Shown piece by piece: positions 1-64,000 of a DNA stretch of 64,000 nt (position 1 is the stretch's first letter; each line of letters opens with the position of its first letter). The DNA lies in NCBI RefSeq assembly GCF_018035235.1, contig NZ_WPCV01000005.1, positions 124,001-188,000 of the forward strand, read 5' to 3'. The notes beneath the pieces were generated by a model. That model was not told where the DNA came from, searched no databases, and worked only from the letters and a program-made list of their open reading frames with translations. This DNA is from Citrobacter sp. On2M. GTDB lineage: Bacteria > Pseudomonadota > Gammaproteobacteria > Enterobacterales > Enterobacteriaceae. Position numbers and translations under genes: made by a program.

Positions 1-101
1 TGTTCGAGTTCAACATGAGCGGGAAGCAGCTCGACGAGTACGTGAAGAAGCAGGTCACGGATTATCGTGAGCAGGCGAAAGCCTTCGGTCTGGCGAAATA
101 A
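1..101 (+). CDS. tctC: TctC, tricarboxylate-binding protein, C-terminal end only
   Basis: Only the last 32 codons are present, reading in frame from base 3 to a TAA at 99-101 and ending in KAFGLAK. The gene begins outside the window. TctC proteins are periplasmic solute-binding proteins (Bug family) that hand citrate and other tricarboxylates to the TctAB membrane complex. The identification rests mainly on position: tctB starts 15 bases downstream and tctA follows, which is the standard tctCBA order. The fragment itself is too short to identify alone. Confidence 0.8.
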   Translation, partial: FEFNMSGKQLDEYVKKQVTDYREQAKAFGLAK

Positions 102-118
102 GCACAGAGGCAAAGATG

Positions 119-550
119 ATGAGCGATCGTATTTTTGCAGGTATCTGGCTGTTGCTCTGTATAGCCGGGCTGTTCGTGGCCTGGCAAATCACCAGCGAAT
201 ATAGCTATGAGCCAGTTGGGCCGCGTCCCTTTCCGCTTGGCATTATCAGTCTGATGCTGGTCTGTGCCGTGGCGCTGCTGTTGCGCCATCCCGACACTAT
301 CAGTTGGCCCCGCCGTCACGTGCTGCAAAAGCTGCTGACGATGGTAATTGTGCTGTTGATGTACGCCTGGGGTTTCGAATGGCTCGGTTTTCCCATCGCC
401 ACCGCCATTCTCACCGTAGTGATTGGCATGCTGTTCGGCGCAACCATTCCGGCTGCGGGTATTTCGGGCGCGGTGCTCGGCATTCTGCTGTGGTATGCCT
501 TTGACCGCCTGCTTGACGTCACCTTACCTCTCGGCGCCTGGCTGGGTTAA
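119..550 (+). CDS. tctB: TctB, small membrane subunit of the tricarboxylate transporter
   Basis: A protein of about 143 residues with four hydrophobic segments, the usual make-up of the TctB small subunit of tripartite tricarboxylate transporters. It partners TctA in the inner membrane and receives substrate from TctC. Two in-frame ATGs lie side by side at 116 and 119. An AGAGG stretch just upstream serves either, and I chose the second because the protein then starts MSDRIFAG, the usual TctB N-terminus as I recall it. The stop is ten bases before the tctA ATG, so the genes are cotranscribed. Confidence 0.9.
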   Translation: MSDRIFAGIWLLLCIAGLFVAWQITSEYSYEPVGPRPFPLGIISLMLVCAVALLLRHPDTISWPRRHVLQKLLTMVIVLLMYAWGFEWLGFPIATAILTVVIGMLFGATIPAAGISGAVLGILLWYAFDRLLDVTLPLGAWLG

Positions 551-560
551 CGGAGAAACG

Positions 561-2075
561 ATGGATACCTGGATTTATCTTTCACAAGGTTTCGCGGTGG
601 CCATGACGCCGGAAAACCTGGTCATCGCCCTGATTGGCTGTTTTGTCGGTACCATTGTCGGGCTGTTGCCTGGACTGGGGCCAATCAACGGTGTGGCGAT
701 CCTCCTGCCTCTGGCCTTCGCTTTGCACCTGCCTGCTGAGTCTGCACTGATCCTGCTGGCGACAGTCTATATCGGCTGTGAATACGGCGGGCGAATCTCG
801 TCGATTTTGCTGAACGTGCCCGGCGATGCGGCGGCGATTATGACCGCGCTGGATGGTTACCCGATGGCGCAGCAAGGCCGCGGTGGTGTGGCGCTTTCTA
901 TCTCTGCGGTCAGCTCTTTCTTTGGTTCGCTCATCGCTATCGGCGGCATCATTCTGTTTGCCCCGGCATTAGCCCAGTGGTCGCTGGCCTTCGGTCCGGC
1001 TGAATACTTTGCCTTAATGGTTTTCGCCATTGCATGCCTCGGCAGCATGATGGCGCAAAATCCGCTGAAATCATTTCTGGCAGCGCTCATCGGTCTGGGA
1101 CTCGCGACCGTCGGCGTAGACGCCAATACCGGGGTTTATCGCTTTACCTTTGACAGTGTCCATCTTTCCGACGGTGTGCAGTTTATCGTGGTGGTGATTG
1201 GGCTGTTCTCTGTCTCAGAAATATTGTTAATGCTGGAACATACCAGCAGTGGCCAGACGCTGGTGCGTAAAACGGGTCGCATGCTATTTAACGCTAAAGA
1301 AGGCGCGCAGTGCGCTGGCGCAACCTTGCGCTCGTCGGTGATTGGCTTTTTCGTCGGGGTCCTGCCCGGCGCAGGCGCGACCATTGCGAGTGCTATCACC
1401 TACATGACGGAGAAAAAACTCAGCGGCAACAGCGACAGCTTCGGTAAAGGTGATATACGCGGAGTGGCGGCCCCCGAAGCAGCAAACAACGCCTCGGCCT
1501 GCGGCTCGTTCATTCCGATGCTGACGCTCGGCGTGCCGGGTTCCGGCACCACGGCGGTAATGATGGGCGCGCTAACGCTTTACAACATCACACCGGGGCC
1601 GGCCATGTTTACCGAGCAGCCGGATATCGTCTGGGGGCTGATTGCAGCGCTGCTGATTGCCAACGTGATGCTGCTGGTGATGAACATCCCGCTGATCGGT
1701 TTGTTTACCCGTATGCTGACCATCCCGCTGTGGTTTTTAGTACCGGCTATTGCAGCGGTTTCAGCCGTGGGCGTGTATGCCGTCCACAGCACCACCTTCG
1801 ATCTGGTGCTGATGGTTGCCTTAGGCGTGCTGGGCTACATATTGCGTAAAATGCACTTCCCGATGTCGCCGTTAATTTTAGGCTTCGTTCTCGGGGAAAT
1901 GTTGGAGCAGAACCTGCGCCGGGCGCTGTCCATCAGTAACGGGAGTATGGATATTCTGTGGGCCAGCGGCGTGGCAAAAGTGCTGTTGGTAATGGCGGTA
2001 GTAGTTATTGTGGTCCCGCCGGTGCTGCGCCTGATCCGTAAACGTAACAGTAAACCGCAGGTAGATGCAGGTTAG
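561..2075 (+). CDS. tctA: TctA, large permease subunit of the tricarboxylate transporter
   Basis: A polytopic inner-membrane protein of 504 residues, the typical TctA length. The two characteristic glycine/proline-rich repeats are visible: [16 protein letters not shown] near residue 35 and [15 protein letters not shown] near residue 268, which point to an internal duplication. It forms the transport channel for citrate-type substrates with TctB. The open frame extends upstream to 423, but that part overlaps tctB. The ATG at 561 follows a GGAG ribosome-binding site and gives the family length. No tctDE two-component genes are visible in this window. Confidence 0.94.
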
Positions 2076-2083
2076 TCAATATT

Positions 2084-2117
2084 GCCGGCCAACTACGCGA
2101 TGGCGTTGTTGGCCGGC
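2084..2117 (+). terminator. Stem-loop after tctA
   Basis: A perfect 10-bp inverted repeat, GCCGGCCAAC and GTTGGCCGGC, separated by 14 bases and starting eight bases after the tctA stop. There is no long T run, so it may work as a weak or factor-assisted terminator or as an mRNA 3'-end stabiliser. It lies between tctA and the converging diguanylate cyclase gene and marks the left edge of the AT-rich block. Confidence 0.55.
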
Positions 2118-2131
2118 TAACATACTGCTGG

Positions 2132-3502
2132 TTATGGCTGTACGCACGGACACGTTAGCTCGTGGGGACCGCAGTAATACATCACTTTATTTCTGCCTGC
2201 ATTTTTTGCGGCGTAAAGTGCAGCATCAGCATAGGAAACGACTTTATCACCCGATTCATCTTTCGGAGAACTAAAATAAACCCCGATGCTTATGGTCATC
2301 TGTTCTTTAATACCAAATACATTTGGCGGTAACGTGAGTTTTTCTACATTTTGTCGAATCCGCTCAGCCACCACCATAGCCTCCTGTTTATCATTGCATT
2401 TTAATAAAATGCCAAACTCCTCTCCCCCCACCCGAGCAAATACATCGGAGTCACGAATCGATTTATTAATGATATAAACGATGGAGACGATCACCTTATC
2501 TCCCTCCTGATGTCCATAAGTGTCGTTAATCCTCTTAAATTTATCAATATCAAGCATCAACACACAAACATTTCCACGTAGCATGGCAGAGTTAAGTGTT
2601 TTATAGAACAGCTTACGATTATAAATTTTGGTTAGTGCATCTCTCATAGAGGATTCCGTTTCTCTTTTTAGTAGCAGGAAAGTATTAAACATTAAAATTG
2701 AGATTACGCATAATGCGCTTATTATTTCAAGTCCGCGACTGACGTACCAGATATACATACTGTACTCATCAAGAGTGATAAGTAATAAATTGGTTAATAT
2801 CGCCGAGCAGCACATCAGAGCGATACTGACCCACAACGCATTGTTCAATCGGGTTTTCAATGTAAGGTAGACTAAAGCTATGGCCCAACCTGCAATTAAC
2901 GAATAAATGTATCTTAATTCCCAATGCAACGTCACCAGATCGTCTTTTAAACAGGTGATATCTATCACGACATCGGGATTATAACTTGATAAATTATGAG
3001 CAAGAATACCTATTGCGACCACAACGATGACCGTTATCATCTCCAGTATCGGCTTCTTTTGTTTATCCTCAATGACAATCGTATCGTTTCTATACGCTTT
3101 AATGCCGATACACAGCGTAATGATAAAACTCAATTGCCGAAAGTAGTAAAAGATAGCAATGTCATTGCTTCTCTGTTCGATTGAAACACTATCATTAATC
3201 AGCGCCTGCACAATATAGATCGTTTCAATAAAATAGATATCACAGCTAATAAATGCTATACCCAGAATAAAGATATAGGATAACTCTTTTCGACATAGAT
3301 ATTGAAACAGCATAAACAAAAACATTATTGCATAGAGAAACAACAGTCCCACAATGACGATTAAGTATGTTGTTTGCGGGACGTTTTTTACACTTATTTT
3401 AAATTGCGAAAGACATAACCCCACGCCCAAATACAAGACGATCAATATAACATAAAAACCAATAATCCACCCATTACTAAATCTATACGTTTTTTTGTTC
3501 AT
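2132..3502 (-). CDS. Membrane diguanylate cyclase, MASE4-GGDEF (DgcT-like)
   Basis: A 456-residue protein. About residues 10-285 hold seven or eight hydrophobic segments resembling the MASE4 sensor of E. coli DgcT (YcdT), with shared stretches such as NDIAIFYYFRQ and the DEYSMYIWYVSRGLEIIS region. The rest is a GGDEF domain with the DIDKFKRINDTYGH motif, an intact GGEEF active site and an RDSD inhibitory site five residues before it. It should therefore make cyclic di-GMP from GTP and be product-inhibited. The frame opens at 3532, but the ATG at 3502 has GGAT at a usable distance upstream and starts MNKKTYRFSN. It converges on tctA and begins the accessory block. What it senses cannot be told. 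Confidence 0.88.
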   Translation of the reverse strand: MNKKTYRFSNGWIIGFYVILIVLYLGVGLCLSQFKISVKNVPQTTYLIVIVGLLFLYAIMFLFMLFQYLCRKELSYIFILGIAFISCDIYFIETIYIVQALINDSVSIEQRSNDIAIFYYFRQLSFIITLCIGIKAYRNDTIVIEDKQKKPILEMITVIVVVAIGILAHNLSSYNPDVVIDITCLKDDLVTLHWELRYIYSLIAGWAIALVYLTLKTRLNNALWVSIALMCCSAILTNLLLITLDEYSMYIWYVSRGLEIISALCVISILMFNTFLLLKRETESSMRDALTKIYNRKLFYKTLNSAMLRGNVCVLMLDIDKFKRINDTYGHQEGDKVIVSIVYIINKSIRDSDVFARVGGEEFGILLKCNDKQEAMVVAERIRQNVEKLTLPPNVFGIKEQMTISIGVYFSSPKDESGDKVVSYADAALYAAKNAGRNKVMYYCGPHELTCPCVQP

Positions 3503-4253
3503 ACTTATCCAGGTGATGAATATTTCTGGCATTTTTATATTATTTATCTTTCCTTTGCAAATAAAGTTTATTAGTCATAATACAACTGTATGTTTTCTAA
3601 GAAAATTAAATTACTCATCAGCCAGATGTATAAAATTTATTATTGACATAAAATTCACTATTTTGTGTCGATATTGTTACCACACACAAAAAAAATTATA
3701 ATTTTCATAATAGCAAGTAATCCTCCTAAAAAAAATTAACGTAGGTGCCTTAGAGATTTTTAAAAAGTTATACTCGTATGGCTTACACATCCAGTTACCA
3801 GAAGTACTTATGCTTTCATCACACAAAAGAGTTAATTTCCACCAGACGGTTGTCTGGCAATGCATTGCACATTTCTTATGTTAGATCGATGCACATTTTA
3901 GTCCACATGGTAATTATTAGATTTTTATTCAAATTATATTATTTTTAATAAATTTAACATTTAATAAACATCAATTTTCTATTATATTGATTAAACCTTT
4001 ATCATTATTTAATAAATACCAGGAGCATTATCGCCAAATTCATCAAAACACATAATGTTATAATTAACAAAAAAACATCTTCACAATTGATTTTATTGGA
4101 TTTTTTGTAACCCCTGAATTAAATCAACCCGCAAAAATGCCAAATATAAAACTGTGAGCTATTTACTAAATCAATGTTAAAGCTATTATTAAAGAAGAGT
4201 TCATCAATGAACCATTCAAGCCAATAGTTATCATTTTGCGCCATGAGGAAGAA
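3503..4253. other. AT-rich intergenic region of about 750 bp, divergent promoters
   Basis: There is no convincing gene on either strand. The stretch is markedly AT-rich, with many A and T runs, and separates the diguanylate cyclase gene (leftward) from the PapB-like gene (rightward), so it must hold both promoters. Such sequence is a typical target of H-NS and StpA silencing; that is inferred from composition. An AGGAG motif at 4021 is followed only by an ATT-started 28-codon frame, which I do not call. Confidence 0.5.
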
Positions 4254-4550
4254 ATGAACATTAAGGATGGCTTTGCAGAACATTACTCTTCTATTCCAGC
4301 GCCAGGGACCCTAACACCAGGAATGGTAGATAAAACCCATTTCCATTTGCTTATTGATATATCCAGTATATATAGTGAAAAGATTATATACGCACTCGAA
4401 CTTCATTTAGTTAATGGATTAAAACGAAATGAAGCTTGTCTTATCAGCGGCATCTCACAGAGTTGTCTGTCAATTAAACTCAGGCAATTGCAACGCATTA
4501 GTCGCTCCGTCGTACAGATGTACCCTTGGTATTGTGCAAATATTAATTAA
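4254..4550 (+). CDS. PapB/FocB-family transcriptional regulator, orphan copy 1
   Basis: A 98-residue protein whose residues of about 25-95 match the PapB/FocB/FaeA-like pattern: FHLLIDISSIYSEKIIYALE, then a region with LVNGLKRNEAC, SIKLRQLQRIS and a final MYPWY. PapB-type proteins oligomerise on AT-rich DNA and control phase-variable fimbrial operons. The start at 4254 has GAGGA four bases upstream; a TTG at 4236 in the same frame is less likely. A LuxR-type gene follows after 19 bases, so the two are probably one operon. No fimbrial subunit, usher or chaperone gene is nearby, which makes its target unknown. Confidence 0.82.
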   Translation: MNIKDGFAEHYSSIPAPGTLTPGMVDKTHFHLLIDISSIYSEKIIYALELHLVNGLKRNEACLISGISQSCLSIKLRQLQRISRSVVQMYPWYCANIN

Positions 4551-4569
4551 CTTACCTAATTCATATAAA

Positions 4570-5145
4570 ATGAGTAATAATATTAAGATCGTGTGCGTAT
4601 CGGCTAATAGCTATCTGAAGTTAGCCATCCAGAACCTGGTGGATTTCACATGGATAAATGAATCAGACCTTTCGCCCGCGTTTTGCTATCCATCAGCAAG
4701 CATCGGCATCATGTTGCTAGTAACCACGGGTAGTACCCTTAAACAACGTATCAAAATGCTCGATATGACGCGTAAGATTTCCAACAACTACGGCTGGAAA
4801 GGCATTGTGTTATATGATCAAAAAAATGCGAATGAAAGACGTTTTGTCGATATGACCGGACTGAGGGCCTATGACATCAGAACGCCGATTGCGGATTTAA
4901 AAGATTCCATTGAAAGAAGTACTTATCTTCGCTCCCGTCATCCTCACTGTGCTAACGGCATATTGGGGCTTACAAAATATCAATGGGAAGCATTATGGCT
5001 CTCATTTATAGGTGTTGAGATAAAAGAGATTGCAGAAAAGACTGGACGTACACCACCAACATTGTATGCGCACAGGAAAGCAGGTCTAAACTATTTAAAA
5101 TTGAATCATCTTCATGAATTCAAAAATGTCATAGCTAGCTTTTAA
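4570..5145 (+). CDS. LuxR-type helix-turn-helix regulator
   Basis: A 191-residue protein. The last 60 or so residues form a GerE/LuxR-type DNA-binding domain (LTKYQWEALWLSFIGVEIKE, then IAEKTGRTPPTLYAHRKAGL). The first 110 look like a degenerate receiver-type domain without a clear phosphorylation aspartate, as in several enterobacterial LuxR-like regulators such as RcsA, BglJ or CsgD. The frame is open from 4429, inside the PapB-like gene. I chose the ATG at 4570, just after that gene's stop, although its ribosome-binding site is poor and translational coupling is likely. Ligand and targets are unknown. Confidence 0.75.
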   Translation: MSNNIKIVCVSANSYLKLAIQNLVDFTWINESDLSPAFCYPSASIGIMLLVTTGSTLKQRIKMLDMTRKISNNYGWKGIVLYDQKNANERRFVDMTGLRAYDIRTPIADLKDSIERSTYLRSRHPHCANGILGLTKYQWEALWLSFIGVEIKEIAEKTGRTPPTLYAHRKAGLNYLKLNHLHEFKNVIASF

Positions 5146-5215
5146 TGTAGATACTTGAGAAAATCATTCTACTCCATTTTAAGTTCCTCTCCTCTATACG
5201 TTAATGAATATTTTA

Positions 5216-5248
5216 ACGCCCCTTATCGATGCAAATCATCAGGGGCGT
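5216..5248. terminator. Bidirectional hairpin between the LuxR-type and Wzz-like genes
   Basis: A perfect 8-bp inverted repeat, ACGCCCCT and AGGGGCGT, with a 17-base loop, lying between two converging genes. AT-rich sequence flanks both sides (TTTTA on the left), so it could terminate transcription from either direction. It is also one of the few GC-rich spots in the block. Confidence 0.6.
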
Positions 5249-5269
5249 AATTACGTTAAGTGGAGCAGT

Positions 5270-5944
5270 TTACTTAATATTAAACTGACAATTTATACAT
5301 TTATTTTCTTCTTGACGGTTATGGTAGCTTAACATCACCAATAACAAAGAAAAAATAAGTCCTACAAGCGCTGACAATAAAAGAACCATAGTAGTATTGT
5401 ATCGAGCCACCACTACCGGCTCTGATATAATAACAATATCGCCCTTATCCAAATAACGTTTCGTTGCCACTGCGATTAGATAGGCACGCGATAGGGTCTC
5501 TGTTGATTTATTATCAGCGTGCCGCGCATTTAACTCCTGCAATACGTTGTCGACATCATCTGCATACCATGCATTGAGTGCGGCGTTAAGAGAGAGCAGT
5601 GAGTTCTCAATTTCATTTGCTTCATTCCTGGAAACCAAGGCTTTCAGATTCAGGGTATTACTTTTTTTATTTTCATTGACACTAAAGCGACTATCAACTC
5701 TGGACACCAATAATGTTTTGAATATTTCATTACGGCATTCAACATCATCGTTGCATGAAGTGTAAAAAAATGGTGAGTAAACTTTCGGTGTAATATCAAG
5801 TGTTAACGTCACCTTATCGTTATTGATGTAACAAAACACGCCACCTATTACAATACAGAAAAACACGATAAATGATATTAGTAGATATTTATTAAAGGCA
5901 TACTTTATAAAATCTAATAAATCAATTTCTTCATTAGAGCTCAT
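5270..5944 (-). CDS. Wzz-like chain-length-determinant family membrane protein
   Basis: A 224-residue protein with the polysaccharide co-polymerase layout: an N-terminal IDLLDFIKYAFNKYLL motif leading into a membrane helix (about residues 20-42), a periplasmic part with a probable coiled region, and a C-terminal helix (MVLLLSALVGLIFSLLLVML). It ends with a short cytoplasmic tail containing two cysteines. Known Wzz proteins set O-antigen or capsule chain length but are usually longer (about 320 residues or more), so the periplasmic domain here is short. The ATG at 5944 has GGGGTG upstream and is preferred over one at 5959. No glycosyltransferase or polymerase gene is near, so the function is uncertain. 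Confidence 0.65.
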   Translation of the reverse strand: MSSNEEIDLLDFIKYAFNKYLLISFIVFFCIVIGGVFCYINNDKVTLTLDITPKVYSPFFYTSCNDDVECRNEIFKTLLVSRVDSRFSVNENKKSNTLNLKALVSRNEANEIENSLLSLNAALNAWYADDVDNVLQELNARHADNKSTETLSRAYLIAVATKRYLDKGDIVIISEPVVVARYNTTMVLLLSALVGLIFSLLLVMLSYHNRQEENKCINCQFNIK

Positions 5945-5959
5945 TTTTTCACCCCACAT

Positions 5960-6055
5960 TTACAAAGTGACAATCCAGGAAAGCAAGCATGCGATAAAAA
6001 CTGTGCTTACAGCCAGAGCACTAATGAATATCTTTGCTGATAAAGTATACTTCAT
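5960..6055 (-). CDS. Candidate 31-residue single-span membrane peptide upstream of the Wzz-like gene
   Basis: A short open frame reads MKYTLSAKIFISALAVSTVF followed by IACLLSWIVTL and a TAA at 5962-5960. It has two lysines near the N-terminus and then an unbroken hydrophobic stretch of about 22 residues, the profile of a small inner-membrane protein. GGATGATTAA precedes the ATG and may hold a weak ribosome-binding site. It ends 15 bases before the Wzz-like ATG at 5944, on the same strand, so the two would share an mRNA. The peptide is not one I recognise. Chance hydrophobic ORFs of this length do occur in AT-rich DNA, hence the moderate confidence. Confidence 0.5.
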   Translation of the reverse strand: MKYTLSAKIFISALAVSTVFIACLLSWIVTL

Positions 6056-6586
6056 TTAATCATCCATCTATCCCAGCCATATTTAACTTTGTATTATGAT
6101 AGTAAAATAAGACCAAGTGTAAACATGGAAAAAAAGTGGCTATTTTTTTTGTTATTCAACCTAACAAATACACAGTAAATTGTTAATAAAATAGTTAACG
6201 AATTGTGATATAAAAATGCACGTATCGTTATTACAAATAAAAGTTATATAAATTTAATAAAATATATCGCTAAACAAAGAATAATCCATAACTCAAGTTA
6301 AAATGTAACAATATGTTTCATCAACCAAAGGAAAATAATCACCACCGCAAAATTTCATAAAAACACTTGAAAACCTACTCTATACATCGCCGTCCAGGAT
6401 CGATAAACACTTAATCATTCGCTCATGCTTCACAATAATGAACTCGTTATATATATCATTTTTTATATAAATTTATATAAAATTAGATTATTGATTTTTA
6501 CGGATTTTAGATTAAATTAGAGTTATTACAAATTATTAAATTTTATATTTTTCTATGGCAAAAAATGAACTTTTGAAACCAAAGCC
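6056..6586. other. AT-rich intergenic region between divergent genes
   Basis: About 530 bp of strongly AT-rich sequence with repeated TTTATATAAA-like stretches near 6450-6490. It must contain the leftward promoter for the small peptide and Wzz-like gene and the rightward promoter for the second PapB-like gene. I saw no credible ORF and no recognisable operator. The composition suggests binding by H-NS-type or PapB-type proteins, which is inference. Confidence 0.45.
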
Positions 6587-6598
6587 ATGGATCCTTTT

Positions 6599-6943
6599 AT
6601 GTCACAGCGCCATCCTTCTCAGTCACACTGCCGTCCACGTAGCTATCGTTCTTTGTCAAATGGAAGCCTCAGCGAAGAACATTTCAATGTTTTAATTAAA
6701 ATCGCTCGCATCAACAGCAGGAATAATATTGCAGCACTAAAAGATTTCCTGGTCGTCGGGAAGAAACGCAAAGATGCCTGCAACGCGAATAAAACTTCAT
6801 TAAGTTACTTCTCAGTTAAACTGCGTCAGTTACAGAGTATTAGCGACGATATTATTACCATCTACCCTTTCTACGCCGAGTATTCACAGTCGTATTCGGT
6901 CTCTGCCAATAGCGCAACTGAGCAATCAAAGCAGTCGCCATAA
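6599..6943 (+). CDS. PapB/FocB-family transcriptional regulator, orphan copy 2
   Basis: A 114-residue protein. Residues of about 28-92 carry the PapB-type core: EEHFNVLIKIARINSRNNIA, then KDFLVVGKKRKDACNANK, YFSVKLRQLQSIS and IYPFY. It is closer to the classical PapB pattern than the first copy at 4254, and the two have diverged well beyond a recent duplication. An ATG at 6587 is in frame, but GGAT before the ATG at 6599 makes the latter slightly better; both are possible. It stands alone, with no fimbrial operon on either side. A hairpin lies 25 bases downstream. Confidence 0.82.
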   Translation: MSQRHPSQSHCRPRSYRSLSNGSLSEEHFNVLIKIARINSRNNIAALKDFLVVGKKRKDACNANKTSLSYFSVKLRQLQSISDDIITIYPFYAEYSQSYSVSANSATEQSKQSP

Positions 6944-6968
6944 ATCTGAAGAAGAAAAAGACTAATTG

Positions 6969-6987
6969 GCCACGTGGAACACGTGGC
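6969..6987. terminator. Perfect hairpin after the second PapB-like gene
   Basis: GCCACGTG and CACGTGGC form an 8-bp perfect inverted repeat with a 3-base loop, 25 bases after the stop codon. No T run follows on the plus strand, so it is a weak intrinsic terminator at best. The CACGTG cores could also be a protein site. Confidence 0.4.
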
Positions 6988-7111
6988 ACCACTCAAAAAA
7001 TTCATTAATAACCAAAAAGTTAGATAGACAAAAAATCTGCTGGTATGACGCCTGATAGCTCGCCTTCCCGCCTCACCCCGTGATATCCACACCGTTTGCA
7101 ATGTTAAATAA

Positions 7112-7131
7112 TTGTTGCTTTTGATCACAAA
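7112..7131 (+). promoter_or_regulatory. Candidate CRP site upstream of glaH
   Basis: TTGCTTTTGATCACAA contains a perfect right half-site (TCACA) but a poor left half. In E. coli the csiD promoter is known to depend on sigma-S and cAMP-CRP, with a CRP site well upstream of the start, which fits this location about 120 bases before the gene. The sequence match alone is weak. The whole 6944-7249 gap holds only this and the hairpin at 6969. Confidence 0.35.
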
Positions 7132-7249
7132 TAATAAACAAAGAAGCTCATTCTGTGCGCGTTTTTCAAAAATGTAGATATTTTTAATTTATGGCTACGA
7201 AATGAGCTGCGCCATATCTCCCTGACAATCTACTGAGAGGAACGATTTG

Positions 7250-8227
7250 ATGAACGCACTGACTGCCGTAAAACCTAACGCAGAAGATCCAGCCCAGCAC
7301 TACAGCGGTTTCACGTTGAAACCATCAGCCCAGTCCCCACGCCTGCTCGAGCTGACTTTTTCCGCTGAGACCACTGAGCAATTTCTGCAAGCCGTGGCGC
7401 AGTGGCCGGTACAGGCACTGGAATACAAATCCTTCCTGCGATTCAAAGTCGGCAAAATCCTTGATGACCTTTGCGGCAATCAGTTGCAACCTCTGCTGCT
7501 GAAAACGTTGCTCGATCGTGCCGAAGGCGCACTGCTGATCAATGCCGTTGGCGTGGATGATGTGGCGCAGGCAGAAGAGATGGTCAAGCTGGCGACGGCG
7601 GTTGCGCATCTTATTGGACGCTCCAATTTTGATGCGATGAGTGGGCAATACTATGCACGTTTTGTAGTGAAAAATGTCGATAACTCAGACAGCTATCTGC
7701 GTCAGCCGCACCGTGTTATGGAGCTACATAACGACGGAACCTACCTCGAAGAGGTAACAGACTATGTACTGATGATGAAGATTGACGAGCAGAACATGAC
7801 CGGCGGTAACTCGCTGCTGCTGCACCTCGACGACTGGGAACATCTGGAGCAGTACTTTACCCATCCGCTGGCACGCCGCCCCATGCGCTTTGCCGCGCCG
7901 CCAAGCAAAAACGTGAGCCAGGAAGTGTTCCATCCGGTGTTTGACGTTGACCAGCAGGGTCGTCCGGTAATGCGTTACATCGACCAGTTCGTCCAGCCAA
8001 AAGACTATGAAGAAGGCGTCTGGCTGAGCGACCTGTCCGACGCGCTGGAAACCAGCAAAAGCATTATTTCCGTACCGGTTTCAGTCGGTAAATTCCTGCT
8101 GATCAACAACCTGTTCTGGCTACACGGTCGCGATCGTTTCACCTCGCATCCTGACCTGCGCCGCGAACTGATGCGCCAGCGTGGTTATTTCGCTTACGCG
8201 ACCAACCACTACCAGACCCATCAGTAA
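7250..8227 (+). CDS. glaH: Glutarate 2-hydroxylase GlaH (CsiD)
   Basis: A 325-residue Fe(II)/2-oxoglutarate-dependent oxygenase, the same length as E. coli CsiD. It hydroxylates glutarate to L-2-hydroxyglutarate in the lysine/cadaverine breakdown route. The iron ligands are visible as HND (in [12 protein letters not shown], about residue 160) and a distal histidine in [11 protein letters not shown]. The following arginines in RRELMRQR include the likely 2-oxoglutarate anchor. The ATG at 7250 follows a GAGAGGA ribosome-binding site. It is the first gene of the glaH-lhgO-gabDTP-csiR operon, induced on carbon starvation in E. coli. Confidence 0.95.
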
Positions 8228-8246
8228 GCGCGAAGGAAAAAAGCGG

Positions 8247-9515
8247 ATGTATGATTTTGTGATTATTGGCGGCGGTATTATCGGCATGTCGACCGCCATG
8301 CAACTGATTGATGTCTATCCGGACGCCAGAATCGCGCTGCTGGAAAAAGAGTCCGGCCCGGCCTGTCACCAGACGGGCCATAACAGCGGTGTGATCCACG
8401 CCGGGGTCTATTACACGCCTGGCAGCCTGAAGGCGCAGTTTTGCCTGGCCGGAAATCGCGCCACCAAAGCCTTTTGTGATCAAAACAGCATCCGCTACGA
8501 CGTCTGCGGAAAAATGCTGGTTGCCACCTCCTCTCTGGAAATGGAGCGCATGCGTGCGCTATGGGATCGCACCGCCGCTAACGGCCTTGAGCGTGAATGG
8601 TTGAATGCACAAGAGCTTCGCGAGCGTGAACCGAATATCACCGGTCTGGGCGGTATTTTCGTCCCGTCGAGCGGGATCGTCAGCTACCGTGAAGTGACCG
8701 CCGCGATGGCGAAGATTTTCCAGGCCAAGGGCGGTGAGATTGTTTACAACGCCGAGGTCAGCGCGCTGAAAGAGCATGCCGCGGGGGTGATCGTCCATAC
8801 GCGTCAGGGTCAGGAGTATGAAGGTGCGACGCTAATTAGCTGCTCCGGGCTGATGGCGGATCGACTGGTGAAAATGCTCGGTGTCGAACCCGGCTTTATC
8901 ATATGTCCGTTCCGTGGCGAATACTTTCGTCTGGCATCAGAACATAACCAGATAGTTAATCATCTGATTTACCCGATCCCCGATCCGGAGATGCCGTTTC
9001 TCGGCGTGCATCTGACCCGGATGATCGACGGCAGCGTCACGGTCGGCCCCAACGCGGTGCTGGCGTTTAAACGCGAAGGCTACCGTAAGCGCGACTTCTC
9101 ACTGAGCGATACGCTGGAGATCTTCGGCTCTTCCGGTATTCGCCGCGTGCTGCAAAACAACCTGCGATCCGGGCTTGGCGAAATGAAGAATTCGTTGTGC
9201 AAAAGCGGTTATCTGCGACTGGTGCAAAAGTACTGCCCGAGCCTGACACAACACGATCTGCAGCCCTGGCCTGCGGGCGTGCGGGCACAGGCGGTATCAC
9301 CTGACGGCAAACTGATCGATGATTTTCTGTTTGTGACCACGCCACGTTCAATTCATACCTGTAATGCCCCTTCTCCTGCGGCAACGTCAGCAATCCCTAT
9401 CGGCGCGCATATTGTCAGTAAAGTTCATGCGCTGCTTGAGAACCAGAGTAATCCCGGACGCACGCTGCGTGCGGCACGTAGCGTGGAGACATTACACGCC
9501 GCATTCACCCGCTAA
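8247..9515 (+). CDS. lhgO: L-2-hydroxyglutarate dehydrogenase LhgO
   Basis: A 422-residue flavoprotein with an N-terminal FAD-binding dinucleotide fold (DFVIIGGGIIGMSTA), followed by a glycine-rich HNSGVIHAGVYY segment typical of the DAO-type L-2-hydroxyglutarate oxidase family. It converts the GlaH product, L-2-hydroxyglutarate, to 2-oxoglutarate and passes electrons to the membrane quinone pool. The open frame reaches back to 8181 inside glaH. The ATG at 8247 has GAAGGA upstream and matches the E. coli length. Only 19 bases separate it from glaH. Confidence 0.94.
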   Translation: MYDFVIIGGGIIGMSTAMQLIDVYPDARIALLEKESGPACHQTGHNSGVIHAGVYYTPGSLKAQFCLAGNRATKAFCDQNSIRYDVCGKMLVATSSLEMERMRALWDRTAANGLEREWLNAQELREREPNITGLGGIFVPSSGIVSYREVTAAMAKIFQAKGGEIVYNAEVSALKEHAAGVIVHTRQGQEYEGATLISCSGLMADRLVKMLGVEPGFIICPFRGEYFRLASEHNQIVNHLIYPIPDPEMPFLGVHLTRMIDGSVTVGPNAVLAFKREGYRKRDFSLSDTLEIFGSSGIRRVLQNNLRSGLGEMKNSLCKSGYLRLVQKYCPSLTQHDLQPWPAGVRAQAVSPDGKLIDDFLFVTTPRSIHTCNAPSPAATSAIPIGAHIVSKVHALLENQSNPGRTLRAARSVETLHAAFTR

Positions 9516-9538
9516 AACGATGAAGACAGGAAGCAATT

Positions 9539-10987
9539 ATGCAACTTAACGATCCAACCTTATTTCGCCAGCAGGCACTGATCGACGGCAACTGGCGTGA
9601 CGCCAACAGCGGCGAGACCCTCGCGGTGACCAACCCCGCCAACGGTCAGCAATTGGGTAGCGTACCAAAAATGGGGGCGGATGAAACCCGCGAAGCGATT
9701 AACGCCGCCAACCGCGCGCTGCCCGCCTGGCGTGCGCTGACCGCCAAAGAGCGGGCCAACATTCTGCGCCGCTGGTTCAATCTGATGATTGAGCATCAAG
9801 ACGATCTCGCCCGTCTGATGACCCTGGAACAGGGAAAACCACTGGCGGAGGCCAAAGGCGAAATTACCTACGCCGCCTCCTTTATTGAGTGGTTTGCCGA
9901 AGAGGGCAAACGCATTTATGGCGATACGATACCTGGCCATCAGGCTGACAAACGCCTGATCGTCATCAAACAGCCGATCGGCGTTACCGCCGCGATTACG
10001 CCGTGGAACTTCCCGGCGGCGATGATCACCCGCAAAGCAGGTCCGGCGCTGGCGGCAGGTTGCACCATGGTGCTCAAACCCGCCAGCCAGACGCCATTCT
10101 CCGCACTGGCGCTGGCAGAGCTTGCTAATCGCGCCGGGATCCCGGCAGGCGTTTTCAGCGTGGTGACCGGTTCAGCCAGCGCAGTCGGTAACGAGCTGAC
10201 CGGCAACCCGCTGGTGCGCAAGCTGTCATTTACCGGTTCAACCGAAATTGGTCGTCAGTTAATGCAACAGTGCGCCAAAGACATCAAAAAAGTGTCGCTG
10301 GAACTGGGCGGCAATGCACCGTTTATCGTCTTTGACGATGCCGATCTCGACAAAGCCGTGGAAGGCGCGCTGGCCTCGAAATTCCGTAACGCCGGGCAGA
10401 CCTGCGTCTGTGCCAACCGTCTGTACGTGCAGGACGGTGTGTATGAGCGTTTTGCCGAAAAACTTCAGCAGGCTGTGAGCAAACTGCACCTCGGCGATGG
10501 TCTGCAACCTGACGTCACCACCGGACCGTTGATCGACGAAAAAGCGGTCGCCAAGGTGCAGGAGCACATCGCCGATGCCCTGGATAAAGGCGCGCGCATT
10601 ATCGCGGGCGGTAAACCTCACTCGCTCGGCGGGAACTTCTTCCAGCCCACCATTCTGGTGGATGTGCCTGACAACGCAAAGGTCGCCAAAGAAGAGACGT
10701 TTGGCCCACTGGCGCCGCTGTTTCGCTTTAAAGACGAAGCAGATGTCATCGCTCAGGCCAACGACACCGAGTTTGGTCTGGCAGCCTATTTCTACGCCCG
10801 TGATTTGAGCCGCGTTTTCAGGGTTGGCGAAGCGCTGGAATACGGCATCGTCGGCATTAACACCGGCATCATCTCCAACGAAGTCGCTCCATTTGGAGGA
10901 ATCAAAGCCTCCGGTCTTGGCCGTGAAGGTTCAAAATACGGCATCGAAGACTACTTAGAAATCAAATACATGTGCATCGGCCTTTAA
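9539..10987 (+). CDS. gabD: Succinate-semialdehyde dehydrogenase (NADP+) GabD
   Basis: A 482-residue aldehyde dehydrogenase, identical in length to E. coli GabD. It oxidises succinate semialdehyde (and glutarate semialdehyde) to the acid with NADP+. Visible motifs are ITPWNFPAAMITRK, the catalytic glutamate in LELGGNAPFIVFDDAD (about residue 254) and the catalytic cysteine in NAGQTCVCANR (about residue 288). AGGAAG precedes the ATG. It sits 23 bases after lhgO and 25 before gabT and acts on the GabT product. Confidence 0.97.
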   Translation: MQLNDPTLFRQQALIDGNWRDANSGETLAVTNPANGQQLGSVPKMGADETREAINAANRALPAWRALTAKERANILRRWFNLMIEHQDDLARLMTLEQGKPLAEAKGEITYAASFIEWFAEEGKRIYGDTIPGHQADKRLIVIKQPIGVTAAITPWNFPAAMITRKAGPALAAGCTMVLKPASQTPFSALALAELANRAGIPAGVFSVVTGSASAVGNELTGNPLVRKLSFTGSTEIGRQLMQQCAKDIKKVSLELGGNAPFIVFDDADLDKAVEGALASKFRNAGQTCVCANRLYVQDGVYERFAEKLQQAVSKLHLGDGLQPDVTTGPLIDEKAVAKVQEHIADALDKGARIIAGGKPHSLGGNFFQPTILVDVPDNAKVAKEETFGPLAPLFRFKDEADVIAQANDTEFGLAAYFYARDLSRVFRVGEALEYGIVGINTGIISNEVAPFGGIKASGLGREGSKYGIEDYLEIKYMCIGL

Positions 10988-11012
10988 TAAAACAAATACT
11001 GGAGAACACCTG

Positions 11013-12296
11013 ATGAGCACCAACAAAGAACTCATGCAACGTCGCAGCAACGCCGTTCCCCGTGGCGTAGGACAGATCCACCCTATTTTCGCCGAGCGAG
11101 CAGAAAACTGTCGGGTCTGGGACGTTGAAGGCCGCGAATTCCTCGATTTTGCCGGTGGTATCGCAGTGCTAAACACCGGCCACCTGCACCCGCAGATTGT
11201 CTCTGCGGTAGAAGCGCAGTTGAAAAAACTGTCCCATACCTGTTTCCAGGTGCTGGCCTATGAGCCTTACCTGGAGCTGTGCGAAATCATGAACAAGAAA
11301 GTGCCGGGCGATTTTGCCAAGAAAACTCTGCTGGTAACGACTGGTTCTGAAGCGGTGGAAAACGCGGTAAAAATCGCCCGCGCCGCCACCAAACGCACCG
11401 GCACAATCGCCTTTAGCGGCGCTTACCACGGTCGTACCCATTACACTTTGTCTCTGACCGGGAAAGTAAACCCGTACTCTGCCGGAATGGGGCTGATGCC
11501 TGGCCATGTGTATCGCGCGCTTTACCCGTGCCCGCTGCATGGCATCAGTGACGACGATGCTATCGCCAGCATTCATCGCATCTTCAAAAATGATGCCGCA
11601 CCGGAAGACGTTGCCGCCATCGTGATTGAACCTGTTCAGGGCGAGGGGGGTTTTTACGCCGCCTCACCGGCCTTTATGCAACGGTTGCGCGCCATTTGTG
11701 ATGAGCACGGCATCATGCTGATTGCTGACGAAGTCCAGAGTGGCGCGGGCCGTACCGGTACACTGTTTGCCATGGAACAGATGGGCGTTGCGCCCGATCT
11801 CACCACCTTCGCAAAATCCATCGCCGGAGGTTTCCCGCTGGCGGGCGTGACCGGACGCGCCGACGTCATGGACGCTATTCCACCGGGCGGGCTGGGCGGT
11901 ACTTATGCTGGTAATCCGATTGCCTGTGCCGCCGCGCTGGCGGTACTGAACATTTTCGAACAGGAAAATCTGCTGCAAAAAGCCAACGAGTTGGGGCAAA
12001 CCCTGCGTGAAGGTCTGCTGGCTATTGCGGAAACCCACCGCGAGATTGGCGACGTTCGCGGGCTGGGGGCGATGATTGCTATCGAACTGTTCGAAGATGG
12101 CGACCATGCAAAACCAGACGCCAAACTGACCGCCGAAATTGTCGCGCGTGCGCGTGATAAAGGACTGATCCTGCTCTCCTGCGGGCCTTACTACAACGTC
12201 CTGCGCATCCTTGTCCCGCTGACCATTGAAGATGCGCAAATCCACCAGGGGCTGGACATCATCGCTCAATGTTTTGCCGAGGCGAAGCAAGGTTAA
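11013..12296 (+). CDS. gabT: 4-aminobutyrate aminotransferase GabT
   Basis: A 427-residue class III PLP aminotransferase. It moves the amino group of GABA or 5-aminovalerate to 2-oxoglutarate, giving the semialdehyde used by GabD. The PLP region shows LIADEVQSGAGRTG and the Schiff-base lysine in TFAKSIAGGFPLAG near residue 268. The phosphate-binding GSEAVENAVKIAR is near residue 112. ATG with GGAGAA upstream. The two cytosolic enzymes and the GabP permease form the GABA-use part of this operon. Confidence 0.97.
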   Translation: MSTNKELMQRRSNAVPRGVGQIHPIFAERAENCRVWDVEGREFLDFAGGIAVLNTGHLHPQIVSAVEAQLKKLSHTCFQVLAYEPYLELCEIMNKKVPGDFAKKTLLVTTGSEAVENAVKIARAATKRTGTIAFSGAYHGRTHYTLSLTGKVNPYSAGMGLMPGHVYRALYPCPLHGISDDDAIASIHRIFKNDAAPEDVAAIVIEPVQGEGGFYAASPAFMQRLRAICDEHGIMLIADEVQSGAGRTGTLFAMEQMGVAPDLTTFAKSIAGGFPLAGVTGRADVMDAIPPGGLGGTYAGNPIACAAALAVLNIFEQENLLQKANELGQTLREGLLAIAETHREIGDVRGLGAMIAIELFEDGDHAKPDAKLTAEIVARARDKGLILLSCGPYYNVLRILVPLTIEDAQIHQGLDIIAQCFAEAKQG

Positions 12297-12311
12297 CACC
12301 CCTGCATCCGA

Positions 12312-12344
12312 GCCGGATGGCGATGCAAATGCGCCTTATCCGGC
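12312..12344. repeat. REP element between gabT and gabP
   Basis: GCCGGATGGCG is followed ten bases on by its partner CGCCTTATCCGGC, forming the usual enterobacterial REP palindrome. It lies just after gabT and may stabilise the upstream mRNA segment or reduce read-through into gabP. Confidence 0.85.
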
Positions 12345-12432
12345 AAACAAATCAATAACAATAATACGCGTGCCCCGGCGCGGGAATGCCGGGGTGCTCT
12401 CCCAAGTGCAATACTTTCGAGAGGTTTAAACG

Positions 12433-13833
12433 ATGGGGCAAGTGTCACAATCACATGATTTAGGGGGCGGGCTGAAATCACGCCACGTTACCATGCTGTC
12501 TATTGCCGGAGTTATCGGCGCAAGTTTATTTGTCGGTTCAAGCGTGGCGATAGCAGAAGCCGGTCCCGCAGTGCTATTAGCGTACCTGTTCGCTGGGTTA
12601 CTGGTGGTGATGATTATGCGTATGCTGGCCGAAATGGCCGTCGCCACCCCGGATACCGGATCGTTTTCTACCTATGCCGATAAGGCCATCGGCCCGTGGG
12701 CAGGTTATACCATCGGTTGGTTGTACTGGTGGTTCTGGGTGTTGGTGATCCCATTGGAAGCGAATATTGCCGCCATTATTCTTCACTCCTGGGTCCCGGG
12801 CATCCCTATCTGGCTGTTTTCTCTGGTTATCACGCTGGCATTAACCGGCAGTAATTTGCTGAGCGTCAAAAATTATGGTGAGTTCGAGTTCTGGCTGGCG
12901 CTGTGCAAAGTGATTGCCATTCTGGCGTTTATAACCCTCGGCGCGGTGGCGATTAGCGGTTTCTACCCTTATGCCGAAGTCAGTGGGGTTTCGCGCCTGT
13001 GGGATCATGGCGGCTTCATGCCCAACGGTTTCGGCGCTGTGCTCAGCGCGATGCTGATCACCATGTTCTCCTTTATGGGCGCGGAAATTGTCACTATCGC
13101 CGCCGCCGAATCCGATACCCCGGATAAACACATCGTCCGCGCCACCAACTCGGTTATCTGGCGTATCTCCATCTTCTATCTGTGCTCTATTTTCGTGGTA
13201 GTGGCGCTGATCCCATGGAACATGCCGGGACTGAAAGAAGTGGGCTCTTATCGTTCAGTGCTGGAGTTACTGCATATCCCACATGCGAAGCTGATCATGG
13301 ACTGCGTCATTTTGTTGTCGGTGACTAGTTGTCTGAACTCCGCACTGTATACCTCATCACGCATGCTCTACTCCCTGAGTCGTCGCGGCGATGCACCCGC
13401 TTTTATGGGCAAAACAAACCGCAGTAAAACGCCTTATGTTGCAGTGTTACTGTCGACAGGTGCCGCCTTTCTCACTGTGGTCGTCAACTATTATGCCCCG
13501 GCCAAAGTATTCAAATTCCTGATCGACAGCTCCGGCGCCATCGCACTGTTGGTGTATCTGGTGATTGCGATTTCCCAACTGCGGATGCGTAAAATCCTGC
13601 TGGCGCGAGGTGGTGAAATCAAACTGAAAATGTGGCTTTATCCGTGGCTAACCTGGCTGGTGATCGCGTTTATTATCTTTGTGCTGGTGGTAATGCTGTT
13701 TCGCCCGGCACAACAGCTGGAAGTTATCTCTACCGGGTTGTTAGCCATAGGAATTATTTGTACCGTGCCCATTATGTCGCGCTGGAAAAAACTGCTATCG
13801 TGGCAAAAAGCACCATTGCAAAATACGCATTAA
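12433..13833 (+). CDS. gabP: GABA permease GabP
   Basis: A 466-residue amino-acid/polyamine/organocation permease with twelve hydrophobic segments and the family N-terminus SRHVTMLSIAGVIGASLFVG, in line with E. coli GabP. It imports GABA across the inner membrane by proton symport. A consensus amphipathic region (ALYTSSRMLYSLSRRGDAP) is present near residue 300. AGAGG precedes the ATG at 12433. The 136-base gap after gabT holds the REP element. Confidence 0.96.
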   Translation: MGQVSQSHDLGGGLKSRHVTMLSIAGVIGASLFVGSSVAIAEAGPAVLLAYLFAGLLVVMIMRMLAEMAVATPDTGSFSTYADKAIGPWAGYTIGWLYWWFWVLVIPLEANIAAIILHSWVPGIPIWLFSLVITLALTGSNLLSVKNYGEFEFWLALCKVIAILAFITLGAVAISGFYPYAEVSGVSRLWDHGGFMPNGFGAVLSAMLITMFSFMGAEIVTIAAAESDTPDKHIVRATNSVIWRISIFYLCSIFVVVALIPWNMPGLKEVGSYRSVLELLHIPHAKLIMDCVILLSVTSCLNSALYTSSRMLYSLSRRGDAPAFMGKTNRSKTPYVAVLLSTGAAFLTVVVNYYAPAKVFKFLIDSSGAIALLVYLVIAISQLRMRKILLARGGEIKLKMWLYPWLTWLVIAFIIFVLVVMLFRPAQQLEVISTGLLAIGIICTVPIMSRWKKLLSWQKAPLQNTH

Positions 13834-13840
13834 ACCTGTT

Positions 13841-13856
13841 CCCGGCTCAGGCCGGG
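13841..13856. terminator. Hairpin between gabP and csiR
   Basis: CCCGGC, a TCAG loop, then GCCGGG, eight bases after the gabP stop, with no T run. It probably acts as a partial attenuator or mRNA-processing stem, since csiR belongs to the same operon in E. coli. Confidence 0.45.
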
Positions 13857-13878
13857 AAATCCGTTCAGGAGTGAAACC

Positions 13879-14565
13879 ATGACCGCCATTCACCAACCGA
13901 CGGCCATTGATGGATACCGCTGGCTGAAGAACGACATCATCCGCGGTGTGTATCAGCCTGATGAAAAACTGCGTATGAGCCTGCTGACCTCGCGTTATGA
14001 TCTTGGCGTGGGACCGCTACGCGAAGCGCTTTCGCAACTGGTTGCCGAGCGGCTGGTCACGGTGGTCAATCAGAAAGGATATCGTGTCGCCCCAATGTCC
14101 GAGCAGGAGTTGCTCGATATTTTCGATGCCCGCGCCAATATGGAGGCCATGCTGGTCGCGCTGGCGATTGAACGCGGCGACGATGCCTGGGAAGCTGAAA
14201 TTCTGGCGCGGGCGCATATGCTCGCTAAGCTTGAAGCGATTGACGCCAGTGAACAGATGCTCGACGAGTGGGATCAGCGCCATCAGGCGTTTCACTCAGC
14301 GATTGTCTCCGGCTGCGGTTCACAATATTTGCTGCAAATGCGCGAACGACTGTTCGATTTGGCGGCGCGCTACCGGTTTATCTGGCTGCGAAAAACGGTG
14401 CTGTCGGTTGAGATGTTGGAAGATAAACACGATCAGCACCAAACGCTGATCGAAGCAATTCTGGCACGCGATGCCCCGCGAGCCAGCGAATTAATGCGTC
14501 AGCACCTGCTGACGCCGATTCCGATTATTCAACAGGCGATGTCCGGCAAATTGCTGACGCAATAA
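13879..14565 (+). CDS. csiR: GntR-family repressor CsiR (GlaR)
   Basis: A 228-residue regulator, slightly longer than the E. coli protein (220). It has an N-terminal winged helix of the GntR type (LLTSRYDLGVGPLREALSQL) and a C-terminal all-helical FCD ligand-binding domain carrying the DARANMEAMLV and DQRHQAFHSAIVSGC motifs, whose Asp/His residues usually bind metal. In E. coli it represses the glaH operon, with glutarate as inducer. AGGAGTG precedes the ATG. Its place at the operon end fits local autoregulation. Confidence 0.93.
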   Translation: MTAIHQPTAIDGYRWLKNDIIRGVYQPDEKLRMSLLTSRYDLGVGPLREALSQLVAERLVTVVNQKGYRVAPMSEQELLDIFDARANMEAMLVALAIERGDDAWEAEILARAHMLAKLEAIDASEQMLDEWDQRHQAFHSAIVSGCGSQYLLQMRERLFDLAARYRFIWLRKTVLSVEMLEDKHDQHQTLIEAILARDAPRASELMRQHLLTPIPIIQQAMSGKLLTQ

Positions 14566-14577
14566 ACCTGAACATTA

Positions 14578-15027
14578 TTATTGTTGCGGAATACGTAAAA
14601 CCTGCCCGGGATAAATTTTATCCGGGCTTTTCAGCATCGGTTTATTTGCTTCAAATATTTGATTATACAGATTAGCGTTGCCGTAAACCTGTTTGGCAAT
14701 AGCGCTCAGGGTATCCCCCGATTTCACGGTATAAAACTGGCTTTCACTCGCGGGCGCAGAGGTTTTAACCTGGTCGTCGACACTGGCAATACCAGAGATA
14801 TTACCAATCGCTATCAGGATTTTTTCTTTCGCCTCCTGACTTAATCCATCGCCAGAAACGGTGGCTTTGCCTTCGTTAATTTGGACGTCCACTTTATCCG
14901 CATCTGGAATACCGGTTTTATTCAGGTGTTCCTGCACTTTTTTTGCCAGATCGGCTGTGTCATGATTTCCAGTGACCGCATCCCACAGTTTCTCACCCGC
15001 ATCTTTTACAAAATTGAAGAGACCCAT
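14578..15027 (-). CDS. kbp: Potassium-binding protein Kbp (YgaU), BON-LysM
   Basis: A 149-residue soluble protein matching E. coli Kbp in length and order: an N-terminal [20 protein letters not shown], a BON domain (about residues 20-90) and a C-terminal LysM domain starting [18 protein letters not shown]. There is no signal peptide, in agreement with its cytoplasmic role in sensing K+. The frame continues upstream to 15048, but GAGGTG lies right before the ATG at 15027. It converges with csiR, 12 bases apart. Confidence 0.95.
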
Positions 15028-15122
15028 ATCCACCTCGATAATAAACAATCAACCTGAAAAGTGTAGCAGAGGAGAAAGGAGCACAACGAAAACGGCGCCA
15101 AAGCGCCGTTGTAGAAGGGGAA

Positions 15123-15281
15123 TTAGTTACGCGTCTGTATCCAGAAGGCGTGGATCAGACCTGGGATGTAGCCCAGCAGCGTCAGAACGATATTGAGAAT
15201 AAAAGCCCAACCGAATCCTTTACCCAGCAGCACGCCGAGCGGAGGCAAAATAATAGTAAAAACGATTCTCCAGAAACCCAT
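15123..15281 (-). CDS. yqaE: YqaE, small PMP3-family membrane protein
   Basis: A 52-codon gene reading MGFWRIVFTIILPPLGVLLG and ending FWIQTRN. It has two hydrophobic spans and the PMP3/UPF0057 pattern PPLGVLLGKGFGWAFILNI. PMP3 proteins affect membrane potential and stress tolerance; in E. coli yqaE is induced by envelope stress through CpxR. GGGAGTATGT precedes the start. It follows kbp on the same strand but is separated from it by about 95 bases. Confidence 0.93.
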   Translation of the reverse strand: MGFWRIVFTIILPPLGVLLGKGFGWAFILNIVLTLLGYIPGLIHAFWIQTRN

Positions 15282-15442
15282 ACATACTCCCTACAAGCAA
15301 AAAATTAACCATTGTTTAAAAAGAGATTTTATCTCTAAGACTAATCAGTGTAGCTAACTCCTCCCGTCTCGCCCTGTTGTTTTACCCTCTTTTACGCTTT
15401 TGACGCTGGCGTAGGTTGATTTTTTATTTTAGAATTTACTTA

Positions 15443-15461
15443 ATTTAGATTATGCTTAAAT
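15443..15461 (+). promoter_or_regulatory. Candidate YgaV operator
   Basis: ATTTAGATTATGCTTAAAT, an inverted repeat (ATTTA, 9 bases, TAAAT), ends five bases before the ygaV ATG. ArsR-type repressors commonly bind such sequences and E. coli YgaV is autoregulatory. A bound repressor here would also cover the translation start region, which has no obvious Shine-Dalgarno sequence. Confidence 0.45.
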
Positions 15462-15465
15462 ACAT

Positions 15466-15765
15466 ATGACAGAACTTGAACAACATCAGGCCAGCGCGGA
15501 ACAGGCTGCCGCTCTGCTCAAAGCGATGAGTAACCCGAAGCGGTTGCTGATTTTGTGCATGCTCTGCGGTTCGCCCGGTACCAGCGCGGGCGAGTTAGCC
15601 CGTATTACCGGCCTCAGTCCCTCCGCCACTTCGCAGCACCTGGCACGTATGCGAGAAGAAGGCCTGATAGACAGCCAACGCGATGCCCAGCGCATCCTGT
15701 ACTCCATCAAAAATGCGGCCGTGAATTCGCTGATCGCCACATTAAAGACACTTTATTGCCCATAA
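15466..15765 (+). CDS. ygaV: ArsR-family regulator YgaV
   Basis: A 99-residue winged-helix repressor of the ArsR/SqrR type with the recognition helix around LSPSATSQHLARMREEGL. Cysteines in LILCMLCGSPG near residue 25 and LYCP at the C-terminus are candidates for persulfide or metal sensing. E. coli YgaV responds to sulfide-type and organotin signals and controls ygaVP. The ygaP ATG follows nine bases after the stop. The ATG has no clear ribosome-binding site, which is unusual. Confidence 0.92.
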   Translation: MTELEQHQASAEQAAALLKAMSNPKRLLILCMLCGSPGTSAGELARITGLSPSATSQHLARMREEGLIDSQRDAQRILYSIKNAAVNSLIATLKTLYCP

Positions 15766-15774
15766 GGAGCCATC

Positions 15775-16302
15775 ATGACTATTGGGACGATTTCCCCACG
15801 CGAAGCGCAGACGCTGGTCGCACAAGGCGCAAAACTGATTGATATCCGCGATGCTGACGAGTATCTGCACGAACATATCCCTGAGGCGCATCTGGCCCCG
15901 TTATCGACGCTCGAGCATGGGGCGTTGCCTGCGAATCTCCGCGCCGAAAAGATTATCTTTCACTGTCAGTCTGGCAAACGTACACAAAACGCGGCGACAA
16001 AACTGAGTGCTCTTGCCGCTCCTGCGCAGGTCTGGTTGTTGGAGGGCGGAATTGACGGCTGGAAATCTGCAGGTTTGCCGGTGGCAAAAGACAGTTCACA
16101 ACCGTTACCGCTGATGCGTCAGGTGCAGATAGCCGCAGGTAGCCTTGCCCTGTTCGGCGTCATACTGGGTTACGCCGTCAATAGCGCCTTCTTCCTGCTG
16201 AGCGGTTTTGTCGGCGCGGGGCTGATACTCGCTGGTGTGACCGGCTTTTGCGGCATGGCACGATTACTGGACATCATGCCCTGGAACCGACGTACTCATT
16301 AA
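15775..16302 (+). CDS. ygaP: Membrane-anchored rhodanese YgaP
   Basis: A 175-residue sulfurtransferase. Residues of about 1-108 form a rhodanese domain with the active-site loop [10 protein letters not shown] (cysteine near residue 64) facing the cytoplasm. Two hydrophobic helices follow ([20 protein letters not shown] and [19 protein letters not shown]) and anchor it in the inner membrane. It transfers sulfane sulfur, probably tied to the sulfide sensing of YgaV. AAGGAG precedes the ATG. Length agrees with E. coli (174). Confidence 0.94.
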
Positions 16303-16382
16303 GCGGTAAACCTTGAAACAGCGCTGTACCCGCCGATTGACGTGATCTATGGTGAGTTCTGCGATAAATAAAGGAGTGCACT

Positions 16383-16562
16383 ATGTTTCAACCTGGCGAT
16401 CTGGTTCAACCGCGCATGGGCGGCCCCAAACTGAAAGTTGTCGAAGTCAATGACGATCAAATTGTGGCGGTACAAGCCAGTAATGAAAGCGGTGAGAAAT
16501 TCACGCTGAAAGCGGCTGATGTGACGCGATATACCGAAGAAGGTGATTTCGGCGTTTGCTGA
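16383..16562 (+). CDS. YodC-like small protein (DUF2158 family)
   Basis: A 59-residue ORF reading MFQPGDLVQPRMGGPKLKVV and ending YTEEGDFGVC, with AAGGAG six bases before the ATG. It resembles E. coli YodC from a different chromosomal site (shared GDLVQP-MGGP and a YTEEGDFGVC tail). The family is small, probably beta-barrel-like and of unknown function. It stands alone between ygaP and stpA, a place where K-12 as I recall has no gene. It is too short for many gene finders but clearly real. Confidence 0.85.
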   Translation: MFQPGDLVQPRMGGPKLKVVEVNDDQIVAVQASNESGEKFTLKAADVTRYTEEGDFGVC

Positions 16563-16598
16563 AAATAAGCGGTGAGGACACCCTCACCGCATTCATAA

Positions 16599-17000
16599 TT
16601 AGATCAAAAAGTCATCAAGCGATTTACCGGCAGCCAGCGCCTCGGCAATTGGCTTCGGTGTGCGACCTTGTCCAGTCCATGTTTTTGTTTCACCATTGAG
16701 ATCGGTAAAACGATATTTCGCCGGGCGCGGCAGACGTTTTTTAACTGAACGTGCCGTCACAGACGTTATGCTCAGCAGCTCTTCCGGATTGATCCCGTCT
16801 GCCTGCATCAGCGCCAGCAAGGTATTAATTTTTTCCTGCTGTTCTGCACGTTGGCGCTGTAGCTGTTCTTCTTCATCGCGCCGTTCTTTGGTCACAACTC
16901 TGAATTTTTCAAGCATATCTTCCAGCACTTCAACAGAAAATTCTCGAGCCATTGCTCGCAGCGAGCGGATATTATTTAAGTTTTTTAACATTGAACTCAT
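16599..17000 (-). CDS. stpA: Nucleoid-associated protein StpA (H-NS paralogue)
   Basis: A 133-residue H-NS-family protein: an N-terminal helical oligomerisation part (about residues 1-80, rich in KERRDEEEQLQRQRAEQQ), a basic linker (SVKKRLPRPAKY) and the C-terminal DNA-binding domain with the AT-hook-like TWTGQGRTPKPIAEAL. It binds AT-rich DNA, backs up H-NS silencing and has RNA-chaperone activity. E. coli StpA is of nearly the same length and gene context (ygaP-stpA-alaE). It may itself act on the AT-rich block at 2.1-7.2 kb. Confidence 0.95.
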   Translation of the reverse strand: MSSMLKNLNNIRSLRAMAREFSVEVLEDMLEKFRVVTKERRDEEEQLQRQRAEQQEKINTLLALMQADGINPEELLSITSVTARSVKKRLPRPAKYRFTDLNGETKTWTGQGRTPKPIAEALAAGKSLDDFLI

Positions 17001-17555
17001 ATTAACAAAACCTCTTTAACGTAAAACATAAAAATGGTATTACGCTAAATATTGTATGCAACTACCTATTATATTTCCAGTCTAATTTATTCGTATGTTA
17101 TAAAACAAAAATCCAACACAGGTATTTATGGTATCAATTTTTATATTATCTATATAATATTTCCGTTCCTCTGATAGCCACGATAAATATACCTTCAAGG
17201 TATCTCGATGCGTCACTTGATAACCAGGCCACACTATCGCGCAGAATCGACGAGTAGATATATTGAACATTGGTCAACATTCAGAAAAGGAGCGCAAAAA
17301 ATTCATAAAAACAAATAACCATAACCAGTTGATCTAAAACATTTTTTCTTAACCCAGCAACGAAAACACCAAAACGAACAAAAAACACACCATTACAGAG
17401 CATTTTATCGACAAAAAGGTAATAAATAAAAATTTTAAGCTAGTTGATAGTTATTATCCAGCCAGATATCCTATTTAAACGCGAATTCAGCAAGACAAAT
17501 CACTAGCAGAAAGGTATTCAAAACCTTTTTTTCTCTTTTTACAAGGAGCATTAAC
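17001..17555. other. AT-rich intergenic region between stpA and alaE
   Basis: About 555 bp holding the divergent promoters of stpA and alaE. I see no credible gene; a 62-codon leftward frame at 17082-17270 has no ribosome-binding site and no family resemblance. AT-rich sequence suits autoregulation by StpA/H-NS. A short hairpin with a T run (17510-17532) lies just before alaE and is discussed separately. Confidence 0.5.
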
Positions 17556-18005
17556 ATGTTCTCTCCGCAGTCACGCTTGCGTCATGCAGTAGCAGACACG
17601 TTCGCGATGGTTGTTTATTGTTCTGTCGTGAACATGTTGATCGAAATATTCCTTTCAGGAATGAGCTTCGAACAGTCCCTGTACTCCAGACTCGTTGCTA
17701 TCCCCATTAACATACTGATCGCGTGGCCATACGGCATGTACCGCGATTTATTTATGCGCGCGGCACGCAAAACCACGCAGGCTGGGTGGGGGAAAAATCT
17801 GGCGGACGTGCTGGCTTATGTCACCTTCCAGTCGCCAGTGTATGTGATTATTCTGTTGACGGTTGGCGCAGACTGGCACCAGATTACGGCTGCAGTCAGT
17901 TCGAATATCGTGGTATCAATGCTGATGGGCGCGGTCTATGGCTACTTTCTTGATTATTGCCGCCGCCTGTTTAAGGTCAGCAGCTATCACCAGGCTAAAG
18001 CCTGA
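17556..18005 (+). CDS. alaE: L-alanine exporter AlaE
   Basis: A 149-residue inner-membrane protein with four hydrophobic segments, matching E. coli AlaE (formerly YgaW) in length and in the [20 protein letters not shown] start. It exports L-alanine by proton antiport and in E. coli is controlled by Lrp with alanine. AAGGAG lies seven bases before the ATG. It converges on ygaC across a strong hairpin. Confidence 0.95.
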
Positions 18006-18016
18006 CAGGTCTCTTC

Positions 18017-18037
18017 GCGACTGGCCCTGCCAGTCGC
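18017..18037. terminator. Hairpin between alaE and ygaC
   Basis: GCGACTGG and CCAGTCGC form an 8-bp stem around a 5-base loop between two converging genes, 12 bases after the alaE stop. The T run on either side is short, so termination efficiency is uncertain. Confidence 0.6.
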
Positions 18038-18041
18038 ATTA

Positions 18042-18392
18042 TTAGTTTGAGCTAACGTCGCCAAACAACCCACTCAGATAACGCTCCAACGCAATTCGCG
18101 AGCTAAAGCCGTGCGGAATACCATAGTGTTCGTGTGTCTCACCGGCTAAATACAGTGGAAATTGTTGGTAATGATCGCAGGTTTTAATATCCGTCGCAGG
18201 TTCTGCCAGCGAAGAGCTTCGCTCTTTTAGCGTGGGATGGATAATTAATGCGGTACGTCCCATGCGTGCTTCACGGTTAACGTACACATAATTTTCGCCA
18301 CGACGATAGCCATACGTTTTCTGAGTCACTACATCAACGGTAAAGCCCACTTTTTCAAGTACGCGCGCCACCTCATCAGGTCGTAAATACAT
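18042..18392 (-). CDS. ygaC: YgaC, DUF2002-family protein
   Basis: A 116-residue soluble protein nearly the same as E. coli YgaC (114), starting [20 protein letters not shown] and containing [20 protein letters not shown]. The function is not known; in E. coli it is reported under Fur control. It has no signal peptide or membrane segment. GAGGAAAAT precedes the start codon. Confidence 0.92.
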
Positions 18393-18514
18393 ATTATTTT
18401 CCTCGTTATCTTTTACTGCGGGCTTACCTTACCTGATTCAGCATTAGCAACGCTTTCAGAAAAGTCCATAAACGAGTGACCAGGGTGGGACGAATATCGT
18501 AAGAACCATACAGA

Positions 18515-19849
18515 TTATGTCAGTGCCAGCCGCAGTTGATTTGCCGCCTGTTGCGCCATTACAACCGAGCTGATGTTGGTAAACGACAGCAAGATCCCCC
18601 CCTTTCCAGCCGAAGTTATTCGCCAACGGCTCAACGCCTGAACCGCAAGCCCGGCCTGATTCGCTTTGCGCACTAACGCAACATCATCTCCCTCTACGGT
18701 CATCACCAGTTGGATCCCCCCTTCCTGAGGAATGACGCTGAATCCTTGTTCAGTCAGGGCGTTCTCCATCCACTGACGCCGCTCGGCATAATGCTGGCGC
18801 ATGCGTTTTAAGTGCCGCCAGAAATGACCATCTTGCATAAAATCCGCCAGCGTTTGCTGCCATAAAACCGGAACGCTACAGGCCGTTAGCGCCGCCTGCT
18901 GACGAAAACGTTCGACCTGAGTCAGAGGGACCACCAACCATGCCGTGCGCAACGCCGGAAACATCGATTTACTGAACGTGCCGGCATAAATCACTCGCTG
19001 GGGCGCATCCAGGCTTTTAAGTGGCGGTAACGGCTTACCGTGGTAGCGAAATTCACTGTCGTAATCATCTTCAATAATCCACGCCTGTTCGCGAGCCGCC
19101 CACTCCAGCAACCGATGGCGACGGTCTAATGACAGGGCCACACCCAGCGGGCTTTGGTGTGCGGGTGTGAGCATGACAAAACGCGCCTGTGGAAAGTCGC
19201 GGATCCCAGCGCAGACATCCAGACCATCGCTATCCACCGCCACCGGCATCAGCTCAATCTGTTCCTGAGCCACCACGGGCCGAATCAGCGGAAAGCCGGG
19301 ATCTTCGACCCACATTCCCTCACCAGGTTGAGACAGAGCGCGCAGAATTAACGTTACTGATGCCGCATAGCCTGACGTAATAAAAATCTGCTCCGGCTGG
19401 CACTCAATGCTGCGTGAAACGCGCAGGTAATCCACAATCGCCTGACGTAACGCGCGTTCGCCGCAAACATCGCCCACCGCGAGATCAAAACGCGTTTGGG
19501 TGCGTAAACGCCGACCCATCACTCGCGCCCAGACGTCACGTGGGAAGAGATCGAGTGCGGGTAATCCCATCTGAAAAGCTTGCGGTCTGGGGTTTTCTCC
19601 GGCGAAGATCGTGGGAGACGCAGGTGCCTTTTCCAGGCGCAATTGCTCACTGACAAATGTTCCTGCCTGTCCTCGCCGCGCGAGCCAGCCCTGAGCCACC
19701 AGCTCGGCATAGGCATGTTCCACCGTCGAACGCGAAACCCCCAGTTCCTGGGACCACGTCCGGCTGGAGGGCAATCTTGTGCCTGGTTTGAGTTCACCTG
19801 TCTCAATGGCATTTTTTAACTGGCGGGCGATTTGTTGATAGCGCGGCAT
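18515..19849 (-). CDS. MocR/PdxR-type GntR regulator with aminotransferase domain
   Basis: A 444-residue two-domain regulator. Residues of about 1-70 form a GntR winged helix (LPSSRTWSQELGVSRSTVEH). The rest is a fold-type I aminotransferase domain with the PLP lysine in YAGTFSKSMFPALRT, preceded by WIIEDDYDSEFRYHG. MocR proteins use PLP as effector; the best-studied members control PLP synthesis or amino-acid use. It is divergent from an AhpD-like gene, with a perfect inverted repeat in the 90-base gap, so that gene is the likely target. K-12 carries ygaM in this interval instead. Confidence 0.9.
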   Translation of the reverse strand: MPRYQQIARQLKNAIETGELKPGTRLPSSRTWSQELGVSRSTVEHAYAELVAQGWLARRGQAGTFVSEQLRLEKAPASPTIFAGENPRPQAFQMGLPALDLFPRDVWARVMGRRLRTQTRFDLAVGDVCGERALRQAIVDYLRVSRSIECQPEQIFITSGYAASVTLILRALSQPGEGMWVEDPGFPLIRPVVAQEQIELMPVAVDSDGLDVCAGIRDFPQARFVMLTPAHQSPLGVALSLDRRHRLLEWAAREQAWIIEDDYDSEFRYHGKPLPPLKSLDAPQRVIYAGTFSKSMFPALRTAWLVVPLTQVERFRQQAALTACSVPVLWQQTLADFMQDGHFWRHLKRMRQHYAERRQWMENALTEQGFSVIPQEGGIQLVMTVEGDDVALVRKANQAGLAVQALSRWRITSAGKGGILLSFTNISSVVMAQQAANQLRLALT

Positions 19850-19884
19850 TTATGGTCTGCTTTTTTTGCAACAATATGGCTCTC

Positions 19885-19909
19885 TGTAGCAGTCCATTAT
19901 AGTGCTACA
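19885..19909. promoter_or_regulatory. Inverted repeat between the MocR-type and AhpD-like genes
   Basis: TGTAGCA and TGCTACA form a perfect 7-bp inverted repeat with 11 bases between them (center spacing about 18, near two helical turns). A TATAGT hexamer overlaps the right arm and may be a -10 for the rightward gene. This is a good candidate for the MocR-type regulator's operator. Confidence 0.55.
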
Positions 19910-19939
19910 TTGCGGGTTATCCAAACGAGGAGAAATACC

Positions 19940-20371
19940 ATGACCATGTTACGCCAGCCCTATTATGAACTCAGTCCTGAAATCTATAACGCTCTGGTTC
20001 AGGCAAGCAAAGCGCTGGAGAACTGCGCGCTGGAACCTACGCTGACGGAACTGATTTACCTGCGGGTCTCGCAAATCAACGGCTGCGCCTTTTGTCTGGA
20101 AATGCACAGTAAAGCGCTGCGCAAAGCAGGCGTTGCGCAGGCTAAACTGGACGCGCTGGCAGGCTGGCGGGTGAGTCACCACTTCAGCGAGCAGGAACGT
20201 GCGGCGCTGGCGTGGGCCGAGTCCGTCACCGATATCGCCAGCACCCATGCCGGAGACGATGTTTATCTGCCGCTGCTCGACCATTTTAGCGCGAAAGAAA
20301 TTAGCGACCTGACGTTTGCCATTAGCCTGATGAACTGCTTTAACCGCCTGGCTGTGGGAATGCGCATGTGA
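19940..20371 (+). CDS. AhpD-like carboxymuconolactone decarboxylase-family protein
   Basis: A 143-residue all-helical protein with the AhpD-type redox motif: INGCAFCLEMHSKALRKAG, a CxxC plus histidine near residue 50. Such proteins are alkylhydroperoxidase-like or gamma-carboxymuconolactone decarboxylase-like; the CxxC pair favours peroxidase/disulfide chemistry. ACGAGGAG precedes the ATG at 19940; the frame is open from 19832, but that part covers the regulatory repeat. Single gene, divergent from the MocR regulator. Substrate unknown. Confidence 0.87.
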   Translation: MTMLRQPYYELSPEIYNALVQASKALENCALEPTLTELIYLRVSQINGCAFCLEMHSKALRKAGVAQAKLDALAGWRVSHHFSEQERAALAWAESVTDIASTHAGDDVYLPLLDHFSAKEISDLTFAISLMNCFNRLAVGMRM

Positions 20372-20379
20372 TTTATCGG

Positions 20380-20403
20380 TTGCCGGATAGCTCTGTCCGG
20401 CAA
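20380..20403. repeat. REP-like palindrome after the AhpD-like gene
   Basis: TTGCCGGATAG, a short loop, then CTGTCCGGCAA: a short REP-type palindrome nine bases after the stop codon. No T run follows. Confidence 0.7.
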
Positions 20404-20455
20404 CAATCTTCTTCCCCGCCACACTCCTCACTCATGCCCTAATCAACCTAAAATT

Positions 20456-20503
20456 CCCATATCTTGTATGGTTGAATATTTTTAAAACTACATCTAGTAT
20501 CAT
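20456..20503 (+). promoter_or_regulatory. Paired NrdR-like boxes upstream of nrdHIEF
   Basis: Two similar stretches, CATATCTTGTATGG and TACATCTAGTATCA, share ATCT-GTAT cores at 20461 and 20492, exactly 31 bases apart, or three helical turns. NrdR binds such pairs of boxes (consensus near ACACWATATWTWGTGT) before ribonucleotide reductase operons in enterobacteria. The match of each box is partial, but the pairing and spacing support it. Confidence 0.6.
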
Positions 20504-20575
20504 CTGTATCAAGATGCACACAACCTGACGCTGTCTGTCGCGTCATTCTTTCACCCTTCAATGGAAATACGAATC

Positions 20576-20821
20576 ATGCTCATTGTTATTTACACTCGAA
20601 ATAACTGTGTTCAGTGCCACGCCACCAAGAAAGCGATGGAAAGCCGTGGCCTCGACTTTGAGATGGTGAACGTCGATTTACAGCCCGACCAGGCTGATAG
20701 CTTGCGCGCTCAAGGCTTTCGCCAGCTACCGGTCGTGGTCGCAGGGGAAACCAGTTGGTCAGGATTTCGCCCGGATATGATCAACCGTCTGCGTCCTGAA
20801 CCTCAAGTGGTCAGCGCATGA
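20576..20821 (+). CDS. nrdH: Glutaredoxin-like protein NrdH
   Basis: An 81-residue thioredoxin-fold protein, the same length as E. coli NrdH, with the active-site CVQC in [18 protein letters not shown] and the C-terminal [12 protein letters not shown] signature. It reduces the NrdEF ribonucleotide reductase and is itself reduced by thioredoxin reductase. An in-frame ATG at 20561 would add five residues; the one at 20576 gives the family start. The stop overlaps the nrdI ATG by four bases. Confidence 0.95.
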
Positions 20822-21200
20822 GTCAACTCGTCTACTTTTCCAGCAGCTCCGAAAATACGCACCGCTTTATGCAGCGTCTGGGGATGCCTGCCATTCGCAT
20901 CCCGCTTAATGAACGCGAGCGGATCCGGGTAGACGAACCTTACATTTTAATCGTGCCGTCCTATGGTGGTGGCGGCACGGCTGGCGCTGTTCCGAGACAG
21001 GTGATCCGCTTTTTAAACGATACGCACAACCGGGCGTTAATCCGTGGCGTGATCGCCTCCGGCAACCGCAATTTCGGTGATGCCTACGGTCGCGCGGGTG
21101 ATGTCATTTCACAAAAATGCGGCGTGCCGTGGCTTTATCGTTTTGAGCTAATGGGCACCCAAAGCGATATCAACAACGTTCGAAAAGGAGTGAGCGAATT

Positions 21201-21228
<28 letters not shown>
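20818..21228 (+). CDS. nrdI: Flavodoxin-like NrdI
   Basis: A 136-residue flavodoxin-like protein with the FMN phosphate-binding segment [16 protein letters not shown] and the VPSYGGGG loop. NrdI supplies the oxidant needed to assemble the dimanganese-tyrosyl radical cofactor of NrdF. It is coupled to nrdH by an ATGA overlap and its 3' end covers the start of nrdE by 28 bases. Confidence 0.96.
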
Positions 21229-24315
<3,087 letters not shown>

Positions 24316-24573
24316 CACTCATTTTCGCGGGAAATTCCTTACAATTTTCGCGGAAATATTTTAACAGGATCACACTTTTATCGCGCAAATATAATTGTGT
24401 GATCTACACTCAATACCAGCCGCATTATTCGCCTGCATTTCATCAATTCAGGCGTTTTTCCCTTGCCATTTACAAAAAATATCAAGCAACTCACATTCGC
24501 GTTCAGCCCTTATATCATGGGAAATCCCGCCACCTGGCCTTCGGCAATATTCGTGCCACAGCCAAATTCAGGG

Positions 24574-24601
24574 TTGTCTCAGATTCTCAGTATGTTAGGG
24601 T
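24574..24601 (+). promoter_or_regulatory. proU P2 promoter, osmoregulated
   Basis: TTGTCT and TAGGGT with a 16-base gap correspond to the known P2 promoter of E. coli proU, whose surrounding sequence (CAGATTCTCAGTATGTTAGG) is retained almost unchanged. It lies about 70 bases before proV. The rest of the 354-base gap, from the nrdF stop, is AT-rich upstream sequence expected to bind H-NS; I see no gene in it. Confidence 0.75.
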
Positions 24602-24669
24602 AGAAAAAGGTCACTATTTCCATCAGGTAATATATCGATATAAACAAATAACAGGAATCATTCTATTGC

Positions 24670-25872
24670 ATGGCAATTAAATTAGAAGTTAAAAATCTCT
24701 ATAAGATATTTGGAGAGCATCCGCAGAGAGCCTTCAAATATATTGAAAAAGGACTTTCAAAAGAGCAGATTCTGGATAAAACAGGGCTATCGCTTGGCGT
24801 TAAGAACGCCAGTCTGGCCATTGAAGAAGGCGAGATATTTGTCATCATGGGATTATCTGGTTCGGGTAAATCCACAATGGTACGCCTTCTCAATCGCCTG
24901 ATTGAACCCACCCGCGGACAGGTATTGATTGACGGTGTAGACATCGCCCGGATATCCGATGCCGAGCTTCGCGAGGTGCGCAGAAAAAAGATTGCGATGG
25001 TCTTCCAGTCCTTTGCCCTGATGCCGCACATGACGGTTCTGGACAATACGGCATTCGGTATGGAATTAGCCGGTGTTGGCGCCGATGAACGTCGTGAAAA
25101 AGCCTTAGATGCGCTACGTCAGGTTGGTCTGGAGAATTACGCTCACGGATACCCGGATGAACTCTCCGGAGGGATGCGCCAGCGTGTGGGACTTGCCCGT
25201 GCGTTAGCCATTAATCCTGACATCTTATTAATGGATGAGGCTTTCTCAGCACTCGATCCTTTAATTCGTACAGAGATGCAGGATGAACTAGTAAAACTGC
25301 AGTCGAAGCATCAACGTACCGTGGTCTTTATTTCGCACGACCTCGACGAAGCCATGCGTATTGGCGACAGAATTGCCATTATGCAAAACGGTGAAGTGGT
25401 GCAGGTCGGTACGCCAGATGAAATTCTGAATAATCCGGCCAATGATTATGTCCGCACCTTCTTCCGTGGCGTTGATATTAGCCAGGTCTTCAGTGCGAAA
25501 GATATATCGCGCCGTAGCCCCGAGGGTTTAATTCGAAAAACGCCCGGGGTGGGCCCACGTTCTGCGCTGCAATTATTGCAGGACAAAGATCGCGAATATG
25601 GTTATGTGATCGAGCGAGGCAACAAATTCGTCGGTGTTGTCTCTATCGACTCATTAAAAACAGCGTTAAGTCAGGCGCAAGGTATTGAAGCGGCATTGAT
25701 CGATGAACCGCTAGCCGTCGATGCACAAACTCCTCTCAGCGAGTTGCTTTCTCATGTCGGCCAGGCCCCGTGCGCGGTGCCGGTTGTTGATGAGGAACAG
25801 CAGTATGTGGGCGTCATTTCAAAACGCATGCTGTTACAGGCTTTAGATCGTGAGGGGGTAAACAATGGCTGA
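24670..25872 (+). CDS. proV: Glycine betaine/proline ABC transporter ATPase ProV
   Basis: A 400-residue ABC ATPase with Walker A ([16 protein letters not shown]), the signature [16 protein letters not shown], Walker B ([14 protein letters not shown]) and the H-loop ISHDLDEAM. Two CBS domains follow (about residues 275-400) and are thought to sense ionic strength. It powers uptake of glycine betaine and proline in response to osmotic upshift. The 5' part of proV holds the H-NS-binding downstream silencer in E. coli. Overlaps proW by eight bases. Confidence 0.97.
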
Positions 25873-26929
25873 TCAAACTAATCCGTGGGATACCACACCA
25901 GCGACTGACAGCGCCGCACAAACTGCCGATGCCTGGAGTACGCCATCCGGTGCGCCCGCTGACGGCGGTGGCGCGGACTGGCTGACCAGCGCCCCCGCGC
26001 CGGCGCCAGAGCATTTCAATATTATGGATCCGTTCCATAAAACGCTGATCCCGCTCGATAGCTGGGTCACTGAGGGGATCGACTGGGTTGTTACTCATTT
26101 CCGTCCGGTCTTCCAGGGCATTCGTGTCCCGGTGGATTACATTCTCAACGGCTTTCAACAGCTGCTGTTAGGTATGCCAGCCCCGGCGGCGATTATCCTG
26201 TTCGCCTTGATTGCCTGGCAGATTTCCGGCGTTGGAATGGGCGTTGCTACGCTGATTTCATTGATTGCAATCGGTGCCATCGGCGCGTGGTCGCAGGCCA
26301 TGATAACCCTGGCACTGGTGCTGACTGCGCTGCTGTTCTGCGTGGTGATCGGTCTGCCGATGGGGATCTGGTTAGCACGTAGCCCTCGGGCGGCAAAAAT
26401 TGTTCGCCCGCTGCTGGATGCGATGCAAACCACACCTGCGTTCGTCTATCTGGTGCCGATTGTCATGCTGTTCGGTATTGGTAACGTCCCGGGCGTGGTG
26501 GTGACGATTATCTTCGCCCTGCCGCCAATTGTGCGTCTGACCATTCTGGGGATTAACCAGGTGCCAGCCGATCTGATTGAAGCCTCACGCTCGTTTGGTG
26601 CCAGCCCGCGCCAGATGCTGTTTAAAGTGCAGCTCCCGCTGGCAATGCCCACCATTATGGCCGGGGTTAACCAGACGCTGATGCTGGCGCTCTCAATGGT
26701 CGTCATCGCCTCGATGATTGCCGTCGGCGGACTGGGTCAGATGGTTCTGCGCGGCATCGGTCGTCTGGATATGGGGCTTGCCACCGTTGGCGGAGTTGGG
26801 ATTGTGATCCTCGCCATCATTCTCGACCGCCTGACGCAGGCCGTCGGTCGCGACTCGCGTAGCCGTGGCAACCGCCGCTGGTACACCACAGGTCCCGTTG
26901 GGCTTATCACTCGCCCTTTCACGAAGTAA
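25865..26929 (+). CDS. proW: Glycine betaine/proline ABC transporter permease ProW
   Basis: A 354-residue permease. The first 60 residues or so are an alanine/proline-rich hydrophilic stretch ([20 protein letters not shown]), the long N-terminal tail known for ProW. Several membrane helices follow and the cytoplasmic coupling motif is near [20 protein letters not shown]. It forms the membrane channel with ProV and ProX. GAGGGG lies upstream of the ATG inside proV. Confidence 0.96.
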
Positions 26930-26939
26930 TTCACCCGTT

Positions 26940-26965
26940 GCCCGGTAGCGCATGGCTTACCGGGC
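26940..26965. repeat. REP-like palindrome between proW and proX
   Basis: GCCCGGTA and TACCGGGC enclose 10 bases, a REP-type palindrome ten bases after the proW stop. Such elements often protect upstream mRNA and allow unequal expression of proW and proX. Confidence 0.7.
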
Positions 26966-27118
26966 CTACAATTCATTAACTTGCGCAAAATCGTTCAAGT
27001 TGCATCGCGGCGGCAAACGAATGTATCCCCGGGAGCGTACAACTAGTACATGACTGGGGTGCATGAGTGCAGCCAACAAAGAGGCGGCTTGAAGGATGAA
27101 GTGCAATAAGGAACAACG

Positions 27119-28114
27119 ATGCGACAGAAAATCATTATTGCCACAGCGTTTGCCACCCTTGTCTCCACCAGCGCTTTCGCTTCTGACCTGCCGGGCAAAG
27201 GCATCACCGTACAGCCAATCCAGAGCACTATCTCTGAAGAATCTTTCCAGACGCAGCTGGTCGCCCGCGCGCTGGAGAAGCTGGGTTATACCGTTAACAA
27301 AACCAGCGAAGTTGACTACAACGTCGGCTATACCTCCATTGCCTCTGGCGATGCAACGTTTACCGCTGTGAACTGGCAGCCGCTGCATGATGATATGTAC
27401 GCCGCGGCGGGCGGAGATAAAAAGTTTTATCGCGAGGGGGTATTCGTTACGGGGGCAGCACAGGGTTACCTGATCGATAAAAAAACCGCTGAGCAGTACA
27501 AAATCACCAACATCGCCCAGTTAAAAGATCCGAAGATCGCCAAAATCTTTGACACCAACGGCGATGGAAAAGCAGACATGATGGGCTGCTCACCGGGCTG
27601 GGGCTGTGAAGCGGTTATTAACCACCAGAACAAAGCCTTCGATCTGGAAAAAACCGTCGAGGTCAGCCACGGGAACTATGCGGCGATGATGGCCGACACC
27701 ATTACGCGTTTTAAAGAAGGCAAACCCATTCTTTACTACACCTGGACACCGTACTGGGTAAGCGACGTGATGAAACCGGGTAAAGATGTGGTCTGGCTGC
27801 AGGTGCCGTTCTCTTCCCTGCCAGGCGAACAGAAAGGCATTGATACCAAACTGCCAAACGGTGCCAACTACGGCTTCCCGGTGAACACGATGCATATCGT
27901 CGCCAATAAAGCCTGGGCGGAGAAAAACCCGGCCGCCGCGAAACTGTTCGCTATCATGAAGCTGCCGCTGGCAGATATTAACGCGCAGAACGCGATGATG
28001 CATGATGGGAAAGCCTCGGAAGCTGACGTACAGGGTCACGTTGACGGCTGGATCAAAGCCCACCAGCAACAGTTCGACGGCTGGGTGAATGAAGCGCTGG
28101 CTGCGCAGAAATAA
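27119..28114 (+). CDS. proX: Glycine betaine/proline-binding periplasmic protein ProX
   Basis: A 331-residue protein with a clear Sec signal peptide ([21 protein letters not shown], cut before SDLPG). Tryptophans in [19 protein letters not shown] and YYTWTPYWV line the betaine-binding cage in the E. coli homologue. It delivers betaine and proline to ProVW. AAGGAA precedes the ATG. It is the third gene of proU, 189 bases after proW. Confidence 0.97.
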
Positions 28115-28126
28115 CATCGCCTGAGT

Positions 28127-28152
28127 GCCGGATACGCTAAGGCATATCCGGC
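28127..28152. repeat. REP element after proX
   Basis: GCCGGATA and TATCCGGC around 10 bases, 12 bases past the proX stop, a standard REP palindrome. Confidence 0.8.
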
Positions 28153-28263
28153 CTGCTTCCCTCTATCTCCTCTAAACCGCACAATCCATCACCCAACAAA
28201 TCAGCAACATTTAATCACTTCCGTTATGATTGTTTTCTGCAATCCATTATTCAGTTGAAAACC

Positions 28264-29448
28264 ATGACGAAAACCACTCAGGGACTTAGCCCTTCGCTAA
28301 TCCTGTTAATGTCTATCGCCACCGGCCTTGCCGTCGCCAGTAACTATTATGCACAGCCGCTGCTCGACACCATTGCGCGTAACTTTTCGCTATCTGCCAG
28401 TACTGCAGGGTTTATCGTCACCGCTGCCCAACTTGGCTATGCCGCCGGCCTGCTGTTTTTAGTCCCGCTTGGCGATATGTTTGAGCGTCGAATGCTGATC
28501 GTTTCTATGACACTGTTAGCGGCAGGCGGCATGCTGATTACCGCCAGCAGCCAGTCGTTGGCCATGCTGATCCTCGGCACCGCTCTGACCGGGTTGTTCT
28601 CCGTCGTGGCACAAATTTTGGTTCCGCTGGCGGCAACGCTTGCGACGCCGGACAAGCGCGGTAAGGTTGTCGGCACAATTATGAGCGGTCTGCTGTTGGG
28701 CATTCTGCTGGCGCGCACCGTAGCGGGATTACTGGCTAATCTTGGCGGCTGGCGTACCGTATTTTGGGTCGCATCGGTATTAATGGCGCTGATGGCGATT
28801 GCGCTGTGGCGCGGCCTGCCGAAGATGAAATCAGAGACTCATCTTAACTATCCACAGCTGTTAGGCTCCGTATTCAGTCTGTTTACCCATGATAAATTGC
28901 TGCGTACCCGCGCGATGCTGGGCTGCCTGACCTTTGCTAATTTCAGTATTCTCTGGACCTCAATGGCGTTTTTGCTCGCTGCACCGCCGTTTAACTATTC
29001 CGAAGGCACCATCGGACTGTTTGGCCTGGCTGGCGCTGCCGGAGCGTTAGGTGCGCGTCCGGCGGGTGGTTTTGCCGATAAGGGAAAATCGCATCTCACC
29101 ACCACTGCAGGTTTGTTATTACTGCTGCTCTCCTGGTGGGCCATCTGGTTGGGGCATAGTTCCGTACCCATGCTGATTATCGGCATCCTGGTACTGGATC
29201 TCACCGTTCAGGGTGTACATATCACCAACCAGACGGTTATCTATCGCATTCACCCAGACGCACGTAATCGCCTGACCGCCGGATACATGACCAGCTATTT
29301 TATCGGCGGGGCGGCCGGTTCGCTGATTTCAGCTTCTGCCTGGCAGCACGCCGGGTGGGCTGGCGTTTGTCTGGCAGGTATGACCGTTGCCATACTCAAC
29401 CTGTTAGTCTGGTGGCGAGGTTTTCACCGCCAGGAAGCCGTAAATTAA
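28264..29448 (+). CDS. ygaY: MFS transporter of the YgaY type, intact
   Basis: A 394-residue major facilitator protein with twelve hydrophobic segments, the motif-A-like LGDMFERRML between helices 2 and 3 and an N-terminal SNYYAQPLLDTIA typical of a 4-helix-rich exporter subgroup. E. coli K-12 carries the equivalent gene only as a pseudogene; here the frame is complete. The substrate is unknown, and drug or metabolite export is plausible from the family. The in-frame TTG at 28255 adds three residues; the ATG at 28264 is preferred. Confidence 0.85.
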   Translation: MTKTTQGLSPSLILLMSIATGLAVASNYYAQPLLDTIARNFSLSASTAGFIVTAAQLGYAAGLLFLVPLGDMFERRMLIVSMTLLAAGGMLITASSQSLAMLILGTALTGLFSVVAQILVPLAATLATPDKRGKVVGTIMSGLLLGILLARTVAGLLANLGGWRTVFWVASVLMALMAIALWRGLPKMKSETHLNYPQLLGSVFSLFTHDKLLRTRAMLGCLTFANFSILWTSMAFLLAAPPFNYSEGTIGLFGLAGAAGALGARPAGGFADKGKSHLTTTAGLLLLLLSWWAIWLGHSSVPMLIIGILVLDLTVQGVHITNQTVIYRIHPDARNRLTAGYMTSYFIGGAAGSLISASAWQHAGWAGVCLAGMTVAILNLLVWWRGFHRQEAVN

Positions 29449-29570
29449 GCGTATAGCGCATGTTTACCGTTGATTGGGCTCCGCAGGGTGTTAAGGAGCC
29501 CATCAGTCTGCTAAGGTTATAACTCATTGAACCAAGTTATATTAATTTCGGTAATGAAGCCTATAGCCCT

Positions 29571-30308
29571 ATGGAAAGCCCTGTTCCCCAACCTGAACCC
29601 AGTTCTGCAACGCTAACTGAAGGTTTCAAAGATAGCCTGCCGATAGTCATCAGCTATATTCCAGTCGCTTTTGCTTTTGGTCTTAGTGCCACTCGTCTTG
29701 GCTTTAGTCCCGTTGAAAGCGTCTTTTTCTCCTGCATTATCTATGCTGGAGCCAGCCAGTTTGTCATCACCACGATGCTCGCCGCTGGCAGTTCACTGTG
29801 GGTCGCGGCCCTTACTGTTATGGCGATGGACGTCCGTCATATTTTGTATGGCCCTTCCCTGCGCAGCCGCATCGCCCAGCGACTGAGCAAGCCCAAAAGC
29901 GCACTATGGGCTTTTGGCCTCACCGATGAAGTCTTTGCTGCCGCAACGGCGAAGCTGGTACGGGATAACCGGCGCTGGAGTGAAAACTGGATGATCGGTA
30001 TTGCGCTATGCTCCTGGGCCTCCTGGGTGTTTGGTACGGTGATCGGCGCGTTTTCCGGCAGCGGTTTACTCAAGGATTACCCGGCGGTTGAGGCGGCGTT
30101 AGGCTTCATGCTCCCGGCACTGTTCATGAGCTTCCTGCTCGCCTCTTTCCAGCGTCAACAGGCGCTCTGCGTAACTGCTGCACTGGCCGGGGCGTTAGCT
30201 GGCGTTACGCTGTTTTCCATTCCAGCAGCTATCCTTTCAGGCATTGTCTGCGGATGTCTGACCGCACTCATCCAGTCATTTTGGCAAGGAGGTCCTGATG
30301 AGCTATGA
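29571..30308 (+). CDS. ygaZ: L-valine exporter large subunit YgaZ (AzlC family)
   Basis: A 245-residue membrane protein, the same length as E. coli YgaZ, with AzlC signatures [20 protein letters not shown] and [15 protein letters not shown]. With YgaH it exports L-valine and probably other branched-chain amino acids. The ygaH ATG overlaps its 3' end by 11 bases, so the two are made together. Confidence 0.94.
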
Positions 30309-30633
30309 GGTTCTGCTGCTTGGCCTGCTGGTCGGCTGTGTTAACTACTGTTTCCGCTATTTGCCGCTTCGTCTTGGCGTGGGGAATGTTCGCCCGGCGA
30401 AGCGTGGCGCGATGGGGATATTACTCGACACCATTGGCATTGCATCAATTTGCGCCCTGCTGGTGGTGTCTACCGCACCGGAAGTGATGCACGACACTCG
30501 TCGGTTTGTGCCTACACTGGTGGGGTTTGTCATACTGGGCGCAAGCTTCTATAAGACCCGCAGCATCATCATTCCAACGTTACTGAGTGCTCTGGGCTAT
30601 GGATTAGCCTGGAAAATGCTGGTTGGATTATAG
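30298..30633 (+). CDS. ygaH: L-valine exporter small subunit YgaH (AzlD family)
   Basis: A 111-residue membrane protein with about four hydrophobic segments and the AzlD-type [12 protein letters not shown] motif. It is the obligatory partner of YgaZ. GGAGGTCC lies just before the ATG, inside the end of ygaZ. mprA follows after 90 bases with its own promoter region. Confidence 0.93.
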
Positions 30634-30723
30634 ATAAAAAAAATCATTTTAAATAAATAATACATTTACTTTATTTGTCACTGTCGTTACTATATCAGCT
30701 GAAATTAATGAGGTTATACCCAA

Positions 30724-31254
30724 ATGGATAGTTCGTTTACGCCCATTGAACAAATGCTAAAATTTCGCGCCAGCCGCTACGAAGAGTTCCCTTATCAGGA
30801 AGTGCTTCTGACCCGTCTCTGCATGCACATGCAAGGCAAGCTGCTGGAAAACCGCAATAAGATGCTGAAAGCTCAAGGGATTAACGAGACATTGTTTATG
30901 GCGTTAATTACGCTGGAGTCTCAGGAAAACCACAGTATTCAGCCTTCTGAACTGAGTTGCGCGCTTGGATCGTCACGTACTAACGCTACCCGCATCGCGG
31001 ATGAGTTAGAAAAACGTGGCTGGATCGAACGTCGTGAAAGCGATAACGATCGCCGCTGTCTGCATCTGCAATTGACCGAGAAAGGCCATGCATTTTTGCA
31101 GGAGGTGTTACCGCCTCAGCATAACTGCCTGCACCAGCTCTGGTCATCTCTTAGCACCACCGAAAAAGATCAGCTTGAGCAAATTACCCGTAAACTTCTG
31201 ACCCGTCTTGATCAGATGGAGCAGGATGGCGCGGTGTTAGAAGCGCTGCGCTAA
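30724..31254 (+). CDS. mprA: MarR-family repressor MprA (EmrR)
   Basis: A 176-residue winged-helix regulator, the same length as E. coli MprA. The DNA-binding region is visible as [20 protein letters not shown] with the wing [19 protein letters not shown]. It represses emrAB and releases DNA on binding uncouplers or phenolic drugs. It heads the mprA-emrA-emrB operon, 129 bases before emrA. Confidence 0.96.
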
Positions 31255-31383
31255 GGCGTCGACTCGCTCAGAAATCCAGATTTATAAATGAAAAAACCGA
31301 CAGGCCAGCACGCATACTGCTGGCCTGTCTGATAAACAGGTCGGCTCAGCCGATGTGATAAAAAGAAGATCGTGGAGAACAAC

Positions 31384-32556
31384 ATGAGCGCAAATGCGGA
31401 GACTCAAACCCCGCAGCAACCGGTCAAGAAGAATGGCAAACGTAAAAGTATGCTTCTCCTTTTGACCTTGCTCTTTATTATCATTGCCGTGGCATATGGG
31501 ATTTATTGGTTTTTAGTACTGCGTCATTACGAAGATACAGACGATGCGTACGTGGCAGGGAATCAGGTTCAAATCATGGCGCAGGTATCAGGCAGCGTGA
31601 CAAAAGTCTGGGCTGATAACACTGATTTTGTTAAAGAAGGCGATGTGCTGGTCACCCTCGACCAGACTGATGCCAAACAGGCATTTGAAAAAGCCAAAAC
31701 TGCGCTGGCTTCCAGCGTGCGTCAGACGCACCAGTTGATGATCAACAGCAAGCAGTTACAGGCCAGCATTGAGGTGCAGAGAACCGCGCTGGCGCAGGCA
31801 CAAAGCGACTTTAATCGTCGTGTCCCGCTGGGCAACGCCAACCTGATTGGCCGCGAAGAGCTGCAACATGCGCGTGATGCCGTTGCCAGCGCTCAGGCTC
31901 AGCTTGATGTCGCTATCCAGCAGTATAATGCTAACCAGGCAATGATTCTCGGTAGCAAGCTGGAAGATCAACCCGCCGTACAACAGGCCGCCACCGAAGT
32001 GCGCGATGCCTGGCTGGCGCTGGAACGTACCAGAATCGTCAGCCCTATGACCGGCTATGTATCCCGCCGTGCCGTACAGCCAGGGGCACAGATTAGCCCA
32101 ACAACGCCATTGATGGCGGTTGTCCCGGCCACTAACCTGTGGGTGGATGCCAACTTTAAAGAAACACAGCTCGCCCATATTCGTATTGGTCAACCCGCGA
32201 CGGTTGTCACCGATATTTATGGCGATGACGTGAAATATACCGGTAAAGTTGTCGGCCTCGATATGGGGACGGGGAGCGCCTTTTCACTGCTGCCGGCCCA
32301 AAACGCGACCGGTAACTGGATCAAAGTCGTCCAGCGTCTGCCGGTACGTATCGAACTGGATGAGCAGCAGTTGGCACAGCATCCACTGCGGATCGGTTTG
32401 TCTACGCTGGTTACGGTGGATACTTCCAATCGTGACGGACAAATTCTGGCAAGCCAGGTCCGCACCACGCCGGTATCAGAAAGTAATGCACGTGAAATCA
32501 ACCTTGCTCCGGTCAATAAGATGATCGAAGAGATCGTGCGGGCCAACGCGGGCTAA
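31384..32556 (+). CDS. emrA: Multidrug efflux membrane-fusion protein EmrA
   Basis: A 390-residue adaptor protein with an N-terminal cytoplasmic tail (NGKRKS), one membrane helix (LLLLTLLFIIIAVAYGIYWF), a lipoyl/barrel-sandwich domain, a long coiled-coil hairpin (about residues 95-210) and a beta-barrel. It links EmrB to TolC. The ATG at 31384 gives the E. coli start; an earlier in-frame ATG at 31372 is also open. GTGGAGAA precedes it. Confidence 0.96.
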   Translation: MSANAETQTPQQPVKKNGKRKSMLLLLTLLFIIIAVAYGIYWFLVLRHYEDTDDAYVAGNQVQIMAQVSGSVTKVWADNTDFVKEGDVLVTLDQTDAKQAFEKAKTALASSVRQTHQLMINSKQLQASIEVQRTALAQAQSDFNRRVPLGNANLIGREELQHARDAVASAQAQLDVAIQQYNANQAMILGSKLEDQPAVQQAATEVRDAWLALERTRIVSPMTGYVSRRAVQPGAQISPTTPLMAVVPATNLWVDANFKETQLAHIRIGQPATVVTDIYGDDVKYTGKVVGLDMGTGSAFSLLPAQNATGNWIKVVQRLPVRIELDEQQLAQHPLRIGLSTLVTVDTSNRDGQILASQVRTTPVSESNAREINLAPVNKMIEEIVRANAG

Positions 32557-32572
32557 TTCAAAGGTGCGTGTG

Positions 32573-34111
32573 ATGCAACAGCAAAAACCGCTGGAAGGCG
32601 CGCAGCTCGTCATTATGACGATCGCGCTATCCCTGGCGACATTCATGCAGGTGCTGGACTCCACCATTGCTAACGTGGCGATCCCCACTATCGCCGGGAA
32701 CCTCGGCTCTTCACTGAGCCAGGGAACCTGGGTGATCACCTCATTTGGGGTGGCAAACGCTATCTCAATTCCGATCACCGGCTGGCTGGCAAAGCGCTTT
32801 GGTGAAGTAAGACTATTCATATGGTCAACGACTGCCTTCGTCATTGCATCATGGGCATGTGGGATGTCCACCAGCCTGAACATGCTGATTTTCTTCCGCG
32901 TGATCCAAGGGATTGTCGCTGGTCCATTGATTCCGCTGTCACAAAGCCTGTTACTGAATAACTATCCTCCCGCCAAACGTTCCATCGCCCTGGCGCTGTG
33001 GTCGATGACGGTGATCGTTGCCCCAATATGTGGCCCTATTCTTGGGGGTTACATCAGCGACAACTATCACTGGGGCTGGATATTTTTCATCAACGTGCCA
33101 ATCGGTGCTGTAGTGGTGTTGATGACCCTGCAAACACTGCGTGGTCGGGAAACAAAAACCGAGCAGCGGCGCATCGACGCCATTGGTCTGGCACTGCTGG
33201 TCATTGGTATCGGTAGTTTGCAGATTATGCTCGACCGTGGCAAAGAGCTGGACTGGTTTGCCTCTCAGGAGATTATTCTCCTGACGGTGGTCGCCGTGGT
33301 GGCTATCAGCTTCCTGATCGTCTGGGAGCTTACCGACGAGCACCCCATTGTCGATCTCTCGCTGTTTAAGTCGCGCAACTTTACCATCGGCTGTCTGTGT
33401 ATCAGCCTGGCCTATATGCTCTACTTCGGCGCCATCGTCCTGCTGCCGCAGCTATTGCAGGAGGTTTACGGCTATACGGCAACCTGGGCCGGTCTGGCGT
33501 CCGCGCCGGTAGGGATCATTCCGGTGATCCTGTCGCCAATTATCGGCCGCTTTGCGCACAAGCTGGATATGCGTCGGTTGGTGACATTCAGTTTTATTAT
33601 GTACGCCGTCTGTTTCTACTGGCGCGCGTGGACGTTCGAACCGGGTATGGACTTTGGCGCATCGGCCTGGCCGCAGTTTATTCAGGGTTTCGCGGTAGCC
33701 TGCTTCTTTATGCCACTGACGACCATCACGCTGTCCGGCTTACCACCTGAGCGTTTGGCGGCTGCATCGAGCTTGTCTAACTTTACGCGAACGCTGGCCG
33801 GCTCTATTGGTACATCGATTACAACAACGATGTGGACTAACCGTGAGTCGCTGCATCATGCGCAGCTAACGGAATCCGTTAATCCCTACAACCCAAATGC
33901 TCAGGCAATGTACGACAAGCTGCAGGATTTAGGGATGACGCACCAGCAAGCGTCAGGATGGATAGCCCAGCAAATCACTAATCAGGGTCTGATTATTTCA
34001 GCCAACGAAATCTTCTGGATGTCGGCGGGGATCTTCCTGGTTCTGCTTGGTCTGGTGTGGTTCGCTAAACCCCCCTTCGGCGCGGGAGGCGGCGGCGGTG
34101 GCGCGCACTAA
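32573..34111 (+). CDS. emrB: Multidrug efflux transporter EmrB (DHA2 MFS)
   Basis: A 512-residue proton-driven drug exporter with fourteen hydrophobic segments, the DHA2 motif near LDSTIANVAIPTIAGNLG and motif C region WSMTVIVAPICGPILGGYIS. It works with EmrA and TolC to export uncouplers and hydrophobic drugs. It ends in a glycine run (GAGGGGGGAH). The ATG at 32573 lies 16 bases after emrA; the frame is open from 32564. A strong terminator follows at once. Confidence 0.96.
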   Translation: MQQQKPLEGAQLVIMTIALSLATFMQVLDSTIANVAIPTIAGNLGSSLSQGTWVITSFGVANAISIPITGWLAKRFGEVRLFIWSTTAFVIASWACGMSTSLNMLIFFRVIQGIVAGPLIPLSQSLLLNNYPPAKRSIALALWSMTVIVAPICGPILGGYISDNYHWGWIFFINVPIGAVVVLMTLQTLRGRETKTEQRRIDAIGLALLVIGIGSLQIMLDRGKELDWFASQEIILLTVVAVVAISFLIVWELTDEHPIVDLSLFKSRNFTIGCLCISLAYMLYFGAIVLLPQLLQEVYGYTATWAGLASAPVGIIPVILSPIIGRFAHKLDMRRLVTFSFIMYAVCFYWRAWTFEPGMDFGASAWPQFIQGFAVACFFMPLTTITLSGLPPERLAAASSLSNFTRTLAGSIGTSITTTMWTNRESLHHAQLTESVNPYNPNAQAMYDKLQDLGMTHQQASGWIAQQITNQGLIISANEIFWMSAGIFLVLLGLVWFAKPPFGAGGGGGGAH

Positions 34112-34118
34112 CTATCTG

Positions 34119-34148
34119 AAAAAAAGGGATCTGCGGATCCCTTTTTTA
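34119..34148. terminator. Intrinsic terminator after emrB
   Basis: AAAAAAGGGATC, a TGCG loop, GATCCCTTTTTT: a 12-bp stem counting the A/T part, ending in a T run. It ends the emr operon and, being symmetrical, can also stop the converging porin gene. Confidence 0.9.
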
Positions 34149-34160
34149 TTGTGGCCAGCA

Positions 34161-35528
34161 TCAGAAATAATATTTGAATCTCAGGCGTCCGCCGTAACGT
34201 GCATCTTCACTATTGTCGCCACTGTTCGGATCGGCCTCAACCCATGAGGCATAAGCACCGAGATAGATATTAAAGTTTTTCATATTCATTACGTTAGGGA
34301 ATAAGTATGAGGCATGAATGGTGTGAATGTCATAGCTGCCCGGATCGGTGATCCAACAGTCTTCCTCGCAAACGGCCCCCAGGTTAGCGGCATTGAAAGC
34401 ATCAATATTGTTATGCGCATAGATATAGCCCAGTTCGAATCGATGCCACAACGCGTTCACCCCAGCGGTAAAATCGGTCTCATCGGTCGCGTCCATATAA
34501 GCAGTATTCAGGTTAATCACCGCGCCATCTTCCGGATCGGTTTTTTGTCCGTCCCAGGTCATGGTAAAACCATACCCCGTACGATCGGACTGATCGATCC
34601 ACTTCCCGTTCTCATAATAGCCGTAGGCATTATTGACGACGTTACTTTCCATCGCCACCGCCGTAGAGAAACGCCCGTTTTGCCAGGCGATCACCGGGCG
34701 CACGTAAGCCACGTTTTTATCATTGGTTAAGTCCATTCCGTGGTACTGCTTCTCGGTATAGAGCGTACTGCCATTTTCCATCAATGTATTCACTTCAAAA
34801 TACCAGTTATCGATGGTTTTACTGATCAGGAAATTACCGCCGCTGTCGCTACGTCCACGCCCCTCTTTCATCATATAAATATAGCCATAGCCATCACTGT
34901 AAAGGTCATTCGCCGTATTACCTGAATATTCAATAAACGTATCCTGATTCAGCGGGAACATATCGTACGCTTCAAAACGTCCCACCTTAATTTTCCAGTC
35001 TTTTTCCTGACCAAAAAAGAACACCGCATCATCGAGGTTCATTTTTCCGGTCAGGTCTGCCAGAGGTTGAACCGAGAATCCGGCAAAATTACCGTTATTC
35101 AGTCGTTGGTAGCCATCAAACCCCAATAGCAGACGCCCGTTGATATCCCAACGTTCATTCGTTCCAGGTGCCCAATCTTTATTTGCCGAGGTTCGGGTTG
35201 ATGTCAGACTACCAGAGCGGCTTGCCGCATCCATGTTAAACTCAACGTCGCCATAGAACTTAATATCGCTAAAACCGGATAGCGTTAACTTGGGTGGATT
35301 TTCCGTAGAGGCGGTGGGTTCAGCAGACTGTACTTGCACCGTCGGCGCTGTGGCTACTTGCTGCTGCTTCAGCGAGCGAATTTGCGACTCAGCATCTGCG
35401 GCTCGCTGTTCGGCGTTAATCACGCGCTGCTCCAGCTCGGCAAGACGCTGTTCAATAGTGGTATTTGCTGCCCAAAGGTTATGCGAAAAGCAAGCGCCGA
35501 CCACAAGCGCTAAATATTTCACCTTCAT
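34161..35528 (-). CDS. Outer-membrane porin, probably carbohydrate-type (RafY-like, tentative)
   Basis: A 455-residue protein with a signal peptide (MKVKYLALVVGACFSHNLWA, cut after AA), a heptad-type helical segment of about residues 25-57 (EQRLAELEQRVINAEQRAAD) and a long stretch of alternating beta strands ending in RFKYYF. The terminal phenylalanine is the outer-membrane assembly signal. An N-terminal coiled coil of this kind occurs in sugar porins such as ScrY and LamB relatives, and the barrel part looks most like RafY-type glycoporins. The substrate is unknown. In K-12 emrB and luxS are neighbours, so this gene is an insertion. Confidence 0.7.
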   Translation of the reverse strand: MKVKYLALVVGACFSHNLWAANTTIEQRLAELEQRVINAEQRAADAESQIRSLKQQQVATAPTVQVQSAEPTASTENPPKLTLSGFSDIKFYGDVEFNMDAASRSGSLTSTRTSANKDWAPGTNERWDINGRLLLGFDGYQRLNNGNFAGFSVQPLADLTGKMNLDDAVFFFGQEKDWKIKVGRFEAYDMFPLNQDTFIEYSGNTANDLYSDGYGYIYMMKEGRGRSDSGGNFLISKTIDNWYFEVNTLMENGSTLYTEKQYHGMDLTNDKNVAYVRPVIAWQNGRFSTAVAMESNVVNNAYGYYENGKWIDQSDRTGYGFTMTWDGQKTDPEDGAVINLNTAYMDATDETDFTAGVNALWHRFELGYIYAHNNIDAFNAANLGAVCEEDCWITDPGSYDIHTIHASYLFPNVMNMKNFNIYLGAYASWVEADPNSGDNSEDARYGGRLRFKYYF

Positions 35529-35671
35529 TTTTTATCCCTAAAGTTTAATGTATACCAGATAAGATTTGATAAAAACCCCATCCACCAGCAATGAAAAGAG
35601 TCTTTTTATTACCTGGATACCTGGCGTATTCCATTATGTTTTTCTATTAATTATTTATGTTTTTTTATTTA

Positions 35672-35730
35672 TGTGATCGGTGTGAGATGGCATCGTTAAT
35701 TATCCATTATTTTCTGCCTGCCAGATCACA
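35672..35730 (-). promoter_or_regulatory. Two candidate CRP sites upstream of the porin gene
   Basis: TGTGATCGGTGTGAGA at 35672 and TGCCTGCCAGATCACA at 35715 each carry one good CRP half-site (TGTGA or TCACA). Catabolite control would fit a sugar porin. Each match is only half-perfect. The rest of the 346-base gap to luxS is AT-rich with the luxS terminator at its right end. Confidence 0.35.
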
Positions 35731-35814
35731 TTTTATTATTTAGCAGGTTATGAATTAATTGGACGAGATTATATTCCCGTCGTAAATATAATAGCTCTGG
35801 ATTATATAGCGAAA

Positions 35815-35845
35815 TAAAAAACCCCGGTGATAAGCCGGGGTTGAT
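35815..35845 (-). terminator. Intrinsic terminator of luxS
   Basis: ACCCCGG and CCGGGGT around a 7-base loop; reading leftward, the stem is followed by TTTTTTATT. It lies about 30 bases after the luxS stop codon. Confidence 0.88.
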
Positions 35846-35874
35846 TTCAATACAAGAACAGCTAATTAATAAGA

Positions 35875-36390
35875 CTAAATATGCAATTCCTGCAGTTTCT
35901 CTTTCGGCAACGCCAGCTCTTCATTGCTGTTCACGCGCACACCATGCTCCAGAATATGACGCGCGATATCCTGTGCTTCGCTAAGAGAGTGCATCTGATA
36001 CGTACCGCACTGGTAAACGTTCAGTTCCGGGATCTGATTCTGATCCTGCACTTTCAGCACGTCCGCCATCGCCGCTTTCCATGCATCGGCAACACGCTGC
36101 TCGTCCGGCGTACCAATCAGGCTCATGTAAAAGCCGGTACGGCATCCCATCGGAGAGATATCGATAATTTCAACGCCGTTACCGTTGAGGTGGTTACGCA
36201 TAAAACCTGCAAACAGGTGCTCCAGCGTATGGATACCTTTCTCAGGCATCACTTCTTTGTTCGGAATGCAGAAACGTAGATCAAACACGGTGATTGCGTC
36301 GCCATGCGGGGTATTCATCGTTTTTGCAACCCGGACTGCGGGAGCTTCCATCCGGGTGTGATCGACAGTAAAACTATCTAACAACGGCAT
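35875..36390 (-). CDS. luxS: S-ribosylhomocysteine lyase LuxS
   Basis: A 171-residue metalloenzyme, the same length as E. coli LuxS. The metal ligands are visible: [10 protein letters not shown] (two histidines near 54 and 58) and the QCGTYQMHS cysteine near 128, with the catalytic cysteine in [10 protein letters not shown] near 84. It cleaves S-ribosylhomocysteine to homocysteine and DPD, the precursor of autoinducer 2. GGAGGTGG precedes the start. MicA is encoded on the opposite strand just upstream. Confidence 0.97.
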
Positions 36391-36425
36391 TTAGCCACCT
36401 CCGATAAATTTTTTTAAAATAATCT

Positions 36426-36452
36426 GAACTCTTTGTTCCGGGGCGAGTCTGA
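36426..36452 (+). promoter_or_regulatory. Sigma-E promoter of micA
   Basis: TGAACTC and TCTGA with a 16-base gap match the known sigma-E promoter of E. coli micA, and the 3' hexamer lies seven bases before the RNA's first base. Confidence 0.75.
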
Positions 36453-36458
36453 GTATAT

Positions 36459-36531
36459 GAAAGACGCGCATTTGTTATCATCATCCCTGTTTTCAGAGAT
36501 GAAATTTTGGCCACTCCCGAGTGGCCTTTTT
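36459..36531 (+). ncRNA. micA: MicA small RNA
   Basis: About 73 nt beginning GAAAGACGCGCATTTGTTAT, almost base for base E. coli MicA. Two hairpins follow: CATCCCTG and CAGAGATG with a TTTT loop (AATT in E. coli), and GGCCACTCCCGAGTGGCC followed by a T run as terminator. The unpaired 5' part and ATCATCATCCCTG are the seed that pairs with ompA mRNA with Hfq. It lies between gshA and luxS, transcribed opposite to both, as in E. coli. It is expressed on envelope stress through sigma-E and represses outer-membrane proteins. Confidence 0.95.
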
Positions 36532-36539
36532 CTTTTGTA

Positions 36540-38123
<1,584 letters not shown>

Positions 38124-38173
38124 TTAATTAGCATAATGGTATTGGTTACCCTGAAGGCTATCTCACAACACAA

Positions 38174-38602
38174 TTAGTGCCACCACATAATGCCTTGCGT
38201 CGTAACCGCCGCGACAACAACATAGCGCAGCGCCTTGCCAAGGCATAAGAAAAAGAGAACTGGACCCCACGAGATGCGCATCCATCCAGCTAACAGGCAC
38301 AATAAATCACCTATAACCGGCATCCAGCTTAATAATAGTGTGACAGCGCCATAGCGCCGCAGCCAGCCAGTGGCTTTTTCTTGCCAGCGCGATGTTTTAC
38401 GCAATGGAAAGAAACGCCCAAGGATAACGTTAGTTAACCCTCCAAGGCTATTACCCATTGTTGCTGTTAAGACTAAGACCCAGGGATGACTTACCCCGGA
38501 GACCAGCAAAGCAACTAAAACAACTTCAGAATTGCCGGGTAATAGCGTGGCGCTGAGAAAACTGCTGGCAAACAGTGACAGGAGCGACAGTCCATCACTC
38601 AC
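38174..38602 (-). CDS. yqaA: YqaA, DedA-like membrane protein
   Basis: A 142-residue inner-membrane protein of the SNARE-associated/DedA-like family with four hydrophobic segments and the LPGNSEVVLVALL and GNSLGGLTNVILGRFF motifs. DedA proteins support membrane lipid or proton homeostasis; the exact job of YqaA is unknown. Its ATG overlaps the yqaB stop by four bases, so the two form an operon. Confidence 0.9.
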   Translation of the reverse strand: MSDGLSLLSLFASSFLSATLLPGNSEVVLVALLVSGVSHPWVLVLTATMGNSLGGLTNVILGRFFPLRKTSRWQEKATGWLRRYGAVTLLLSWMPVIGDLLCLLAGWMRISWGPVLFFLCLGKALRYVVVAAVTTQGIMWWH

Positions 38603-39165
38603 AATAACCGGACATCCACGGCGTCCATTCCTGCGGCACGCGCCGCCTGAAGTCCAAAATCGGCATCTTCAAACACGACGCAACGCGCCGGTTCAACACC
38701 CATGCGTTCAGCACAGAGCAAAAACGTATCAGGAGCAGGTTTGTGGCGTTGTACGTGATCGGCTGCGACGACAGCATCAAAATAGCGACGCAGTCCAAGG
38801 TGAGCGAGCAGCGCTTCTGCAATCGCGCTCTCACTCCCCGTTCCTACCGCCATAGGCCGACGCCCATGCCAGGCTTTCACGACGTCAACCAACGGCAGAG
38901 GCTGGACGCTGTCCAGCAACATGCTTCTCACTTTGTCGGTTTTCTCACGCGCTAAGGCATGGGGATCAAGATCGGCATGATTCAATTCAATTACCGACTG
39001 GGCAATACGCCACGTTGGGGAGCCATTGAGGGCGACCATGGCTTGTTCATCAAAACGCAACCCATAATGCCCCAATACCTCATGCCACGCCTTACGGTGC
39101 GTTGGCTCGGTATCCAGGATGGTGCCATCCATATCAAAAATCAAACCCGCATAACGTTCGTACAT
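38599..39165 (-). CDS. yqaB: HAD-family fructose-1-phosphatase YqaB
   Basis: A 188-residue HAD phosphatase with the motif I DMDGTILDTEP (nucleophile and acid/base aspartates), the motif II threonine/serine in VGTGSES and motif IV FEDADFGLQAARAAG. The E. coli enzyme dephosphorylates fructose 1-phosphate and related sugar phosphates. GAGAAGACG precedes the start. It is the first gene of the yqaB-yqaA pair. Confidence 0.93.
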   Translation of the reverse strand: MYERYAGLIFDMDGTILDTEPTHRKAWHEVLGHYGLRFDEQAMVALNGSPTWRIAQSVIELNHADLDPHALAREKTDKVRSMLLDSVQPLPLVDVVKAWHGRRPMAVGTGSESAIAEALLAHLGLRRYFDAVVAADHVQRHKPAPDTFLLCAERMGVEPARCVVFEDADFGLQAARAAGMDAVDVRLL

Positions 39166-39472
39166 CGTCTTCTCACAAGCCGAATGACCAGACGTTATTT
39201 TATCGTAATTGATTGATTTTGTCGCTGACAGCGAATGAAGAGGGTTCTGAGTGTTGGTGGAAATGATTCAACGGGGGAAAAGTACTGGTGATTATCTCGC
39301 AGACCATGAAACAACAGTTTTACTGCTATCTCGGAGAAGATGGTGCATCCGGGAGGATTACTCGGCTGCGCCTCGCCCTGCGGGCCGTTGCTGAAGCAAC
39401 GTTATCCTCCCTGGTGCTCGCGATTATCTCGCAGACCATGAAACAACAGTTTTGCTGTTGTCTCGGAGAATA

Positions 39473-39549
39473 TGGTGCATCCGGGAGGATTCGAACCTCC
39501 GACCGCTCGGTTCGTAGCCGAGTACTCTATCCAGCTGAGCTACGGATGC
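39473..39549 (-). tRNA. tRNA-Arg (ACG), copy 1
   Basis: A 77-nt tRNA with the 3' CCA encoded, anticodon loop CTACGAA (anticodon ACG) and T-arm GGTTCGAATCC. Its sequence equals the E. coli argQ/Z/Y/V type. It is the last complete tRNA in the direction of transcription. Which of the E. coli names applies cannot be decided, since all four are identical. Confidence 0.97.
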
Positions 39550-39741
39550 ATCAGGAAACTTGCTTTACTGCCGATATTGATATCGAAATAAGTGATACCA
39601 AGTAAGAGATGGTGCATCCGGGAGGATTACTCGGCTGCGCCTCGCCCTGCGGGCCGTTGCTGAAGCAACGTTATCCTCCCTGGTGCTCGCGATTATCTCG
39701 CAGACCATGAAACAACAGTTTTACTGCTATCTCGGAGAAGA

Positions 39742-39818
39742 TGGTGCATCCGGGAGGATTCGAACCTCCGACCGCTCGGTTCGTAGCCGAGTACTCTATC
39801 CAGCTGAGCTACGGATGC
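39742..39818 (-). tRNA. tRNA-Arg (ACG), copy 2
   Basis: Identical to the copy 269 bases to the left, with CCA encoded. The spacer to its neighbour holds the tRNA 3'-end fragment at 39610. ACG is modified to ICG and reads CGU, CGC and CGA. Confidence 0.97.
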
Positions 39819-40010
39819 ATCAGGAAACTTGCTTTACTGCCGATATTGATATCGAAATAAGTGATATCAAGTAAGAGATGGTGCATCCGGGAGGATTACT
39901 CGGCTGCGCCTCGCCCTGCGGGCCGTTGCTGAAGCAACGTTATCCTCCCTGGTGCTCGCGATTATCTCGCAGACCATGAAACAACAGTTTTGCTGTTGTC
40001 TCGGAGAAGA

Positions 40011-40087
40011 TGGTGCATCCGGGAGGATTCGAACCTCCGACCGCTCGGTTCGTAGCCGAGTACTCTATCCAGCTGAGCTACGGATGC
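40011..40087 (-). tRNA. tRNA-Arg (ACG), copy 3
   Basis: Identical in sequence to the other copies, CCA encoded. Followed downstream by the third tRNA-end fragment at 39879. Confidence 0.97.
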
Positions 40088-40177
40088 ATCAGGGAAACTT
40101 ACTTACTGCAGATTTGATATCACTGCTAAAGTGATATCGTTTTCCGTAACAACGCTAATGCGTTATTGCAGAGAAGA

Positions 40178-40254
40178 TGGTGCATCCGGGAGGATTCGAA
40201 CCTCCGACCGCTCGGTTCGTAGCCGAGTACTCTATCCAGCTGAGCTACGGATGC
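40178..40254 (-). tRNA. tRNA-Arg (ACG), copy 4
   Basis: First of the arginine tRNAs to be transcribed, three bases after tRNA-Ser. The 90-base spacer after it lacks the tRNA 3'-end fragment and hairpin module found after the others, so it is outside the 269-bp array. Confidence 0.97.
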
Positions 40255-40257
40255 AAA

Positions 40258-40350
40258 TGGCGGTGAGGCGGGGATTCGAACCCCGGATGCAGCTTTTGAC
40301 CGCATACTCCCTTAGCAGGGGAGCGCCTTCAGCCTCTCGGCCACCTCACC
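40258..40350 (-). tRNA. serV: tRNA-Ser (GCU)
   Basis: A 93-nt class II tRNA with a long variable arm, anticodon GCU in CCTGCTAAGG and GCCA at the 3' end. It corresponds to E. coli serV, which also leads the argVYZQ cluster. It is the promoter-proximal gene of this unit. Confidence 0.97.
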
Positions 40351-40412
40351 AACACGCCTCTTACGAGTGCTTCGAAGAACTTGTTTCTGCTCATCGTCGC
40401 TGCGTGGCGCAC

Positions 40413-40440
40413 ATATTACTTTCTGGGACTTATAAGTCAA
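40413..40440 (-). promoter_or_regulatory. Promoter of the serV-arg tRNA operon
   Basis: Reading leftward, TTGACT and TAATAT with a 16-base gap, followed by a GC-rich GTGCGCC stretch. That discriminator is the hallmark of stringently controlled stable-RNA promoters. It lies about 65 bases before tRNA-Ser. The rest of the gap to csrA (40441-40654) contains nothing I recognise. Confidence 0.75.
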
Positions 40441-40654
40441 ACAATTTTTCCAGCGCTTTTATCGTTTGCACATTTCACGCGCAATTAGTCTGCAAAAACG
40501 GCAAAAAGAGTGTTTTATCAACAGATAAATTGGCAATTCTCTGAAGCAATGAACAAACGGAAAATTCGCAGGGAACGGCAATACGTGTAAGGGAATCGAG
40601 AAAACAAGGAAGGCAAAGAAGAAAAGTTAAGAAAAAGGACAACTCAATCAGGTT

Positions 40655-40679
40655 GCGCCTCACCAGAAAGGTGAGACGC
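40655..40679 (-). terminator. Hairpin after csrA
   Basis: GCCTCACC, AGAAA, GGTGAGAC: a stem about eight bases long, some ten bases after the csrA stop in the direction of transcription. There is no clear T run, so it may be a weak terminator or protect the 3' end. Confidence 0.5.
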
Positions 40680-40686
40680 GAAAACC

Positions 40687-40872
40687 TTAGTAACTGGACT
40701 GCTGGGATTTTTCAGCCTGGATACGCTGGTAGATCTCTTCCCGATGGACAGAAACTTCTTTCGGGGCGTTTACGCCGATGCGCACCTGGTTGCCCTTCAC
40801 CCCTAAAACTGTCACGGTGACCTCATCGCCTATCATGAGGGTCTCACCAACTCGACGAGTCAGAATCAGCAT
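40687..40872 (-). CDS. csrA: Carbon storage regulator CsrA
   Basis: A 61-residue RNA-binding protein, the same as in E. coli: [20 protein letters not shown], then [20 protein letters not shown]. The N-terminal LTRR and the VHREEI arginine form the RNA-contact surface of the dimer. It binds GGA motifs near ribosome-binding sites and controls glycogen, biofilm and motility genes, including diguanylate cyclases. CAAGGAG precedes the ATG. Confidence 0.98.
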
Positions 40873-41109
40873 TCTTTGCTCCTTGAAAGATTAAAAGAGT
40901 CGGGTCTCTCTGTATCCCGGCATTATCCATCATATAACGCCAAAAAGTAAGCGATGACAAACACCTAAGTGTAAGCAGTCACGGCATCACATTCTGTTAA
41001 ACCTAAGTTTAGCCGATATACACAACTTCAACCTGACTTTATCGTTGTCGATAGCGTTGATTCGCATGCCGTAACTTGGGGTTTCGGCATGCGCTAACGC
41101 TTATAGTTA

Positions 41110-43737
41110 TTACAGTTTTGCGCTGACCCAGCCTTTCACACTGGCTAACGCTGCAGGCAGAGCCGCCGCATCCGTACCACCGGCTTGCGCCATATCCGGA
41201 CGACCGCCACCCTTACCGCCTACCTGCTGAGCGACCATACCAACCAGCTCCCCTGCTTTCACGCGATCTGTCACGTCCTTAGACACACCCGCAATCAGAG
41301 AAACCTTACCTTCCACCACCGTTGCCAGAACGATAATGGTAGACCCCAGTTGATTTTTCAGATCATCAACCATGGTACGCAGCATTTTCGGCTCAACGTC
41401 CGCGAGTTCGCTGACCAACAGCTTCACGCCATTGATATCAACCGCTTTGCTGGAAAGATTTGCACTCTCCTGCGCCGCAGCCTGTTCCTTCAATTGCTGC
41501 AATTCTTTTTCGAGCTGACGCGTACGCTCCAGTACGGAACGAACTTTGTCACCGATATTCTGGCTATCGCCTTTCAGCAGCTGCGCAATATCGCTTAAGC
41601 GATCGCTCTCAGCATGCACTGTTTGGATAGCGCCTTCACCGGTTACGGCTTCGATACGACGAACGCCTGCAGCAGTACCTGACTCGGACACAATGCGGAA
41701 CAGACCGATATCACCCGTACGGCTGGCATGAGTACCACCACACAGTTCGGTAGAGAAATCACCCATGCTCAGAACGCGCACGTGGTCGTCATATTTCTCG
41801 CCAAACAGCGCCATTGCACCTTTGGCTTTCGCCGCTTCAAGATCCATGATGTTCGTTTCAATCGGCAGGTTGCGACGAATTTGTGCATTCACCAGATCTT
41901 CAACGGCACGGATTTCAGCAGGTTTCATCGCTTCGGTATGAGAGAAGTCAAAGCGCAGAATTTTATCGTTAACCAGCGAGCCTTTCTGCGCCACGTGCGT
42001 GCCCAGAACCTCGCGCAGCGCCGCATGCATCAGGTGCGTTGCGGAGTGGTTCAAGCGGATACGCGCACGACGAGCTTCATCTACGTCAGCCTGCACGGCA
42101 TCGCCAACTTTCAGAGAACCCGCAGACAGTTTGCCGATGTGACCAATCGCCTGACCATATTTCTGCGTATCGCTAACGGCAAACGCGAAGCCCGCACCTT
42201 TCAGTTCGCCTTTATCACCAATCTGACCACCGGATTCCGCATAGAACGGCGTCTGGTCAAGAACGACAACGGCATCCTGACCTGCGTTAATGGCGTCTAC
42301 CGCTTTACCATCAACAAACAGTGCGGTGACTTTGCCGTTCAGTTCCAGGTACTCGTAGCCTTTAAATTCAGAAGCACCATCAACGCGAATCATCGCATTG
42401 TAGTCTGTACCAAAGCCGCTGGCTTCACGCGCACGACGGCGTTGCTCTTCCATTGCGGCTTCAAAGCCCGCTTCGTCAACCTTGATGTTACGCTCGCGGC
42501 AAACGTCTGCCGTCAGGTCAACCGGGAAACCGTAGGTGTCATACAGACGGAATGCGGTTTCGCCGTCCAGCGTATCGCCGGACAGTTTTGCCAGTTCTTC
42601 ATCCAGCAGCGCCAGGCCACGCTCCAGCGTACGCGCAAACTGCTCTTCTTCGGTTTTAAGAACCTGCTCAACCATAGCCTGTTGACGCTTCAGCTCTTCG
42701 CCCGCGGAACCCATTACGTCTACCAGCGGACCAACCAGCTTGTAGAAGAAAGTGTCCTTCGCGCCCAGCATGTTGCCATGACGAACTGCGCGACGAATGA
42801 TACGACGCAGCACATAGCCACGGTTTTCATTCGACGGAACAACGCCATCGGCAATCAGGAACGCACAGGAACGGATATGGTCGGCAATAACGCGCAGCGA
42901 CTTGTTGCTCAGATCGGTCGCGCCGGTAACTTTCGCCACGGACTCAATCAGTGAACGGAACAGGTCAATTTCATAGTTGGAGTTAACGTGTTGCAGCACG
43001 GCCGCAATACGCTCCAGACCCATACCAGTATCCACGGACGGTTTCGGCAGCGGTTCCATGGTGCCGTCAGCCTGACGGTTGAACTGCATGAAGACGATGT
43101 TCCAGATCTCAATGTAGCGATCGCCATCTTCTTCCGCGCTTCCCGGAGGACCACCCCAAATGTGGTCGCCGTGGTCGTAGAAAATTTCGGTGCACGGACC
43201 GCAAGGACCGGTATCACCCATCTGCCAGAAGTTGTCGGAAGCATAAGCCGCGCCTTTGTTATCACCGATACGGATGATACGTTCGCGCGGAATACCGACT
43301 TCTTTTTCCCAGATTTCATAGGCTTCATCGTCAGTTTCATAGACGGTGACCCACAGACGCTCTTTTGGCAGGGCAAACCAGTTTTCACCGGTCAACAGTT
43401 CCCATGCGTATTGAATGGCGTCGTGTTTGAAGTAATCGCCGAAGCTGAAGTTGCCCAGCATTTCGAAAAAGGTATGGTGACGTGCAGTGTAACCGACGTT
43501 TTCCAGGTCGTTGTGCTTACCGCCCGCACGTACGCAACGCTGCGAGGTGGTTGCGCGGGAATAATTACGCTTGTCGAGGCCAAGGAAAACATCCTTGAAC
43601 TGGTTCATCCCGGCGTTGGTAAACAACAAAGTAGGGTCATTGTTCGGTACCAGGGAGCTGCTGGCAACTACCTGATGTCCTTTACTATGGAAAAAATCGA
43701 GAAACGCCTGACGGATCTCAGCGGTGCTCTTGCTCAT
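41110..43737 (-). CDS. alaS: Alanyl-tRNA synthetase AlaS
   Basis: An 875-residue class II synthetase. The N-terminal catalytic part starts [20 protein letters not shown] with motif 2 near [16 protein letters not shown], and the editing domain shows the zinc ligands [11 protein letters not shown] and [10 protein letters not shown]. The C-terminal part is oligomeric ([12 protein letters not shown]). It charges tRNA-Ala and clears mischarged serine and glycine. It lies between recX and csrA, the usual enterobacterial order. Confidence 0.98.
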
Positions 43738-43865
43738 AATTATCCTGAAGAAATCAAGCTAACGAAATGTCATTACCAGCATCGGCACGTAAACTGCGCC
43801 TCTGGCAATCGAAAAGTGGGAATAAGATAAGTTTTCTTTACTGGGAAGTAAAATCCCGTATGCGG

Positions 43866-44366
43866 TCAATCGTCAAAATTTCGCCATATTGCCTGAATAT
43901 CTTCCATCAGATAGCCGCGATAGAGCAAAAAACGCTGGACCTTTACCTTATCTGAAAATTCCACAGGTAAAGGTTCTCCATATTTCCGGACGGCCTGCTC
44001 ACGTGCAAGCACTGCCCAGTCAATTTCGCACTCACGCATGGCTCGCTCAATAGCCTCACGCGCGATCCCTTTCTGATTTAATTCCTGACGCACGCGGGCA
44101 GGTCCGTAGCCCTTACGACTGCGGCTGGCGATAAACTGCTGCACGAAGCGATCATCATCCAGATAACGACTTTCAATACACCAGGCGATGACCTTGTCGT
44201 AATCCTCTGGCGTGGCATCAATTTCTTCTGGTCCATTTTTCCCCATCACCGGAGCGGCCAGCTTACGTCGCAGTTCCTGCTCGCTGTGATCGCGCATCGC
44301 CAGAATACGTACGGCGCGGTCAAGCAGTCGGGAATAAGCGGAACGGCGGGAAGTTGCGTCTGTCAT
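43866..44366 (-). CDS. recX: Recombination regulator RecX
   Basis: A 166-residue, arginine- and helix-rich protein of the RecX/OraA family ([39 protein letters not shown]). It binds the RecA filament and limits its extension. It follows recA after a terminator hairpin and is made by partial read-through in E. coli, which keeps its level low. Confidence 0.95.
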
Positions 44367-44386
44367 AGTGAGCCTTCAGAAATGAA

Positions 44387-44413
44387 AAAGGGCTGCATGA
44401 TATGCAGCCCTTT
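44387..44413 (-). terminator. recA terminator / recA-recX attenuator
   Basis: AAAGGGCTGCA, five bases, TGCAGCCCTTT, followed leftward by TTTTC. It sits about 40 bases after the recA stop and 20 before recX. Leaky termination here sets the RecA to RecX ratio. Confidence 0.9.
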
Positions 44414-44452
44414 ACTATATGCGATTCAAAACATGCGATTCAAAACAGATTA

Positions 44453-45520
<1,068 letters not shown>

Positions 45521-45589
45521 TTACTCCTGTCATGCCGCTTTCGGGTTAAACCGCGAAACGTGATAGATAATGTTCTGTTGAAGCAATTA

Positions 45590-45609
45590 TACTGTATGCT
45601 CATACAGTA
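45590..45609 (-). promoter_or_regulatory. LexA box of recA
   Basis: TACTGTATGCTCATACAGTA is a near-perfect SOS box (CTG, ten bases, CAG) about 70 bases before the recA ATG. It also abuts the pncC stop codon at 45610. Confidence 0.96.
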
Positions 45610-46107
45610 TCAAGTATTTTGTAGAAATTGTTGCCACAGGGTTTGTAACGCGTAGGCGGTCGCCTGTCGACGTACTGCATCGCGATCGCCGCTAAAGCAT
45701 TCCCGGCGGGTAATCCCCTCGCCGCTTGCGCTGGCAAAAGCAAACCATACCGTCCCCACGGGCTTTTCTTTGCTGCCGCCATCCGGCCCCGCAATACCGC
45801 TTATCGAAACAGCGAAATGCGCGCGGGCGGCTTTTAGCGCACCTATCGCCATCTCCACCACCACTGGCTCACTCACCGCGCCATGCTGGGCCAGCGTCTC
45901 TTCACGCACGCCAATCATCTGCGCTTTGGCTTCATTGCTGTAAGTCACAAACCCGCGTTCAAACCAGGTGGAGCTTCCGGCAATATCCGTAATCGCTTTG
46001 GCTACCCAGCCGCCGGTGCAGGATTCCGCCGTCGTCACGGTTGCCCCGCGCGCTTTCAGCGCCAGGCCAACCTGCTCGCTTAACTGCATCAGTTCACTGT
46101 CGGTCAT
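45610..46107 (-). CDS. pncC: NMN amidohydrolase PncC
   Basis: A 165-residue CinA-C-type enzyme with TVTTAESCTGGWVAKAITDI, the active-site serine and threonine region, and SISGIAGPDGG. It deamidates nicotinamide mononucleotide in NAD recycling. Length matches E. coli PncC (formerly YgaD). It lies just before recA, on the same strand. Confidence 0.95.
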   Translation of the reverse strand: MTDSELMQLSEQVGLALKARGATVTTAESCTGGWVAKAITDIAGSSTWFERGFVTYSNEAKAQMIGVREETLAQHGAVSEPVVVEMAIGALKAARAHFAVSISGIAGPDGGSKEKPVGTVWFAFASASGEGITRRECFSGDRDAVRRQATAYALQTLWQQFLQNT

Positions 46108-46230
46108 TTCAGCCTCTGTCAGTTAAAAAAATATGCCGGACAAGATAGCACTTTCATAACCAATGTGGGGATGGCGAGAACGTTTTACGAGGGGGATTCC
46201 AAAAATTGCTCCGTTGCATAAATAAGACCT

Positions 46231-46268
46231 GCCGGATGGCGATGTCAGGGCATCTTCTCCGGCCTACA
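46231..46268. repeat. REP element between mltB and pncC
   Basis: GCCGGATGGCGATG and CTCCGGCCTAC form a REP-type palindrome about 30 bases after the mltB stop. Confidence 0.75.
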
Positions 46269-46299
46269 AGAGATATCCTCCAGTAGGCAGGGGGAGTGA

Positions 46300-47379
46300 T
46301 TACTGCACACGCGCCAGCGCCACCGCCTGACCCAATTGCCACACGGCCATCGCGTAATGGGTACTGTGGTTATAGCGGGTGATGGTGTAGAAGTTCGGCA
46401 ACCCATACCAGTACTGGTAGCCGGTACCGATATCCAGGCGTAGCAGGCTGGCCTGCTGATGATTCCCCAATGACTGCTGCGGCGTCAGACCTGCGGCGGC
46501 AAGCTGAGAAATGCTGTACTGCGTTTTAAAGCCGTTAGCCAACCCAGGCGCCTGACCATTTGCCGGAACCGCTACTGTATCGCCTTTCACCCAGCCGTGA
46601 CCTTTGAAGTAGTTCGCCACGCTACCGATGGCATCAACCGGATCCCACAGGTTAATGTGCCCATCACCATTGAAATCAACGGCATATTGTTTATAGGAAG
46701 ACGGCATAAACTGGCCGTAGCCCATTGCCCCCGCGAAAGAACCTTTCAAATCGAGCGGATCGTCGCTTTCATCTCGCGCCATCAGCAGGAAGGTTTCCAG
46801 TTCGCCAGAGAAGTATTCCGCACGACGAGGATAGTTAAAGGACAGCGTCGCCAGCGCATCCAGAATCCGCGTTTTACCCATCACGCGGCCCCAGCGAGTT
46901 TCTACGCCAATAATGCCAACGATAATTTCCGGCGGTACGCCGTAGACCTGCCAGGCGCGGTTCAGGGCATCTTCATATTGGTTCCAGAAAGCCACGCCGT
47001 TTTGCACGTTATCCGGTGTGATGAACTGTTTACGATACCGTAACCATGCGCCGTTAGGTCCAGCTGGCGGTTGTGTCGTCGGCGCCTGGCGGTCCATCAG
47101 ACGCAATACCGAGTCCAGACGCTTAGCCTGCGACAAGATCTCCTGCAACTGCTGGCGGTCAAAACCGTGCTTATTCACCATTTTCTCGATGAACTGCTGG
47201 GCGTTCGGATTATTGGCAAAATCACCGCCCGTTTGCATGACATTGTGCTGCGGCTCAAGCAGGAATCCGCCGGATGGCGTACCCGTAGTCGTTTGAGTCT
47301 CTGAAGGTTTAGGTTTGCTGCTACAGGCAGCGAGCAATACGAAAAGGGGAAGTAACGCTACATAACGACGCTTGAACAT
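46300..47379 (-). CDS. mltB: Membrane-bound lytic transglycosylase B, MltB
   Basis: A 359-residue lipoprotein: signal peptide with lipobox LLAAC|SS, then an SLT-type lysozyme domain with the catalytic glutamate in IIGVETRWGRVMGKT (about residue 160) and the EF-hand-like DFNGDGHINLWDPVDAIG. It cleaves peptidoglycan between MurNAc and GlcNAc, from the inner face of the outer membrane. The frame is open to 47427; the ATG at 47379 gives the lipoprotein start. Confidence 0.95.
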   Translation of the reverse strand: MFKRRYVALLPLFVLLAACSSKPKPSETQTTTGTPSGGFLLEPQHNVMQTGGDFANNPNAQQFIEKMVNKHGFDRQQLQEILSQAKRLDSVLRLMDRQAPTTQPPAGPNGAWLRYRKQFITPDNVQNGVAFWNQYEDALNRAWQVYGVPPEIIVGIIGVETRWGRVMGKTRILDALATLSFNYPRRAEYFSGELETFLLMARDESDDPLDLKGSFAGAMGYGQFMPSSYKQYAVDFNGDGHINLWDPVDAIGSVANYFKGHGWVKGDTVAVPANGQAPGLANGFKTQYSISQLAAAGLTPQQSLGNHQQASLLRLDIGTGYQYWYGLPNFYTITRYNHSTHYAMAVWQLGQAVALARVQ

Positions 47380-47551
47380 GAGACATCCATTAAACAAATT
47401 CAGCCTGGGGGAAGTATGGTAAAGCATCCTCCGTCACACAAGGAAGCAGTTGTCGCTCTCCTTCACAGAATTTCCCCCCTCTTGCACTTCCGCCCGGCAC
47501 AATTGCGAGCCTTCACGCACTTTCTTTCAAATTAAAATATTTATCTTTCAT

Positions 47552-47573
47552 TTTGAGATCAAAATAACACTTT
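47552..47573 (+). promoter_or_regulatory. CRP site upstream of srlA
   Basis: TTTGAGATCAAAATAACACT closely matches the CRP-binding region of the E. coli srl promoter and lies about 75 bases before the ATG. It is not a perfect CRP consensus. Known srl control is by cAMP-CRP, GutM (activator) and SrlR (repressor). Confidence 0.5.
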
Positions 47574-47623
47574 CAAACCTTTCAATGTGATTAAAATAAA
47601 TTACCGTTTGGCAAGATAACTAA

Positions 47624-49176
<1,553 letters not shown>

Positions 49177-49189
49177 GAGGCACTCAAAA

Positions 49190-49552
49190 ATGACCGTGAT
49201 TTATCAGACCACCATCACCCGCATCGGCCAGAGCGCCCCGGATGCACTCAGCGACCAGATGTTGATTACCTTTCGTGAAGGTGCGCCCGCGGATATCGAG
49301 GAGTTTTGCTTCATTCATTGCCACGGCGAGCTGAACGGTTCGTTACAAGCGGGGATCCAGTTTGAACTAGGCCAGCATCAGTACCCGGTCACCGCCGTTG
49401 GCAGCGTGGCAGAACAAAACTTACGTGAACTGGGACATATCACCCTGCGTTTTGACGGACTGAGTGAAGCGGAATTCCCCGGCACCGTACACGTTTCAGG
49501 CCCCGTGCCAGACGGTATCGCGCCGGGCTGTATTTTGAAGTTTGTTGCTTAA
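49190..49552 (+). CDS. srlB: Sorbitol PTS enzyme IIA subunit SrlB
   Basis: A 120-residue soluble IIA protein of the glucitol family, close to the E. coli length (123), with the phospho-acceptor histidine most likely in CFIHCHGELNG. It takes phosphate from HPr. AGAGGCACTC precedes the ATG at 49190, 13 bases after srlE. Confidence 0.94.
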   Translation: MTVIYQTTITRIGQSAPDALSDQMLITFREGAPADIEEFCFIHCHGELNGSLQAGIQFELGQHQYPVTAVGSVAEQNLRELGHITLRFDGLSEAEFPGTVHVSGPVPDGIAPGCILKFVA

Positions 49553-49569
49553 GATTGAAGGAGATAAAG

Positions 49570-50349
49570 ATGAATCAGGTTGCCGTTGTCATTGGTGGAG
49601 GCCAGACCCTTGGCGCATTCCTTTGCCGTGGGCTTGCGACAGAAGGATACCGCGTCGCGGTGGTGGATATTCAAAGCGATAAAGCCGCCAACGTGGCGCA
49701 GGAAATTAACGCCGAGTTTGGCGAAGGCACCGCCTACGGTTTTGGCGCAGATGCCACCAGCGAACAGAGTGTGATGGCGCTATCGCGCGGAGTGGATGAA
49801 ATATTCGGCCGCGTCGATCTGCTGGTTTACAGCGCGGGTATCGCTAAAGCCGCGTTTATCAGCGACTTTCAGCTCGGTGATTTCGACCGTTCGCTGCAGG
49901 TGAATCTGGTCGGCTACTTCCTCTGCGCACGTGAGTTCTCACGCCTGATGATCCGCGATGGTATTCAGGGACGCATTATCCAGATCAACTCCAAATCCGG
50001 GAAAGTGGGCAGTAAACACAATTCAGGCTATAGCGCGGCAAAATTTGGCGGCGTGGGCTTAACCCAGTCACTGGCGCTGGATCTGGCGGAATACGGGATC
50101 ACCGTGCATTCACTGATGCTTGGCAATCTGCTGAAATCACCGATGTTCCAGTCGTTATTGCCGCAATATGCAACCAAACTTGGACTTAAGCCAGACGAAG
50201 TTGAGCAGTACTACATTGATAAGGTTCCGCTCAAACGCGGCTGCGATTATCAGGACGTGCTGAACATGCTGCTGTTTTACGCCAGCCCGAAAGCCTCTTA
50301 CTGCACAGGGCAGTCCATCAACGTGACCGGCGGTCAGGTGATGTTTTAA
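49570..50349 (+). CDS. srlD: Sorbitol-6-phosphate dehydrogenase SrlD
   Basis: A 259-residue short-chain dehydrogenase, the same length as in E. coli. It has the glycine-rich VVIGGGQTLGAFLCRGLA cofactor loop, NAG-type YSAGIAKAA and the YSAAK catalytic motif (residues Y and K near 157-161). It oxidises sorbitol 6-phosphate to fructose 6-phosphate with NAD+. AAGGAG precedes the ATG. Confidence 0.97.
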   Translation: MNQVAVVIGGGQTLGAFLCRGLATEGYRVAVVDIQSDKAANVAQEINAEFGEGTAYGFGADATSEQSVMALSRGVDEIFGRVDLLVYSAGIAKAAFISDFQLGDFDRSLQVNLVGYFLCAREFSRLMIRDGIQGRIIQINSKSGKVGSKHNSGYSAAKFGGVGLTQSLALDLAEYGITVHSLMLGNLLKSPMFQSLLPQYATKLGLKPDEVEQYYIDKVPLKRGCDYQDVLNMLLFYASPKASYCTGQSINVTGGQVMF

Positions 50350-50356
50350 TATTGAA

Positions 50357-50387
50357 TTGCCGGATAGCGGCTACGCTTATCCGGCAA
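50357..50387. repeat. REP element between srlD and gutM
   Basis: TTGCCGGATA and TATCCGGCAA around 11 bases, just after srlD; a classic REP that may lower expression of the downstream regulatory genes. Confidence 0.85.
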
Positions 50388-50404
50388 AATTAAAGGAGTA
50401 CATA

Positions 50405-50764
50405 ATGGTTTCCGCACTGATTACCGTCGCCGCCATTGCGTGGTGTCTGCAGCTGGCATTAGGGGGCTGGCAAATATCCCGCTTTAATCGGGCGTTTGAT
50501 AGGCTTTGCCAACAGGGTCGGGTTGGCGTGGGGCGCTCCGGCGGACGTTTTAAACCCCGAGTGGTGGTCGCCATTGCGCTAGATGAGCAGCAGCGAGTAA
50601 CTGATACGTTATTTATGAAAGGTCTTACGGTATTCGCCAGACCCGGCAAAATTGCCACAATAATGGGCAAACATCTTGATGATTTACAGCCTGATGTGAT
50701 CTTTCCCCATGATCCGCTATCGCAGAATGCACTATCATTGGCGCTTAAACTGAAACATGGATAA
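50405..50764 (+). CDS. gutM: Sorbitol operon activator GutM
   Basis: A 119-residue protein with one N-terminal hydrophobic helix (SALITVAAIAWCLQLALGGW) and the GRVGVGRSGGRFKPRVVVAI region. GutM activates srl transcription in E. coli, by an unresolved mechanism; a membrane helix is unusual for an activator. AAGGAG precedes the ATG at 50405; an upstream extension of the frame covers the REP. Confidence 0.94.
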   Translation: MVSALITVAAIAWCLQLALGGWQISRFNRAFDRLCQQGRVGVGRSGGRFKPRVVVAIALDEQQRVTDTLFMKGLTVFARPGKIATIMGKHLDDLQPDVIFPHDPLSQNALSLALKLKHG

Positions 50765-50832
50765 TTTCGTTGTGAATGCTAATAGCTTGCGAAATTATCA
50801 TTTTGCAACCTATAGTCAGGGTAATCACGCCT

Positions 50833-51606
50833 ATGAAACCTCGTCAGCGTCAGGCTGCCATACTGGAGCATCTGCAAAAGCAGGGAAAATGCTCGGTTGA
50901 AGAACTGGCCCACTACTTTGACACGACCGGCACGACCATTCGTAAAGACCTTGTTATTCTGGAGAATGCCGGTACCGTCATTCGTACCTATGGCGGCGTA
51001 GTATTAAATAAAGACGAATCCGACCCGCCAATCGATCACAAAACGCTAATCAACACGCATAAAAAAGAGCAGATTGCCGAAGCCGCCGTCCGTTTTATTC
51101 ACGATGGCGACTCCATTATTCTGGATGCGGGCAGCACCGTACTGCAGATGGTGCCAATGCTCACGCGCTTTAGCAACATCACAGTCATGACCAACAGCCT
51201 GCACATTGTTAACGCCCTTTCGGAGCTGGACAACGAGCAAACCATCCTGATGCCCGGCGGGACCTTTCGCAAAAAATCTGCGTCATTTCACGGTCAGCTG
51301 GCTGAAAACGCCTTTGAGCAGTTCAGCTTTGATAAACTCTTCATGGGCACCGACGGCATTGACCTCAATGCTGGCGTGACCACCTTTAATGAAGTGTTTA
51401 GCGTCAGCAAAGCGATGTGCAATGCCGCTCGCGAAGTAATTCTGATGGCTGACTCATCAAAATTTGGGCGCAAAAGCCCCAATGTTGTATGCAGTCTGGA
51501 AAGCGTCGACAAGCTGATTACCGATGCGGGTATCGACCCTGCGTTTCGTCAGGCGCTGGAAGCAAAAGGGATTGAAGTAATCATAACCGGAGAAACCAAT
51601 GAGTGA
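50833..51606 (+). CDS. srlR: DeoR-family repressor SrlR
   Basis: A 257-residue DeoR-type repressor: N-terminal helix-turn-helix ([19 protein letters not shown]) and a C-terminal sugar-phosphate isomerase-like sensor ([21 protein letters not shown]). It represses the srl operon until sorbitol or its phosphate is present. The ATG at 50833 gives the E. coli length. Overlaps gutQ by eight bases. Confidence 0.95.
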
Positions 51607-52564
51607 TGCACTACTGAACGCGGGCCGCCAGACGTTAATGCTGGAGCTACAGGAAGCCAGCCGACTGCCAGAACGACTGGGTGATGATTTTGTCCGCGCT
51701 GCCAATACGATCATCCACTGCGAAGGCAAAGTGATTGTCTCCGGGATTGGCAAATCCGGCCATATTGGCAAAAAAATCGCGGCAACCCTCGCCAGTACCG
51801 GCACCCCCGCCTTTTTTGTACATCCGGCGGAAGCATTGCACGGCGACTTAGGCATGATTGAAAGCCGCGATGTCATGCTGTTTATCTCCTACTCCGGCGG
51901 CGCGAAAGAGTTGGATCTCATCATTCCACGCCTGGAAGACAAATCCGTCGCTCTGCTGGCCATGACCGGAAAACCGACCTCACCGCTGGGTCTGGCGGCC
52001 AAAGCGGTGCTGGATATTTCCGTTGAGCGTGAAGCCTGTCCGATGCGCCTGGCACCGACCTCCAGTACCGTTAACACGCTGATGATGGGCGACGCGCTGG
52101 CCATCGCCGTAATGCAGGCGCGCGGCTTCAACGAAGAAGATTTTGCGCGCTCGCATCCGGCGGGTGCGCTGGGCGCTCGTCTGTTAAATAAAGTGCATCA
52201 TCTGATGCGTCGTGACGATGCCATACCGCAGGTGACGCTCACCACCAGCGTCATGGACGCGATGCTGGAACTTAGCCGTACGGGTCTTGGCCTGGTGGCA
52301 GTCTGTGATGATGACTCGTTGGTGAAAGGCGTCTTTACCGACGGCGACCTGCGCCGCTGGCTGGTTGGCGGTGGAGCGCTCACCACTCAGGTTAGCGAGG
52401 CGATGACCCACAACGGCGTTACGTTGCAGGCACAGAGCCGCGCCATTGACGCCAAAGAGATCCTGATGAAACGCAAAATCACTGCAGCACCGGTGGTCGA
52501 TGAAAACGGTAAACTTACCGGTGCTATCAACCTGCAGGATTTCTATCAGGCCGGTATTATCTAA
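51599..52564 (+). CDS. gutQ: D-arabinose 5-phosphate isomerase GutQ
   Basis: A 321-residue protein with an N-terminal SIS isomerase domain ([32 protein letters not shown]) and two C-terminal CBS domains. It interconverts ribulose 5-phosphate and arabinose 5-phosphate, a precursor of the KDO of LPS, as a second copy next to KdsD. Its stop codon overlaps the end of the converging norR by four bases. Confidence 0.95.
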
Positions 52565-54081
52565 TCCTTCAGCCCCAGACGTTTCGCCAGCCGGTGCAGG
52601 TTGGCGACGTCTGTTTCCAGCGCCCGCGCACTTGCTGCCCAACTGTGATTATTTTGCGCCAGCGCCCGGCGGATCATCTCTCGCTGGAATGACTCCGTTG
52701 CTTCACGCAGATTATGCTGTTGCGGGATCTCTGCAACACCTTCCGCCGCTGGTGTTACAGGCGCTTCATCCTGCAAGGCAAAATGCTGCGTCTCTAGCAC
52801 CACTTCATCCCCTGCTCTGGTGGCCCTTGCCAGAACAACCGCACGGTGAATGGCATGTTCCAGCTCGCGTACGTTACCAGGCCAGGCGTAGCTCAACAGA
52901 TGACTACGCGCACCGGGGCTTAACACCACACGGGAAAGTCCCAGTCGCAGTCGACATTGCTCGCAAAAATAGCCTGCCAGCAGCACCACATCTTCGCCAC
53001 GCTCACGAAGAGGCGGTACGGAAAGGGGAAAGACGCTCAGCCGGTGGAATAAATCCGCACGGAAATTCCCGGCCAGCACCTCTTCGCGTAAATCACGGTT
53101 CGTTGCCGCGAGTACGCGCACGTCGACACGCAGGCTGCGATCGTCACCCACGCGTTGAATATCACCGTATTGCAGCACGCGTAGCAGCTTAGCCTGTAGC
53201 GCCAGCGAGAGTTCGCCAATTTCATCGAGAAACAGCGTCCCGTTATCGGCCATTTCAAACTTACCGCTCCGATTACTGATAGCCCCGGTAAAGGCCCCTT
53301 TTACGTGACCAAACAGCTCGCTTTCCGCTACGCTTTCTGGCAAGGCCGCACAGTTCAGATACACCAGCGGGTTCACCGCGCGGGGTGAACCTTCATGAAT
53401 CGCTTTCGCTACCAGCTCCTTCCCGGTCCCCGTTTCGCCGCTAATCAGTACGTTGAGATCGGACCCCGCCACAATCTCAATCTCTTTTTTCAGCTGCATC
53501 ATATTGGGCGACAGGCCAATCATCTGGGTTTCCGTCACCTGCTCGAAAGCCGTCGACGAACCCGGCAGCATATTCTGGCTTTCCAGCTGTTCAATCAGTA
53601 GCGCATTGCTCAACGCGCCAGCCGCCAGCGCGGCAATCAGCCTGAGTTCTTCATCACTGAACACATCAAACTGATCCGGTTCCATGCCATCCAGCGTTAA
53701 CGCGCCAATCAAATTTTGACCGGCGAACAGTGGTAAGCCAATACAGGCATGCACTTTCAGACTCTCCTGGCCTGGGATCAGCCCGTCGTAAGGATCGGGC
53801 AAATCACTGTCGGCAGGAAAACGTACCACGTCTCCGGCACGGGCAATCGCTTCCAGACGCGGATGCCCTTCCAGCGTAAAGCGCCTGCCGAGAACATCCT
53901 GGGCCAGCCCATCGATTGCCAGTGGAATAAACTGTCGCGACTCGTAGCGCAGCAATGCCGACGCGTCGCACTCCAGTACCTGACGCAAGGTGGTTATCAG
54001 GCGTTGAAAGCGATCCTGATGTCCAATACCGCTTTGTAATTCAATGGCGATGCCCGCCAGCACATCTACGGAAAAGCTCAT
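52561..54081 (-). CDS. norR: Nitric oxide-sensing sigma-54 activator NorR
   Basis: A 506-residue bacterial enhancer-binding protein. The N-terminal GAF domain binds a non-haem iron that senses NO. The AAA+ domain follows with Walker A ([15 protein letters not shown]) and the sigma-54 contact GAFTGA ([14 protein letters not shown]), then Walker B ([11 protein letters not shown]). A Fis-type helix-turn-helix ends the protein. GAGGTAGCC precedes the ATG at 54081; the frame is open to 54111. Confidence 0.96.
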
Positions 54082-54093
54082 GGCTACCTCATT

Positions 54094-54149
54094 GTCATTT
54101 TGACAATTCATATTGTCATATTGACAATAAGAAACATAGTCATTTTGAC
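54094..54149. promoter_or_regulatory. Three NorR enhancer sites
   Basis: GT, seven bases, AC occurs three times: GTCATTTTGAC at 54094, GTCATATTGAC at 54115 and GTCATTTTGAC at 54139. This is the documented triple NorR site arrangement. They lie between norR and norV, starting just before the norR ATG, so binding may also repress norR. Confidence 0.93.
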
Positions 54150-54203
54150 TACCACCTTATGAGCAATAAAAAATAAAATCTTTAAAATCAGAGAAATAAA
54201 AAG

Positions 54204-54220
54204 TTGGCATGCAACCTGCT
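54204..54220 (+). promoter_or_regulatory. Sigma-54 promoter of norVW
   Basis: TTGGCATGCAACCTGCT holds the -24 GG and -12 GC pairs with exactly ten bases between, the sigma-54 pattern. It lies about 50 bases before the norV ATG and 55 bases after the last NorR site. Confidence 0.87.
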
Positions 54221-54268
54221 ATTAGCAAAACATCTTTTTTGAAAAACGCTGAATTAATTGAGGTTGTT

Positions 54269-55717
54269 ATGTCTATTCTGGTTAAAAATAACATTCATTG
54301 GGTTGGCCAACGTGACTGGGAAGTGCGTGATTTCCACGGAACTGAATACAAAACGCTGCGCGGTAGCAGCTATAACAGCTATCTCATCCGTGAAGAAAAA
54401 AATGTCCTGATCGATACCGTAGACCACAAATTCAGCCGTGAATTCGTGCAGAACCTGCGCAGTGAAATCGACCTTGCCGATATCGACTACATCATTATTA
54501 ACCACGCGGAAGAAGACCATGCCGGTGCGCTGACCGAGCTGATGTCCTGCATCCCGGACACGCCAATCTACTGCACCGCTAATGCCATTGACTCTATTAA
54601 CGGACACCACCATCACCCGGAGTGGAACTTCAATGTGGTCAAAACCGGCGACAGCCTTGACATCGGCAACGGCAAACAGCTGATCTTCGTTGAAACACCC
54701 ATGCTGCACTGGCCGGACAGTATGATGACCTACATGACCGGCGATGCGGTGCTGTTCAGTAACGATGCCTTCGGCCAGCACTACTGCGACGAACGCCTGT
54801 TCAACGACGAAGTTGACCAGGCCGAACTGTTCGAACAGTGCCAGCGCTACTATGCCAATATCCTGACGCCGTTCAGCCGTCTGGTGACGCCGAAAATTAC
54901 TGAGATCCTCAGCTTCAACCTGCCGGTCGATATGATTGCCACTTCCCACGGCGTGGTATGGCGCGACAACCCGACACAAATCGTTGAGCTGTACCTGAAA
55001 TGGGCAGCGGATTATCAGGAAGACCGCATCACCATTTTCTACGACACCATGTCCAATAACACCCGCATGATGGCGGACGCGATTGCCCAGGGCATCAACG
55101 AAGTCGACCCGAACGTGGCGGTAAAAATCTTTAACGTCGCCCGTAGCGACAAAAACGAAGTCCTGACTAACGTCTTCCGCTCTAAAGGCGTGCTGGTCGG
55201 GACTTCCACAATGAACAACGTGATGATGCCGAAAATCGCCGGTCTGGTGGAAGAGATGACCGGCCTGCGTTTTCGTAACAAGCGTGCCAGCGCCTTTGGT
55301 TCACACGGCTGGAGCGGCGGTGCGGTAGACCGTTTGTCCACGCGTTTGCAGGATGCCGGTTTCGAGATGTCGCTGAGCCTGAAGGCGAAATGGCGTCCGG
55401 ACCTCGGTGCACTGGAACTGTGCCGCCAGCATGGCCGCGAAATTGCACGTCAGTGGGCGCTTGCTCCACTGCCGGAGACCCCCGTTAAAGCCTTGTCCAA
55501 AGAAGAAGAGTGCGCCTGTGCCGCTGCGGCTGCCGCTGACCTTGGCCCAAGCATGCAGTGCAGCGTGTGCCAGTGGATTTACGACCCAGCAAAAGGTGAA
55601 CCGCTGCAGGACGTTGCACCGGGTACACCGTGGAGCGACGTACCGGACAACTTCCTGTGCCCGGAATGTTCATTAGGTAAAGACGTCTTCGACGTACTGG
55701 CAACGGAGGCAAAATGA
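54269..55717 (+). CDS. norV: Anaerobic nitric oxide reductase flavorubredoxin NorV
   Basis: A 482-residue flavodiiron protein. The beta-lactamase-like domain shows the diiron ligands [10 protein letters not shown] (H-x-E-x-D-H), then histidines in [11 protein letters not shown] and [12 protein letters not shown]. The flavodoxin domain shows [21 protein letters not shown]-terminal rubredoxin has [12 protein letters not shown] and FLCPECSLG. It reduces NO to N2O. The start at 54269 gives MSILVKNN, as in E. coli; the frame is open from 54209. Confidence 0.97.
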
Positions 55718-56847
55718 GCCACGAAATTGTCATCATTGGTTCGGGCTTCGCCGCCCGCCAGTTAGTCAAAAATATCCGTAAGCAGGATGTGACTGTCCCG
55801 CTGACCCTGATTGCCGCGGACAGCATGGATGAGTACAACAAGCCCGATCTCAGCCACGTTATCAGTCAGTCACAGCGTGCAGACGACCTCACCCGCCAGT
55901 CGGCGGGGGAGTTTGCCGAGCAGTTTAATTTGCGCCTGTTCCCACATACCTGGGTAACCGACATCGACGCCGATGCCCACATAGTGAAAAGTCAGGACAA
56001 GCAGTGGCAGTACGACAAACTGGTGCTGGCGACGGGGGCTTCAGCCGTTGTACCTCCGGTTAGCGGGCGTGAGTTAATGCTTACATTGAACAGCCAACAA
56101 GAGTATCGCGCCTGTGAAACGCTGCTGCGTGACGCCCGGCGGGTGCTGATTGTTGGCGGCGGACTGATTGGTAGCGAACTGGCGATGGATTTCTGTCGGG
56201 CCGGTAAAGCGGTAACGCTTATCGACAACGCCGCCAGCATTCTGGCCTCGCTGATGCCGCCGGAAGTCAGCAGTCGCTTACAGCATCGTCTGACCGATAT
56301 GGGTGTCCATCTGCTGCTGAAATCCCAGCTTCAGGGGCTGGAAAAAACGGCCTCGGGTATTCGCGCCACGCTCGATCGTAGCCGCAACGTAGAAGTCGAT
56401 GCGGTGATTGCCGCCACCGGCCTGCGCCCTGAAACCGCGCTGGCGCGTCGCGCCGGATTGAACATCAATCGTGGCGTCTGCGTCGACAGCTATCTGCAAA
56501 CCAGCCACCCGGACATTTATGCCCTCGGCGACTGTGCGGAAATTAATGGTCAGGTTCTGCCGTTCCTGCAGCCGATTCAACTGAGCGCCATGTATCTGGC
56601 GAAGAACCTGCTCGGCGGCAATGCCCAATTGAAGCTGCCAGCGATGTTAGTAAAAGTCAAAACCCCGGAGTTGCCATTGCATCTGGCCGGGGAAACCCAG
56701 AGCCGCGATCTAAACTGGCATATTGCCGCCGAAGCGCAGGGTATGGTGGCCAGAGGGATGAACGCTGAAGGCCAGCTGTGTGCGTTTGTCGTCAGTGAAG
56801 ACCGAATGAAAGAGGCCTTTGCGCTGCTGAAAACGCTGCCCGTGTAA
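55714..56847 (+). CDS. norW: NADH:flavorubredoxin reductase NorW
   Basis: A 377-residue FAD enzyme with two dinucleotide-binding motifs, [17 protein letters not shown] at the start and [17 protein letters not shown] near residue 148. It passes electrons from NADH to the rubredoxin of NorV. Its ATG overlaps the norV stop by four bases. A terminator hairpin lies about 85 bases downstream. Confidence 0.96.
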
Positions 56848-56933
56848 GTCCAGAGTACCGTTGCTTGATTTATTAACCTCACGCGCACGGATGTGCGTTG
56901 CCACTTGTCGGTATGCCCCGACATGTTTTTCTT

Positions 56934-56960
56934 GCCCCGCCAGTCCCGGGGCTTTTTTTT
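56934..56960 (+). terminator. Intrinsic terminator after norW
   Basis: GCCCC and GGGGC around a nine-base loop followed by eight T. It also touches the stop codon of the converging hypF. Confidence 0.88.
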
Positions 56961-59199
56961 ATTTTTGCGTCAACACCCGCGCCGCGGCAATCACGCCCTG
57001 CCCCAATGACAACCCGCCGTCGCCCGCCGGTAAACGCTGCGGGAACAGTAAGGTAAAATCACGCAGATAAAACGCCAGACGGGCCGACAATAAGCGGTTA
57101 TGCATCACGCCACCGCTGAATACTAACGTTTTAATTCCGCGCGCTTCGGCCTGCTCACGCATCAGCGTGGCAAAACCACGCGCCAGCGCGTCGTGAAACG
57201 TCCACGCTCTTTCTGCAGGGTCGGTCTGCCAGGTGAGCCATTGCTGCCAAAAAATCGCTAAGTCCAGTTGATTGCCATTAAGCGGCACCGTAACAGGGTG
57301 ATCAACACCTGCACACCGCGATGCCAGCGCCTCCAGCGCACAGGCCGCCTCACCTTCATAACTCAACGATTCCGGCGCACAATGCAACGCGGCGGCAACC
57401 GCATCAAACAAGCGCCCGCACGACGATGCCAGCGGGGCATTGATTCCCCGCTCAATGGCGCGCGCCAGTACGTTCCAGTTTTGATGCTGTAGCCCCGATG
57501 TTTCCGGGTAACGCTGCCAGTCAGGAACAAAACGCAGGCATTGCGCGAGCAGATTGCGCCATGGCTGTTTTGCCGCTAAATCGCCGCCCGCCAGCGCTAC
57601 CGCCGGTAAGCCGCCAAGGTGCTCGCATTCACGATAGTTGATCCGCAAACACTCACCGCCCCACAGCGCACCATTTTCCCCCATGCCGATGCCGTCCAGC
57701 GTCAGAGCAATCACGTCACCTCCGTCGAGCGGCCAGCCGTGCTCGGCCAGACATGCTGCAGCATGCGCATGGTGATGCAGTACTGTTTCGGTTGGCAGAT
57801 TCATTTCACTGGCCCACTGGCTGGAAACATAGCCAGGGTGTGCATCATGCACGATACGCTGTGGCGTAAAATCATAAATGTTCTGGATCAGACGCAGCGC
57901 ATCACGCCACTGTTGCTGAATGCCGTCATCGCTGAGATCGCCTAAATGCTGGCTGATAACCGCCTGTTCGCCGCGCACCAGGCAGAAAGTATTTTTCAGA
58001 TCCGCACCTAAGCACAGCATCGGCGGCACGTCGCGAAATCCCGGCGGCAGCGCGACCGCATCCGGCACGTAACCCCGGGAACGACGCAGCATTTCCCCGC
58101 TGTCGCGCACCACGGAGTCATCCATCCGCTGCACAATTTCGCGGTTATGCAGCAAAAAACCATCGGCAATCTCACTTAAATCTTCCAGCGCCTGCGCATT
58201 GGTAATAGCAGGCGGCCTGCCGCTAAGATTGCCGGAGGTCATCACCAGCGGGCAATTCATCTCTTGCAAGAGCAAATGCTGTAACGGATTCGCGGGCAGC
58301 ATGACGCCCACTTCCGTTAACCCTGGCGCAATGCCCTCGCTCAATGCAGCGACATAGCGTTTTTGCACCAGCACGATCGGCGCAGCGGGGGTTGTGAGCA
58401 AACGACGCGCGGGTTCAGGTAGTCCGTCATCAGTTGGTAGCATTACCGCCAACGGTTTCGCCGGGCGGTGTTTGCGCAGCCTGAGCAGCGCGACGACGTC
58501 ATCATTGCGCGCATCGCACACCAGATGAAACCCACCAATGCCTTTAACGGCCACAATTCCGCCCGCTTTGAGTCGCGATACCGCCGCCTGCAACGCTGCT
58601 TCTTTTTCCGCCCGCAGATCTGCGCTTATCCACTCAAGATGCGGGCCACACGCTGGGCAAGCGACAGGCTGCGCATGAAAACGACGATCATATGGATCGC
58701 GGTATTCCGCTTCGCATTGTGAACACAGTGGGAATGAGGTCATGACGGTAAAGGGACGGTCATACGGCATTGCACGAATAATGGTGAAGCGCGGACCGCA
58801 GTGGGTACAGTTGATAAAAGGATAACGATAACGGCGTTCGCCGGGGGTGCTCATTTCAATCAGACATTCGGGACAGGTCGCGGCGTCCGGAACGATCTGC
58901 GTATTCATCGAACCGCCAGCGCTTTGCCGAATAGTGAAATCGGCAGGCTGTTGCGTCCAGGCGAACGATTCGCGCTCAACGCTATCAATGCGCGCCAGTG
59001 GCGGGCAGTGTTGGTGCAACTGCGCAATAAATTCCGCCGGATCTTCCTGCAAGCGCACAACCACACCGTCACCGTCGTTACACACGTCGCCATGCAGCTG
59101 TAACCGCTGCGCCAGTTGCCAGACGTAGGGGCGAAATCCAACGCCCTGTACCTTGCCGCGAATACGCAACTGTACGCCGGTGTGGGTGTTTATTGTCAT
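56959..59199 (-). CDS. hypF: Hydrogenase maturation carbamoyltransferase HypF
   Basis: A 746-residue protein: an acylphosphatase domain ([18 protein letters not shown]), two zinc-finger motifs (CPECLIEM...CTHCGPR and CSQCEAEY...CPACGPH), a YrdC-like ATP-binding domain and a Kae1-like carbamoyl transferase domain with [14 protein letters not shown]. It makes the thiocyanate group that becomes the CN ligand of NiFe hydrogenases. The frame reaches back to 59307; the ATG at 59199 gives [15 protein letters not shown], near the E. coli length (750). Confidence 0.95.
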
Positions 59200-59239
59200 G
59201 ATGAATTCCCGCGGTAATGTATCCCTGAAATGTCCGTTT

Positions 59240-59267
59240 GCCGGATGGCAGCTTCGCCTTATCCGGC
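59240..59267. repeat. REP element between hypF and hydN
   Basis: GCCGGATGGCAG and CCTTATCCGGC form a REP palindrome in the 139-base gap between the two cotranscribed genes. Confidence 0.8.
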
Positions 59268-59338
59268 CTACGTTACTCCTTTGTAGACCTGACAAGCACA
59301 GCGCCATCAGGCACGTATTTTACGCGGATTTTCAGATA

Positions 59339-59884
59339 TCAGAACAGCAAAGATGCGGTGGAATCCAGCGCCGCGCGACGGCGTTTTTCAGCGCTCAGTT
59401 GTTCAAGCTTATTGCGATCCACATAAATCAGCGCGTGAGTCGGGCAGACTTCCATACAGGCAGGACCGGCCTCGCGATGGTGGCACAGGTCGCACTTATT
59501 GGCTTCGGCTTTTTCTGCACGGACGTTCAGGCCAGCCCCACTGTTACGTACAACCGGGCGCACAACCACTTCCATTGCGCCATAAGGACAAGCCACAACG
59601 CAGGTTTTACAGCCAATACAGCGTTCCTGCATTACGTGGACAAAGCCTTTATCACGGCTGATTGCACCGTTCGGACAGACGTTAGCGCACGGCGCATCTT
59701 CACACTGGCGGCACAATGTCGCCGTGGAGACATTAACGCCTTTGATGACGTGAATGCGGGGTAAAAAGGTTTCAGGGGTCAGCGATGCGCAGTCCTGGTT
59801 ATCCTGATGGGATACCACGCAGGCCACTTCACAGGTACGGCAACCAATGCATTTATTGGCGTCTGCAATGATGAAACGGTTCAT
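59339..59884 (-). CDS. hydN: Formate dehydrogenase-H electron-transfer protein HydN
   Basis: A 181-residue ferredoxin-like protein with four 4Fe-4S cysteine groups: CIGCRTCEVAC, CRQCEDAPCANVC, CIGCKTCVVAC and CDLCHHREAGPACMEVC. It takes electrons from formate dehydrogenase H toward hydrogenase. The ATG at 59884 follows GGAGAAATTG; the open frame to 59926 is not used. It precedes hypF as in E. coli, under FNR/FhlA-type anaerobic control. Confidence 0.95.
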   Translation of the reverse strand: MNRFIIADANKCIGCRTCEVACVVSHQDNQDCASLTPETFLPRIHVIKGVNVSTATLCRQCEDAPCANVCPNGAISRDKGFVHVMQERCIGCKTCVVACPYGAMEVVVRPVVRNSGAGLNVRAEKAEANKCDLCHHREAGPACMEVCPTHALIYVDRNKLEQLSAEKRRRAALDSTASLLF

Positions 59885-60029
59885 CAATTTCTCCAGCAAT
59901 GACAGAATATCTGCCGAAGCATTCACAAATCGTGCCAGATTTTAATCTACTGTTCTTAAAGGTTTTTTATTTTGATGTCTACAAGGAAAGCGTGTCATCG
60001 TCACTAGTGACGATGACAAATGACAGCCG

Positions 60030-61043
60030 TCAGGACGAAACGGGCGGCGCAACAGAGTCGCGGTGAATGAGTTCACCGGTGAAGGTTTTTGGCGGGGTAA
60101 ATACCCCGTCCCCCAGCATAAAGATCAGCCGTCCAATCGTTTCCTGGATCATTTCCGTCACGGGGATTTTGACACTGGAAAGCGCAGGAATCGTATATGG
60201 CGCGAGGGCGATATCATCGAAGCCAATCACCGAGACCTGTAAAGGCACGCACACACCACGGGCGTGAAACTGCTTCATCGCGCCGATCGCCATATCGTCA
60301 TTGCTGGCCACCAGCGCGGTAAAATTGACCTTACGCGAAAGCAAAGTATCCACACCCGCAGCACCGCAGGCTGGCGTCCACTTTCCTTTAACAATCAATT
60401 CATTATTAAGCGCAATTCCATGATGTGCCAGCGCGTCTTTATAGCCTGAAAGTCGCTCCACGCCGGTAGGTGAATCCATCGAACCGGTAATAAATCCAAT
60501 CTCTTTGTGTCCGGCGGCAATGAGCTGAGTGACGGCGTTAAAGCTGGTCTGCTTTTGATCGCACCACACGCAGTGGCTGGTGTTTTTCCGCAGACGTCGA
60601 TTAAGCACCATAATCGGCTGACTATGGGCGTCGATGATATCGTCTATCTCATCCACGCTGAGAAAACGCGGATAAATCATAATCGCGTCGCAGCGTAAGT
60701 CGAGCAAGTACTGGATCGCCTGGCGCTCTTCCTCAGCGCTGTGCTTACCATCAGCCAGCAACAGCTGACGTCCCTTATCCTCCGCCATACGTGCGGTATG
60801 AAACAGCAGCTCGCTGAAATAGACACCGTGATAAAGGGTGTTCGTCACCACTAGTCCCAGCGTCTGCGTGGTTTTCGCCGCCAGACTGCGCGCCAGCAAG
60901 TTAGGGCGATAACCACTCTCTTCAATGGCCTGAAACACGCGGTCTTTGGACTCCTGGCTGACGTAGCCGTTCCCAGAAAGCACCCGGGAAACCGTCGCTT
61001 TCGACACGCCGGCACGCTTCGCCACCTCCAGCATAGTGGTCAT
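60030..61043 (-). CDS. ascG: LacI-family repressor AscG
   Basis: A 337-residue LacI-type repressor: helix-turn-helix MLEVAKRAGVSKATVSRVLSGNG, hinge, and a periplasmic-binding-protein-like sensor domain. In E. coli AscG represses ascFB and acts on other beta-glucoside-related genes. Of two in-frame ATGs (61052 and 61043), the second has AAAGGG at proper distance and matches the E. coli start MTTMLEVAK. Divergent from ascF. Confidence 0.95.
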   Translation of the reverse strand: MTTMLEVAKRAGVSKATVSRVLSGNGYVSQESKDRVFQAIEESGYRPNLLARSLAAKTTQTLGLVVTNTLYHGVYFSELLFHTARMAEDKGRQLLLADGKHSAEEERQAIQYLLDLRCDAIMIYPRFLSVDEIDDIIDAHSQPIMVLNRRLRKNTSHCVWCDQKQTSFNAVTQLIAAGHKEIGFITGSMDSPTGVERLSGYKDALAHHGIALNNELIVKGKWTPACGAAGVDTLLSRKVNFTALVASNDDMAIGAMKQFHARGVCVPLQVSVIGFDDIALAPYTIPALSSVKIPVTEMIQETIGRLIFMLGDGVFTPPKTFTGELIHRDSVAPPVSS

Positions 61044-61129
61044 ATTACTCATCCCTTTTCTCTTAATGTGACGCAGTGTACTGCACCGTTTCGCCGCTGT
61101 CCTCGCTGCTAAATCGCAGACGCTGACAT

Positions 61130-61148
61130 CTAGTGATATGGGTCACAA
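61130..61148 (+). promoter_or_regulatory. CRP site in the ascG-ascF gap
   Basis: TAGTGATATGGGTCACAA contains GTGA, six bases, TCAC, a perfect core CRP palindrome. It lies about 170 bases before ascF and 90 before ascG, so it could serve either promoter. Confidence 0.75.
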
Positions 61149-61206
61149 TTACAAAAAATGATCAAAATTAAATCTTGCTCATTATTCATAATTTAAACAT
61201 GATTTT

Positions 61207-61222
61207 GTGGAACCGGTTTCCT
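61207..61222. promoter_or_regulatory. AscG operator
   Basis: TGGAACCGGTTTCC is a near-palindrome of the AscG/LacI type (consensus TGAAACCGGTTTCA), about 90 bases before ascF and with CCGG at its centre. Confidence 0.78.
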
Positions 61223-61307
61223 ACCTGCGTTTCATAACTCAGAAAAGCGACCCAACGTAAACGGATAAAACATAACGTACCCTACTGATAAAACAGGATT
61301 AAATCCG

Positions 61308-64000
<2,693 letters not shown>

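Follow-up and report, generated by a model that had tools for sequence, protein, structure and literature searches.

The DNA between tctA and glaH in Citrobacter sp. On2M was found to hold an AT-rich block of regulatory and membrane-protein genes, without any pilus gene, at the place where a LysR-SDR gene pair stands in all Citrobacter relatives for which both flanks were available (15 of 15). This replacement was not visible from the window alone (the whole stretch of 64,000 nucleotides that was analysed). The block looks, on sequence comparison, like an acquired mosaic rather than a conserved switch, because its LuxR-like protein was absent from 16 of 16 congeners and the relatives of its cyclase stood without companions in 10 of 10 cases. 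The explanation as a whole, an acquired mosaic of trans-acting surface regulators and a peptide-YkgH pair, is held at about even confidence. One Citrobacter lineage would have acquired an AT-rich islet horizontally, and in its variable tctA-glaH interval the islet would now occupy the place of the LysR-SDR pair. The islet would consist of four pieces with separate histories, namely the cyclase, the PapB1/LuxR-like pair, PapB2 and the small-peptide/YkgH-type pair. The regulatory and enzymatic steps given below, and all function in the block, are predictions.

The block and the tctA-glaH interval

The five genes of the preliminary description were borne out at their positions, as were tctA and glaH as flanks, and a 31-residue ORF overlooked in that gene list was added (Table 1). 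The LuxR-like gene starts 19 bases downstream of PapB1, whose ORF is open also from a TTG at 4236, and 15 bases separate the peptide ORF from the YkgH-type gene that it precedes.

Table 1. Features of the block and its edges, in positions of the window
Feature	Position	Strand	Evidence
Left edge, hairpin close behind tctA	2084..2117	.	Inverted repeat of 15 nt, 93% complementary
MASE4-GGDEF diguanylate cyclase (predicted), 466 aa	2132..3532	-	Pfam over cut-off; GGEEF and RxxD
PapB1, PapB-family regulator, 98 aa	4254..4550	+	PF03333, 86.8 bits; FocB 3m8j
LuxR-like regulator, 191 aa	4570..5145	+	HTH part like GerE-EAL proteins
Short Wzz-like membrane protein of the YkgH type, 224 aa	5270..5944	-	tblastn to YkgH, profile search, hydropathy
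Single-span membrane peptide ORF, 31 aa	5960..6055	-	Motif kept upstream of relatives' genes
PapB2, PapB-family regulator, 118 aa	6587..6943	+	PF03333, 83.9 bits; FocB 3m8j
Right block edge and conserved region upstream of glaH	7084..7246	+	Alignments, 16 relatives

In the alignments the similarity of the relatives stopped at 2065-2088 and picked up again at 7065-7102, marking the left and right edges of the block. The GC content of the interval was 0.35, compared with 0.52-0.56 in twelve 1.9-kb intervals of relatives, in agreement with the AT-richness described before. The interval is variable, and different extra genes were observed in three of the 15 relatives. The comparison set was without sister strains of the same species, and loss in the relatives may be a formal alternative to acquisition. 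No megablast match to the block DNA was obtained in a collection of 5,426 E. coli genomes. Marks of arrival were not observed at the block: there were no direct repeats of at least 14 bases in 2040-7260, and it was confirmed that neither an integrase nor a tRNA gene lies beside it, the five tRNA genes of the window being far off at 39-40 kb. A phage origin was considered and rejected, as the LuxR-like and YkgH-type proteins had no relative on viral contigs and no PHROGs match. PADLOC, run on four block proteins for a defence-system reading, gave no match, and no RNA families were found in the block.

It is unlikely that the block is silent or decaying foreign DNA, now functionless. The variability of the interval would agree with this, and so would the 19 promoter-like sites in the block, which were not above chance (shuffle mean 23.8); terminator-like sites numbered 4 against 2.6. 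Silencing by H-NS is common for AT-rich DNA of foreign origin. Against silence, however, all six reading frames of the block were intact, as were the active-site motifs of the cyclase, and distant relatives too have the peptide together with its partner.

The regulatory genes

The cyclase matched Pfam MASE4 with 157 bits (cut-off 28.4) and GGDEF with 159.9 bits (cut-off 23.8), and its active-site motifs RDSD-x5-GGEEF were intact. With both domains over cut-off and a GGEEF active site, it belongs to the MASE4-GGDEF proteins and is predicted to be active; it would add c-di-GMP on a membrane signal. The earlier reading as a cyclase was thus upheld, but its DgcT-like label was not: among plasmid records, cdgI (43.2%) was the annotated E. 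coli gene that matched best, whereas dgcT records reached 35.9%, so CdgI-like is the nearer label. CdgI and DgcT of E. coli have the same MASE4-GGDEF architecture, but the block cyclase is encoded in an AT-rich islet. In six Citrobacter genomes a closer relative (63-68% identity) was found as a lone gene, with mdtG and msyB on either side, and in the flanking DNA available other block genes were near none of ten cyclase relatives.

Pfam GerE did not match the LuxR-like protein even with E values up to 1, nor did any NCBIfam or PHROGs model, and two other HTH-type models appeared below cut-off (E 0.04 and 0.09). Its nearest relatives were the HTH part of three proteins of 487-496 aa (E 1.1e-6, 2.2e-4 and 2.9e-4); Pfam GerE and EAL are both passed by one of the three. 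For the LuxR-type regulator first described, the LuxR likeness comes from these relatives, and because the GerE model was not matched the name was limited to LuxR-like. The protein itself has no EAL domain in Pfam. It was found in 1 of 17 genomes of the genus, and no relatives were detected in the plasmids, genome contig collection or viral contigs searched. Single-sequence structure prediction gave a mean pLDDT of 42.3, too low for a fold search.

A single c-di-GMP-responsive switch, in which the cyclase would feed the LuxR-like protein and PapB so that adhesins and polymer length are set jointly, appears quite improbable. All block genes are surface-related and clustered, the proteins whose HTH part comes closest to the LuxR-like protein carry EAL (c-di-GMP) where this was tested, and ykgH of E. 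coli CFT073 lies near the LuxR-family gene hyxR, across hyxB and hyxA. But the genes do not travel together in the sampled genomes, as judged from the distribution of the LuxR-like protein, the cyclase relatives without companions and the YkgH-type relatives elsewhere; they use both strands and make up four or more transcription units, and the LuxR-like protein lacks the EAL domain.

The two PapB-type proteins both proved to be over the PF03333 cut-off of 29.4 bits, and they matched the FocB structure 3m8j (4.2e-8 for PapB1 and 1.9e-12 for PapB2) and one regulator family of PHROGs. An Arg and a Cys four residues apart matter in the DNA-binding part of PapB/FocB regulators, and this R-x3-C was present in both proteins, as in FocB. 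PapB genes usually have the adhesin under their control encoded alongside, although this is not required and orphans exist; no pilus gene stands in the block. The same genome has two further PapB genes, both of which neighbour pilus genes and an HTH-like gene, and seven PapB genes outside the block were found to adjoin such genes. In these cassettes papB follows the HTH-like gene in the same orientation, pilus genes are adjacent and the partner falls in a group of 221-273 aa, whereas in the block the order is reversed, pilus genes are lacking and the LuxR-like protein reached at best blastp E 0.31 and phmmer 0.06 with the HTH partners of pilus-linked PapB (set of 18). A firm sister relation of PapB1 to the clade of HTH-coupled PapB proteins was rejected: support went from 0.922 in a tree of 26 rows, which omitted two PapB genes (that of G394 and the second one at the G076 Tad locus), to 0.577 in a tree of 28 rows with another MAFFT setting and trimming. 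A pseudogene fragment (G246:C108) was excluded from all PapB trees, and PapB1 had no firm placement with IQ-TREE.

The remains of a lost fimbrial operon with surviving regulators, as had been suggested earlier, are very unlikely: since seven PapB genes elsewhere have pilus genes and an HTH-like gene beside them, a PapB-HTH pair that lacks the pilus genes could be such a remnant, but the block holds no pilus remnant, its PapB1-LuxR order is opposite to that of the seven cassettes, its LuxR-like partner is not clearly of the cassette HTH family, the tree placement of PapB1 is weak and the interval of the relatives holds LysR-SDR rather than a fimbrial operon. A search with 252 ORFs (at least 100 aa) from 20 PapB-associated loci found in the block nothing beyond PapB and a single weak match to an HTH protein (E 0.015), bearing out the absence of fimbrial genes. 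The same genes were not seen within an intact operon of neighbours, as no ortholog was found.

The YkgH-type gene and its 31-residue partner

The protein described as Wzz-like had no hit to Pfam Wzz and matched the FepE model of NCBIfam at E 1.4e-4 with 20.9 bits against a cut-off of 300, so it does not pass as a Wzz co-polymerase. Remote Wzz/GNVR similarity was retained, and the protein was assigned to a short YkgH/GNVR type instead. GNVR was below cut-off (E 0.08), although two relatives do pass it. Similarity ran along the full length (~220 aa): in tblastn, 13 plasmid records matched with 19.6-21.8% identity over 90% (E 6e-4 or better), eight of them annotated ykgH, and a profile search linked the protein to the plasmid type. 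Two membrane segments were predicted (hydropathy windows with start residues 13-25 and 182-191), flanking a predicted periplasmic part as in Wzz. The mean pLDDT of single-sequence structure prediction was 47.0, again too low for a fold search.

The peptide precedes 6 of 6 strong relatives of the YkgH-type protein in 392 genomes, two of the six being profile members, whereas its motif was upstream of none of 24 full-length Wzz genes (ORFs of 323-347 aa). It matched 41 plasmid records, all of 3.1-9.6 kb, and in 33 of these rows no feature is listed under it in a gene table that is incomplete. The peptide-YkgH pair occurs on chromosomes, also at places other than this block, and on small plasmids of gut bacteria from eight genera, and other YkgH-type relatives occur in settings unlike the block. 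In both E. coli sequences checked the motif was missing upstream of ykgH. Nonsynonymous changes equalled or exceeded synonymous ones in 8 of 10 pairs, which gives coding no support; what speaks for the putative peptide gene is its conservation across distant relatives.

By their distribution, the peptide and the YkgH-type gene form a putative mobile pair. The pair may tune surface-polysaccharide length, with the two products adjusting the chain length together. A small plasmid of 3 kb, pHS-2, encodes a Wzz that acts as a chain-length protein, and Iap of phage D3 is a 31-residue peptide acting on Wzy-Wzz by mimicking a Wzz membrane segment (both in the available part of PMC12004945). The pHS-2 protein is likened here by description; the YkgH type, at about 220 aa, is shorter than the 24 Wzz ORFs compared and fails the Wzz model. 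Iap is alike in size and setting only. Unlike in Iap mimicry, the block-type peptides resembled their own partners' membrane segments no more than shuffles did (10 comparisons, 5 modules, lowest P 0.12), and such mimicry was rejected. A bolder proposal seems improbable to us, namely an undescribed two-gene cassette of a YkgH-type short co-polymerase and an Iap-like membrane peptide that converts the chain length of a host surface polysaccharide. Small plasmids and chromosomal islets would spread this cassette, and its capture here next to orphan regulators of adhesins would let polymer length change in step with the exposure of adhesins.

Known systems and meaning

In the tos locus of E. coli CFT073, TosR (PapB family) is encoded with TosE and TosF (LuxR family), and TosR alters other adhesins in trans, according to the accessible text of PMC5956150. 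The block likewise encodes PapB-family and LuxR-family regulators together, but the tos locus holds its own adhesin and export genes and the block neither. TosF resembled the LuxR-like protein weakly (27.5%, E 2.7e-4, set of 18). The papB/pefB paralogue of pMB2 lies outside an adhesin cluster and acts in trans on host adhesins (PMC7734786, in part); it is single and on a plasmid, whereas the block is chromosomal with two PapB genes and other genes. By homology and the pMB2 precedent, the trans-acting surface switch of the preliminary description survives as orphan, probably trans-acting regulators, but not as one coherent switch. PapB1, PapB2 and the LuxR-like protein would act in trans on AT-rich adhesin promoters elsewhere in the genome, as reported for TosR, and 17 ushers and a Tad-type locus are possible targets.

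The hyx/UpaB island of E. coli resembles the block in having LuxR-type regulators near a ykgH gene, but it carries an autotransporter and a recombinase, and neither PapB nor a cyclase; its ykgH also differs in lacking the peptide motif upstream. Mutants of hyxA and hyxR had altered O-antigen chain length (PMC3789825, available part). AutA and AutR are the regulators studied in PMC4844996 (likewise in part), and from position we infer that they are HyxA and HyxR.

PapB regulators without an adhesin cluster have been published before (PMC7734786), and the regulator part of the block is mainly an added chromosomal example with adhesin genes not adjoining. The new lead is the peptide-YkgH pair, in which a tiny gene accompanies a short Wzz-like protein. 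If the pair changes surface-polymer length, this would give a function to some 'cryptic' plasmids, and the pair would be a candidate for the effector behind the O-antigen phenotype that has been reported with the hyx genes adjoining ykgH.

Composition and genomic setting of the block

The block is flanked by tctA and glaH, no tRNA genes lie near it, and the GC content of the tctA–glaH interval is 0.35. In the cyclase, GGEEF and RxxD are retained, and the protein has the residues of an active enzyme.

Genes of the block and related loci
Feature	Locus	Position	Strand	Remark
MASE4-GGDEF cyclase, 466 aa	window	2132-3532	minus	
PapB1	window	ATG 4254, stop 4550	plus	
LuxR-like gene, 191 aa	window	4570-5145	plus	19 bases after PapB1
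YkgH-type gene, 224 aa	window	5944-5270	minus	15 bases after 31-aa ORF
31-aa ORF	window	6055-5960	minus	
PapB2	window	6587-6943	plus	
HTH-like + papB pair	L006	8963-10086		
HTH-like + papB pair	L007	9785-10878		
HTH-like + papB pair	L087	9524-10722		
HTH-like + papB pair	L119	7022-8013		
HTH-like + papB pair	L121	17094-18296		
HTH-like + papB pair	L122	6029-7119		
HTH-like + papB pair	L123	7114-8095		
papB, glycosyltransferase-like and autotransporter-like genes	L084	8287-10041		
papB, glycosyltransferase-like and autotransporter-like genes	L085	281-4919		
papB, glycosyltransferase-like and autotransporter-like genes	L120	2616-7284		
papB without evident adhesin genes	L115	7000-7263		
papB without evident adhesin genes	L116	6748-7011		
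Nearest LuxR-like relative found	L046	1126-2592		
Nearest LuxR-like relative found	L047	664-2154		
Nearest LuxR-like relative found	L048	1066-2529		
Small mobilizable plasmids with the peptide–YkgH pair	L169-L173, L166			peptide matches H114-H154

It was found that glaH was present in all 17 genus genomes (own genome counted). The stretches upstream of glaH were taken from the 16 others; tctA was included in 15, and in the sixteenth the contig end was reached first. None of the 16 stretches was matched by the cyclase, PapB1, LuxR-like, YkgH-type, 31-aa or PapB2 proteins (tblastn, 1e-4). The interval measured 1,884–1,952 bases in 12 of the 15 relatives, and 7,247, 7,309 and 11,461 bases in three. 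A divergent LysR-type regulator and a short-chain dehydrogenase (SDR) were common to all 15 intervals, as judged by reading ORFs in five and by blastn alignment of the remaining ten to one relative's locus (L028), whose LysR and SDR passed their Pfam models. Differing extra genes, of about 5.4 and 9.6 kb, were observed in three Citrobacter genomes, beside glaH in two (L032, L033) and, with different genes, beside tctA in the third (L038). Given these extra genes and the LysR-SDR genes of all 15 relatives, the tctA–glaH interval is a variable locus, and in the own genome the block occupies the place of LysR-SDR.

PapB genes and their neighbourhoods

Four genes matching PF03333, the Pfam model of the PapB family, were found in the own genome, which has 17 ushers: two in the block, one by a Tad-type locus (L006) and one by a chaperone-usher locus (L007). 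Five of the 17 genus genomes and 14 of the 392 family genomes gave PF03333 matches, and the neighbourhoods of all 25 cut-off-passing genes outside the block were inspected by eye. In seven of the 25, an HTH-like gene (221–273 aa) lay directly upstream on the same strand, 25–63 bases from papB or overlapping it as called, with pilus genes adjacent (upstream of the pair in L087). Four of these loci contained ushers, two Tad-type ATPases and one type-IV-pilus-like ATPases; the ushers and ATPases were confirmed with usher and T2SSE ATPase models, the distinction of Tad from type IV being made by eye. The pair thus recurred alike at all three kinds of locus. The seven partners shared 29–57% identity, and because the three run against Pfam matched nothing, "HTH-like" is our reading. 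Judged by sequence, the LuxR-like protein is not clearly a member of this group (best blastp E 0.31, best phmmer 0.06, in a set of 18 proteins).

PapB1 scored best against the HTH-coupled PapB group (L006 of the own genome, 44.6%), with a weak tree position, and PapB2 had its best score with a PapB encoded at a chaperone-usher locus (L118, 48.7%). By eye, papB preceded glycosyltransferase-like and repeat-rich autotransporter-like genes at three loci. At two others (L115, L116), which come from two species belonging to a different genus and share one site close to priA and metB (genes identified by eye), papB had no evident adhesin genes; the orphan PapB genes of the block are therefore not unique. 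A papB paralogue of pMB2 (PMC7734786) and TosR (PMC5956150, PMC10392849) have already been published.

The peptide–YkgH pair and a possible role in polysaccharide length

The copy of the 31-aa ORF and YkgH-type gene in genome G319 was carried by a 3,068-base contig; a Leclercia plasmid record that includes a Rop-type gene has the identical sequence. With the pair as query, 54 plasmid records were obtained, of which 41 reached at least 60% identity and the other 13 fell short of it. With the peptide as query, 41 records (3.1–9.6 kb, eight genera) were obtained, equal in count to the former 41; 34 were typed mobilizable, one lacked the first four residues and one matched over 16 residues only. 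No listed feature lay beneath the peptide ORF in 33 of the 41 rows, the gene table being incomplete. Among five plasmids read, the peptide was intact in four and transposon-interrupted in one, and the further genes in this incomplete table were mobilization, replication, transposon and hypothetical genes. From the Rop and Mbe-type gene names, we infer that these plasmids are ColE1-type. Titles and abstract openings of the open-access literature yielded no account of the peptide or of what the pair does.

The YkgH-type protein matched 13 plasmid-collection records, all Escherichia (19.6–21.8% identity over 90% of the window protein), eight of them carrying a ykgH annotation. A three-row profile (window, genome G060, E. 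coli YkgH) matched 58 of 392 family genomes. Six matches were strong (E 5e-27 or better) and came from short proteins; two (own, G060) were profile members, and three were from one genus and near-identical there. The weaker matches given as loci were all full-length ORFs (24/24, 323–347 aa) reading as Wzz. Each of the six strong matches was immediately preceded by an ORF of 31 or 34 aa starting M[KR](K)YTxxA[KR], a motif derived from these very sequences. It was found within 300 bases upstream of none of the 24 Wzz genes, nor upstream of the ykgH genes from E. coli K-12 and CFT073, and its 18 occurrences in 1.52 Mb of loci examined (overlaps counted) were all copies of this ORF. The window and G319 peptides had 14 of 31 residues in common, a value reached by 1 of 200,000 shuffles; a codon test did not support coding.

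Because the YkgH-type protein is short for Wzz and fails the Wzz model, it was not filed as Wzz. Its two membrane segments and remote similarity indicate that it may work like Wzz. As precedents, PMC12004945 describes a Wzz encoded on the 3-kb plasmid pHS-2 and the phage peptide Iap, a 31-aa mimic of Wzz. Iap and the block's peptide are alike in size and setting only, and a mimicry test of the peptides against their partners' membrane segments was negative. In CFT073, the genes hyxB, hyxA and hyxR come after ykgH. O-antigen chain length was reported to be altered in hyxA and hyxR mutants (PMC3789825), and PMC4844996 describes the UpaB cluster as an insertion between betA and ykgH. We suggest that ykgH might contribute to the O-antigen phenotype of these mutants.

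Histories of the block genes and candidate targets

Of the 17 genus genomes, one had a match to the LuxR-like protein, and of the 392 family genomes, four did; the three matches besides the own were partial, inside 487–496-aa proteins, and the only one put through Pfam (L046) contained GerE and EAL domains. MASE4 occurred once in the own genome, and the membrane part of the cyclase was matched in 52 of 392 family genomes. Ten cyclase relatives were returned from genome_contigs, six of which (63–68% identity, all Citrobacter) sit between mdtG and msyB. PapB, LuxR-like, YkgH-type and 31-aa matches accompanied none of the ten (at 0.01, flanks up to 10 kb). This, together with the rarity of the LuxR-like gene, implies separate histories of the pieces, as far as the sampled genomes show.

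PapB-type proteins are reported to bind AT-rich DNA as oligomers and to cross-regulate adhesins (PMC5956150). The lack of a structural gene near PapB1, PapB2 and the LuxR-like gene suggests that these three act elsewhere in the genome, where the HTH-PapB pilus loci would be candidate targets.
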